Both the position numbers and the translations under genes were made by a program. This document shows positions 1 through 64,000 of a stretch of 64,000 nt of DNA, one piece after another. The notes under the pieces are model-generated. The model did no database searches and was not told where the DNA came from. It saw nothing but the letters and a program-made list of their open reading frames with translations. The stretch's first letter is position 1. Each line of letters starts with the position of its first letter. Source of the stretch: Brachyhypopomus gauderio (taxonomy: Eukaryota; Chordata; Actinopteri; Gymnotiformes; Hypopomidae); contig NC_135218.1 in NCBI RefSeq assembly GCF_052324685.1, positions 12,314,858-12,378,857 of the forward strand. The letters are read 5' to 3'.

Positions 1-793
1 TGTTTGAATCCCATTCCTTTTTAAGGTGCACTGAATTGTAAATGTATCGGAAACATTTACCTATAACATGGATAAGTGCAGCAAAATACTTTTTGCAGAT
101 AAACCGTGACCAAGGTAGGCAGAGCTGGACTGTGACACTAAAAAGTATGTGAATATGTGAAGTAAGTTATTTTAGAGAAGTAGCATTTTGCTTTATACTT
201 TAAGTATATGTTTAGTTAACCTGCATATTTTATTTACTCTAATACAATAATTTGTGTGCTATTCACATTAGATACAGAAGTGATAAGATACATAACTGCT
301 GTTCAATGTTCTGCAGCATTTAAGGAATATGTAGCAATAATAAATAACATGTTGATTAATAGTGTTAAGATTTCTGGGGCTTCTCTCATAATGGTTCCAT
401 ATATATTGAACTGGACTGCATTCATGTAATCACATGAATAAAATTCTAAGAATTAGAAAACTTACTGAGCCATGCTCAACTTAAAAGCAGTTCCAAACCA
501 TACTCTGATTTATATATATTTTTTTGCAGTTAATGTGCAAGTCTCTTACAGGATGCATCTAATATATTATTTGAAATACCAATTAAATATATGCAAAATT
601 CTCCTGCTTATGGCCTCCTTTGCTGCTAATGCTATCTTATCACTGCTGTTGTCCTCATTAAGGTCACTGATATTAATTCCTTCGTCCATTTCATGCTTTG
701 GTATGACCTCAAAATTACCAGATACATCAACAAAAAATGTTATGTAATGACCAAAAGTATTAGGACAATTAAAAAGCTGAATAAACTTCATAT
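1..793. other. AT-rich non-coding stretch
   Basis: I see no conserved coding exon here on either strand. The short open frames have no recognisable domain and sit in AT-rich DNA. The stretch ends at the terminal repeat of the hAT element that begins at 794. Confidence 0.5.
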
Positions 794-2069
794 TAGGGGT
801 GGGACGCGATAAAAAAATTAATCGAATTAATCAGAAGCTTTGTAATTAATTAATCGAAATTAATCGCATTTCAGTATTTAACATGAGAAATATTAATTTA
901 AGTTTGAATGATGAATGAATCAATGAACATAATCATAAACTTCAACATCTTGTTTATTTTTCCACCAGTCTACTACACAGACCAATAGATGAGTGCAGAA
1001 AACAGAGCAAACAGTTTTCAGAACACTGGAAATTCTGACCAAAAATGTTGTTTAAGTTTGGGAGTTTTGCTCAGGATACTGGAAGAATAAGAAGAATTGA
1101 AGTAAATCAGAATATGTTTTTAAATACCATTTTAGATGGGATACTTTTTCTTTAATTTCTGCCGCAGGCATCTCCATAGTGCCTAGAAGCCGTCTTCTGA
1201 ATGCTAAAAGCAAATGACTGGATCTTCCATTCATCATCTATAATAAGAGCTGTCACACCAAGATAATTCTTGTTGCTAACAGAGGTCCAGTGATCCCCAG
1301 TCAGAGCCATATTTGTGGCGCTCTTCACAATAACCTGTTTTACTTCCCTTTCCTCGGCATACAGCTGCTGGATTTTCTTAGACATTGTCTTTCTGGACGG
1401 CAGTTCGTAAATTGCATCAGCTGACGCAATTTGCAGTGCTTCTTGTAAGCCTTTATCTTCGACCACAGAGAGCGAACAACACTGCAAATAATGTGACGCC
1501 GCTCGCGCGAGGTGTGCGGAGTCGCGCGCTACGGTAACTCGCGAAAGTTTAATCCAGTCTTAATGGTCCAATGAAGGTAATTATAAAACCAGAACATTTC
1601 CTCACTTAAAAAAACCCGGGACGCCCGGGACAGGATGTGAAATACGGAAATGTCCCGGGAAATACGGACGTTTCGTCACCCTATCGTACTAGGAATACAT
1701 TTAGCAGCTAAGTGATCATTACTGACCTGTGCGTTAGCCCCAACATGTTTTGCGTTGAGGTTGTAGAAGGGTGAAAGTGCTCCTGTGATAAGCGAACTCC
1801 TTTCTACATAAAGTGCAAATAACACTATTTGTGTTTGTACTTCCATCTGGAAGTTTCTGATATTTAAATTTCCCATCCACCAGCGTAGCCTCTTCAGTCA
1901 TCTCCATCATGATCTTATTGTGCGTCCATATAATCTGTATGTCTGTCTCATGCACTGAGAAACATTCCACGGTGCAAGTGTCTCATGCGTTAAATGCGTT
2001 AATTTTTTTAGTTCGTTAATTTTCCTGTAATTAATGAATCGAAATTACCGCGTTAAAGTCCCACCACTA
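794..2069 (-). mobile_element. decayed hAT transposon with BED-finger transposase remnants
   Basis: The ends are inverted: TAGGGGTGGGAC at the left, and GTCCCACCACTA at the right (its near-complement). The flanking octamers CTTCATAT (786-793) and CTTCAAAC (2070-2077) match at 6 of 8 positions, which fits an aged hAT target duplication. On the minus strand, 1676-1970 carries a BED-type zinc-finger remnant (CTLCRKEF, then an AKH segment in another frame). The stretch 1152-1487 carries a ZBED/hAT-like piece with LTGDHWTS and YLGVTALIID. The two pieces are separated by about 200 bp that includes a CCCGGGAC-rich segment resembling the end of a second small insertion (about 1483-1683). The coding parts are interrupted and in different frames, so the copy cannot make transposase. 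Family assignment rests on the terminal repeat, the 8-bp duplication and the transposase motifs. Confidence 0.78.
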
Positions 2070-2077
2070 CTTCAAAC

Positions 2078-4913
2078 ACATAGCACATTCTAATCAATAA
2101 TTGTAATCTCCAACTAGTTTGTAATGTTTTACTAGGTTAAGAATTGACAGTCATTGCAATTTTGGCACCGTGTAAAACGAGATAAGGAGCTGAGAGATAA
2201 GCTATCAGTATAAGTCATGACGTTCTTAAACTCCTGATGAGCTGTCCCTCATGTCTGTCTCAATACGTGAAAATCTCAACAGTTTGACACTTGATTTTTG
2301 CACCTATATCAGAATGCTAAGATGATGTGTACTTTACAAATAAGATGGTTTGCTTATGCTCAGCACTTTCTAAATCTAATTTTAATCTCTCCCAGTGTCA
2401 GTTGTGAATGAGGCATCTACTCAAAATAAACAAAATATGGAAATGTCCAATGTGAATGAAGACTAATGTAAGGCACTCCAGTATGAGAAGCAGGGGCAGC
2501 AGAAGTGAGTGCTAAACTTGTTTTATCCACTTGTTTGCAAAGCTACAACATGCATTGCAACCAGAGGAAATCAAGTAAGAAAGCACTGTAGGGCCCCACA
2601 AGGTTCGAGGTTCTTAGTCCAGTTCAAAGCCAGTGATACAAAATGCATTGCGATACCACTGAAAAGGTTCTCAAATACAATTTTATTTTATACTCATCTC
2701 TGTAGCAAATAAACAAAGACACAAAACAGTGTACAAAAACAAACATCAATAGAAAAGTATGTCTATATCCAAATGTCAAAAAAATCAATGAAATTCTTGA
2801 CATAAATCGCAAAGAAACTTACTGTCAGAGAACAAAAAATACCAAACATACATACAAATGTACATTTCTTTTTCTATGTGCATGTCTTTATACAAAAGTG
2901 TCAATGCAAGTCACTTTGCGTACATGGTTATTCTGAAGATGGTCCTTTTAATGACAGATTTTCCTACCCATTGCTGTTCACAATCAGTACTGGGAAGGCA
3001 CTTTGCAACATACGCATATATAAAAACGTAAGCAGAATACAAACAAATGAAACAGTGACTGAAAAAAATATATATTTCCAGTGATCCAATGTGCCTCAAA
3101 ACATGAAAAAAACATCAGTATATTTATCACTGAGCAAAGAATCTTAACCAAGGCCCACTGTGATTCATCAAACAAAAGTGAAATGCACTCAAATCAGCCT
3201 CAGAATGCTGGAGTGGCATTGAAAGACATACTGGTTGATGCAGACTAAGAAATAATTGTCCAAACAGTGAGATGAAATTCTAGTTTGACAGTAACAATCT
3301 GGAGGGATTGGTAGGCTAGCTAGGAGAAACAGCAGCCGGATACAGTGCTGTCAGGAAAGGAATAGCAAGCAGTTACACAGGTCCTTTGTTTTTGAAGCCC
3401 TAGTCACTATGTATTTGAAACCTACATCAAACCGACAACCATCAACTTACTTAGATTATACATCAATATAACAGGCCTCATATTGAAAATCTGTTACAAT
3501 TTTTAAGCTATTGGGGGACCAAGGTATAACAAAGCTGTATTAGAAAAAAAATATGGAAAAAACCAATGAATGGAAATTCGATCAGCTCCCCAAACAATAA
3601 TTAAATATTATATCATCAGCATTAAATCACATTTACATAAAACAGCCTCTCAGGCATACCAGAAAGCATTTGTCAGCACATTAGTTTGATGCAGTTAAAG
3701 GTTTTCCTAACCTCCCGTGTCCTCTTAAAACACTGACCACTTACACAGTAGTTCATACTGTTTAGCTGGAAGGTACAAAAAAAGGAAACAATGAAATTTA
3801 GATCTGAAACAGTGATGGCACACACTACAAGGAAACACACACAATGCCAGTTTACACAATCACACAGTTCTACACCTGCACACACGAAGAATCAGAGTGA
3901 GTTTGAGAGTCTGCCGGTACCAACTTCAGACTACTTGGGCTCCTTGTCTTAAATCAGGTTTCTCAATTTAAAAAATCATTCATCCAGGAAGGCCAAGGAA
4001 AATGTGATAATCAAAGTGTCCCACTCACATAAACTAAAAATGTTGGCCATATAGTTATCGATATAGATATATACACATTTCTTACATATATGAACATTAT
4101 ACACATATAGGAATTCTTAAGTTAAGCAGGAATGTATTGAACCTTATAGAAAAAAAAATCTGATATATTAAAAAGCCCTCTGATTATATTACATTCTGAA
4201 GATTAAGAGACCCTGGCCCACACATGTCCATGTCAGTCATCATGCGCGCGCACACACACACAAGCTCTTTTGCTAGGTTCCTGTCAGACAAATAATTCAA
4301 AGACAAAATAGCACAGCACAGATCTAAATTTTAACAACAACTTTATATAAATCATTTCGTAAAGGAGACAGGGACACTTAATATCAATAAGTTAATAAAA
4401 TATACTCTTCATTTCTTGTGATATCTTACAGTCATACCTGAAATTGGTCCCTGCTGTATATTCAAAACTCGTGCACTCTGCATAACCAAAAAGAATCCAT
4501 CTTGCAAAGAAAACAAACTTGCGCGAACAACTATTAATTAGGACACAATATTTAAACGTTTTAGAATTGTCATGGAATTTAAAATGTGTCCAAAACATTC
4601 AGACAAGCTGAGAATTTAGATCTAATTGTGTAATTTATTCAAATAACAGCTCAAGCTGCAAGTGGTCTGGCTTCCTCTAGAACACTACAACTATTAAGTA
4701 TTTAAAAAATCACTACAATGGAGGGGGGAAAAAAGATAGTTGCTTTATACCAACACGAAAACAAAAACACGTTGGCAAACAAATTAAAACATTAGATGAT
4801 AAACACTGACGACAAGCAAAGAAAAAGCAGTTTACGGTGAAAGATGAGAAAAGGTAGAACTGTAGTTACTGTCAAACCTCAGTAAGAACATGGCCGCTTT
4901 CCTTGCTTTAGAG
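2078..4913. other. AT-rich region downstream of patz1, probably partly its 3' UTR
   Basis: No convincing coding exon is visible in this 2.8 kb. Reverse-strand AATAAA hexamers occur at 4634-4639 and at 2682-2687, so the patz1 transcript could end at either, giving a 3' UTR of about 0.3 or 2.2 kb. A short CA tract lies near 4249-4261. UTR extent is inference only. Confidence 0.4.
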
Positions 4914-7900
4914 TCATTTATCTCCTAAACCCAGACCACTGCTCCCCACCTCAGCGTCCACCAGTGAAGATGCAAAAGCCGACTGCACGATCTGAAACCC
5001 AAACGACTCCAGCAGAGACATGTTCTGCTGCGGTGAAAAGGGAGAGGTGAGGTCTCCCAAGCTGGGCCCGGACCCACCGTGTTTCTTGTGCACCCGATGC
5101 TGGTGCTTGCTGAGGTAAGACTTTGTGCGGAAGGTCTGGCCACATTCGCCACAAGCAAACTTTTTCTCCACGTCAGTTTTTTGTTTGGAGCCACAGGCCT
5201 CTGCCGGAGTCCCGTTGGATTCCCCGTTGAACACCAGCGAGGGTCCCCTCAACTCCTCGCCCTCAGACTTCTGCTCGGCTTTGAGGTCGGCTCCGTTAGA
5301 GAGGTCCCCGTACGCGGCTTCCGAACCATCAGAATCTTGATGGGGGCACTTCCCAGTATTCTCCTGCCCGTCTGAGGTAAACACAGAGTTGGGTGGGGGT
5401 AGGAAGATCAGAGGAAATGAGATGTGGCAGAAGCGGAGAAGGACAGAGGGGGAAATGGGAAAAGAACCTCACATTAGGCAAGAAATGTAGATCAATTTGC
5501 CACCACCTGCCTAAGTCTTTGGACACAAACAACAACTTGATACACAGATACATTACAGAAAAAGTTTAAAAAAAGAATATGACTATATATAATGGCTAGT
5601 AAATCAGCTGGGAAAGGTTTTAACAAATGCAGCTACCAAAAAACCTTTAAAATTTAATGGGTCATTACAACAAATCTCATGGTGGCCCAAGACTTCTGCA
5701 CAGTACTGTAGTTTATATTAAAGCAAATGGCTCATTACTTTTGTATAAACATTGCCTTTTTAAAACACATTAACTGACTTTCCTTTGGTCAGAATTGAAA
5801 ATATAAATGTGTATACACTGGACAATTGCTCCATGCTTTAATAAACACATCAAGATTGCCTTCTTAGTTTCTATCCCATACACAAGTCTGCAACTAAAAT
5901 GCATAATGCCTGTCATAAGGAGGAAAGAATAAAAATAAAACGGCCACTATACATGCACTGATGAGATATACAGCCCACTGCTTGTGCACACACAAAACAA
6001 TATCCAAGGAATGCAACACCAGAAAGATTTCACCCCTAATTCAATGTCTGTTTTTTGGCAGGCCAATCAACTTGTGTAGTTGACAAAATCTAGTTTGCAA
6101 GGAAACAGCAGGCAAAATGAGTTATCATCACATATCTCAGTTATCTGTGAAATGTGTGGCAGCATCAAGAGATGTAGATGATCCAGCAGTGTATTCCAGA
6201 GACTTTACTGTGTTTCAAAACTCCTCCATAGGTGTGCACTTTGGTGCTTATCCAGGACGTGCGTTTTGTTATTAAATCTTTTCTTGTATAATTTTTTTTT
6301 CAGAACGTACACAAAGGAATGAAAGAATTTTCAGAATGCACACAATCAGTGAAGACACTAATTACTCCCAATTACACTAAATATCATATTTCAGTAAGTA
6401 ATCCATTTGTTTGCCCATTTGGAACAACGAAGGCCAGCACTGTGTAGATAGTCAACTTAATTAACAAACAATTAAACAAAATGTAAAGTTTAGCTTACTT
6501 GAAGGTTCCCCATAGCCTATGTGTTTTTCCTAACCATTCAGAACACCTCATTCTAATTGTTTTTGTCAGAGCGGATCGAGTCCGTCCAACAGCGGGCCAC
6601 TAGTCCTACATCCTGTGTTGAAAGGCGGCGTATGTCTCTTCCCACGCCCACCCTCCGGCTGACCCATACTGACCTGGGAGAGGCCCATGCAGAGAGAAGC
6701 CTGGTGCTCCAGCAGAGCGGCACTCCCATACATAGGGAGTCGTCCCTGGCCTGCCAAGGAGCAGCTCAGGCTGCAAGCCAAGGGCAGGAGGGCCTGGCTG
6801 GGGGAGAACCGGAGGCCCAGAAAGCCCCCGAAAAGACCCCTCAGTCTCAGGAAAGGTAACCAGGAGCCGGCGGCTGGTGCAAAGGTCTACACCGTTATCA
6901 ACCACCCCGACAAGGGAGAGAGATGAGGAATAGAGACAGAAGGAGAGACAGGGAGGCCAGGGGAGGGGGGAAATTTACCGTCAATACATCCAGAATGATG
7001 ACTAACTTCACATCAGTTTGTGTACACACCACACTTGGTAGTTACTCTCCATTGCTTGAATTATGTACTTTTAGTGTACTATTCAAGTGCAGTCTGAGTA
7101 ATACCACAAGGAAATGAATCTTTTTTCCTTTATTACTTGCCAAGCCTGCAGAAATATTGTTGGAGCCCATCTTTAAAAAAAACAATCTCAGTACTGATGT
7201 AAAGTTAATGTCTCATTTCTGATGTTTTTCACTTTTCTCCATTTTCCATAACTCAGAAAACATCCATCATGAATCAGTTATACTGTAAATAACCTCAACC
7301 TCAAGTCCTAACCACAAATAAACATTACAAAGTACTTTTAGTTGAGTACTGCAAAATGAACTCATAATATGCAAGTGGTTATATATATATATATATATAA
7401 TGATTTAATATAATTCTTTTTGAAGCATCACTGACTGGAATTTTACCCAGTACTTTCTCTATTAAAATGCCAAGCTTCACAATATGCAGAGAAAAAAAAA
7501 TCTTTTTCAGTGCCTAACATAATATCTTACAATGAAAAATGACTCAACAACCAACTAAGACCAAATTCTTCTTCTCAGCATACCCCCAACAACAGGCTGC
7601 TGGTTTCCATGGCAATAATTGTATGAAAAAAAGGTCCATTAGATACCAAAAAGAGATTGCACAAAAAAATGCAGGCCTAAATTTGGACATGCATTAATGG
7701 AACATTTGCTTAGCCAGCATGTGATGGAAATGACAGAAAGCAACAGACAGAAATATGCTGCCATGCGAACTCAGCAGTATAAGGGGCCGTGGTCTTCATC
7801 ATAGTGAAAGCTGGTATGGCTGCAACTATGACTCATTCTTTATACTTTGGCAAATTAAGCACCAAAGTTCTTTTCAACACAAGGACACCAATTCGGTGTG

Positions 7901-10086
7901 GAAGTAAAACACTCACCTAATCTAACAATAAGCAAAACGTCAGGGAAAGAAAAGCACTATTATGTTGGAGTTACAAAACACTGCTTAAAACATTCGATTT
8001 CTTAAGGTGGACCGTCTGGCTTCCAAACTAACAGAGCACTGCAGCCTTGCACCATCGTGCAGTTTGACCTCCCCCAGAACGACCCAGACCCAGTGTAAAT
8101 ACATGCACTGCAGTAGCCAGCAAGCGGCTCACACAGTTAATCCTTTAAATTGAGTTGAAAACGCTTATGAAGTCGAGCTTAAACACAGGGCTTTTCAGAC
8201 GCTCCAATCAGACTTGTTCTGCAAAGTTCAACTGAAAACCTGACTGGATGTGTCTGTTTGAACAAGCTATTTGCTTGTGATAGTTTGCTGAATACTAAAA
8301 AGGCCACATTGTTCCCGATACCTCAAATGGATATTAATAAGAATCAAATATACTGGATATTAAAAAGAACCCCCCCCCTCCAACGAAAAGCCCAGTTTAG
8401 GCTGAACAATTCAAAGTTAAAGCTACATTCCTTTGAAATAAAAGTCCAAAAGTACATTTCGGGTACTGGAGATGCCTCTCAAACATTTACTTACAATGCA
8501 AGAAAAGAGAATGATGGTACTCAGCCATGGTGATAAATTAGTGCAAAAATATGGACCATGTAAGTGTGTATGTGAGCGAGTGCTTTTTGCAAGCAGATAT
8601 TTAGCAGCAGGGTGAAAGAGCGAGTGAGCGAGTGACAAGGACGCTGGTGGGGGGAGGCTTGCTTGCCTTCCACTGCGCACGGGCGTCCTGAGTGGTAGGG
8701 GGCGCCGTTGTGCATCTGCGGCCCATTGGAACGCGGCTCTAGGAACTGGTTTGCTGTGGAGGAAGGGAGCATGGACGAGCCGTGGTGCGTTTTTACATGT
8801 ACCTTAAGGTAGGACGCAGTGGAAAAACCTGAGACCATCGGAGGAGCAAAAAAAAGCAAAAACAAAAAGAGAAGGAAAAAATAGAACAAGCAGAGTCTTG
8901 TTTTACATTACGATTACAATCTCCCATTTAGCTGGAGATTACGAAAAAAAAAAAAAAACTTTATTGGCTACAGGTTCAGGGATGTACAAGTGAAGTGCAG
9001 CAGGAATACACAACTGAGCTAAGGAATTCTCCACAAACATGTTTGCAAAGGACTGAATTAAACAATAATTCAAATGTGGAAATGCTTGTATATAACTGAA
9101 TGGCATTCTTCTTCCTAGCATGTACTTAGTGAATCAAAATTCAACCAGATTATATCCTTTGTTCCAACTTTAGCTTGGCATATTTGTTATTACCTGTCCA
9201 CGAGTGTAGGCATAGTATCTTTTTGTAAATGCATGCATATCCTATGCAAAGTTAGCACTGAATAATTGGCAGTTTGCATGTGAATGATTTCCTATCAAAT
9301 GCATAATTAATCTGTGCTTGAGGGTTACCTTTATTGCATATGCCACAGTAGTTGTGAGGTCCTTCACTGTGTTTTTTCAGGTGGTCTGTCATATATGCAG
9401 CCCGTAAGAATTTTCCACACACTTGGCATGGTATCTTATCTTCATGGCAGGCCAGGTGTGACCGCAGACGATCTCGAGTTGCAAATGACGCATTGCAAAC
9501 CTACACAAAAAGCAATAGTGACTTTCATTTATGTTTTTACGTCTATATATTTTGCATATTTGAAAATCCATTTTTAAATTAAAAAAAACCCTACAACATG
9601 ATAAAAAACTAGCAGCATGTCAATAAAGAGACCAGATTATATGTAAGCTTTTTTATATTGGCCAGTGAAGTTGCAAATATTGTCACTTATGGGACCTTTC
9701 CTGTAGAAATACAGAAATTATGGTAGCATTCCTTCATAAAAGGCCTATATTCAAGTATAATTTAATATCTGCATTAAACTGGAATTAATAGCTTTATTTA
9801 AAAAAATACTCAATTTTCAAACTAATAATAATAGGCCTGAAAACAAATACATTTATAAATGTATACATTTAAGTACTGGATACATTTACAAGTATTGAAC
9901 TATTTACAAATATTTAAGGAAACAGTGTCCAGTGTCTCTCACCTGACATTTATGAGGTCTTTCTGTGGTATGAACCTGTTTGATGTGTCCATTTAGATGG
10001 TCTGGCCTGCAATAACCAAGAAAACAATGATACATAAAATAGTAATGGAAAACAGACACAAAATGTTCTGTGCAGAAATGTGTGTG

Positions 10087-10133
<47 letters not shown>

Positions 10134-11414
10134 GTACTAAACGTTTATAGTTTTGTGTACACTTCCAACAGTCCAGTGCTGGCATGTCTACTAAGACATC
10201 GATAAATAGATAAGTAGATAGGGTTGAGGTTGAGTATTCAAAATAACTCACCTTGAAAACCCCTTTCCACAGCTCTGACACACGTATGGTTTCCCCACAG
10301 ATCCGTCGTGGGAACGCACATGGTAGGACATCCTATCTTTACGCTTGAAGCGTAAACCACACACCGGGCAAGCATAAGGCTTTTCACCGGAGTGCGACAG
10401 CTTGTGTCGGTTTAGGTGATACACGTCTCTGAAAACCTTCCCACAGAGGTCACATCCAACGTGTCGCCTCGTCCTCTCTCGTCTGCGCCCGCCGTCCGCC
10501 GCACCGTGGGCCGGCAGTCCATTTTCGTGCAGTCCCGACTGGGAGTGAGGGACCATCGACGGGATGTCCACTGGTACCAGTTCCCTCCCGGTGCTGACTC
10601 CACCGCTGAACGTCCCGTGTTGTGCTTCGTGGTTCCTCAGCTGTACGGTGTCCGTAAACATCTTACCACAGACCCCACAGGGAAACAGGCCCTCGTTTTC
10701 ATTGGTAGTACCGTTATTGTACGCAGCGGAGCCCACCGCGGGTTCTTTCTTCGGTCGTCCCCGGCCTCGCTTGGACCCGGCGGAGCCCTCGCCGTTCAAG
10801 GGATTCCCCGTCAAATCTGTAGGAGAGACGGGCAGCCTCCCGGTCGTTACGGTGGGATGGGAACCGTCGCCGGACCGTGTCGGACCGGTGGTTCCGTCGC
10901 TATCCAGATTGTTGGTAAACACCGCGCCGTTGGGCAGCTCGGGGTTCCCCGCGGCACGGTGAAAGCCGTGGTCACCCCCTCGCGGAGGGGGTACGAGGAT
11001 CTGGACGTTGGACTGCTTGATCACCTCCTGACAGATCTCGACGACGGAGCGCATCAGCAGGAACTTGGCGGCGGTCATCAGCTCCGGGAAGCTCTCCAGC
11101 CGCACCACGATCTTGGAGGTGTAGGCGAAGTCCAGGATGTCCCCAAAAACTTTGGGGCTGATCGTGTGCATCTCCAGCTCCTTCCCCTCGCCGTCGCCCT
11201 CGGCCTGACGGCTGAACACCGACTCGAAGTACTCGCTGCACGCGGCCAGCACCGCTTTGTGGGCGGGGAAGCTCTCCTCCCCGACGCGCAGCACCACGTC
11301 GCAGAACCGGCCTCCATCTTTCCTCTGGCCGTCGAGGTTGTGCAGCATCTCGGCGCTGTGCTCGCTCACCTGGTACGTGTACGAGGAACTCCACGACTGC
11401 TCCGGTCTCTCCAT
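4914..11414 (-). CDS. patz1: PATZ1: BTB/POZ, AT-hook and zinc-finger transcription factor
   Basis: Nuclear DNA-binding regulator (MAZR/ZNF278 family). I place five coding exons on the minus strand: 11414-10252, 10006-9943, 9500-9329, 8828-8667 and 5371-4914. Phases agree throughout and give 672 codons plus a TGA stop; human PATZ1 is 687 aa. The start ATG at 11414 lies in a strong context (GGCGGCATGG) and begins MERPEQSW. Domains in order: BTB about residues 15-135, with FCDVVLRVGEESFPAHKAVL; AT-hook KRGRGRPKK at 215-223; then eight C2H2 fingers. The linker SGEKPY joins fingers 2 and 3. The final exon ends with the family's C-terminal block FSPQQNMSLLESFGFQIVQS. Intron 4 appears to use a GC donor (GAAG|GCAAGC at 8666). 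It is 3.3 kb long and contains a GC-rich island described separately. Identity is secure; alternative isoforms known in mammals were not resolved here. Confidence 0.95.
6557..6925. other. GC-rich island inside patz1 intron 4; possible cassette exon
   Basis: This island of about 300 bp is far richer in G+C than the intron around it. It is open for 70-100 codons in several frames on both strands. On the minus strand a GTGTAG acceptor (near 6893) precedes a frame that would continue correctly from patz1 exon 4, starting DLCTSRR. On the plus strand a pyrimidine-rich TTTTTGTCAG precedes about 290 open bases ending at AAAG|GTAACC. I recognise neither product. It could be an alternative patz1 exon, an exon of an antisense transcript, or a non-coding GC-rich element. 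Confidence 0.3.
10090..10132. repeat. TACA/CA microsatellite in patz1 intron 1
   Basis: A short TACA run followed by about 18 CA units, lying 84 bp past exon 2 in the intron between coding exons 1 and 2. Confidence 0.95.
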
Positions 11415-13626
11415 GCCGCCTTCGGTGCTACGACGACGCCCTAACACATGTGACAAAAGAGGGCGACCACGTAAATACAAAACCAGCCCCTGTTGGTGAG
11501 GGAGGGAGGGAGGGGGGGGGTCCGTGGAAAACAAACAAAAAACAAGCCTTTCAACGACGACCACCCCTCTTCGCTTTAGCATCCACCATGTTAGCAAAGG
11601 GGAAAAAATGGCAGCCCCCCAGCTTCCTGTGAACTTTGACCTTTTGCTTGGAGGGAGGGGTATGCCGCTCGCTTTTATTTTTGTCTTCGCTTTGTACTTA
11701 AACGTGTTGTACTTACACTTAAACGCATTTAACCGCTGGAATTATGCGTGTTGTTCGTTCGTTGTGCGTGTTGTGTGTGTCGCTTGTCTCTCCCCCTCTG
11801 GCGTGTTATGAATTCACGTCCTTGTTTTCCAGTCAGCCCCCCCCCCCCCTCGTAGCCCCCCCTCGTAGCCCTCCCTCCCCCCCAAAAAAAGACAAGCACA
11901 CCCGGCCAACAAAAGCGGACTACACCGCAGCACTTTGTTCCTGCCGCACGTTGTCAGACACGGTCGGTTTCATGTAATGCGAATAATGCACGGGAAACGC
12001 AGACCTGCTTCTGAAACGATACATGCCCGTGGCCCCCGCCCCCTTCAAGGTCTCTGAGGGGTAAAAAAAACAAACCACCCCCTCCCCCAAGTTTCATATT
12101 AACCCAACTAGGAACGACTAAATACTATATCAGCATATCTCTTGCGAGGTATATCGACATTCCAATTTTAACATATTTCCTAAACAATTACATTTTTTGT
12201 TTGCTACGTAACTCCGTTTTGAAATATTAACATTTTGAACAGTCAACAAAATCATGTGAAACAGCATAGCCCACAACGTACTAAGCCACGCGTTGGTCGG
12301 TTTTGATGGCCACATTATTTTGTTACATTTAGCCTACTTAAACTTCCAAAATATAAAAGCGAAACATGGGATATTTTACCTTTCTGGACCAAAGACTGTG
12401 ACCAAAGACTGTATACACTGTATAGCCTACAGTCTTTAGTATATTATACAATGAGGCAAATGATAAGTACATCGCAATTATTATACGGCTTTGTTCTCGA
12501 TTCAAATAGGCCTTGCAAATTTTAGGAAGTTATACCTATTGCAACTCTAGAAGGTCCATATGAGATCAGTTCCATTTCATTTTTAGTTAGATGGGAGAAC
12601 TAGACATAATAATCACTGATGACCACTTAGCCTTGGGCTGAAGGGTCTTTAGCTGCTTATTTGAATTACTGGTAAACACATTCACTAGAAAATAGGAAAA
12701 CTATACCCCTCATATTTAAATAACTTATTAAATCGATTTGTGTTATGAGGTTAACAGACATACTGAAAATGATAATTCAGATCGGCGCATAAAATGTGTA
12801 ATGCAAATTAAATGTACTAAATGTGGAGGGAAACAAACAATTTTCACAAAAACTGAAGTAGTATTTTCTTACAATTTCATTCTGTAATAGCTATTGTGAA
12901 ATACAACTACTTATAAGATTGTTACACAGGCGAATAAGTAGCTAAAGTGTTTATGAAATGGCAGCATACGAACTACGTAATATCCACGACTGGCCTACAT
13001 ACCTTTTCCTGTCTGCCTGGGTCAGCGGTCCAGGTTCTACATTTATAACTGAAGCCTGTTATAAATGCATCCATAAAGGGCTGATATTCACATGTAAAGT
13101 GATTAAAATGAGCACATTAAGTCAAGCAATTTCTGAAGCTTACTCAGAGTGTCCTCGCCCCACAACACTTTCAGGGTGTTTGTTGTTTTACATGTCAATG
13201 AAAGGTCACAAGTGGTGTTTTTAGGAGCTAAAAATCTTCTCAACCCTCATGTCTACTTGTTGATTGTGCAATCTTTGACTTGCAAAAAGATTTGAACACA
13301 CCAACCACATCTCACATTGTCAGAATTCAAGACACTGCTCCTTTTAATACTCAAAATGGTTTACACCATTTCACAATTAAAATGTGTTAGTCCTCCCTAC
13401 GATACACCCAACTGCAAAGAAAGTGTCATGGCATTTGCAAATCACAAAGGTTACTGAAAATTATGCAAATTTCAGTCACTTCACTGCCTGCTTCCAGCTG
13501 GTAGTTACAAGTGATTAACAACCCCATCCTCCACTCACAGCCAATAATTTTTAGGAGAAATTGAGCAAAAGTGCTGGATATTATATTTATATCCAAACAT
13601 ACATGACCCAGTCAGTAAACAATAAT

Positions 13627-13659
<33 letters not shown>

Positions 13660-14190
13660 CCAACATGCCCAAGATTTCTAGTTATGTCAGCACAAGCACC
13701 TTCTAAGAACATCCCCAACTTTTCTCCCCTAATGCTCGGAGGCAATCACCCCCCTCCCCCTCCAACCTTATCTTAGAATACTGCTCAATCATCCCAGCAG
13801 ATGATGCTGCAGCCAAGGTCAAGAAGGCAGTTTAATGTTTAAATAAACACTTGTTGCCAAATGAATGTTCAGACATTAAGAAAAAGACTATTCAAGAGGA
13901 AATAACTGTTGCATGGAACACCTGTTAACTCAGGGCAGCCTTGGTCTCAGGTAACAAATTTCACAGCAGCCGGTGTGATGGAAGATCATGAGTCATGTTT
14001 AGCACCAAATGAATAACAAGGTGGTTAGTCCTCAGCTAAAAATGTAAGTCCTGATCCAATTTCGAACACATGTGCGGTAGATTCTGATCAACAGCCGTCC
14101 ATGTGCCATCATCTCTTTAGTGTGCCCTTTCCCCTCACACTACAGACAGGTCAGGACCCCCCTCCAAAACAAAGATCAAGAACAAAAAAG
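11415..14190. other. patz1 promoter side and intergenic gap
   Basis: The first 600 bases (11415-12020) are GC- and C-tract-rich, consistent with the 5' UTR and promoter of patz1. The rest is AT-rich, with a 29-base poly-A run at 13630-13658, and carries no exon I can recognise. In human the gene DRG1 sits between PATZ1 and EIF4ENIF1; nothing resembling its GTPase exons is visible here. Confidence 0.5.
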
Positions 14191-15056
14191 AGAAAGTGAA
14201 TTCTTTTTATTGAACATCTTTAATTCTAATAGCACACTTCTTTTAATTGAACCCTTGCCACCCTAAAACAAATGTGATTCAGAGCAGTGCTTCTCCTTCA
14301 GTAACTATGAAGACTGTCTAGGGGAGAAAGGAAGGGGCAAGAGGGCAGGAGAAAGGAAAAAAGGACAGCGAGGGGCAGGGCAAAAAGGCACATACATAAT
14401 ACAGCCCCTTTGGGCTCGACTCTAGCAGGGTCCAGCTACTCTTGTCCAGCGAGAGGTTGGGCTTATGGATCAGGGAAGCATTGCTCCTAAACATGTAGGC
14501 ATCTCCAGTCCAATGAACAAGTAATCAGTAGTGCAGCCTGTTCCCCACAGTCCAGGGTGGGAAGCATGGAATCCCACTACTTGTGAAACAGGGTCAGCCA
14601 AAAGGTAAAAAAAAAAAAAAAAAAAACACAAACAAAAAAAGCAAAAAGAATAAGCGCAAATCCTCAGCACCCCCCACCGCTAGTCTTCCCCACTGCAAAA
14701 CAAACAAAAAAAAAAAGCACACTATGTACAGGGCAGAGAGAAGAAAAAAAAATAAAATAAAAAAAAAATCTATTCCCATAGTCTGTACAATTCTGGCCTA
14801 TACATTATTTACTTGAAATGAACTCAAAAAGTACAAAAACACCCAAAAAAAATGTTAAAAATAAAATTCACTACAGTACTTGACAATAGCGACAGGACAG
14901 GCCTTTCCCCTTTCAGGCCTTTAACAACTATTGAGCATCTGCAAGGTTTATGACAGAGCCTCCGTCATCTGTACATTATCGTAGAAATTAAAGTTCACAT
15001 TTTTCAATTTACACAAGGCAATGGGGAAGGGTGGTTGGTCTTCTGGCTGTGGGATG
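14191..15056 (-). other. eif4enif1: eif4enif1 3' UTR
   Basis: This follows the eif4enif1 stop codon on the minus strand. A reverse-strand AATAAA at 14206-14211 is a plausible polyadenylation signal, giving a UTR of about 0.85 kb. It contains A- and T-rich homopolymer stretches (near 14604-14626 and 14706-14768) that create spurious Lys- or Phe-rich open frames. Confidence 0.6.
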
Positions 15057-18000
15057 TCACTGGCGGAACTCCAATTCGTCAACACTGATTACTTTAGTTG
15101 AGGGCATAGAAGGGAGGGGTTGCTGCAGCACATCTGAGCCAAACCACTTGGCCAGGCCGAGAGGGGGACTCCCCCCTCTCCTCTGAGAGTGGTTCGTTCG
15201 ATGCGTGCCATGGCTCTGTGACTGCGGGGCTCCTGTGAGTCCTGTGTGCACATCTGCATAGACAAAAAGCAAGAGAGACTCATGTTTATACAGCTATTTG
15301 CACAGGTTTTAAATGAACACTACCTTTCCTTGTGTGTGACTATGTACTTGCAGAATAACCAATTCAAAACTTAAACTTTTTTTAAAGGGAAAAAGAGGTA
15401 ATGATTTTTGACAGGGGTCTCGCTACTTACTCTGTCTCTGTTGCTGCATGACTAACTGCATGTGTGTTCCTGCAGCTCGGGGAGGGATGAGGGGATGGCC
15501 TGTAGTGCCCAGTGGATACAGAGGCTGGCTTAGGAGTGCAGGGGATAGACCTTGCAGGGACAGATCCACAGTTTGGGGGAATATTCCTGTTCAAACAAAA
15601 CCAAAACCACAAGTTAAAACCAATGCCACTGTAGTTGGCTCAAAAACCAACAATAATGGATTTAAAATGTAGTTTAATAAAGTGAGTAACCTAGGACATC
15701 TCAGCCCTCATCACAAGTCAATCCTTTAGCAAACCTAAACAGAAATGACATGCAACTCGAGCCCAATTCACAAACCTGTTTGTAGCAGTGCAGGTCCAAG
15801 CTGTGTGGGCTGTATACCTTGGGCCAGCATCCTTTGTACCACACTGGGATGCAGCTGTGGTGGTGGCGGCCTCACCAGTGGGACGTGAGACAACAGGGGC
15901 ACTGGGTAAATGGGTCTGGGGAAGGTAGAAGAGGCACCTGGGGACAGCATGGCAGGAGTGTGGTGCCCGCTGCTAGAGGTTGGCCTGGGTCGCTCTGCCT
16001 CTTTAGAACGGTTCTGGGCGGACACCGGGGTGGAGCAGGTCTTTACCCCACCTGTCTGAGACCCACTGTTGTCCACTCCCTCAAGGAAGGAGCTGGGGGA
16101 GGGAGTGTCTAAAGCCAAAGAAAAAGGGTGAGTGCTTGTAGACTGAGAAACAACTGCCTGCCAGAAATCTATAAAGAATCTCACTCACCTTCCTGCGAGT
16201 TCGCAGTGTCCTCTTTGCTTCCTGGTCTGCTTGGCTCATCTCTAGTCTTCTCTTTTGACTCGTACATCTTCTTGATCACTGAGGTAGGAGTAAAGGACGG
16301 GGATAGCTGCAAAAAAAAAAAATAAATAAAGACTTGTGTAATTGGCCATAATATTGCTAGAAAAATGAGCAGTTACAGTTGTCATTAAGTTAAAGCATTT
16401 CTAAGGACGAAAGAGGAAAAATATATGTATTTTCCAGGGACACGTTCAAGACTTTAATTAGTAGAAACAAAAAACAGTACATTTTGTTTGGGGCAGGACA
16501 TTTTTCACTTAATTGTAGTATACAGTCTCACCATACTAGTCACAGCACCACCAGGTGAATTCCTGCCGGGCAGGTGTGGACCAGGGGACCGCATCATCCT
16601 TGGCTGTCTACAACACCCAAAACAGAGCATGTGAACCACTTACATTTCTACAGTAGATCAGCTCCATCTACAAAGGGAAATGGACACAGAAAAGCCGTAC
16701 CTGTTCCGGTATGCCTTATCCTGAACGTGCTTACTGTAGCCTTGTTGGTACTGATGGCGAGCTTGTACGGCCAAATCCTGCTGGATCATCAAGGCATCCA
16801 ATTCTGCTTGGTCTACTCCCATAGACAGCAGCCTCATCTGAAACCCAGGTAATATTTCAGATGGTGTCTTTATACAAATTTCAGATTTCTATTGCTTTGC
16901 AGCTGGCAATTACAGTACTTGGAAAAAACTTCAAGTTCTGACCTGTTGTGGAGTTGGTCCAGGACTTATGGGCTGGTGCATCTCAGGAATCTGTTCCCTG
17001 AGTAACTGTTGTGGACCAACAGGGAAGCCTGTGTGGAAACCAAAAAAAAAATAAACCTCCTCTACAGCAGCTTTAACCAGGTTGCATTTTGGAATCAACA
17101 CAAAGTACCTGGTCATGAGGACACCTAGAACATTTTTACAAAACCAAAAATACAACTTTTCACATGCTGCAATACATTGTGAAGAGACCCATATAAAAAA
17201 GCATTTATACCTACTGCAACAACCAGCACCAAGATAAGCAAACTAAAGAATCTTGGTGTATTGACAGTAAGGCTGGGCGATATGGAGCAAAAATAATCTC
17301 GATATTTTAGCTGAATGGCGATACACGATATATATCTTGATATTTTTTCTTCCCAAAAGGTAATAACAGAGGCAGTAATAAGTCAAATCTACGTCCCAAA
17401 TGAGTTGCGCGAAGGAGAGGCAGGACAGGGCGGAAGTTGTTAAAAGAGAAACTCAAGTAAATTCACTATTCACAGTGTTGTGCGTGACAGAGTTCAAAAG
17501 AACGCGTTCATTGAACACGCGCATTTTTTCGTGAACGTTGAACTGAACGACATTTTTTAATAACTTGAACGTGAATTAGTTCACATTATGTGTCATGAAC
17601 GGTAGACATCACTGTAAATGAACGTTGGAATTTGTTTCCATTGAAAACTGAGTGACATCTGTTTTCTCTTTTGAAACGCAACGAGAGAAAGTTCCTCCCT
17701 CCTGTATTCTCGCTGGTGCCGCTTAAATCATGCATCACCAGACAGAAATGGTTTTGACGTTGTGTGCGCAATGCATTGTGGGCAACGTAGTGTCCGCATG
17801 AGAATAGTTAACATACTGGCTAGTTAATAACATACTGGCTTCCGCACGACGTTACCCGTGATGAATTGCAGCAGAGCGGGGTAGGCATAGCACTTATAAG
17901 AACGTATAGTGATTTCTAGCTTGTAGTCGTCACGTCTGGCTCCGCCCCCTTCTAGTCTCGTCGTTTTTTATGTTTTCCTTGTTCTTGTTACGCCCCTCTG

Positions 18001-21000
18001 TTTCAGCTGTTCCGTGTTAGCTTGTCTTAGTTTTACAAGTGTGTGTGTGTGTGTATTGCCTATGTCTAGACTATACCTTGAGGGATCATTGTCGTTTCTT
18101 TATTTCCTAGTTGGATGTGCACGGTATTCACGCCTTATCTGTGATTCGTGGTTTTGATTAGCTTCGTGTATGGTTAAAGTCTCTGTTCCATTTTTAGGTT
18201 CGTAGTGTTTTAGGTTTTCAGTTCATGTTTGGTCTCTGTGTTCTCTAACGTGATATCGTGCCTGGCAATACATGTATGTTCTGTTGGACTTCATGTTCAT
18301 GTATGGCCGTTACTTGCTTCCCGTGTTTGTGTTCATGTCAGTGTATGTAACAATTAGTTGTACTCTTGTGTTTGGTCTAGTTTTGTGCCCTTGTCATTTC
18401 CGCTGCCTTTTAGTGTATTAAGCGTTAGTTCTCTATTCATCATGCCACGTCATTCGCGGTCCACTCGCGTGTCGTCTGCAACTGTAAGATGTGAAATAAA
18501 ATCTAATGAGATTGTACCATCTACTTCGCATGTGTCCGCCCCTTGATTGCGCAACAGCCAAATCCTGAAAAAACTATTTGAATATCTCACGAAAAAAGTA
18601 AAATTAACTGAACTTTGAACTATTTCATAATTAAAATTGTGAACTTTGAACGTGAACTGTTCATGAAATACTTCCACACTACTGATGTAGCTCCTCGTTT
18701 AGGAACTAAATCATTCACAGTGTGAGCACTGCTGCTCTCTCCGCTGTTGGCCATGTTTATTTTGCGCGCTGCACGCACAACCTGCGTCCTTGCGTCATAA
18801 TGTCGCGATATTGCGAAATCCTATCGAATAAAGAAATGTACCGGTATTTTTGTGAACGATATTATATCGCCCACCCCTAATTGACAGAGCAACATTAGCA
18901 ACGTTCATACCCGTTCCTGGTGGCATGCAGCCTGGGAAGAAGTCCTGAACCGGAGCTCTCTGCGAGAAAAGAGGGGGTGAAGAGCCACGGTGGGGCATTA
19001 GGCCCGAGGGAGGGGCATGTGGGGCATCAGAACTCCGCAGCAGTCCACTCAGAAGTGGGGAGCCTGCCCGTGGAGCTCCCTGAACACCCAACAACTCCTA
19101 CAGACAAGTGAAAACATGATCCCAAATGAGTCATACAAACTCACTCAATCCCAGGAATCCCGTTGAGAGTTGAATTTCAGTAAATGTGTGCCTCTTTAAT
19201 GCACTGAAAAAGCATCATTTAGAAATATCAGGCTTGGGTGAATTACCTGAAATATGTTTTTCTGCTGTGTGACGGGTACTGGAGTCTCAGGTAAGGGGCT
19301 CAAGGTCGCAGGCTCTGCTGACTGCTGCAGCTGAGCACATGGAGGAAGGCAGCAAATTTAGAACAGAGCCACATACGAGCTTGTGAACCAGACTAGCTCC
19401 TCCCCAGTCCAATTACATGGTTAGGCTCTGTTCATATTTACATCAAGCACAGGTACCAAAAACGTTCAGAACTCCATCACCAGTGAAAAAGAATTAGCCT
19501 GGAAGGATCACTGCCCCAGAAGACAACCTGCCTTAAGGAGGTCCCTCATCACCAGCATGGAAGCAACTGTTCAGACAGCAAATTGTCTGCAAGAGTCTCG
19601 GCACCATCGCACACATGTTGGAAGCATGTTCATATGTAATGTAGCCTTTAATCCTCACAACCCAAAAATTTCCAAGAAAACGATTAAAAAATAAGTTACT
19701 GCATGATATAAACAAGGCACCATGTACTACCTCCACCACCACTAACCTGTTCGTTATGGATGACTATAGAAGATGCAGTACCACTTGTCAATAGTATTTC
19801 AACAGCCTAATTTTACTTATTATCCTCTTAGTTTATTTACTTGGCCATCCCCAAGACTTTGTGTTTACAGAGTGCAGGAGTGCAGCTTTGTAGGCTGTGT
19901 TGTCTTTTGTAATGTTTCACTCCAATCAGACTGTAAAGATCAACTCTGCTCATTACTGTCCTGTTCAGTGCATGGACTTCCTGCCTCACAGAGGCCTGGA
20001 CTACAGGGTGGAGTAATAGCAACTCACATGTAAACAAGGAGGGGGGGAGCAAACAAACAAAACCACCCACTTCAAGTGATGAGAAGCAAATGCCAATGCT
20101 AATTTAAAAAGGCAAATATTGGCCAAAAGTTTGCCAAAATATAGTCCAAATAGTGCAGTCATCCATCACTCTGTTTACCTTGAGAAAGACTCAGTAAAGA
20201 GGGTGGGGTTGTGGGTGGAGCCAAAGAACGAGCTCTTTTGAAGCATTATGAAGTGCTAGGACTGAAGACCCATGCACCTAATCTGCTCCACAAAGAGTTT
20301 GGTATTAAGGAAGCAATTAACACATATATGGGCATCATGACGGGTTTAACATCTACAGCCTGTGTGCAGTCCTGAAGGGAAACAGGTCAGTGTCTAGAAT
20401 CTAGAAGTGTCTTCTGGTTTAACTATAACAAATATACCATCTGCAACACCTTTTGAAAAGACGTGTGGTTTCAGCAGTTCTGGCGCCCTGTATCCTCAAA
20501 ATGACTGTAATCATCCAAATCACCTTCCTAACTCAATACACTGAACACAAGTTGCCAAAAATGACTAAGCAACGAGCTCAACTGCATCCAATTTAACAAA
20601 AAATATCCAGAATTTAATCCCAATGTCAAATCACTGTTTACCAACAAAATCCATGAAATCTGCCATTTAGCATATCCATATTTACAATTCCAATGAAGGC
20701 TATTCAGATTATTCTTAGCTGCAGAATACAAATTTATGCCCATCATTAATCTTATCCAATAGAACATCTGATAACTGATTAAGAACCTTGCATCACAAGC
20801 CATACTGACAGATAGCCAATTGTAACACACAAATACAAAACAAACGGCATTGTCTTTTCAGTTCACATTCCATCAGTTATTCTTGCTCATTTGCAATCAG
20901 ATGCTGAGCAGTGTGAGGAAGTCGCATGCGCACACACACACGCGCGCAACCCGAGTGTGGGTCGATACACTTACGCTGTTCCCGCTGGCCTTGGGGTGGG

Positions 21001-24000
21001 TGGGTAGCGTTCCACTTGCCTTCATGCTGCTGACCAGCTTGTTGAAGGCAGACATGTCGGGATCGCGTGAACGCAGCACCGTGCCCGAACCTCCAGTAAG
21101 TGCTTCCTCCAGGTGCTCGACCATGAAAGGTGTGCCTGCACCCTGACTCTGTAGCGGTCGTGGAGCCGCCCGGGCCTGCTCGGCCTGAAGCTTCAGCCCC
21201 TTGAAACCACTCTCAACCTCCTCCAGGGACAGCACCACCCCAGAGTTAGCTGTCAAAACACAAAATGGTAGCATTTTGGATTCTGTTCAAATAGGTAAAA
21301 CGGGATGTTTCCAAGTCTCGGGCAGGCGTCACTCACTGCTCTCCTTCAGATGGGCCTTGTTGGCACTCAAGCTGGAGAGAAGTGGTTTAAGGTCAACCTT
21401 GGCCTTATGGAGGAGCTCCAAGATATCCACCTTCTCTTTTCGCTCCAAGGGAATGGGGGTAAAATAAGCTGAAGGACCCTTATTAGGTGAACTACCGGGG
21501 AGGTCTACACCTAAATAACACAAAAAAATAAACCACCACATGCATCATGTAACGGAGGAAAACTGCTACAGAGCAGCGTGTTGGTGCTCCCAGCTGGGGT
21601 CTTCCTTTACCTGCTAGTTTCTCCAGCTCTTCATGTGGGGTGGAACGCAGACTGCTCGAGCGGCTGCCACCGGGACTCTGGTTGCTGGAGAACCAGCGGC
21701 TGAAACGGCTGGCTGTGACGGGCCCTTCACCGAGCACATCTTCGATCATCTGAATGACGGATGGAAAGGAGACTTAGCAAGCGTCCGAATAAAAGACAGG
21801 AAAGGGTAAATGGGGAAGGGGTGGGGGGTGAGGATGGAACTTACATGATGAGCTCGCAGGCTGTTTACAGCAATGAGGGCAAAATTCAAAACCATGGGCA
21901 ACATTCACATCAATTAACCAAAAACTGCTCCATCCACCAAAATGATTTTTTAATTTTGTTTTTTTAAGCATTACTAGGTCCACAAAGCTTCAGCACAGAT
22001 CCTTCAATCTCAATTTCATTTCCAAACTACACCTAACCTGTATTAGTGATGGGCATAAATTTGTATCATTTTCTGGTCATCTACCAAGAGCTCAGCCTCC
22101 AACAACAGCTTTGAGCAAACGCAAACCAAAGGATCACACACCCATATCACACAGGAGTAATTCAACATAACGCACAGATCAAATACAAGCAGGGCAGCTG
22201 CAGAAACATACAAAGCATCCTAGAGTTAAGTGGACTGTGAAGGACACCCCCCCCCTTAAAATGTACCAAGCGTGCATAGCTTTGAGGTTTTTTTTTTGTC
22301 TTTTTTAATACAAGCAATCCACCCCATACCCAGCACCCTAAGCATGCAGTGCTCCCCATATCTTACCGATGCCAGACCAGGCATTGTTTTCTCCAGATTG
22401 AAAAACTCATTGAAGTCAAACTCTCCATGCGTTTGATCGGGAAGAACCGAGTGAGGAACCTCTTGATCAGCACCAGTCTCTTGCACCAGCTGTGGTTCCT
22501 CAGAAAGACCACCATTGCACTCCGCTGCAGGAGAAGGAGCAAACAAGAGATTAAGCAAGCTTGACTAGTTCTGAGAAAAAGCCATGAAAGGTTTGAGACA
22601 CATCGACAGTTGGGAAAAATTCCACCACATGCCTTCTCTCACAGACTCCACCCGCTTCCTAGAGCGCTTCGACTTCCTCTTGTCATCCTCCAGGATCTTC
22701 TCATCAAAGCCAATGAGTTCAATGGTTTCCGACTGGCTGGTGGGGCCAGCAGAGAACCACTCTGGCTCTTCCTCAACATACGAGTCATTTCTTCTCCTCT
22801 CATTAAACACTTTTTTGTCACCAAAGTCTCTCTGTAATTATAGATGCACTCATTACATAAATGAATTACTTACATTGAAGACCAAACAAGAGATTGTATT
22901 TAACAGCATTTAAATAAGACTTGCCCATCTCCAAGACCAATAATATTTCCAACACTCTTATTCATGTGCAAGTCTCAATGGTTTGAAATTGCAGGCAAGC
23001 ACCAATGAATTTCCCTTTCAACACCCTTCATATGATTAAATTTAGGCCAATAAAATTAATTTGTTCAATCCCAGGATTGTGTATTCAACTACTTCTGCCA
23101 AGAAATCTTGTGAATGATCACCAGCATCGAACAGTTATGAAAATGTCAGGAATCAACACTGGCTATGCAGACTCCACAACAAAACATTTGTACCACGTGC
23201 ATTATTTGGCATAACATGAAGAGGAATTGTAGGAAATGTAAAAGGTTACCAATCTTGCCACATGCATATCAAAGTATGAAATACATGAAGTAAAAAGGTC
23301 ACACTACCCTAAATCTTTTGTCCTTAAAGTCACGTTCTCGTTCCTTCTCCACCCGAGCATCCCTTTCAAACCCCCGTGTTGCCATTATGCGGCCACTCCC
23401 GATGCGCCGCGTGCCCCCCAGGCGCAGAGACTCATTTTCTTTATTCTCCAAGGGGCTGATGGGACGCCGGGTCAACGCAGCAGGAGCCACTTGGCAGCCG
23501 CTTCCAAAACTACGGCGCTGTGGACTAAGGACCACCTCCAAGTCATCCTCTTTTAGACGCTCTCGTGGGTCTAGAAGGACAAGCATTCAAAGTATGAAAG
23601 GGCTCCCACTTGCAATGGGAAATGACGAGTGTAATAGTAGCATCCATTCCAAACAGTGCTCTACCAAAACAGACATCAATTTAATCAACAAGTGTTGTAC
23701 CAGTGTTCGTTCGTTCTCTCTCCCCCTCTCTCCAAATTACCTGCAATTCTGCGTTTCAGTGGAGCCCTATCCTCAGGATAGTCTCTTTTGTATCCCTCTA
23801 CTGGTGAGTTGCACTCTGATGGATACAGGGAAGCGTGCCATTTTTCTGGGTCCCACACACCATCACTATGGATGACAAAGAAGTTAGCTCCTCATGGGAT
23901 ATTATGGCTTTCAGAAGGACATCTACTTATTAAGACAGACTTTTGGACTGTTATGGAGAGCACAAAAACAGGCCTACAAGACCAATATCATGAAACAGAA

Positions 24001-24379
24001 CATTGGTCATAAGCAGAACTTGTAAGTAAATGGAGTAAAGTGGCACCATATTAAACATCATTTTATAAACTGTGCATACAAGTTCACCTGTCATATTTCT
24101 CTGACAGACACTCTGGTCTTTCATTAGAGATCGGTAATTGTTTGATTTCCAAAAGCTCCTCCTGTGAAAGAAAATTAAGCTCACTTAAGTAAAACTTAAA
24201 TTAAACAAGTCTGATTTGTTAGCACCTTTTAAAGAATGTTAGAGACAACATGAACCTTCTCATCTGGTTAAACATGAAACAGTAATGACCTTGGTGTATC
24301 GGTAGGCAGACGTTACTACAGAATTCTTCGGTGTGTTCTCGCCATTTTCCTGATCCTCTATACAGGCATCTTTTTCCAT
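15057..24379 (-). CDS. eif4enif1: EIF4ENIF1 (4E-T), eIF4E-binding nucleocytoplasmic transporter and P-body protein
   Basis: 4E-T binds eIF4E, shuttles it to the nucleus, and represses and decays mRNAs in P-bodies. Eighteen coding exons, minus strand: 24379-24290, 24161-24088, 23865-23741, 23570-23308, 22831-22633, 22524-22367, 21749-21611, 21510-21337, 21249-20975, 19330-19247, 19097-18911, 17028-16943, 16837-16701, 16607-16532, 16306-16189, 16108-15776, 15586-15431, 15253-15057. All phases agree and give 956 aa (human 985). The start is MEKDACIEDQ. The eIF4E-binding motif YTKEELL lies at residues 28-34. Other family blocks: SDGVWDPEKWHASLYP, DFKDKRFR, EEEPEWFSAGPTSQSETIEL, EFDFNEFFNLEK, MIEDVLGEG, SRFSRWF, and the C-terminal GLAKWFGSDVLQQPLP ending in VISVDELEFRQ. 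A basic cluster KRKSKRSRKR could serve nuclear import. The intron after exon 5 seems to use a GC donor. The intron at 17029-18910 holds a hAT insertion. Confidence 0.95.
17268..18879. mobile_element. non-autonomous hAT insertion in an eif4enif1 intron, with a second element nested inside
   Basis: The target duplication ATTGACAG is perfect on both sides (17260-17267 and 18880-18887). The ends are TAAGGCTGGGCGATAT and its inverse ATATCGCCCACCCCTA. The 8-bp duplication fits the hAT superfamily. Inside, about 17473-18684 looks like another insertion. It begins CAGTGTTGTGCGTG, followed by GAACG/GTTCA-rich sequence, and ends with GTGAACTGTTCATG and CACACTACTG. I could not find a clean duplication around that inner piece, and its T-rich core (about 17930-18540) is unclassified. 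No transposase reading frame is visible. Confidence 0.82.
19331..20974. other. 1.6-kb eif4enif1 intron without other features
   Basis: This is an AT-rich intron between the exons at 19247-19330 and 20975-21249. I see no conserved exon or clear transposon end in it. A short CA/CG tract (about 20931-20947) lies near the upstream exon. Confidence 0.5.
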
Positions 24380-25149
24380 GACTGAGGCAGGAGGCCAAAC
24401 CAAAGTATGGCTTCCCTATTAAACACTCGAAGTACCTGCTGGTGAAAAATTAGGGCATTAATGCAAGAGTCAACCAAATGGACCAAAAACCTAATAAACA
24501 AAATGATTAGGAGCACCAATATGGAAACGTGAACACGCAATGGCTGTTCAGTATAGTTTGGTGGTGGAGTTCAGTATAGTTTGTTGTGCATGGGCTCCAA
24601 ATTGGTAAAGTACAACTCCCTTAATACACGACTTGGCAATAACAGCAGTCTTCCCTAAAAACATAGCAATACATATCGTACGTTTCCGTCGGATTAGTCG
24701 TGTAGGCCGTCTACCAGCTCTGAATATTGGTGCACATCACGAACCCATCCAGGCCACAATCTTATTTGATCAGCAGAATGAAGATGCTAGTGGCTCGTAC
24801 ACACACGAACAGGGCGTAAACTCGTTTGTTTGTTGAGTTTATTTTCACGCTTTCATTGACTGAACAAAACTGAGCTTGTTAAAAAAATATTTGTCAGCTA
24901 TATTGGTTAGCTGAAGCCTAGCGAGCCCAATAGTAATAATAAGCGGTCATCAGCCAGGTGCAAACCTAATAGTTATCTGATTATTTAGCAAAGGTAATTA
25001 GCCAACTAAGTTGCATAGTTAAAACGTGTAGTTGATTCAACTAACATCGTCGTATAAACGACCACCACATCAACACATGTGTATATTGCCTTGCTTGTAC
25101 TCAAGTTTAACTTACCCGGTTCTAGACAAAAATACACCACAGGCTCTCT

Positions 25150-25830
25150 TGATGCTACAGTCTAGCTAGGTTAACTACACAAACTTTTAGACGCGACTGT
25201 GTTTAAACTATTCAGCAGTCCGCCACACTTAATATTCACAGTCCGGCGCGCAGGTTCGTTCTCTCGGGTTTCCAGGCTGCGGTCGACCGCGGCGGTCCGG
25301 GTGAAACGTCCCGAGAACCGCGTAGTCGTTAGCTGGCTAGCTAAACGCTCAACCGAACCAGTGATGTCCGTTAGCTAGCTTCCTTTTAACTAAAAGCGCC
25401 ACATCCAACCGCCGGTCTCTTTCGTTATATTCCACCGCTTAACGCTGAAGTCACACAGCAAGTAACTCGCATCCAAGATGTTCGCAGCGTTTTTACTGCC
25501 GGTTATAAACTACCAAAAAGAGCCGAAAGGTCTCCGGCTAGCTTAGCCAGCCAGCTAGCCAGCCAGCTAACACGCTAGCCAGCCAGCTAATTTATCAATA
25601 CTCACTATCAAGTCCAATATAGCCAGAAAGCGCGTTAACAATTTAAGTACGATAGTAAGTTTGCATTGATTTATGCAGGATATTCAGTTCAGACCCTCGT
25701 TTGAAGCTGCCTGCAACTATAATTGTACCTCGGGGCACTTTTTAAATAAGCTCTCTCCCTCTTTGGTCTTTCTCCAGTCGCTCAGCGGCGAATTTCTTCT
25801 GATCACTACAGGTTCTGATTGAAGGCCCAA
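25150..25830. promoter_or_regulatory. CpG-rich promoter region between eif4enif1 and sfi1
   Basis: The stretch 25240-25500 is locally CpG-rich (GGCGCGC, CGACCGCGGCGGTCCGG) in an otherwise AT-rich gap, as expected for the eif4enif1 5' end. A GCTAGCCAGCCA tandem repeat follows at about 25535-25590. Transcription starts and 5' UTR exons cannot be placed from sequence alone. The rest of the gap to 27433 has no recognisable exon; an ETS-like CCGGAAGT at 26767-26774 could belong to the sfi1 promoter. Confidence 0.45.
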
Positions 25831-27433
25831 TCAAGGATTATATAGTGACCGCCGCTGCCTTCATTAAAATAAAAAAAAATGCGCGCCTTTTATTTTTTGT
25901 ATGACAGCTAATTTAAATAAAAATACATTTATTATTTAGGAAATCAGCTTTAGGGATGCTTCAAAATTATTATAAAGTGCAATTAAATAACGATGTATAT
26001 AATAGCTGTCAGGCATTCCAATTGGTCTCCTATTATAAATCACGTTCGCATTTTCGGTGACGAGGTTCTTGGGACTACAGGTACAAAACGCGCAGGGGGG
26101 AATGCTTGTATACGTTGCATGGAGAGTATAAATGTAAATGTACTAAAATATCCGAATGCATTTGACTATGGAGTTGACATGGTAAAATTCAAAACTTACT
26201 CCTGTGGTTATCTGGACCAACGTTTTGACACGTTACTTTGGAAGTGTTGGCAAAAACCAGTTTGTTTATCAAGGGTTTATTAGGGTCGGACAAAAGTGTC
26301 TCCCTCTCAACCTTTACTCTTTGGCTGCCATCTCCAATATTAATATAATACAAAGGAGCAGTAAACTGCATATAGGATATAGTGAGACTATTTCCTTTCT
26401 AGTTGCAAACACTACTCATCTGCACTTGGTGTTTGACTAGAAAAGACTAAATGCTTTAATAAAGACATTGAATAATTTCTGTAGCAAAATTCACAAGAGA
26501 GCAAGCACATATGGAGACAACACAGAACACAGATCCTTAGAAAACCTGAGGATCAGACTTTAATTTTGTATAATGCTAATTTGCATCGAAAATTATGCAA
26601 AATAAGTGTATGAAGCAGCTGTGCATGAAACTGAAGACCTCCAAAAAGGATACAGAGCTTGTATCGCTCAGTGGAGCACACAACGACTCTGAGATATTAA
26701 TATAACACAGGCGAAGTCTGTACCTAGCATGTAACTAGAACGCACTTTTATTGTGAAATTGACCGACCGGAAGTTCTTCGGAAACACTGAACGCGGCAGT
26801 TACAGTTTCTTACATCCTAGATGGTTTGTGATGGAAAGTCAATTTCACCCATACAAGTTAGCTAATTAGTTACCCAAATGGACTATTGTGATTCCTGTAG
26901 TCAAATGAGTTATTCTGCTAATGCATCTTAACAATACTTTACTCAGAGCTGGTAAGCGATGTTAGTAGACTTTAGTTTTAAATATTCGTTTATTTCATTA
27001 TTTGTATCAAAGACAAAACAAGCGGGCGACAAACCTGCGTTTACTATAGGTTAGCTAACTAGCTACTACAGCAAAGTTAGGTCCCTGCCTGTAAAAGGTA
27101 GCTAGCTAGTTAACAAGCTAATGTTTTAAGATGAGCAGTGAGGGAATTCAGGAGAGCAAAATGTTGGAGGCAATCTATGCTTATAGTTACTTAGCGTAGC
27201 TAGCTGACATGGATGACAGGTCAGAGTTAGAATGACTGCATAGTCTATGAATTGAGTTTTATCCATAGTATTTGTGTTTGGAGACTGGAGTATCTCACTT
27301 GGAAATATCTGAAAAGTTTAAATATTCATGAAACCAATGTGTTTACTAGTGGTAAATATATAAAAAAACTCACAGAGACAAGGTATATTAGATGATATTA
27401 GATCTGTGTTAAGGTGGTATTGCTAGGTCTTAA

Positions 27434-28805
27434 ATGTCTGATTTTTCAATGTTTAAAAAGATTATGTACACAGCAAGGCCACAGTCTGCAAAAGTGGGTT
27501 TTTCTAGGAAGAGATGGCACCCACCAACCAGAAAGGTCACTTATCGAGTTGGATACACATGGAACAGAGGTGGACGTCTCAAAGAGCTCAGGATCAGGTT
27601 TGAAGTCTACCAAAGCAGTATATGCTATAGAGATGGTGGTTTGCATTATAATATAAGTATGCTGCTCTTGACTGTCTAGGCATCTTGCACGGAAGTTCCT
27701 TCACGTGTGGATCCAGAAGACCTTCGGGCAAATCACTATATCACAGGCCAGGTTCAGTTCTGGCGCTCTCACTGTTGTTTTTGTGTCATTTGAACACATA
27801 CAGTTAGAATTACTGAGTTAATAATGCAAAAGGTTTTAAAGCAACATTTTCCTTCTAGGTCTTTCTATCGTAATGTGCTCTTGAGGAAGACTCTAAGGGC
27901 CTGGAGAGATGAATGGTGGCATGCTAGAAGGGAATGGACCTTAACCATTAGAGCAGACTGTCATTATAAGTGAGCGTTACATAAGAGAATACATTATGCA
28001 AAAATTATGATAGCATTAATGATGTAGACAAGTCGATATGTTTTGCATATTATGAGATAACACTGCTCTCTACTGGTGTGTTTATCATTTATTTGGGGGA
28101 ATTAATTTTTTTTTACTGTGCTCTTTGCACTATTATCTTGATCTTTAGAGTACAGTAATGTTGGAACAGGCTGATGTAATGTGGAGGTTGCTCTGTGGCC
28201 AGATGACTAAAAAATTCTAAATGCATCTAATAACTCTTTTATACACGTTTTGCAGGTATGTCCTGTACAGTAAAGTATATCAAGCCTGGCGTGAATATGT
28301 GTCGGTCCAGGAAGAAGAAAAAAGAAAACTACTGCTTGCATTTAAGTTTGGTGCGGGACATATTCATTCAGATGTTTACCTTGAATATCATTGTTTCCAA
28401 TGGCTGTTAACCATCTCCAAGGTAGTGACTAATTAAGAGTAGCTATTTAATTTACCTTGCGCTCAGACGGTCTGTCTGGGTGAGATTTAACTTGAGCAAA
28501 GTGAACTGCACCACACTGAATTGGCACAATTAAAATATCTTTTATATTTCTTACTGATTATAACATGCTTGAGTTACTCTGGGATCGTTCCTTACATAAC
28601 CCTCTCATTTTGTGCTGTGTTGTAGTAGGGCAGCGTAGGTTGCGTCTCGCGTGGGATGGCTGGGAGCTGTATGTTGAAATGCAACACTTAAAGCGCAGGA
28701 TGCAAGAGGCAGCTGTAAAGCACCAAACACTCACTACTGCTCGGTGAGCTTCATGTCTGCACACATGTCACATTTGTGTCTAGTCTAAGTAACATATAGA
28801 CTTTC

Positions 28806-28904
<99 letters not shown>

Positions 28905-29644
28905 TTATAGGTGGGTTTGGACTGTGTGGCAAGCTGCATTACAGCAGCGCCATAGAGAGTGTCATCAAGGTGCCCTGTCTCTACAGCACTGGGCTGCCTC
29001 CTAAAAAGAGTGTGTCGTTCAACCTGCCTGAAGACCAGAGCTCCAGATACCCCCTTAGCCCAGCCAAGAAACATACAGCAGGAAACACGCAAATTCTGCC
29101 GGGAGACTCCATTGCAGACAGACTGTAAGTTAAATTGTTGGACAGGTTTGTTACCTGTTGTCTTCATTTATTTGTTCTCTCTTTTTAAGTATTGTTTGAA
29201 GACACTGTAGTGCCCCCATACTCAAATAGCGGCCCGCGGGCCAGATGTATTTCTGGCCCGCGAGCTGTTTTGAAAAGTGTTTTTTTTTTTTAGGAATCTT
29301 TTTTTTCAATCGCGCTATCCGCTCTTATTTTGAAATCGTGCACCGCGATCTCAAGACGATGCTACAAACACGTAGCAGACGCCCAAATGCGTTCACTTCA
29401 CACACACACACCCCCCCCCCCCCCCCCCCTCGACAGTTTACGTTCGCTACCCCCCCGTAACCGGCCCCGTCAGTGATTGAAAAAATAAAATGTGGCCCGT
29501 CATCATTTCTATTTGAGTACCCCTGCTGTAGTGCGTCACTGTAGTGGCTCAAGAGGCCAGAGGCAGTTGTGGTCGGAAAAAGCTCCAGAGAAGAAGCAGG
29601 AGAAAGAAGGTGTTCGTGAAGAATGGCAGTGGGAGGGGGAATCT

Positions 29645-29684
<40 letters not shown>

Positions 29685-32600
29685 AGGTCTCGGAAGATAA
29701 AGCACAGAGCTGTTTGGGAGTAGTTGCTACCAGTTGACTATTTCTACAGATACAAGAGAAATCTGAATCATATGGGGGGGGGGGGGGGTAATGGTATTCT
29801 TACATTGTGGTGTTATATCTTTTTCTTCTTCCTTTCTTTCTTAAACCGGATGGACTACAGTGACATTTCCTACACAGTGTACCTATTTGAGCATTTATTG
29901 ATTGACTGTGGGCTTTGAATTGTAGTCAGTTCAGCAGTGATGTGGCAAATGTCACAGGGCTAATGGTTTTCTCAAACCTTCAGGCTACAGGTTCGAGCCT
30001 CCAGGCTTCAGCCTCGCAGGCCTGATGACCTGTTACACTCTCCAGCCAAGCAGCTAACGCAGCACCCCCTGCCCAGCAGGTACAGCTGATCAGACATGCA
30101 CACAGCATGTGTCAATGCTCGATTATTTATAACATGTATTGGACGATTCTTTAAATTCTCCCATGTGGCGTTCTTTTCTGTGTCTTTATGGTTGGTGTTG
30201 CAGTCTCCGGACGGCGAACGCGAGCCAGACTGACTTGTCTGCTCCTATAGCGCGTCTCCCAGCGCCCCCTGACCAGCCGCAGGCTCCAGTCTCACCCCCC
30301 TCCACCCAGCTGTGGGCCCCTGCTCTGGCCACATGCCCTCCAGTCCTGTGTTCTAGGCCTGCCCCGACAGTAGTTCCTGCCACACAGCCCAGTCCTGTAA
30401 GCCAGGATATTCTGCTTCCTCCTTCTTCATTTACTGCATCCAGCAAGGTGAACACACCAGACATACAGCTATAAACAGTGTTTTTCTTGTATTAGATAGT
30501 ATTTCATCAATTTAATTTGCATTAGTATTTTAGGTACAGAGTAAACCATTTTCTGTATATCCATTTGCCTTGCACAGACAAGTTCAAGACATAAGGACTC
30601 CCTACTACTTACCCCCCATGATTTCACTCACCATAACCTGTCTGGCCAAGGTAAACAATGCACACATACTCCTTTGTTAACATGTACCAAATAATGTTGA
30701 ATGTTGGGTAATGTAGTTCTGGGGACAATGAACAATCTTAGAGGTTTATGAACAATTTTAAGAATCATGTATCTTTAAGAATGGCAATTTTTCCAAAGTA
30801 TTTCCCAAAAGCCTTCTAGGTCTCCAAATTTATGAACGAGTTTTAAGTTCTTAAAACTTCTTCTTCTTTTAAGTTCTTTGTTGACTCTGCCTCTGCATCT
30901 ACACTGGAAAAGCTCTGCTAGTTGAAAACCGCTCACACCACCCACATCACCCAAACTAACACAGTAGTATGAATAGTATGTAGTTTTGTAGTTTGAGCAG
31001 GAATTATTGGGTGGGGACTTGTACTCCTTTATAATAGGACTCAAGATGCTGAGAGTGTGTATGAGGATCATTGTGCATCCACTGCACTGACGATTCCAGG
31101 AATGCTTCCAATTATATGAAAACCTATTCTGATTTCATGCAATGCATCTTTAGTATGTGGAAATGTTCTATGTATTGGTGCATGGCACAGCAGTGCTTTA
31201 GTTACAACATTGTTGTAGTTACAACAGCAGCTTTGCTCATGGGCAACGCAGGACAGTCCAATTGATTGGCTATGTCAAGATTATTAGGCTAATTGTAATA
31301 ATTTATTTGCAGAGAATACATTTATTAGATTTTTTTAAATAGCTGTATTAATGTAATTAATTGGAAATGGCATTTTATTAAATTGAAATAATTTTATTAA
31401 ATGTGTACATCAGCATGATATCAACATTGTTTGATGTGAATGAAATGACTTAACCCTGGAATAAAATGAAACAATATATATTTATGTTCAGGTTTGATCT
31501 AAAAGACCTTCATAGTGGGTTGTTGTGACTCCACTAAACCCTGACTCATACATCCAAAGTTAATTTAATTCTAGGAAAATACTGACTACAGTATTCATGC
31601 TAATAGCTTTGCCTTTTCACAATAAATATGAAATTCACAATAATATTTATATTAGCAAATGTGCTCATACCGTGCTTAAAACCAGTGCGGGTTTTTAAAA
31701 AGTGAAATTAGGGGACTCTATCCTATTTGGGGTAGAACTGTACGTGAGCTTTGAGTTAAGAAGCGCTTAGTGAATTATGAATGGGTCCGAATATTCTTAA
31801 GTACGAATGTACTAAGTACGATGTAAGTTACAAGTGTTTCCGGAAACTCTTTGTAAATTTAAAAATGTTCTTAAGTAGGAGGTTACAAAGTACTTAGCAT
31901 TATGAACTTTTTGGGAAGCGCACTCCTGTTTGTTGAAATGTGATAGTATTCTGTAAAGATGTTTTGGTAGATTAAGACTGGATGTTGTGAGTCTTTTAAG
32001 GATCATTTTGGTGTCTAACCAGCAGGTGTGTTTAAGAGTGGTACTCTGGATGAGGAAGGTGATGATCTGCTTACGCAGTCAGCCTGCGAGCCAACTGAAG
32101 CTCTGACTGAAGAACTACTAGAAATCCAACTGCACCTGCAGAGATACCAGCAAGAGAGAAACCAGCTGCAGTATGTGCTCTCAGTCCGGCCCAGTACAAC
32201 TGGACAGTTCACCATGCTGCTACTGTGATTTATGCACAGCAGATGTCTTGGTAAAGGTTGTCTGTCCATCTCTGCATAGAGCGTGGCGTAAGCTCCAGAA
32301 GGTAATGACAAACTGGCTACAAACCACAGGCAGTGATGGTGAAACTGAGGAAAGAGGGACCATCATACAAGAACTATCCGAGGTATTTGTCTTATGTATT
32401 CACCAACGTCTCGCAGGCTCCTGTATGCATGTATAAACACACACACACACGGACACGTACTTGACTCAAGTGGTTACAATGGAATGACCTGATCTATGTA
32501 GATTTATTTATTTATTTATTTATTGAGTGTTTTCCCACCCATCATAATATAATTAACCCTATTATTTATGCATTATTTATGTAAACACATTGTGTTTCTT

Positions 32601-33111
32601 TTTAAATTTTGAGTAAGAGGAGGAAATGCACTTAAGGTTTTTATGCGAGACAGGGATTTTTTTTAAGGCAATGAAAGATTTTTCTGTAGGTGCTGTACAT
32701 CCACAAGCAACATACTTATAAATGAGTCAGTTCTGGTTTGAGTTTTTGTACATTCTTTTGGAAGGGCATTTAAAGCATAAATCTTTCCATGTGAAAACCA
32801 GCTGTTGGGTGTTTTACTGTTGTAGGTGTATGGCCAAGGGCTGGTTGCCCGGTGAACCTCCTCATAATAGTTTTTGTATGTGTATAATACACATGGGGAA
32901 CCGTGGTGAAGTACAACTCGAAGCGCTGACTCGTACTAGTAACTCAAGTCATTCAAGATTGTTTCATCCTTCACCGTTTTTTTTGTAGCTGGAGAGCCGT
33001 ATTTCCGCTCTGTCTGTGAAACTGACTGAACAGAAGCCCACCATGATCTGCCATGCCGCAAGGGTCCAAAGCATAGCGAGCCAGCTGCTGGGATCAAGCG
33101 CTCCAACGTAG
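27434..33111 (+). CDS. sfi1: SFI1 homologue, centrin-binding centrosomal protein, internally shortened
   Basis: Sfi1 forms helical repeats that bind centrin at centrosomes. Exons: 27434-27597, 27680-27751, 27859-27969, 28256-28350, 28629-28743, 28911-29124, 29984-30079, 30204-30447, 30578-30650, 32026-32170, 32280-32382, 32989-33111 (TAG). The N-terminus matches SFI1: GRLKELRIR, then ARKFLHVWIQKTFGQ, WRDEWWHARREWTLTIRADC, and helical repeats with the usual Trp residues. The C-terminus matches too: QPRRPDDLL, the coiled coil LTEELLEIQLHLQRYQQE, and a final exon with ICHAARVQSIASQLL. Only about 517 codons are found against about 1240 in human; most central repeats are missing. In exon 6 the phase inherited from exon 5 reads WVWTVWQAALQQ and meets a stop (TCC TAA near 29001). 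The conserved C-terminal block KKSVSFNLP lies in a different frame of the same exon. Deletion, assembly collapse and a broken allele all remain possible. The true start may lie in an upstream exon. AATAAA at 33355-33360. Confidence 0.82.
28807..28903. repeat. long TG microsatellite ending 7 bases before the sfi1 exon 6 acceptor
   Basis: About 48 uninterrupted TG units, followed directly by ATTATAG and the exon. Cys-Val and Thr-His open frames across it are artefacts of the repeat. Confidence 0.97.
29213..29525. mobile_element. 313-bp hAT-type MITE in a sfi1 intron
   Basis: An exact 8-bp target duplication CTGTAGTG flanks it (29205-29212 and 29526-29533). The ends contain inverted ATACTCAAATAG and CTATTTGAGTAC, each next to a GGCCCG motif. 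The interior includes a poly-C run (about 29409-29429) and no transposase. The intact duplication argues for a fairly recent insertion. Confidence 0.85.
29640..29690. repeat. TG and GA microsatellites in a sfi1 intron
   Basis: A TG run passes into a GA run. A separate poly-G tract lies at about 29774-29788. Confidence 0.85.
30651..32025. other. 1.4-kb sfi1 intron with a decayed foldback MITE
   Basis: The part about 31730-31930 resembles, in diverged and reversed form, the small palindromic element at 56255-56362: shared AAGTACTTnGTAACCTC and a GGnTTTCCCGAAA-like end. The rest is AT-rich, with no exon that I recognise. Confidence 0.45.
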
Positions 33112-33819
33112 ATCATCCTACCCCATCCAGAGCTTAGATCTGACAACCACTACATTTTTATTGTATTACTAATATTATCCTTAACAGTTTCTTGAAACCT
33201 GTGACTTGATCTTCAGATCTGCACTAAATTAAATGTATTCTTGGCATTGTTTGAGATGTATGAAGACTTCTATGCCAAATTCAAGATGAAACTTGCAAAG
33301 ATTGTTTGTCACGTTGCTGTTTCTTTTATGATGACACATTGAAATTTTATTTATAATAAAACAAATCATGGTGTATATTTGTGAATCATTAAGGCATTTA
33401 TTTATTTATTTTTGACGATTTCTAAGGACTCCTCTGCTAGTGAGTACTAACTGAATGCTTGGCAGTGGAACATTGTTAGGATTACGTATGTCTTTCCATA
33501 TGTTTAGGTTCGGACATAATTAGTTTCTTAATGAACATGAAGTTGATGGACACGGGCGCCAAGCCTTCTGCGAAAGTTGGGAAACCTGCCGGCAGTATGA
33601 GATAGCCACCGTTAATTCCTTCCATATGGCCACGGGCCCAAGAATACCATTCACTCTGAAAACACTATTGCTCAATAACTACTTTGAATTGGTAGACTAG
33701 ACTGAAAGCAGCCTGTTCGCAGACTGAATGCGCGCTCTAAGCTGCGGGGTCGCCAAACATCTGCACGAGCGTGTATATGGGAAGCAGCGCGAGCGACTTT
33801 TCCATCGGATAATGTCATC

Positions 33820-36647
33820 ATGAAGGGGGAGTTCGGAATTGTCTTCCTGCTTCTCGCCACTGTCGCTTATGGTAGGTACGAAGTTCTCACTACATATATA
33901 GCCTACTAGATATATTTCTGAACCTATACCCATAAGATGTTCAAAAACCTACTTTCAGCTTTACTTTTCAGTAAAGAGTTTTGCAGAAAACATGAACTCA
34001 GGCTCTACAGTGAAGAGCAGCTCATTTTGCTGTAATTAACCTGACACCAATTTAAAAAAAACATTCTTGCTGCTATTTTGTATAGTTTTAAAACTCACCT
34101 ACAAAGTTGATGAAAGAACAGCTGGCAAATTTCAAATTGTTTTTTAGTTAAATTGTTTAAATCAATCTAAATTAGGAATCTTATGTGTATGTCCTAGATT
34201 TAGATTTAATATATTAAGCCATACAACTGTCTGCAAGATGTAGTAATACATTTCAATGACACATAAAGAATTTTTTTAGCCCATCTATGCTTCAGACCAG
34301 TCTCATACTGCCAGTTGGTATTATGTGTTACACACGTGGTTCTGTTTTCCAGCTAAGAAGATGCGTTGGTGCACAGTATCTGAGCTAGAACAGAGGAAGT
34401 GTGCAGACTTGGCTAAAGCACTGGTGGCTTCCTTACCTCCGGCTGCGGTCACAGCCTTTGCCCGACTGTCCTGTGTACGGGCCTACAGCACAGCCGACTG
34501 TATCAGTAAGATACGGGTGAGTCACTAGTCTTCATGCAAGGCACTTCATACTAGAGAAATATATTGGTATTACCATAAAAAAAATAAAGCTCAGAACAAA
34601 AATAAATCCTATTCCTGGCCTGCACTTGCCGTTTTCATGTCACCTCAGGCCAATAAAGCTGACCTGGTGACTCTGGATGCTGGAGAGGTCTACTCTGCAG
34701 TAAAGCAGTTCGGTCTGACAGCAGTTGCAAAGGAGATCTACAGTGATGGTAGAGAATTATTATTATCATAATTATTATCTAAACCAAAACATTTGTCTCT
34801 CATCAACATGCATAATGCATAAATATGAAAAACTGCAAGCAGTGATCATTTTAGCAGATCCTCTTTATGTTGAATTTTCATCACTGTTGCACATAAGCAA
34901 TGCATGCCATTAAGTTTGATGAAATTGATGCATAGAAATGTATTTCTGAAGACACTGCCAGTTTGTTCAAATGCTTTGCACCGTTTGTCAGGCAGCTGTA
35001 TTCTGGCAGTGGCAGTGGTGAGAAACAGCAGCTCATTAGACATCCGCTCTCTGAAGGGATCGAGGAGTTGTCACAGTGGGGCTCGATGGACTGCTGGCTG
35101 GAGTCTGCCTTTAGGACACCTCCTTTCTCGTAACTACCTGCTTTGGGAAGAGGAACAGCCCCTCAGTCAGGGTAATTAGTTTGCTTGTTATGTAGTAAAC
35201 CTGGAAACAGAGAATCAGCTTAAAATGGAATTTACACCAAATACACATTTAGCCAGTTAAAATTACTTATAATATCCTCGTTATATCATCGTCCTATGTT
35301 CAGTTCAGATGAATGAGTTGTATGTGGTTATGTTTTACCTACATGTGTTAATTACATTTGTATGATATCCTATATTGATTGCCAGTCTCGAGGCTAAGAG
35401 AATGCTCCATCTGTATATGTGTGTTTTGCATCTCTGTGTGAGTATCTGTGCTCCGTCTGTGTGTCTGTGTGTGCTCCATCTGTGTGAATGTGCTGTGTGT
35501 GTGTGTGTCTGTGCGTATGTGCTCTGTCTGTGTGTGCGTGTGTGTGCCAGCCATCAGGGCCTTCTTCAGTGCCAGCTGTGTGCCAGGCGCAGCTGCCATG
35601 GCACTCAGTTTGTGTTCCCAGTGCCAGGGTCAAAGGTCTTACATCCCACAGAAGAACTTCTATTGTGAAACTTCTCACAGTGAACCATTCTATCACAACC
35701 AAGGGGCACTCAGGTTTAAAACCTCTCACATGCACACATGCATACACGCACTAACACACCCTTGATGGTACAAAAAGAAACACATATATACAGACACACA
35801 CACACAAACTGTGTGGTAGCATGGCAAATGCATCTACTTTGTTTGGCGCTTTCTCCTGGTTTCTCTAAGGTGTCTGCAAACAGGAGCAGGAGACGTGGCC
35901 TTTGTGGACCATACGGCTTTTGATGTGTTAGATGGTAATACAATGTTATTGTATATAATAATACATTATAATAATACATTATTTAAAATGTATTTTAAGG
36001 TCCTGCTCATGCTGCCTTGTTCTGGAGTTAACCTTATGGCAGAGACTTTACTGTATGACATGTAATGCTTTTTCATACCCTTTCTGTCCCCCTTTCTGCC
36101 ACGCCCTCTTTTTCCATTGCCCTCTACAGCAAGAGAGAAGGAAGAGTACAAGTTACTGTGCACAGATGGTACACAGGCTCCGCTCAGCCATTTCAGGAAG
36201 TGCAATCTAGGGCGTGGCCCTGGCGGAGGTGTGGTCACGCGAGTCAACCACCGCAAGATTGTCCGCAAATTTCTAATAGCTGCTCAGGTAATTTCTGCGA
36301 GCCACGTGTGTTCTCTTCACCGAGAATGTCTAAGTGTTTCATAATAGTTTACGAATCTGTTTATTAGACAGCGTTTGGCTGGCAGGGACGAGACCGTCAA
36401 CGTTTCCAGCTTTTTAATTCATCACATTATGGAGTGAGTGACCTGCTCTTCAGAGATGTGACTGCCAAACTGTCTGTCCTGCAAGAAGACGTAGACATCA
36501 ATCGGCTTCTCGGTCTGGACTATGTGGCTTTACTCAAAGGCCTCAGACATGAAGGTACCGTCTATCCCAGCCATCTTAATGTGTCTTAATAGCTATAGAT
36601 TTTTGTGTATTAGTATTTTACTTGTATTTTTTAGTTCTCATTCTCTG

Positions 36648-36685
<38 letters not shown>

Positions 36686-39590
36686 GGAGTTCTCTAGAGG
36701 ACAGCGTGGTAAGGTGGTGCTGTATAAGTCATGCTGAACAGAAGAAATGTGAGCAGTGGGCCTTCAACATAAAGTCTGACCCTCTTGTATGTGTCAGAGC
36801 ATCTTCCATGAGCGACTGCATCGAGAAAGTCAAGGTGCAGTATGATGAAACAAGTACTTACTGGCTTCTTATGTACAACAGGCAGAGACACTTTCACATG
36901 AACGCAGCACAGCACTGTCCCCTGATGTCCTCTGTCCTCCAAGGTAAAGTCTGTACCACAAAATAGATGAAGCATAAGCTTCAACTCACAGGGCTTTTTT
37001 GTGTCTTCATGCAGAGGGATGAGGTAGATGCTGTCTCCCTGGATGCTACACACTCCTTCATTGCTGGGAAATGTGGTCTTGTCTCGGTAGTGACTGAATA
37101 TTATGGTAAATACGATGTCTTTATTTATGTCCTTTGTGTTCTGTTTTTTTCACCTGCTCTGTCTAAAGCTTTTCTTTTGTTGTTGTTCTTGTACACTGTT
37201 CTGGCCATAAGGGACGAAGTGTGAATTTACTGATGGAGGAAATGGCCATTTTGAGACTAAAGGTAAAAATCAACCTATTTTCTAATTGAAAGACACATGT
37301 ACCAAAACTGTGGTATAACGAAAGTATATTTACATTTGTTTACATTTATGGCATTTAGCAGACGCTAAATAATGTAGTATACGCATAAATCACATATATA
37401 TCACAAACAATATATTCATTTGATATAAAAAAGGGTTTTCATTTATAAATGAACTATGGACTTGCATACATCATGCTTGAATACATTTGTGTAACTTTCA
37501 AGCCTTCTGCACAGAAGGTTATAATGTGATGACACACATAAAAACCCAGAAAAATAAATAAATGCTTTTTGTCCATGTAGACTTGCCATCAGTGTATAGT
37601 GTGGCAGTGGTACGTCGCTCCAGTAGAAATGTATATTTTGGGAATATGGGTGGTCGACGCTCCTGTCACGGTCATATGTACAGTCCTGCAGGATGGGTAC
37701 TGCCTGTGAAACATACACTGAGCACAGAACACAACAACAGCGCCACTTGTGAGCCAAACAAAGGTACTACAGCTCTCCCTAAAATATTAAGAATATTGCA
37801 AGCATTTGTAGTTAATCTTCACTATTTGTATATGAAAGCACTGCAAGGTAACTAATACTAGATGCTAGAGTGTTTTGAATGCCTGTGCTTGTCCTGTGAT
37901 CTTAGTTTACTCTGAGGTATTTTGGAAGGGCTGCTTGCCAGGAGCTCAGGGCAGCCTGTGTAAGGTGTGTGTAGGTGGCACAGAGGAGGCTGCCACCAAA
38001 CGCTGCTCTGACAACCACAATGAGCGCTACTATGGCAACCTTGGAGCATTGCGGTGAGTGAATGCCACTGTTTGCCAGGTGGCATTTCAGAACCATGTTT
38101 CAGAATGTCATCGTCATTCCAAAAGAGCATATTGCTACATAACAATGCTGCCTCCCTCTTAGGTGTCTGGTTGGAGACCCCAGTGGCAAGAGCTATGGGG
38201 ATGTAGCATTTATGGAACACCACAACCTAGAGAGCAACATTAAATGTAGGCTGCATTACAGTTTTATACACTGACGTGTTGGATGTAGTTTGCTACTGTT
38301 TAATTTCTTTTGCTAATCATGTTTATTGTTTGGAGCAGGTGGGGTAGAGTTGGTGGTAAAACCTTCCACATAATGTATTTACCTGGATACTGTATATTTC
38401 ACAAACCATTGTGTCGATCACTTCATTGAGACTCATAGTGAATGTATGATAATTAATCCAAATTGGGTCTCACATTTTTTTAAAACATATCAATTAAAAT
38501 ACGTGTGGAGAGGTGTGGTCACCATAATAGATTAAGACTGCATTACCTTAAAGTAGCTTTGAAATACATTTTAGAGCTTGTTACCATCATCACACAAGTG
38601 ATGCCATTATTACTCTACCGGAGGGCAGACCTAAACAGCAGTGGCTGGGCAGAGGGCTGGCTTCCCTGGGATTTTGAGCTGCTGTGTGGGGACGGAAGGA
38701 GAGTTCCTGTGGTGGAGTGGAAGAACTGTAATCTGGGAGCGGTCCCACCCAACACCGTCATGACCCGACCTGTACTCACTGCTCGCATCTACGATTTCCT
38801 CATGAAGTCACAGGTCGCCGCATTACTGGGTCAAACGCTTCACAAAATGAGCCTCGTGCACTTTCTAGAATGTGAAGATTATTATTTTTATGTAATGAAC
38901 ATATATTATCATGACATTATAATACTATATCATAATATGTAAAATGACTGTCATTTTGGGTTAGCGAAAATAAAAGTTCTCAGACTTCTCAGGTTGATCA
39001 GTATCTTCACATCTTCATAATACATAATGCTTCCCATGAAAATATAGTAGATCTCAAAGAACACAGTATATCAGTAAATATGACAGACGTGGACATTCAC
39101 AAATGCTGATCGCTGATCGTGTCTTTGTTACCTGTTCCCAGGAGACCATGGCAGCACACCCTGAATCCGAGTTCAAGCTGTTTGAGTCTCAGCAATATGG
39201 AGAAAGTGACCTGCTCTTCAAAGATGCAACTCAGTGTCTGGTCCACACCAGCCATTTGGACTACCGCACTATACTGGGAGAAGAGTTTTATTCACAGGCA
39301 GAAAATATCTTTAACTGCACACATTCAGGTGAGATTGAATTCACATATATTGCTGGATATATTGCTGGATGATTGTCAACACTTCATACCCTGACAACCT
39401 TTGGAGTTCTCTGGCATTTTCTTATTAACTCATATTAATAGTATGATACAATATTAAAAGAATATATTACATAAATGAAGAAAGTTCAAAATGTAGATTT
39501 TTCATAATGGAATTGGTGAAAATTGTCTTCTTTTTGACAGATATCCTGAGGTTTTGCAACCAAGATGTGTGTAGCATATTCTCATTCTGA
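33820..39590 (+). CDS. transferrin-family secreted protein with degenerate iron sites
   Basis: Two-lobed secreted transferrin relative. Exons: 33820-33871, 34353-34516, 34649-34748, 34992-35171, 35551-35713, 35870-35934, 36130-36287, 36368-36554, 36686-36834, 37015-37105, 37212-37262, 37581-37763, 37906-38053, 38163-38245, 38629-38813, 39142-39328, 39541-39590. Phases agree; 731 aa with a signal peptide (MKGEFGIVFLLLATVAYA). Lobe signatures: RWCTVSELEQRKC, GSRSCHSGARWTAGWSLP, AGDVAFVDH; second lobe RWCCISHAEQKKC, IAGKCGLVSV, ERYYGNLGALRCLVGD, LLFKDATQCL. The tail CTHSDILRFC resembles serotransferrins and ovotransferrin, with no GPI-type hydrophobic end as in melanotransferrin. By alignment to human transferrin from memory, the liganding Asp stays in each lobe (TLDAG, SLDAT). 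Both Tyr and the His are replaced in each (N-lobe Ile, Asn, Gly; C-lobe Val, Asn, Asn), and the carbonate-anchoring Arg is Trp or Ser. Iron binding is therefore unlikely. Which named paralogue it is remains open. AATAAA at 39639-39644. Confidence 0.88.
35440..35548. repeat. imperfect TG-rich tract abutting transferrin-like exon 5
   Basis: An imperfect TGTGTG/CTCCATCTG repeat running to two bases before the acceptor CCAG at 35550. Confidence 0.8.
36646..36684. repeat. TG microsatellite abutting transferrin-like exon 9
   Basis: About 19 TG units continue directly into the acceptor TGTAG at 36685. Confidence 0.95.
37325..37375. repeat. short fragment of a common fish interspersed repeat
   Basis: Contains TTTATGGCATTTAGCAGACG, a sequence I recognise as recurring across fish genomes. 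Only this core is visible. Confidence 0.5.
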
Positions 39591-39799
39591 AAATGACACA
39601 ACATTTTCTCCCTTATGTTAAATAATTTCCCAATGCACAATAAATTCCCACTCTCCTGCTTTACTGGTGCAATTTATTGGGTGCTTTAACTACGCAGGAA
39701 TGAATGCTGACTAGTAGAGTTGTTAAAAATGACAAATACATAAATGACATTTTGTAAGTGATCAGTCACAACCCATCAAGAATGAATTCGCCAACGAAT

Positions 39800-39945
39800 T
39801 AGGAAGCTGTGGGACTTCAGTTCCCATGATGCATCTTGTCATTTCTAAAACGGAAGTATTTGTCGATAACCTACACGAAAGGCGTTACATTCGCAATGTA
39901 AGATCTGTAGTCATGAGCCTGTGGAAACAATTCTCAGTATCGGTA
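39800..39945 (+). promoter_or_regulatory. candidate promoter with ZNF143/THAP11-like site and a first exon
   Basis: ACTTCAGTTCCCATGATGCA at 39814-39833 is close to the ZNF143/THAP11 motif (ACTACAnnTCCCAGnATGC) typical of housekeeping promoters. About 80 bases downstream, ATG AGC CTG TGG opens a short frame (MSLWKQFSVS) that ends at a good donor, TATCG|GTAAGT (39942). I find no exon that clearly continues it. It may be the start of a gene whose body was displaced by the transposons that follow, or a 5' exon of the THAP gene 7 kb downstream. Confidence 0.35.
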
Positions 39946-40260
39946 AGTTTTTTTTTTCCCCTGATGTTAAATGCAATGAATTAAAGCTGCTAGATCGGGA
40001 CGATGTATTTTTTCAAACTGTTGGAATTGAGAAATGTCTTAGCTAACTCTATATGTTGACTGTACATAAAACGACTGCACTTGGAATAATGAACATTCTT
40101 GATTGTTATTATGTAATGTAAGAGATGCTACCTATACGGACTTTGTAAATTCTGTCTTCTTAAGCGAATAAAACGAGATTTCTCAGTAGGCCTACTAAAA
40201 ATATTTTGTTACACGATTTGGCGAATCAGCCAGAGCTTTCTGTAAGATATTGAACGACTG

Positions 40261-40416
40261 CAGGGTTGCCAACTTTTGAAGATCGCTTAAATGTTTTTTT
40301 ACCCATGTCCCCTCCCGGGCTCAGTACGAACGTAAAATGGACACAAATTAAGTATTATATCGCGATCGGTAAAATGCGTGTGTCTCACGCTCAATGCGTG
40401 AGAGTTGGCAACCCTG
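40261..40416. mobile_element. 156-bp MITE with perfect 14-bp inverted ends
   Basis: Starts CAGGGTTGCCAACT and ends AGTTGGCAACCCTG. The hexamer CGACTG flanks it on both sides (40255-40260 and 40417-40422). No coding capacity; superfamily not certain. Confidence 0.75.
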
Positions 40417-40838
40417 CGACTGTCATTTAACACAATAAAGCAATTAACTTTCAAATGGATGTTAATTTATGCGACTCAATGACCGTAAAATTAACAAGAC
40501 ACAAAATATTAATATATTTTTGTTATCACGTGTATGCTTAAATTGCGAGTAACTGACATCAAATTAAAAAAAAGTTATTTAAATTATTTAAAGTTAATAA
40601 TTTATTGACATTTTTGAAATCCAGGTTTTCTGTAGTTCCTCTAAGTACTAAAATGCTGTATCTGTACTTTACTGGAGTATTATTTTTTTTCTCCTACTTC
40701 CACTTTTACAGTTAGCAGTTTAATACTTTTACTCCGATACATTTTTTACGTGCTATATAGTTACTCACAATTAAGATGTTAGCTGGCGCTGTCACCGGGT
40801 CAAGCAATCAGGCTTATGAGAAAACTGTGCATGCTCCG

Positions 40839-43626
40839 CAGAGCCGGTGTTACACCGAATTCTGCGACCGTCGAATTCTGTGACCGCAGAGGGCGCTATT
40901 TCGCAGTTTCAGTTAGTTTCAGTTCACAGGCACGAGCGCATTACGAATGCTGCGTAAGCTACGCCGACGCGCTTTCTTTTCTCGTTTTGCTGCTGTCCAC
41001 GAGCCAAAATATGAGAGATGCGTGTATTTACATTTTATGTCGTCTGTTAACAAGAATGTTTCATTACAACATTTTTACACGTGACGACAGGAGTAGCCTA
41101 AAGTCAGCCAATACATACGCCTGACAATAGCAAACTTTTCATAAGTTATGTAAGCTGCTGTCATTTGGACCTCATTCCGAATGGTAATTATACACTTCTG
41201 AATAAAATGTTTAAATATAGTGTAAAAATGTTGTAATGAAACATTCTTGTTAACAGACGACATAAAATGTAAATACACGCATCTCATATTTTGGCTCGTG
41301 GACAGCAGCAAAACGAGAAATGAAAGCGCGTCGGCGTAGCTTACGCAGCATTCGTAAAGCGCTCGTGCCTGTGAACTGAAACTAACTGAAACTGCGAAAT
41401 AGCGCCCTCTGCGGTCACAAAATTCGACGGTCGCAGAATTCGGTGTAACACCGGCCCTGACCAATGTGGTGCCCTAGGCGAGATTTTGGTTGGTGCCCCC
41501 TGCATCATCAATCATATTTTACATAACGTAGTGCAGAGAACAACTTTTAAATATAAATAATAAATGTAAAAAATAAAAAACAACAACTACCACCAGTGCA
41601 AATCAGGGCAATTTGCCTACTGCAACATTATTATTTCAAAAGTGCATCTGCAATGAACAGAGGAGCATATGTGTGTTTTTAATATATATTTATTTTAAAA
41701 ACTTGCTGAGCTAAGCTAATAATAGCACCTACTAGGATTGGGCAGTATGATGACAGTGGCGGTTTTCACTAAGATCATACAGAGGGGAAAAGCCACAATG
41801 ACGATTGAGTGTTAGTTGTGAGTCAAGAGAGCTGGTTTAAAAGAAAAACACAACAGCTACAGATTGGCAACATTTTGGATTTGTTTCAAATAAAAATGAG
41901 AGACAATTGGAGCACGCCCCCACGATTCTAATTCGATAATATGATTGGTTGATAAAACTGCCAATCTATAATAAAAGCTCTCAATGTAAAAGACAAGGGT
42001 AGGTGACAGATAAACAGAAGTTCCTGAGGGGAGGGCCTTTCTCTCTTTTACCTAGAAACAACAGTGTGAAATATTCTGATTGGTTGATTTTTTATTTCAG
42101 CACTAAGTTTTTTTTTTTCATCACATGCACGAAAAGTGGATTTGAAAGCCGATTTATAGGGAAAATACAAATTATTGGTGAAGCGTTATTAACATATATT
42201 ACATATAATCAGTGTTGGGAACGTTACTTTAAAAAAGTAATTAGTTATAGTTACTCACTACTTGTTCAAAAAAGTAACTGAGTTAGTAACTGAATTACTC
42301 TATAATAAAAGTAACTCGTTACCAGGGAAAGTAACTATTTGCGTTACAGTTAAAAAAAGGTTATATGCCAATTAATTAAGTTTTTTTTAAGCAGTTTTCA
42401 CAGTCAGTTGAAATGAGTAGATCAGAAAATTGTTTAACTTTTGATATTTATTGCACATCCACAGACCAGTGCAGGATAAAATCCTTTAAAATCCCAAAAT
42501 CTTTGGGGAAAAAAAAGCAAAAGTAAACAGTTACACTATATAAAGTGCATTTACATCTATGAAATTAAATTAAATTCTCTCAACCTGAGACAACTGGTTT
42601 GTTTACAACAGAAGTAAACTTAACAATAAAACCTCTATTCTTAATTAAATAAATCAAATACCCAGTCTGGTAGACATTCGGGAACTTCAAGTATTTTCTT
42701 AAATAATGTTTATATCGCCTTGAAAGTTCTAGTTTTCTTCGGCTTGCACCTGACGCCATTTCGGCCTCTTCTCCGTTTGTGTCGTGTCACTCGCGTGCTT
42801 CGGCGCGCGTGTAAAAACACTGGCTCTGATTGGCTATCATAACGCTGCCTTAGCTAAACGCTTATTGACTTGTTAAGTTAAACAGGTGTTACACCGAGAA
42901 CTGACCTAACGGGATCTGTTAATCCTCACTAGCCTGGGCAGCGGTCCGCTCGCATTAGTATATCAATATATAGTAACGCACCGCTTTTAATGACCAGTAA
43001 CGTAAACGACGTTGTAACGACAGGAAAAGTAATTAATTATATTATCCCGTTACTGACAAAATGACGACGTTACCTAACGCCGTTATTTTTAACGGCGTTA
43101 TTCGCAACACTGCATATAATAGATAAAGCATCATTTTAAAGATCAATTAACCTTCAGAGAAGGCGTTGAAGTCCCTGACGTCAATGGTATAGTGTTAATT
43201 CACCACATATTACCATTATATTACCAGGTTTTTTTTGCCACCTTTCTTCCTCCACTTTTCTCCTTTTACTACCCTGGGCACCAGAGGACTTCTGCCTTTT
43301 TGACGTCTTTTCGAGGAGATGTCACTCACTCTGTGGTGTCTTTTTCCCCACAGAGAAACAGTAACGAGGTGCGCAGAGCGCGCGCGGGAGGGTGGGTTGG
43401 CGCGCGGGTGAGAGGTGTCATGTGTTGTTATTATAAGAATTATTAATTTGACTAATATTATTAAACAATGAAATTATGATTATGTGGACTTTGCTTGTTT
43501 TCACATTTATTAATTATTCATTTGTAAAAAAAAAAAAAAAAAAAAAACGCATGCACGCGAGCGCCCCCCTGGACAGACGGCGCCCCTAGCATTTGCCTAT
43601 GTCGCCTAATGAAAGGGCCGGCCCTG
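40839..43626. mobile_element. composite hAT-type unit carrying a long foldback
   Basis: An exact 8-bp duplication ATGCTCCG flanks the whole 2.79-kb unit (40831-40838 and 43627-43634). It begins CAGAGCCGG and ends CCGGCCCTG. The left part, 40839-41459, is a near-perfect palindrome: arms 40839-41080 and 41220-41459, spacer 139 bp. A third terminal copy (CCGGCCCTG) therefore lies internally at 41451-41459. The right part, 41460-43626, is a different sequence with CCCTAGGCGA and GGCGCCCCTAGC motifs near its ends and a 903-bp hAT nested at 42210-43112. No transposase frame is visible. The outer duplication indicates that the composite was inserted as one piece. Confidence 0.85.
42210..43112. mobile_element. 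903-bp non-autonomous hAT nested in the composite unit
   Basis: Flanked by the exact octamer CATATAAT (42202-42209 and 43113-43120). Ends CAGTGTTGGGAACGTTAC and AACGGCGTTATTCGCAACACTG, a type of repeat common in fish. Inserted after the composite's right part had formed. No transposase frame. Confidence 0.92.
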
Positions 43627-43946
43627 ATGCTCCGGTTGCGTCTCGTTTACTCTGCTGCTGCCTTCACTGAACACTTGAGCTTTGTAATCTAGGTTCACTT
43701 AACGCCGTGACTGCCGCAAGGGTCCGCGCGGCAAAAATGACGCAATCGCGGTGGCTCCGCCCAAGCGCGTTGGCCACGCGCGGTCGTGTCGCGAGGTCGT
43801 GCGAATTTTCATTATTTTCCAGCACCTTCACCTTAATTTACATATTTATACAAACACACATATACTCGAAATTATTCCAAATATTTCGCTTTTTATCTCA
43901 TTAAAGAGATTATACCGTGTTTGGTAACAGCAGAAGAGCAGCATAA

Positions 43947-44873
43947 GTGCTGTATAATAAGCTTGTTGGCGTTTTAATGTACATATATTGGCACCTTCCA
44001 CACCTTCAACATCCTATGTGCTACGAGGTTAAGATGACTATTCACCTGGCCATTGGGGTCATGGTGTTCATCTGGGTGAAGTCCATCCTTTTAGCTCTTA
44101 TCACTATGCTCGGCTGGCCAGCATACGGGAACCAAAGTTCCATCGCGGCCGCCCATTGCTCTCTGCATTGGAGCCATAGTCGTCTCAGGAAAGTGTTTGC
44201 AGTGCTGTTCTTCCTGGTGTGCTTTCTGGTTCCTGCGGTCGTGATCTTCACCGTGTACTGCAACGTCTACAAAGTCGCACGAACCGCCGCCCTCCAGCAC
44301 ACGCCCGTGCCCACCTGGGCCGTCGATCGGGCTAAGTGCCGCTCGGACTCCATCAACAGCCAGACCACCATCATCACCACCACCCGCAGTCTGCCTCAGA
44401 GACTGTCCCCAGAGAGGGTGTTTGGGGGTAGGAAAGCTGCCATCACCCTCGTGGTCATCGTGGGGCAGTTCCTGCTGTGCTGGCTGCCGTACTTCAGTTT
44501 TCACCTGCACATGTCCATCACCGCCCCGCTCCAGAGCCCGGGAGATGTAGAGGAGGCCGTCACCTGGTTGGCGTACTCCTCTTTCGCGGTGAACCCATTC
44601 TTCTACGGCCTGCTCAACAGGCAGATCCGCGAGGAGCTCGTCAACCTGAGAAGGTGCTGTGCTCCCCACCTGCCCGTGGAACTTGGAGCCTCGAGTCATG
44701 AAGGATCCATCCAGGAGAACTTTCTGCAGTTCCTGCAGAGGACGAACAGCGCAGTTGAGACCACCAAGTCCAGCTGTGCGAACTCCAGTCTTAGGAATAC
44801 CTGTGTAAACTCCAGCCCTAAAAATACCTTGGACCATGGGGTTAGAATACCTGGGGAGATACCTGAAGAGTGA
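43947..44873 (+). pseudogene. GPR61-like receptor fragment, TM4 to C-tail only
   Basis: Similarity to the orphan class A receptor GPR61 begins at HPMCYEVKMT (44010), just after the position of the ERY motif at the end of TM3. It includes TM4 (AIGVMVFIWVKSILLALI), TM5 (VFAVLFFLVCFLVPAVVIF), an intracellular loop with SDSINSQTTIITTT, TM6 (FLLCWLPYFSFHLHM), TM7 (NPFFYGLLNRQIREEL) and the tail EGSIQENFLQFLQRTNSA. TM1-TM3 are absent upstream, where the hAT composite ends at 43626. The tail stops at IPGEIPEE, about two dozen residues short of human. The 285 receptor-like codons carry no internal stop, so this is either a young truncated duplicate or the last exon of a split gene. AATAAA lies at 44888-44893. 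Confidence 0.7.
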
Positions 44874-44893
44874 TGGAGACCTATGACAATAAA

Positions 44894-46945
44894 ACCTCTT
44901 GACTCTTGACTTGACATGGCTAAACCTGAGAAATGTGCGAGACATTATATGAATTGTTGGTGGGTGTGGGTGCACACACGTCCATTTCAAATGAAACAAT
45001 TTCATTTTCTATTGATATGACTACTATGTGGCTCATCTTGTAACTTCACAATTACAGTAGTAACTGTAAGCAACATTTAAAGTTCAATATTACTTTTACA
45101 TGTCGTGTTAAAGACAAAACAAATGAACAATGCAACTGTATACCAGAAATCTTATTATGTTTTCATTATTTTCATCCCATACAACTGTGAGTTTTAATCT
45201 AATTGAACTAATTCTAAGCCAACAAGCTGAGTTTCCCTGTGTCTACAAGCAGCCTCTGATGTAGCTTACTAATTCCATCTGCTCGTCTCCATGGAAATGC
45301 TGTTTAGCCACAGCTTTGCATAGCAACAGGGTTCTTTTGAGAGGAGTTCTTGGGTTTCCTTGTAAATTGGATAAAATGCCATGTCCTGCAGTAGCGTTTT
45401 CACCCAAGCAAAGCCATGATAACACATTACCTGTGGATAACCACTTGTTTGTTACTTCACACTGTCTGCATAAAATGAACCACCTTTGAGGTTTCACATT
45501 TTACAGCACCATTTAATACAAAATGATCCAGTTATGTGATTCTATATTACTTATTTATTATGTTAAAATAAGGATTTCAAGTCTTTTCAAGTCTTAAAGC
45601 TCAAGTCCGATTACAAGTCCAAGTCAGTAAAGGTAAAGTCTAAGTCAAGTCGCAAGTCTTCAGTGATGTTGTTAAGTCAAGTCACAAGTCATCAGTTTAG
45701 TGACTCGAGTCGGACTCGAGTCCAAGTCATGTGACTCGAGTCCACACGTCTGGACGATAGAGAAGACGGCAGGAATGAGGCACAAAATTGCGTGATGGCT
45801 TGAGTCTGCTGAATGCTTTTCATGGCAAAGGCCGTTTGCTGCCTGCGGTTATTATGGGTTTTGTAGTTTAATTAACACGTACCAACACCTGTAGCCCCGC
45901 ACAAACACAGACAACACAGAACTGACTTCCGGACGTTCCTATTAAACTACACTTCTCTAAAATTAACTAAGGTAAAATTTGAAGACCTGACTAAATTAAA
46001 TTTAAGACATTGGATGAAAATCTGGCTGTTTTTTAAGTCTTTTAAGGCCTTAAAATTTTGAATTTCAGACATTTTAAGACTTTTTAAGACCCCGCGGGAA
46101 CCCTGATTTATTGTCATTTTTTAAATTTTCATTTAAGTTGGTGATCTTCCTCGCCTTTGTTGTTCTTCAACTTCTCTTCAGTACATCAGCGTAGCGTGTT
46201 CGTTGATGTAGAAGGAAATAATTAGAAACAGACCAATCTACTGCAAATAAAAAGCTTTATTTGTACCAAGATATCTTAGGAGACCCCACACATACAATGC
46301 ATGCTCCCCACCCTAAGAGCAGAGCCATATAGAGAGAGTCGTGACAACGGAAGTTCAAAACACTTGGTGGTCACGTGATTCACAGAGGCTACAGATAGTT
46401 CCAGGAAGTTCAATTTGAGTGCACACAGAGACAGAACTGCGATTTGAGGATTATTGTGAACATATAGCAACCAACTTTAGGCTAATGTTAGAGCACATTG
46501 CTGTTTAATGCTTTGATTGTTTTATAATTGTTATATATTACGTTCATTTATATATTTAGAAGGACAGGAAGGGGTGAGAAATTCAGATTAAATAAATTTT
46601 CTAACATTAACATATGTTTAAATCATGGTGATTTCTGTAATCCCATGGTATTGGGGACCTAAGTAATCTAAATGACTAATGTACATTTTCTGACAGAAGG
46701 AAATTCTTTGACTTCATTGTGCAGAAATATGCTTTAAAAGGGTATTATAACACATTACATTTACATCCAGACAGTATATGATATATATATATATAATTTA
46801 TCAATGTATTTTAATATCTTGTCTTTTTAATACACACTTATTTACAGCAATTAATTCATTAAATAAATTTAATAATCTCAAATATGAATATCGTCAAGAC
46901 GTTTTTCTGTGTGCTTTCCTCCGTGTTGTTTGTGTAGTGTCCACC
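44894..46945. other. intergenic stretch with ends of decayed hAT-type repeats
   Basis: About 45575-45752 is a CAAGTC/GACTCGAGTC-rich repeat ending CCACACGTCTG. About 45955-46105 is an AAGTCTTTTAAG-rich repeat ending CGGGAACCCTG. Both resemble terminal regions of common fish MITEs, but I could not pair them with opposite ends. The rest is AT-rich with no exon that I recognise. Confidence 0.5.
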
Positions 46946-47652
46946 ATGGTTTGCTGTGCTGCATGGGGATGCTCCAATCGATCAGAGAAAGGAGCAAAAA
47001 TGTATGGTTTCCCCACTGATACTGAGAGGAGAAAAAAATGGTTGTCTCAACTAAGCAGGAGCAATCTTACCCTCACTAAATATTACAACAGCAAATATAT
47101 ATGTGAGGTAATCATCAAACACTGCATTTGCACTTTTCACAATAAACACACTATTGGAAAGCTTAATGCCTGATTTATTAAAATACAGAATAGTGAACAA
47201 AAAAAAAATCAAAGACTCCAGACAGACTCTGGTGCAGGGTGAGGGTGCTATCTGGTTGCAGGCTCCATTGAATCCCCTATGGTTCTTTGGCTTAAAGAGA
47301 GAGAGGAGAAAAAGACAGGAGAAAATGATTATTATGAGTATTGATGTGATATGAATTTGAATTTGTTGCACATCCTTGGTTTTTTTTTTATATGTGTAAT
47401 GAGTGTATACATATCCAGTAAGTGTTCTCTAATACTGTGTATTCACCCACTATGGGATATGTATATGAGTAGACAAAACTGAGTTGTCATGTGTGAGGAG
47501 TAAACTCACATCACTCTGCAGGCACATTTTGAGGCAGACCAGTTCATCAAAACCAAACAGGGCAAGACTAGGCTGAGAGCAGATGCTGTTCCCACCATTT
47601 TTGTGCATCGCCCCGCACTCAGAAAGAGGAAGCCCCCTGCACCACTGGACCT
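46946..47652 (+). CDS. THAP-domain protein, N-terminal part
   Basis: THAP zinc fingers are C2CH DNA-binding domains found in host regulators and P-element-like transposases. Two exons, 46946-47107 and 47522-47652, join in phase and give about 97 residues. The domain starts MVCCAAWGCSNRSEKG and includes FPTDTERRKKW. The split C-x2-H is completed across the intron (YICE|AHFEADQF), and the signature AVPTIF follows. A possible donor (GACCT|GTAAAG) at 47652 implies further exons; read through, the frame would stop at once. I find no continuation before the minisatellite at 48.15 kb. The start ATG follows an acceptor-like TTGTGTAG, so a 5' UTR exon is likely. It could be a live THAP gene, a domesticated element or a remnant; the clean domain favours selection. 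Confidence 0.65.
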
Positions 47653-48145
47653 GTAAAGACATTGTTAGAGGTGACACAGGTATAATAAGTATGAACTCCT
47701 AATAATTATATTATTTCTTTAAGTGATAGAATATTTAAAAGTTAAATCACACTAAATAGTATATGTCTTTTATATCCAGCAGTTTCAAAAACTGAGGAAA
47801 TACGTTAATAAAATAAAATAAAAAATAAATAAAATGAAATAAAAAGGAAAATAAAATAAATAAAAGGATAAATAAATAAAATAAAAGGAAATAAAACGTT
47901 AGCTGGTACTCCAAAATGGATATCCTCATTTCACCTCCTCGACCCAACACACTCTACAATCACACTCAAATGTTATATTTAACCAATGCTTAGCTACCCC
48001 GCAAAAACATTGCGTTTAGGTGAAATGGCATTAAGAGAGGAATTTACAATTAATAGGCTGTCAGTCGTTAATGTGAAATCTCGCTAACCGTATTCGCGTT
48101 GTCTTAGCATAGATTTAGTTCCGGCATCCTGGAGAACACTGGGGG
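47653..48145. other. AT-rich spacer with an AAATA-type simple repeat
   Basis: About 47805-47895 is an AAATAAAA-rich low-complexity stretch. No gene recognised. Confidence 0.6.
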
Positions 48146-48149
48146 CGTC

Positions 48150-48500
48150 TACGGGCGGCGGCCACAGGCAGCTGTGTCACCGTCGCCTCTGAGACGGGCG
48201 GCTGCGTTACGGGCGGCTGCGTTACGGGCGGCTACGTGACGGGCGGCTGTGTTATAGACGGCGTCACGGGCACGGTCACGGGCCGCGTCACGGGCACGGT
48301 CACGGGCCGCATCACGGGCCGCGTCACGGGCCGCGTCACGGGCTGCGTCACGGGCCACGTCACGAGCCGTGGCATGGGCCATGTCACGGGCAGCGGCACG
48401 GGCGGCGGCACGGGCGGCGGCACGGGCGGCGGCACGGTCACGGGCGGCGGCACGGTCACGGGCGGCGGCACGGTCACAGGCGGCATCCTGGGCAGCCGGG
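48150..48500. repeat. GC-rich CACGGGCGGCG-type minisatellite
   Basis: Tandem units related to GTCACGGGC and GGCGGCACGG, extremely CpG-rich against the AT-rich flanks. All short open frames here encode simple repeats (Ala-Arg-Asp, Pro-Val-Thr or Thr-Gly, depending on frame and strand), so none is called as a gene. Confidence 0.85.
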
Positions 48501-48938
48501 GCGGCGTCCTGGGGAGCCAGATTCACGGGCGCAGTGTCCTGGGCTGCATCCTGGGGAGCCTGGGTGGTGTCATGGGGAGGCCTTCTTAGCTGAGGAACGG
48601 AAAGGTTTGTACTTTTACCAAATCTATCACGCATATACAGGCTGTGGACATCTGAACTGGGTTGGGAGAAAATTTATGCTTTTTTTCCACTAACCGCTAA
48701 AGGTGAGAATAGTATTGGTCAGAGATTTCAATCGTAATATCCTCAGATGGTTTTAATCCCTCAAACTTAATCACACCAAAAGCTAGACATATTCCCCGTA
48801 AAATTACCTGTCTCCGCCCCTGACGTAAAACAGCATCATGAACACTTTCGTATATGAAAGCCAGTGCCGCTTAGTTCATGATAGTCATTTTGGATAAATC
48901 ATTTACACAATCTATTTTGCAACAACCTGAATTGTAAT

Positions 48939-50064
48939 TATGTTGGCTTACGAAGCAGCCAACATACTGTTCTCCCTATTCTTCTTCTTATTATTATTCT
49001 TCTTCTATTCCAGTTTTTGGCACTTTTCACAGGTCGCAGTTTTTGAGCTAGAACCTTGAAATGTAGCAGGGACATGTCGGACATACGGTGTCCTCAGGAC
49101 AACGCTCCAAAGTTGACTTTTTCCCATTAACTGTATAACTGCACTACCACTCAATTTTAACTAACCCACAACCAATTACCCCTCAACAGTAATTGCCCCA
49201 TAACAGTAATTGCCTCATCACAGGTAAATACCCCCTTAACAAAAAAATCACATCTAAACAAGCTTTTAACATAAATTACACAGTAATCTTAATAGCCATC
49301 AACAACAATAACCCCAACAGGTCAATAACCCCTCAATGTCAACTACCACACAGCCAATTACCCCTCAGCAGTAATTGCCCCAAACAGCTAAATTACCTCT
49401 TAACATCAACAACCCCATTAAACTAATAGCCTTCAACAATATCAAATACATCTGCATTAACTACCCCAATGGCAATAGCCCCTCAACAGTAATTGCTTCA
49501 CCACAGGAAAATACCCCCTCAACAAAATAATCAACATCTAATCAAGCTTTTAACAGGAACTACACAGTAATCTTAATAACCATCAACAACAATAACCCCA
49601 ACAGGTCAATAACCCCTCAATATCAACTACCCCACAGCCAATTACCCCTCAGCAGTAATTGCCCCAAACAGCTAAGCTACCTCTTAACCTCAAAAACCCC
49701 ATTAAACTAATAGCCTTCAACAATATCAAATACATCAGCATTAACTGCCCCAATGGCAATAGCTCCTTAACAGTAATTACCCCACCACAGGTAAATACCC
49801 ACTCAACAAAAAAATCCACATCTAAACAAGCTTTTAACAGGAACTACACAGTAATCTTAATAGCCATCAAAAACAATAACCCCAACAGGTCAATAACCCC
49901 TCAGTATCAACTACCCCACAGCCAATTACCCCTCAGCAGTAATTACCCCAAACACCTAAACCTTAACCGCAACAAAATTTAACAATGATAAATTTAAAAC
50001 AACCTTTAACATTAGGTCATCAACATTCAAAACAGCGTTTTAGCTGCTTTGCAAGCCAACATAG
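48939..50064. mobile_element. TIR element with three 285-bp internal repeats
   Basis: The ends are inverted: TATGTTGGCTTACGAAGCAG at the left and GCTGCTTTGCAAGCCAACAT at the right. The left part has TTCTTATTATTATTCTTCTTC and GTTTTTGGCACTTTTCACAG, a combination I recognise as recurrent in fish genomes. The interior is A/C-rich and built from three copies (from about 49150 to 49970) spaced roughly 285 bp, seen in the repeats of GTCAATAACCCCTCA at about 49320, 49605 and 49889. No transposase is visible. The superfamily is not determined. Confidence 0.68.
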
Positions 50065-50598
50065 GCAAAGTTTGTGAACAAACTTTGTCTATCTAGTTAG
50101 ACCTACTATAAATAGTTAAAATGTAACCATCTCAAAAGAACTTGAACTTACGCTCATCAGTTCTCTCACGGTCCAATTGATTACGTATATCGCATGAAAC
50201 ATTGCTCCGCAATCATCAAAAACGTCGTCTGTCGTTTTAAACAGCGGCCGCTCCTTTTATAGTCACTTGAAGTGTGACGTCACTAGTGTTGTTAGTAATG
50301 CGTTACTTAGTAACCAGAGACCAGAAAAGTGAAGCTGCAGTACAAGTTTTAACCCCGCCCATTTCCATGTAAGTGAACGGGCCGGACGAGAAACTTTGAA
50401 TTTTTATTACACGTAAAATACGGTTTTTGAGCAATAGGCCTTTTTGCATTTTTTCTTTTGGAAAGCTCTCGGCGCAGGGTAAAGTTACTTCCGTTACACA
50501 TTTAAACAATGGCAGAGTCCAATAACAAGAGCATTTGCAGTGCACCAGGGTGTTCAGACTCCCAGAGTCGGGGGTTGTGGAATATTTGAGCATTTGCG

Positions 50599-50873
50599 GT
50601 AGCATCTAGCCCTGATCCGCTAGCATCTAGCCCTGGTCCGCTAGCATCTAGCCCTGGTCCGCTAGCATCTAGCCCTGATCCGCTAGCATCTAGCCCTGAT
50701 CCGCTAGCTTCTAGCCCTGGTCCGCTAGCATCTAGCCCTGGTCCGCTAGCATCTAGCCCTGGTCCGCTAGCATCTAGCCCTGATCCGCTAACATCTAGCC
50801 CTGATCCGCTAGCATCTAGCCCTGGTCCGTTAGCATCTAGCTCTGATCCACTAGTATCTAGCTCATCCAGCTC
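50599..50873. repeat. 21-bp minisatellite, about 13 units
   Basis: Tandem TAGCATCTAGCCCTGRTCCGC with few substitutions. It has no spacers, so it is not a CRISPR array. Confidence 0.95.
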
Positions 50874-52412
50874 TGACCATCACTTTTATTATTAATATCG
50901 ATTATATTGGACACTGAATAAACAACAACACTTAATAACTTGGTGTGTGTCATGAACTTTATTGATACTGATGTAAACCAAACAATCAATAGCTGACGTT
51001 ACTCGGCTTGCTAATCTAGCTAGATATTGTTAACTAAAGCTGTCAGTATCATTCATAATATTATAATATATCATAATAATATAGACTGTTTTACCACTCC
51101 GTAGGATGACTAATGGAACTAGTTATACGTTCAATAAAAGTTAGTTTTTTTACACGAGGCTGAAGTTGGTTCCTTATTCGCCAGTGTCTTATTCGCACTT
51201 TCCGTTCCACCTTAAAAAATAATGCGGTAGTTTCATTATGTCGCCGCGATAGAATGTATTGTACGTTTCTATGGCTGTATCTCCTGATTCTTACATCGTC
51301 TCAGAAATCTGACGAGCAGGTTTGATTTACCACATAAGTGTCTGTATAAATCCAGAAGAAAAAGATTTTTTTACTGTAGAATATTTGTTTGATCACCCTG
51401 TGAACTTGGCATGTCAGGCGATAGAATGTACTGTGCATACAGTGCATTTGTCTTAGTTTCTATGGCTGTATCTCCTGATTCCTACATCGTCTCAGAAATT
51501 TGACAAGCAGGTTTGATTGACCACATAAGTGACTGTATAAATTCGACTAATAGTCGAATCGGGTTTTTTTTTTTATCTAGAGCACCTTAAACGGGATCCC
51601 GTTCTCATTCAGGACTTTTTTCCACTTTAAATAAAAAACCTAAAACACTCAGATAAATGAATAAACATGGTAGGTTGGCTTTATTCAGCTTTTATTTATT
51701 TATTTTTTTATTAAACGTTAGAGAACATTAACAAAAAAAAGTTACTGTCAGTGCGCATATCTAACTGTCAGACAGGCACTGTGCAAAATGTCAAAAATAT
51801 TTTAAATAAAATATGCCTGCCTGAAAATATAAAAAAAATTGCCACACAACAGCAAAAAAATTAGAAGTAAAGGTTTAAGTAACGGGATTTAAAAAGCAAA
51901 CAACAACAAAAAATGTTTATAGGACTACTTGCCGAGACGCGACGAGATGACAGGACATGACCGAAACGACAAACGGCTGAACTGTTTTTTTTTTCAACTC
52001 CGCTCATTTGGATTGTACAACTGCAGGGTGTGATTTATTAATGTGTAGTAAGGAAGATGCCTATTATTAATGCACACACATCATTTAAAAATATTTATTA
52101 ACAGAAATTAGGATGATTTTATTTGACAAAAGGCTATATATAACGAAAAAAAGACATTTCATGTAACAACTAATGCTTAGCAGCATCCTTGGGCACCCAC
52201 ATGCAGTTAGAATGGTACATGAGGTGAGGTGTCCAGTTTGTCCCATGCAGGTTGCATTGGACTGGGTTACTTGTGTCTTTGATATCAGTCCTCTGATTAT
52301 GTAGTGACATTACTATCCAGCATAAAAGAGGGTGCCTAGAAGGTTGGTAAAAGCTGTGGTGTTCAGATGGAATAGAACACCTTGATTTATGTCTAATGCA
52401 CTTTGTTCCTAG
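50874..52412. other. intergenic stretch upstream of sirt4 with a duplicated block
   Basis: A block of about 110 bp containing TCTATGGCTGTATCTCCTGA and AGCAGGTTTGATT occurs twice, at about 51246-51353 and 51419-51545. The rest is AT-rich. CCTAG directly before the sirt4 ATG (52412) looks like a splice acceptor, so a non-coding first exon of sirt4 probably lies here. Confidence 0.55.
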
Positions 52413-54002
52413 ATGGTGCGGTCATGGCGATCCCTGCCATCATCTGCAGCAGCCGGAAGACGAACTGCCTCTTCAGTACATGCAGGTGCACTCGATTTTG
52501 TTCCGTCCAGCAGCTCAGTTGACAGGACCTCCTTAGAGCAGCTCCAGACGTTTATATCACAAGCCTCACGTCTCTTTGTAATAACTGGAGCAGGACTGTC
52601 GACTGAGTCTGGGATCCCTGACTATCGTTCAGAGGGAGTTGGGTTGTACGCGCGGACAAATCGACGGCCTATGCAACACGTCGAGTTTGTGCGTAATGCC
52701 AAGGCCCGGCAGCGTTACTGGGCTCGTAACTTTGTTGGCTGGCCGCAGTTCTCCTCTCACCTGCCCAATTCAGCCCACTATGCCTTGAGGAACTGGGAAA
52801 AGAAAGGCAAAGTTCACTGGCTTGTCACTCAGAATGTAGATGCTTTACATTCAAAGGCAGGACAGCAGAGCTTGACTGAGCTGCATGGCTGTTCCCACAG
52901 GTACAGTAGGTCAAGAAGTCTTAAAAAAAAAACCTTGTTTGAACATACAGCTATATATTGGTTTTGATTTGCACAAATTGCAATCCAACAAGATTCTGAG
53001 TTTTGTCACCTTAAGAACAAACAGTAGGCACAAGCCTACATCATAAACTTATTCCTAAAATAATCTTAATGTGTTATTGTGGTTCTTTCAGGGTGATGTG
53101 TCTGGGATGCAGGCAGCTGACTACTCGGGAGGAGCTCCAGAAGCACTTTGCTGCCCTGAACCCCAGCTGGAAGGTGGGTGCAGGGGAGATGGCACCTGAC
53201 GGGGACGTTCTGCTGGAAGATGAGCAGGTGCTGAACTTCAGAGTGCCTGCGTGTCAGGCCTGCGGCGGCATACTCAAGCCTGATGTGACGTTTTTTGGTG
53301 ACACTGTCGACCGAGCAATTGTGCAGTTTGTGCAAGACAGGCTGGCTGAGTGTGACGCTGTGCTTGTGGCTGGATCCTCACTGCAGGTGACTACCCATAC
53401 ATGCTTCTAAAGAGTTAACCATGAAGAGGTAATAAAAATTGTTTACAAAAGCAACATCTGTGGAATAATTCTGTTTTGATCCACTTGTGTACAGAGATTT
53501 ATCAAAAGCTTCTTCAAGGGTTTTATTTTTGAGCATTTTTGTAAGATTGTGGACTTGGTGACCCTTAATGACAAATACAATTTGTCATTTTGACAAATGG
53601 CTATTTTAACTTGCTTGACAAGAAAGGAATATGCAGAGGTTTCTAAAATAAAGAATTCATCCAAGGCATTTACTAAGAATAGCCATGAGAACATACTTTT
53701 GAAAGGGTGTAATTTTTGGTCACCAGGCTGATTTTGTATAACACATTTGTAATGAGTAGAACAGAGTTAAAAATCTTAATGTTGTCTGAATGCATTATTT
53801 GTATGTAAAACATGAAATTATTTGTCTAAATATTAGCTATTTTTGGCAGGTTTATTCTGGATATCGTTTCCTGTTAGCAGCCAAAGAGAGACGAATCCCA
53901 GTGGCCATTCTGAACATTGGCCACACGAGGGCTGACCATCTTGCTGAAATCAAAGTGAGTGCTCGCTGTGGAGAAGTGCTTTCAACACTCACTCCCTGCT
54001 GA
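52413..54002 (+). CDS. sirt4: SIRT4, mitochondrial NAD-dependent lysine deacylase
   Basis: Sirtuin 4 is a mitochondrial NAD-dependent enzyme (ADP-ribosylation, lipoamidase and deacylase activities are reported for the family). Exons: 52413-52900, 53092-53386 and 53850-54002 (TGA); 311 aa, against 314 in human. An Arg/Ser-rich N-terminus ([18 protein letters not shown]) fits a mitochondrial targeting signal. The NAD-binding motif [14 protein letters not shown] lies near residue 58. [12 protein letters not shown] and the catalytic His in ELHGC follow, with two zinc Cys pairs (CLGC, CQACGG). KPDVTFFGD and GSSLQVYSGYR are also typical. All key residues seen are present. The ATG lies right after an acceptor-like TTCCTAG. 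AATAAA at 54595-54600; the gene converges on the C1orf74 homologue. Confidence 0.95.
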
Positions 54003-54693
54003 GATGAAGACACATGGAAGGCGTTTTTAGTGGACTTTGTAACTCATAACACCCTCTTAAGACTGTTTTACTTCATGGCTGTTCCCCATAAACAGTTAGC
54101 ATTCTACCTCATTAAGCAATGTACAGAATACATTATTTAGGAGACATGATCATCTGTATCAGGTAGCCTTATTTGGTGACCACTAGACAGAATATATGAT
54201 GGGAAATGTGAAAATTTATATGAAGAAGACCTATTCATGCACATGTGTCTGGGAATAAGAAATTCAGTGAGACTCTGCTATGGCTTTTTAACTGTAACTC
54301 ACTGTAATGGTAGGGGTAGTGTTGTAAAACCCTTAATGTTGGTAATGGGAATTGTTAATTTTGTATTATGTATATCCAGATAAAGTGTTACTGGACTTTA
54401 ATCCCCCCCCCCCCCCCCCATTTTGAAGTTTGGGATCTTTTACTTTTTGGCATTTGCATTGTTCTGGAAAAGTAATTTTAGACCTTACATTTAACATATT
54501 TCAAATGCAAACCCATAATTTGTTGTAAGCATATATTTGGGAATAATAGTATTTGTACTGTATTGTTACTACTATATCTTGAAAAAATATTTTAAATAAA
54601 CTAACTTATGGGTGTCCATTTGTAGTGTAGATGGAAACTGCACAGAAGTAGGCTACTTAGACCTATTTCAAACACTAATAAAAAACAAGGCAT

Positions 54694-55497
54694 TCATAAT
54701 GCAACACAGGGTAAAACAACAGTATCTTTTGAAAAACTGAGCTCAGTTAAAACTGCTTGTTGGCTAAATTTGTCTCTCAAAAGCTCAGTCCATCGTTCTA
54801 TAAATATGTGGATTTCAGACCACAGTACTTCAGGAAAACTGAATGAGTAAAGACAAGTGCCATGCCTACAATCTCCTATCTGTGAGCAAACCCAAGCCTT
54901 ATTCACCACCAGTGGAGTCATACTCAGACAGTTCTCCAAACTCTGGGCTTGATCAAACCAGTAAGAAGCAGGATAGCCCAAAAGGATCCCAAAAAGGGTA
55001 CACAGATTCCAGTTACCACACATGTCCTCTCCCAACCCAATGACTGTTGAATATTTGTTCTCATTGTCCATGAAGAACTTTAAAATGTCCTTGACCATAT
55101 CCTCAGTGCTCTTGTCCATGGCAGTAATGCATGGCTCTTCCCTCCAGGGACACACATCAATACTGATGAGATTCCTGCTTTGGAGCAGTTCTTCAAGGTG
55201 TAACTTCATTAATTTAGAGTTAACTACAAGAGTACTCCCACTGATAGACACCACCTGCAGTTCTGTGGTCAGCAACCCAATCCCGAACAAGGAGTTCACG
55301 TACTGATGCACTTGTTCTGAAGATGCTGAATTACTGTCATACAAAAGAGCAGGTTTAAGGCCCAGGTCCACCGCTATAATCTGGACAGCCACATCAAGAC
55401 ATGTTGATATTGGAAGTCGTTTCTTCTTTCTCCCACGGCAAAGAAACTTATGGGCAGTTGAGATGAAGAGGTCTGCTGAAACCACCATCGTTCCCAC
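54694..55497 (-). CDS. UPF0739 family protein, C1orf74 homologue
   Basis: Intronless frame of 267 aa on the minus strand, the usual length for this family (about 269). I recognise it from ALLYDSNSAS, the VVSISGSTLVVN segment, ISIDVCPWREEP, and CTLFGILLGYPASYWFD followed by SLENCLSM. The ending is VVLPCVAL. The function is unknown; no catalytic motif or membrane segment stands out. It is divergent with rft1 (681 bp between start codons) and convergent with sirt4, so its promoter probably lies in the shared gap. The first Met of the frame is used; M5-like alternatives (MVVSADLF) are only four codons inside. Confidence 0.85.
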   Translation of the reverse strand: MGTMVVSADLFISTAHKFLCRGRKKKRLPISTCLDVAVQIIAVDLGLKPALLYDSNSASSEQVHQYVNSLFGIGLLTTELQVVSISGSTLVVNSKLMKLHLEELLQSRNLISIDVCPWREEPCITAMDKSTEDMVKDILKFFMDNENKYSTVIGLGEDMCGNWNLCTLFGILLGYPASYWFDQAQSLENCLSMTPLVVNKAWVCSQIGDCRHGTCLYSFSFPEVLWSEIHIFIERWTELLRDKFSQQAVLTELSFSKDTVVLPCVAL

Positions 55498-56177
55498 TCT
55501 TGAAGACCAGACACGAACACAATATGAGGGAATCTCGGAATAATGACTGGTTTACGTTCTGTCGCAGCTAGCTAGCTAACATGACAGTATTTAGTTGTTG
55601 TACCCGAAGACGTTGTGGAAAAAAACAGACAGGTAGCTATTAAGATACTAAGAATTTCAACAAAATCTCCCAGCTTTTTAGCCAACCAACTTTCTGTTCA
55701 ACTAGTTATCGAAGCTACATAGTGCACGCATTCTAGTTTGAACATTTTGCAAACGTGGTTACGAAGCATCAAAATAAAGGTCTCACATGTCACGTGGTCT
55801 CACATGTCACATGTTTTAAAATACAACTAATACCCACACAAAATATAGTCACAAGTTAATACGATATCCTAACGAATTTATATAAAGTCTGTGATTGTTC
55901 TGATATATATTTAAGCACGATTTTAATGCTGCCTATATCGTGTGTATGCTTTTATTATGAAATAAATTCATGACGTTCGTTTTCAATAAGTAAACGTATG
56001 TTTTGGCTGTCACAGCTATCTCACTAGCTATATTATGAGCATTTTCTATGGTTTTAGATAATTAATGCTAATGTATGTAGGTTAGCAGTGCAGGTCGTAG
56101 TTTATGCGATGACACGTTAGAAAATATAATAGTAATTTTATCTCCGTGGTGTGCATTAGCTTAAATCGGTCTTTATC
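55498..56177. promoter_or_regulatory. shared divergent promoter gap, C1orf74 homologue / rft1
   Basis: A 681-bp gap between opposite start codons. It contains an overlapping 17-bp-period duplication, GGTCTCACATGTCACGTG then GGTCTCACATGTCACATG (55779-55813). The first copy holds a CACGTG E-box, and the CACATG in the second is a one-base variant. Confidence 0.5.
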
Positions 56178-57670
56178 ATGGGCTCTGAGGACATACTCAG
56201 AAGTACATCAACTCTTGCGTCTTATAGTGTCTTACTTCAGGTAGGCCTACTGTCCTGGGGTGGGTTTCCCGAAACGTTCGTAGCGCTAAGTACTTCGTAA
56301 CCTCGTATGTATGAGGTTAATAAGTACTTAGCGCTAAGAACGTTTCGGGAAACTCACCCCAGATCTGTTACTAGAGCTAGATAACTTCAAATATGCCTCG
56401 GCATCCCTAATTTTTTTCACCGTTTGTTTAGGTGATGTTCCGTGCGTTAACCTTCTTCTTGAATGCTTTCACCTTACGCTTCGTGTCCAAAGAATTAATT
56501 GGCGTGGTGAACGTCAGGTGTGTTGATATCCCTACATACGTTGTTCTTATTATACATGTATGGTGAACTCATTGCATTGCTTGTGTTTTAGGTTGATGCT
56601 ACTCTACTCCACTCTAGTTTTTCTGTCCAGAGAAGCATTCAGGAGGGCATGTCTGAGTGGAGACACAGTGGGACGTAACTGGAGACAGGTTATCAACCTG
56701 CTATGGCTTACGTATGTAGATTCATCTTAAGCTTAAGACCATGGGCATAGTATTATCATAGGATGCACGTGCGATCTGAATATATTATCATTAGTGTGTG
56801 TTGGATTTTCTCACTGCTTCTCACTCTTTTTGGTCCTCAGGTTGCCACTAGGCTGTCTTTGGGGAGTTGTTCTTGTGTGTGTGTGGTGGTGGGTCCTACA
56901 GGCTCCAGACCCTCAGACTGTTCCACATTATGTACCTGCTGTGATGATCTTCTGCCTAGCTGCACTTACAGAGCTGCTGTCTGAGCCTCTCTGGGTCCTT
57001 GCACAAGCACACATGCTTGTCCGCTTAAAGGCAAGCAAGATAATAAAAAAACTTGACTTGAAATAATAAACGAGAATCAAATAGAATTTGCATCTAATAA
57101 TAGTAAACATTATGTTTTTTTTTTGTTTGTTTTTTTTTAACAGGTGATCGCTGAAAGCCTATCCATGATTGCTAAGTGTGTTTTCACTGTAACAATGGTA
57201 GTCGCTGCTCCTCAGTGGGGCCTGTATATATTCTCTGCTGCACAGGTGAGGTTTACATGTGTGATGTCGTGTGTGATCTTTTGCTGTGTTGGTGTTTTTC
57301 TTACCGTGTGTGTGTTTATAGTGTGTATATGCAGGGATCCTGGTTCTCTGTTACACTGCCTACTTCATGCATTTTCTTGGTTCTGATGAGTCAAAGAGGA
57401 AGTCCTTCCCTCTACAACACATCTCAGAGCTGCTACCCTCCAGAGTGAAGGGACAGGTGCAGAGAATTTCCTATCTAGCTTTACAATAGACCTCCATTTA
57501 TGTCTCTTTTTAATTCCTTTAGTTTCTTATTGTCTCAGTCATAAGACAATAAGGTACTTAGCTGACGGCTTACATATTGATGCAAAATTCTATTTCATGC
57601 ACCTTTAGATTACAGTACAATAGTCTGGACATACTAAGATAAGATAAGTTGATGTCAGTTTTTTTGTAAA

Positions 57671-57715
<45 letters not shown>

Positions 57716-59375
57716 CATGTATGTGTGTGTGTAGCCTGTGATCAACTGGAAACTTGCCACACTGACTTGGAGTTTCTTCAAGCAGTCCTTTCTCAAACAG
57801 ATACTTACAGAAGGTAATACACATACACTAACATCAATGGTCTGACGTGTATTTATCTGTAACGGCATGTTGAACGTTTTAAGAGACTTTGAGGAAATTT
57901 ATGTTGCAGGGGAGCGCTACGTAATGACCTTTCTGAACGTTCTCAACTTTGGAGACCAGGGTGAGTGTGTTGGTCAGGAAACTAATACAACTACATACAA
58001 GTACACAAATAGAAATGAAATTAAAAAGTACACAAACAGCTTTCTGTGGTCTTTAGGTTGGGCTTACATTCTGCATGCTTGTGTTTTCTGTGTAGGGGTA
58101 TATGATATAGTGAACAATCTTGGCTCGATGGTGGCTCGGTTCCTGTTTCTGCCCATTGAGGAGAGTTTCTATGTTTTCTTCGCCAAAGTGTTAGAGCGAG
58201 GACGGGAAATAAAGGATCAGAAACAAGTCTGTACATTCAATCACATATCCCCTTAGTCTGGACCCTCGGGCAGCTCAAAACTTGGATGACATTGGTGCGT
58301 GTTACTTGGTCCACAGGATGACGTTTTCATAGCAGCAAATGTACTGGAATGTTTACTGAAGCTGGTTCTTCTGATTGGTCTGATTATCACTGTATTTGGT
58401 TACTCCTACTCTCACCTGGCTCTTCATATATATGGAGGGGAACTTTTGAGCAGTGGGACAGGTATAGCCTGCACACATTATGAACTTTACAATGTCTTTT
58501 AAAATGTACTTAAGAATAGCATAGATATATTTGCATATACAATTTAGCATTTAATGGTAATGTATGATATTGGACTGTGTGTGTGTGTGTGTGTTGCAGG
58601 GCCTACTCTTCTAAGGTGCTACAGTTTTTATGTACTTCTTTTAGCCTTGAATGGCATAACAGAGTGTTTTGTTTTTGCTGCCATGAGCAAGGAGCAGGTG
58701 GACAGGTAAGAATATGTCCCATTCTAAATGCTGAAAGTGTAGATCTAAGCATAAGTGTATTCACACATTAACAATCGTTTTAATAAGTTCTTTCGGTAAC
58801 AAAAAGAATTCTAGATGCTGCTTTTTTGTTTTGTAATGTTTTCAAAATATAGGGGTCTCCTGTTCATTTGCAGGTATAACCTGATGATGCTGGCACTGTC
58901 CGCATCCTTTCTACTGATTTCCTATTGGCTGACTTGCCTGTTGGGGAGTGTGGGCTTCATCCTGGCAAACTGCTGCAACATGGCTCTCCGAAGCATACAT
59001 AGTCTTGTGTTCATACACCGCTACTTCAGACACAGTGACCACACCCCTCTGTCTGGGCTCTGCCCAAATTCAGCTGTTCTGATCGCCCTCACGATAAGCT
59101 CCATCCTCACAGCCTTTTCAGAGGTAAAGCTGTATATGTGGTATTTACTACTATTTGAATATGAGTTGTGTAAAATCAGTGCTTCTAAAAATTGTTTTCT
59201 TTGTGTATTTCAGCATATATTCTGTGACGGTGGCTGGTTGCTAAGGCTGGCTCATGTCGCCGTGGGAGCTGTTTGTTTACTAGGTGTGTTCATTGTAGTG
59301 TTTCTTACAGAAACGAGACTTGTCCAGTTCATCCGAACCCAGCTGCAACCCAAATACAGCAATAAACAGACATAA
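56178..59375 (+). CDS. rft1: RFT1, ER membrane protein of N-glycosylation
   Basis: RFT1 is an ER multi-pass protein needed for translocation or handling of Man5GlcNAc2-PP-dolichol in N-glycan assembly; its direct flippase role is debated. Thirteen exons: 56178-56240, 56432-56517, 56592-56711, 56841-57030, 57144-57245, 57322-57456, 57735-57813, 57910-57960, 58096-58226, 58317-58461, 58600-58705, 58874-59123, 59214-59375 (TAA). All phases agree; 539 aa, against 541 in human. Family blocks: [84 protein letters not shown]. Many hydrophobic helices are evident. Intron 4 appears to use a GC donor (AAAG|GCAAGC at 57031). Acceptors of exons 7 and 11 directly follow TG runs. A small palindromic MITE sits in intron 1. 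Confidence 0.96.
56255..56362. mobile_element. 108-bp palindromic MITE in rft1 intron 1
   Basis: Arms CTGGGGTGGGTTTCCCGAAA and TTTCGGGAAACTCACCCCAG, with AGCGCTAAGTACTT inverted further in. It can fold almost end to end. It begins only 15 bases after exon 1. No clear target duplication was seen. A diverged relative lies in a sfi1 intron (about 31730-31930). Confidence 0.8.
57673..57733. repeat. TG microsatellite before rft1 exon 7
   Basis: About 20 TG units, a TATGCATGTA interruption, then further TG units leading into the acceptor GTAG at 57734. Confidence 0.95.
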
Positions 59376-59630
59376 GTCTGTAACCACTTAAACATTGCCA
59401 TTGAATTACATTGTATCTATGAATTTGGTGTTCAGATATGGACCACATATTTTTAAGAGCTGCATAGGTATTCCACTGACCTACCTGACGCATTTGATGT
59501 TCACTCTAGGCTAATCACAAACTGTTTTTGAAAACTTGGAATACCTCAACCAAATGATTTTATGGATTTTGTGGTGTATGCTTTAGTCTATGAAATACAA
59601 GTGTCACTTTTTGTGTGTGTGTGTAATATG

Positions 59631-59703
<73 letters not shown>

Positions 59704-60656
59704 TGTTGATAAATTGAAACGTAAACGGTGAAAGTGAAAAAGAAAATTGATTGACAAAATTAAGTAAAATGAAGCCTTTAAATGATTAAAATTACATTTT
59801 ATTAAAGTTAGACCAAAGAGTGATATTGGGTTATTACAGTTTACAAAGTGGCTTTCTGACAGCTTTCTGTAACAGTGGCTACACTTTATATACCTTTTTT
59901 TTACTTGCGTAAAAATAATAATAATAATAATAACGTAGGTAATGGATATTTACTTAAAGGTGCTGGATACCACATATAATACATAATTGGGGGAAATATA
60001 TGCAATTGGATGTTATGGGAGAAAGTACAAAACAATAAAATTGTTTATTTTAATCTGTCTGATCTGCGTCATATACCTGTTCTAATGCCCTGAGCTAACG
60101 GACTAGTGACAGGGTGGCAGGGAAATAGTGTAATTAAGAGGATGAGACAAACCTTCATCTAGATCATCTAAGTTTTTTTTATATTTAATACATGATAAAG
60201 ATGCCATCTGTTCTAAAATGAACAAAACCATACACTCATTTAAATGGAATGAAGGAGGGAGGACTCACAGTGACTTAAAAACAGGACCAAACAAATTAAA
60301 AACATACCATCCTCTAACACAAAGCGAGGACCTATAGGAGCACATGAGAAATATTTCAATGAATTAATTAACACTTACATTTGTCATTGCAAAGTTGCAG
60401 GAACCAGCTAAAATGAGAATTTGGCCAATTATCTTCTACACCACTGTGAGAACAGAGGAAATAAAGAATGTGGGAGGAGTATCTGACTCATGCTCTGGAT
60501 AACAACATTAAAGTTCCCTAGGGTTTGTGTGTGTGTACTCTGCAGAGGAAGGGTGTGTGCATGTATAAGTAGGAAAGAACAAAACGGAGTTTACAGAACA
60601 GTGTAAAGCTGCAAGACTTCAGTGGAGTTTTGGATTTAACCACCTAAACTCTAAAG
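59376..60656. other. rft1-mustn1 intergenic stretch with an AT microsatellite
   Basis: A 68-base run of alternating AT occupies 59634-59701. The remainder is AT-rich and probably includes the rft1 3' UTR and, after about 60500, the mustn1 promoter and 5' UTR. No other gene was recognised. Confidence 0.6.
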
Positions 60657-63362
60657 ATGTCTCAGGTATGTGAAAGCTACTTATTAGAGCGCCAACGCAG
60701 TCATCATCAGGAGAGGAACTTATCTTTCCTGATGTCTAGCTTCAGGAGGAGGGAGAGGAGAAAATTAACAGACCAGAGATGAAAGAGGAGGATCTGATTC
60801 AAGCAAAGGACAATCTGGCATCTGGGACACAAGTGAAGAGTAAGACCTTCGAGGTGATGGAGGAATGTGGTGAGTACAGCTCGTGAAATTACAGCAGCTC
60901 AGGTTCTGTGAAGTGTGTGTGTATGTGTGTGTCCAGCGACAGTGCTGCTCAGGAAGTTTCTGTGGACCCATTTGTTTGGGTAGGTTTGACAAATGTGTGC
61001 CTCAGCTAGGCTTCCTGATGTTTCCTGTCCATATAAAGTAGTACAGGGCCTGGAGACTGGGGTACACAGGCATACACTCTCTCACACACATGGTGGACAG
61101 TGAAGGAGTGGTTATGGAGATGACTATAGCCTGGAGACTGGGGTACACAGGCATACACTCTCTCACACACATGGTGGACAGTGAAGGAGTGGTTATGGAG
61201 ATGACTATAGCCTGGAGACTGGGGTACACAGGCATACACTCTCTCTCACACACATGGTGGACAGTGAAGGAGTGGTTATGGAGATGACTATAGCCTGGAG
61301 ACTGGGGTACACAGGCATACACTCTCTCACACACATGGTGGACAGTGAAGGAGTGGTTATGGAGATGACTATAGCCTGGAGACTGGGGTACACAGGCATA
61401 CACTCTCTCACACACATGGTGGACAGTGAAGGAGTGGTTATGGAGATGACTATAGCCTGGAGACTGGGGTACACAGGCATACACTCTCTCACACACATGG
61501 TGGACAGTGAAGGAGTGGTTATGGAGATGACTATAGCCTGGAGATTCCACTAGCTGAGTGTAAAATTATTATTGTCACCTAATTGCTAGCTCTGTCAAGC
61601 TTAATATCATAATATTAAAAGAGAGTGTGAAATGAGAGCACTTTGCACAGCTAATGGAAGGACCTCTTTCCAAATGTAGTGCACTTCAATACACACACAC
61701 ACACACACACACACACTGGAGATCAAAATTAGAGAACGACAAATTTACTAAATGTCAAGGTCATTGACTAACCATATGTGAAATTATCCTAACAGGAGTG
61801 AAATTGCAGTATGTTAAGCTTATTTCATACATTGTATATATTCTAAATCACAGCATAAAAATTTAAATGATATACTTGAAAAAGAGCACTGATCAAAATT
61901 AGAGAATACTTTCAGATACCCGCAAGTTATTGGTGTTAACCTATTTAACTGGCAGACTAACCTTCCAGTTTTCACTGAGTTTGCAAAAATGGTGAGCTAC
62001 AGTGACTAAAACCCTTCGGCAGCAGGCTATCTAGCTGAAGGCCAAAGAGATTATCCTGTCACAACCATAGCAAGTATGTGATTTCTAGAATATTGCTTCT
62101 TTAGATCACAAACTCATTCAAATCCCCCAAGATGGCTGGTTGCCCACAAAAGACAAATGCAAGAGAAGACAGGATAATATAGTGAATCTCCATGGATAAT
62201 TGGTTCAACACTGCAGCTGGAATTGCTCACAAGTTCAACACTGAACAGGCTAAGGATCTGTCTAGTCATACAGTGTCTTTAAGAACATTTGGACTGAGAG
62301 CCCACTATGCCGTGACTAAACCTCTCATTAGCAGAAAGAATCAAAAAGCAAGACTCACCATTGTTGACCATGTGTGGACAGAAGAGAAGTGGCCAAGAGT
62401 TCATTTTAGTGATGAAAGCACTAATGGGAAGGGTCTGATGGGAAACATTGTTGACAAACAGGGGAAAGACTGAACTCAAAGTGTGTAAAGAAGTCAGTGG
62501 AGGAGGAAGTGTCATGGTTTGCTGAATGTTTTCGGCAGCAGGAGTTGGACTTCTCGTACAGTTACAAGGCAGAGTGAATGCCAGTGTCTTCAGAACCTTC
62601 AACACCACGTGGTTCCTTTCTTGCATTTAATCAGCCAGCAATTTTCATGCATGACAATGCTCCAGTCACATAGCAAAATGGGCAATATCTTGAAATTGAA
62701 AACACTGAAACAATGAAATGGCCAGCCCAGAGTCCTAATCTAAACTCAATAGACAACCTCTGGAAAATCTTTGGTGACCGTTATGGCCAAGAAACCCTCA
62801 AGTCACAGAACTGTGGAAGAGTGGACCAAAATCCCACCAGAGCAGTGTGAGAGACTAGTGATGTCCTGTGGCCACAGATGTATTGGTCATTCAAAGGCCT
62901 GTACACTCCCTACTGATTACTGACTGTTGGAACCTTCAGAAAATTTGGTTGTAATCTTACTGTTAGTCATTGTGATCATAATTATAGAACAGCATTTTTG
63001 CTAAATGTTGATATACTTTGTTTATTTTGTAAATCATTGTTTTAGAGGCATGGTGTACCCTTATAATAATAATCTTTATATAATAATCTTTCAAATGTTG
63101 ATCAATATAGATTGTTTCTGGAAAAAAATACAAGTACATTGTTCTCAAATTTTGATCTCCTGTGTGTGTGTGTGTGTGTGTGTGTGTTTATATATTACAC
63201 ACCTGTTAGCCTCATTAAATGACTCAAGGCTCTGTTAACTATTAACCTGTCAATGTATGTGTTCTGCCACCAGAGCGTACTGGCAAAGTGGCTCCATCTG
63301 TGTTCAGTAATGTTCGCTCAGGAGCAGAGACCGCCTTCAACAAACCCAGCAGAAGAAAATAA
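60657..63362 (+). CDS. mustn1: MUSTN1 (mustang), small musculoskeletal nuclear protein
   Basis: Small protein linked in vertebrates to muscle and skeletal development and regeneration. Three coding exons: 60657-60665 (MSQ only), 60746-60869 and 63274-63362 (TAA). Phases agree; 73 aa (human 82). Family blocks: RPEMKEEDLIQAKDNLASG, VKSKTFEVMEECE, VAPSVFSNVRSG and ETAFNKPSRRK. Charged and without membrane segments. The nine-base first coding exon explains why the start is easily missed; MSQ followed by GTATGT matches the family's MSQ start. Intron 2 (60870-63273) has been expanded by an 81-bp minisatellite and a Tc1 remnant. AATAAA at 63374-63379. It is next to rft1, as on human 3p21. Confidence 0.92.
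61049..61540. repeat. 81-bp minisatellite in mustn1 intron 2, six units
   Basis: Units begin with CCTGGAGACTGGGGTACACA at 61049, 61130, 61211, 61294, 61375 and 61456. One unit is 83 bp through an extra TC in the TCTC run. Because 81 is a multiple of three, long repetitive frames stay open on both strands; these are not genes. Confidence 0.97.
61716..63162 (+). mobile_element. decayed Tc1/mariner transposon in mustn1 intron 2
   Basis: The terminal inverted repeats are TGGAGATCAAAATTAGAGAAC at the left and GTTCTCAAATTTTGATCTCC at the right. The interior encodes broken Tc1 transposase on the plus strand: AHYAVTKPLISRKNQKARLT, DHVWTEEKWPRVHFSDES, LWKIFGDRYGQETLKSQ, and, near 62840-62870, residues matching the Tc1 ending EQCERLVMSCG. 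Several frame changes and stops make it inactive. The flanks are CA and TG microsatellites, so the TA target duplication cannot be read. The copy is nearly full length (1.45 kb). Confidence 0.88.
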
Positions 63363-63893
63363 CACACAAAGAAAATAAAGTAAAATTCCAAGTAACAGAT
63401 TTGTACATTGTCATTTTTCTTCATGTACTGGTGCAAAGTGCTAAATAGGGAATATGCATTTTTTTGTCTTTGTGCTACTACAGAGTAATGTATGCTTTAG
63501 TAATGACAATGATGCCAGGACTTTCTATAATTTCCAGTGAATTGTCATGAAATATAAAATACATAGTTATAAAGAGATTTATTTAAATGTATTGCATTCA
63601 CATTTTTACATTCAAAACATGTTTTTCTAAAAAACAAACAGCATGAAAAAAAACCTTCTGCTCCAAAGAAAAAAGCAAAAAGATCAGAGAATGAAAATGA
63701 AAATGCACAGGTGGCTGAAGAAATAATCCAGTAAGGGAAAATTTTCCATTACCAGATTCATCATAAAATGAGTGCGATGGCTTTGCTGACCTATGAAACG
63801 TTTGGTCTAAAGATTTCTTCCATTTTACGGACATCTCAGCTGTGGCCAAATAACTCAAGTGAGCAAGCAGCTGATAGGCTGAAAGAGAGGGCC
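63363..63893. other. mustn1-ruvbl1 convergent 3' gap
   Basis: The two genes end tail to tail here. The gap is AT-rich and holds the 3' UTRs; no further gene was recognised. Confidence 0.55.

Positions 63894-64000
<107 letters not shown>

What the first reader, a model, noticed from the sequence alone, without database searches (positions are those of the whole stretch)
33820..39590. Intact two-lobed transferrin relative that has lost its iron and carbonate ligands in both lobes
Seen: 17 exons in perfect phase and a full-length 731-aa protein with a signal peptide and most lobe cysteine context. Known: transferrin lobes bind iron with Asp, Tyr, Tyr, His plus an Arg-anchored carbonate. Inferred by aligning motifs from memory: only the Asp is kept in each lobe; the others are Ile, Asn, Gly with Trp for Arg (N-lobe) and Val, Asn, Asn with Ser for Arg (C-lobe). 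Loss of the same sites in both lobes with the frame intact suggests a new binding role, as in non-iron transferrin relatives such as saxiphilin and inhibitor of carbonic anhydrase.
Basis: partly seen in the sequence, partly recalled or inferred. Interest (0 to 1): 0.78.

Follow-up and report, generated by a model that had tools for sequence, protein, structure and literature searches.

The report
Iron-less two-lobed transferrin in fish
This fish gene appears to make a complete, secreted relative of the blood iron carrier transferrin that has kept the folded shell but lost nearly all the parts that hold iron in both halves, so it probably does some other binding job.

Summary
Observation confirmed. 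A 17-exon gene at 33820-39590 (+) encodes a transferrin-family protein, 731 aa in my model; exon 11 and the end of exon 12 are uncertain but hold no ligand site. No second copy was found in its ~797 Mb genome. Only the Asp of each lobe survives: 2 of 12 iron/anion sites. Cysteines conserved in transferrins: 28 of 28 in my model, 26 if the two uncertain exon edges are wrong. New: the pocket lysine of each lobe (K206/K534 type) has become acidic.

It is not melanotransferrin, otolith matrix protein or, by the AU test, a branch of the same fish's serum transferrins. A sister relation to frog saxiphilin is possible but unresolved; it lacks thyroglobulin domains and matches 0 of 4 saxitoxin-fingerprint residues.

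Most likely: a soluble secreted binding protein that does not carry iron; ligand unknown, perhaps cationic. No orthologue, expression or structure could be examined. Iron-less transferrins are known; the lineage is the news.

The parts
33820..39590 (+). whole coding gene, 17 exons, 731 aa in my model, start codon to stop codon
33820..33871 (+). exon 1: signal peptide MKGEFGIVFLLLATVAYA (likely cleavage after residue 18, by eye)
   Evidence: read by eye, not found by the spliced alignments
34353..34516 (+). exon 2, start of mature N-lobe
34649..34748 (+). exon 3; retained N-lobe Asp82 (human-type D63) at 34676-34678
34992..35171 (+). exon 4; Ile109 for Tyr95 (35000-35002), Ser134 for Thr120, Trp138 for Arg124 (35087-35089)
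35551..35713 (+). exon 5; Asn215 for Tyr188 (35697-35699)
35870..35934 (+). exon 6; Asp233 for pocket Lys206 (35907-35909)
36130..36287 (+). exon 7; Gly274 for His249 (36225-36227)
36368..36554 (+). exon 8, end of N-lobe; donor placed further down by the blind runs
36686..36834 (+). exon 9, start of C-lobe; extra Cys369
37015..37105 (+). exon 10; retained C-lobe Asp416 (human-type D392) at 37042-37044
37212..37262 (+). exon 11, short C-lobe loop exon with Cys440; edges uncertain
37581..37763 (+). exon 12; Val458 for Tyr426 (37592-37594), Gly484 for Thr452, Ser488 for Arg456 (37682-37684); donor may be 37748, which would drop Cys510
37906..38053 (+). exon 13; Asn559 for Tyr517 (38037-38039)
38163..38245 (+). 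exon 14; Glu582 for pocket Lys534 (38215-38217)
38629..38813 (+). exon 15; Asn633 for His585 (38751-38753)
   Evidence: acceptor used by 10 of 11 queries
39142..39328 (+). exon 16
39541..39590 (+). exon 17 and stop; extra Cys726
39639..39644 (+). candidate polyadenylation hexamer AATAAA, about 50 bp after the stop
   Evidence: motif match only

Best explanation
An intact, secreted, two-lobed transferrin paralogue, with no second copy found, that no longer binds iron in either lobe. It lies on the serotransferrin-saxiphilin side of the family but branched off long ago. The disulfide-built lobes and clefts were kept, while the iron tetrad, the carbonate anchor and part of the basic second shell were replaced, leaving two clefts with a retained Asp, a conserved Glu and a new Asp or Glu in place of the pocket lysine. 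The likeliest mechanism is a soluble plasma or mucosal binding protein whose cleft or surface holds something other than ferric carbonate, possibly a cationic small molecule, much as saxiphilin uses a transferrin C-lobe to hold a cationic toxin. Shown: gene structure bar two exon edges, ligand loss, cysteine retention, distinctness from MTf and OMP. Inferred: secretion, no iron binding (about 0.95), constraint on the protein (about 0.9), a small-molecule binding role (about 0.35), a cation in particular (about 0.2). The confidence below is for a secreted, functional, non-iron transferrin lineage, ligand unspecified.
For: Gene model and spliced-alignment check, no stops with 11 queries. Pfam Transferrin 1.5e-142 in two stretches. 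Ligand table: 2 of 12 kept, versus 12 of 12 in fish TfA and TfB with Lys counted as Arg at N R124. Columns invariant in six Tfs, not Cys and not ligand: 129 of 193 kept, so ligand loss is disproportionate (Fisher p = 8e-4). Cysteines 28 of 28 in my model, 26 if the uncertain edges of exons 11 and 12 are wrong. K206/K534 types acidic, R124/R456 types lost. 14 of 14 inner intron junctions match the fTfB model within 4 columns and in phase. Placement with the fish Tf array rejected by AU in four runs, p 0.002-0.007. No other copy among the scored candidates.
Against: No orthologue was available, so constraint rests on one sequence. No expression data, no structure. The branch is the longest in the bilobal tree (about 1.15), and outside the ligands it keeps fewer Tf-invariant columns (67%) than saxiphilins (78 and 81%) or melanotransferrins (74 and 77%), which could mean relaxed constraint. 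The SH test rejects the fish-Tf placement in only one of the four runs. The charge argument uses recalled pocket positions; two basic residues there stay basic (R323, K680) and a new Arg137 sits next to Trp138. Melanotransferrin shares 11 of the 14 inner junctions, so intron layout is weakly diagnostic. Bilobal and lobe trees disagree about saxiphilin.
Confidence: 0.72

Rival explanations
1. It is the ray-finned-fish member of the saxiphilin lineage, without the two thyroglobulin domains, and works as a carrier or sponge for another cationic small molecule.
For: Bilobal ML tree groups it with the two saxiphilins, 93.8/72. Replacement residues shared with bullfrog saxiphilin: Ser120, Asn188, Gly249, Asn517; with Nanorana saxiphilin: Ser120, Asn517. 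Saxiphilins keep only 3 and 4 of 12 ligand sites, Lys counted as Arg. Their thyroglobulin domains fall near the exon 3/4 border here (N-lobe match of the unaltered query resumes at residue 107 or so; chain gap about 110-255; the query had such domains put in at that place by me). A salmon gene is called saxiphilin-like (PMC8202022, passages seen).
Against: Support falls to 43/37 without ligand columns and their neighbours. AU does not separate it from the MTf-side/outside placement or the tetrapod-Tf placement. The lobe tree puts saxiphilin lobes with the Tf lobes and both window lobes outside, weakly so for the N-lobe. No thyroglobulin domain by Pfam, no CWC motif nearby. Saxitoxin fingerprint 0 of 4. 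Long-branch attraction possible.
Confidence: 0.3
2. It is a protein-binding transferrin, working through its surface, like inhibitor of carbonic anhydrase, or a decoy for microbial transferrin receptors; the clefts are simply dead.
For: Cysteine framework kept with the cleft ligands lost; a dead cleft needs no ligand.
Against: Both pocket lysines turned acidic, though that is two events. No interaction data. ICA was not compared at residue level here.
Confidence: 0.25
3. It is a matrix or biomineral protein, like otolith matrix protein, a transferrin-fold scaffold without iron.
For: This fish's OMP model keeps only the first Tyr of the six ligand and anion sites; cod OMP also keeps one Tyr (PMC3125230 section 5) and OMP acts in otolith growth (same paper, section 8 part 1).
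Against: The fish has a separate OMP model on C14; the window gene is bilobal and falls apart from OMP in the lobe tree. Calculated mature pI 7.5, not the acidic make-up I recall for mineral proteins.
Confidence: 0.1
4. It is a young, decaying duplicate of serum transferrin.
For: Fast branch; this genome does scatter partial transferrin copies.
Against: No stop or frameshift and all splice sites in my model; 36-37% identity to the fish Tfs; fish-Tf placement rejected by AU, though not by SH in three of four runs.
Confidence: 0.05

Closest known systems
Serum transferrin / ovotransferrin
   Same: Two lobes, conserved cysteines (28 of 28 in my model), 14 of 14 inner intron junctions of fTfB, signal peptide; the three best PDB hits are ovotransferrins
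   Different: Only the Asp of each lobe kept; carbonate Arg and Thr lost; pocket Lys turned acidic; 36-39% identity
Saxiphilin (frogs)
   Same: Most iron ligands lost in both lobes; Asn at the second Tyr of the C-lobe; Ser for the N-lobe anion Thr; fewer basic residues in the C-lobe cleft
   Different: No two thyroglobulin-1 domains; saxitoxin fingerprint 0 of 4; saxiphilin has Cys at 25 of the 28 columns (one miss may be an alignment shift, and the Nanorana tail was not printed); sister relation not established
Otolith matrix protein (fish)
   Same: Transferrin fold, most ligands lost
   Different: OMP is monolobal and sits with melanotransferrin in the lobe tree at weak support; this fish has a separate OMP model on C14
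Melanotransferrin
   Same: Bilobal family member; cod and human forms each have one lobe short of iron ligands; shares 11 of 14 inner junctions
   Different: Keeps 11 (this fish) or 9 (human) of 12 sites; no short exon 11 in my model; separate gene at C8:16.96 Mb
Inhibitor of carbonic anhydrase (mammals)
   Same: Bilobal transferrin relative with a non-iron role (recalled); a PDB hit of this query
   Different: Not compared residue by residue; recalled as a mammalian offshoot of transferrin

Membership tests
Transferrin family (PF00405) | profile match over two lobes | tested here: met
   1.5e-142, two stretches
Transferrin family (PF00405) | conserved disulfide cysteines | tested here: met
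   28 of 28 columns that are Cys in at least 6 of 7 Tfs, in my model; Cys440 and Cys510 depend on uncertain exon edges, so 26 of 28 at the least
Iron-binding serotransferrin | Asp, Tyr, Tyr, His plus Arg and Thr in each lobe | tested here: not met
   2 of 12 kept
Iron-binding serotransferrin | gene layout: matching intron places and phases | tested here: met
   14 of 14 inner junctions of my model match fTfB within 4 alignment columns, same phase; fTfB lacks the signal and last exon in my model and has one extra junction; the TfA model, with a frameshift mark, has shifted phases. Melanotransferrin shares 11 of 14, so weakly diagnostic
Saxiphilin | two thyroglobulin type-1 domains in the N-lobe | tested here: not met
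   Pfam finds none in the protein; no CWC motif in six frames of 33701-39700
Saxiphilin | saxitoxin fingerprint Glu, Asp, Asp, Tyr (bullfrog 540, 785, 794, 795) | tested here: not met
   Thr, Ser, Thr, Ile: 0 of 4; fingerprint from PMC12022044 section 9 in Nanorana numbers. The bullfrog numbers and the 19-residue offset are my inference, and the alignment near 785-795 has gaps
Saxiphilin | monophyly with frog saxiphilins | tested here: inconclusive
   best tree in some settings, not significant, weak without ligand columns, not supported by the lobe tree
Otolith matrix protein | single lobe, OMP lineage | tested here: not met
   two lobes; apart from OMP in the lobe tree; separate OMP model present
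Inhibitor of carbonic anhydrase | inhibits carbonic anhydrase | not testable with these tools
   needs an assay; the letters of 3mc2 were not printed for comparison

The most novel reading that the evidence does not exclude
A deep, separate bilobal transferrin lineage in ray-finned fishes, older than the split of fish serum transferrin from tetrapod transferrin, in which both clefts were turned from an anion-and-iron site into acidic pockets that carry a cationic small molecule: a second small-molecule transferrin, parallel to or sharing an ancestor with saxiphilin and not needing thyroglobulin domains.
Probability: 0.18. Interest if true: 0.75.

Novelty: new member of a known kind. Interest (0 to 1): 0.45.

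Why it matters
Transferrin is a textbook iron carrier, and the few relatives that dropped iron (saxiphilin, inhibitor of carbonic anhydrase, otolith matrix protein) show that the fold can be given other work. A fish lineage with both lobes emptied, the disulfide framework kept and the pocket lysines turned acidic in both lobes would be a natural experiment on what a transferrin cleft can hold besides iron. If it is saxiphilin's fish cousin, it would suggest that iron was lost before the thyroglobulin domains and saxitoxin binding were gained, and make the origin of saxiphilin testable. The Atlantic cod paper lists four transferrin genes of three types (PMC3125230, section 5) and none is of this type.

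Tried and rejected
First exon 15 start (38575) gave a stop at the 14/15 join and was replaced by 38629. Young duplicate of serum Tf: rejected by AU, not by SH in three of four runs. Melanotransferrin or OMP identity: rejected by separate genes and ligand patterns. Saxitoxin binder: not supported. Thyroglobulin remnant near the gene: no CWC motif. Orthologues by scans of viral and bacterial collections: none in viral contigs; 4 pattern matches in genome contigs, none a relative. A mixture-model run used a malformed constraint for one tree; that row is void and was redone. In one search, topologies 2 and 5 resolved to the same tree, so they are one placement. Left out of the trees: the partial Tf copies on C3, C12 and C17 and the partial C19 genes D and E; TfC was cut at 560 residues, and in the lobe tree both TfB lobes and the TfC C-lobe were dropped. 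Structure prediction was not asked for: its stated rule takes only proteins given letter for letter by the DNA, and this protein is spliced. Inhibitor of carbonic anhydrase could not be brought into the alignment because its letters were never printed. Hughes and Friedman 2014, probably the key family paper (known to me from recall and a reference list), is not held.

Full report
What is there. The plus strand from 33820 to 39590 holds a 17-exon gene, all 16 introns GT-AG, coding for 731 amino acids in my model. I checked it by splicing 11 other transferrin-family sequences onto the raw DNA without showing the aligner my model. None gave an internal stop; 3 of 11 needed a frameshift mark, in runs that put exon 11 elsewhere. 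They matched 8-13 of 16 acceptors and 7-13 of 16 donors, the signal exon being out of reach. The 38629 acceptor that my first manual join had missed is used by 10 of 11. Two places stay uncertain. Exon 11 is placed differently by almost every query. The exon 12 donor is 37748 in 8 of 11 and 37763, my choice, in 2 of 11. I chose 37763 and 37212 because serum transferrin exons carry a conserved Cys just there (Cys510, Cys440). No ligand site is touched. The protein has a signal peptide by eye, a calculated mature mass of 79.1 kDa, pI 7.5 and five N-glycosylation motifs. Pfam gives Transferrin at 1.5e-142 in two stretches, plus a weaker phosphonate-binding-protein match, which fits the periplasmic-binding fold that transferrin lobes share (recalled). 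A candidate polyadenylation hexamer follows the stop by about 50 bp.

The ligand sites. I aligned the protein with three serum transferrin models and the melanotransferrin model of the same genome, chicken and duck ovotransferrin, pig and rabbit transferrin, two frog saxiphilins and human melanotransferrin (12 sequences in all). At the twelve iron and anion sites the window protein has D, I, S, W, N, G in the N-lobe and D, V, G, S, N, N in the C-lobe: 2 of 12 kept. Counting Lys as Arg at the N-lobe anion site, TfA and TfB keep 12 of 12, the same fish's melanotransferrin 11, human melanotransferrin 9, bullfrog and Nanorana saxiphilin 3 and 4. An Arg stands one place before the N-lobe anion Arg (R137) and a Tyr one place after the first C-lobe Tyr (Y459), but there is no gap between those sites and the next conserved motif, so a shift is not indicated.

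Fold kept, site lost. All 28 columns that are Cys in at least 6 of 7 transferrins are Cys in my model; two of them, Cys440 and Cys510, depend on the uncertain exon edges, so 26 is the safe figure. Saxiphilins and human melanotransferrin have Cys at 25 of the 28; one saxiphilin miss may be an alignment shift, and the end of the Nanorana sequence was not printed. Of 193 columns invariant in six transferrins, not Cys and not ligand, 129 are kept (67%) against 2 of 12 ligand sites, Fisher p = 8e-4. Saxiphilins show the same contrast (151 of 193, and 153 of 189, p = 2e-4 and 7e-4) and melanotransferrins do not. The window protein's 67% is the lowest of the five compared, which may mean some relaxation. 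Two extra cysteines, 369 and 726, have no counterpart in the other 11 sequences.

A new point: charge. The second-shell lysine K206 (human-type number; Lys in 10 of the 11 others, Arg in one) is Asp233 here, and its C-lobe counterpart K534 (Lys in 7 of 11) is Glu582, while the carbonate Arg is Trp and Ser. By formal count each cleft moves about three charges toward acidic at those positions, two if the neighbouring new Arg137 or rabbit's Asp634 is counted. K296 and R632 types stay basic (R323, K680). Saxiphilin loses basic residues there mainly in the C-lobe. The choice of pocket residues is from memory of transferrin structures, so this is a lead, not a measurement.

Its relatives in the same genome. 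The genome, unnamed but a fish by its gene content (inferred), was searched by family and modelled. It holds a serum transferrin array on C19 with three long models and two partial ones, melanotransferrin at C8:16.96 Mb, a monolobal otolith matrix protein at C14:21.18 Mb, and partial transferrin copies on C3, C12 and C17. Only the best candidates are scored in such a search. The window protein found no second copy of itself among 61 scored candidates. The Atlantic cod paper reports Tf1, Tf2, MTf and OMP (PMC3125230; abstract, section 5 and section 8 part 1 seen); this gene is none of those types.

Where it branches. In the bilobal tree it pairs with saxiphilin at 93.8/72, but only 43/37 once ligand columns and their neighbours are left out. 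Placement with the fish's own Tf array is rejected by AU in every setting (p 0.0024 and 0.0028 under LG+F+R3, 0.0055 and 0.0074 under LG+C20+F+G); the SH test rejects it only in the first (p 0.048; others 0.11, 0.11, 0.18). Placement with all Tf to the exclusion of saxiphilin is rejected with ligand columns (0.023) but not without (0.087). Placement with saxiphilin, with tetrapod Tf, or outside all Tf plus saxiphilin cannot be told apart. In the tree of single lobes, an edge of 90.8/92 puts the window N-lobe with the Tf and saxiphilin N-lobes, and one of 89.4/77 puts the window C-lobe with their C-lobes. Each stands outside them (45/72 for the N-lobes, 93.5/79 for the C-lobes); melanotransferrin and OMP stand apart at weak support. 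Long branches make attraction to the base likely. The bilobal tree also joins fish Tf with melanotransferrin (85.8/66), against the usual view, a warning about its deep nodes. In my model 14 of 14 inner intron junctions match fTfB in place (within 4 columns) and phase, including the short exon 11 that my melanotransferrin model lacks; melanotransferrin shares 11 of the 14.

Is it saxiphilin? The shared losses and a few shared replacement residues make that tempting. But there is no thyroglobulin domain, and the saxitoxin fingerprint Glu, Asp, Asp, Tyr (PMC12022044 section 9 read) reads Thr, Ser, Thr, Ile. The residue mapping uses a 19-residue offset that I inferred from a recalled mutant chain. 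Of eight pocket positions compared, four of them from recall, only the proline is kept. So it fails two defining features, and kinship is open. It may still work like saxiphilin, as a cleft that lost iron and gained another guest.

Literature. Ten library searches, not all aimed at this gene and several with capped listings, showed no title on this fish gene. The nearest trace is a salmon gene called saxiphilin-like among genes lowered in amoebic gill disease (PMC8202022, passages seen). Subscription papers, among them the main family paper, are not held, so absence in print is not shown.

Verdict. The kind is known, the lineage looks distinct, and interest is moderate because orthologues, expression and a ligand are all missing.

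Noticed in passing
A dispersed, possibly mobile, transferrin fragment.
   Followed up: partly
G000:C19:7.01-7.12 Mb (L009-L017, L025, L026): Tandem serum transferrin array; TfA and TfB genes 93% alike over 4.2 kb; the three long models have Lys for the N-lobe anion Arg, as reported for cod Tf1.
   Followed up: partly
window 4914-59375: Neighbours by Pfam: BTB/zinc-finger ORFs with a Patz-linked domain, a below-cutoff EIF4E-T match, a rhodopsin-type GPCR at 43947-44873, SIR2 exons from 52413, DUF4504 at 54694-55551, Rft-1 at 58815; useful for synteny (gene names PATZ1, EIF4ENIF1, SIRT4, RFT1 recalled).
   Followed up: partly
window 48119-48693 and 61002-61565: Repetitive ORFs on both strands, probably minisatellites rather than genes.
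   Followed up: no
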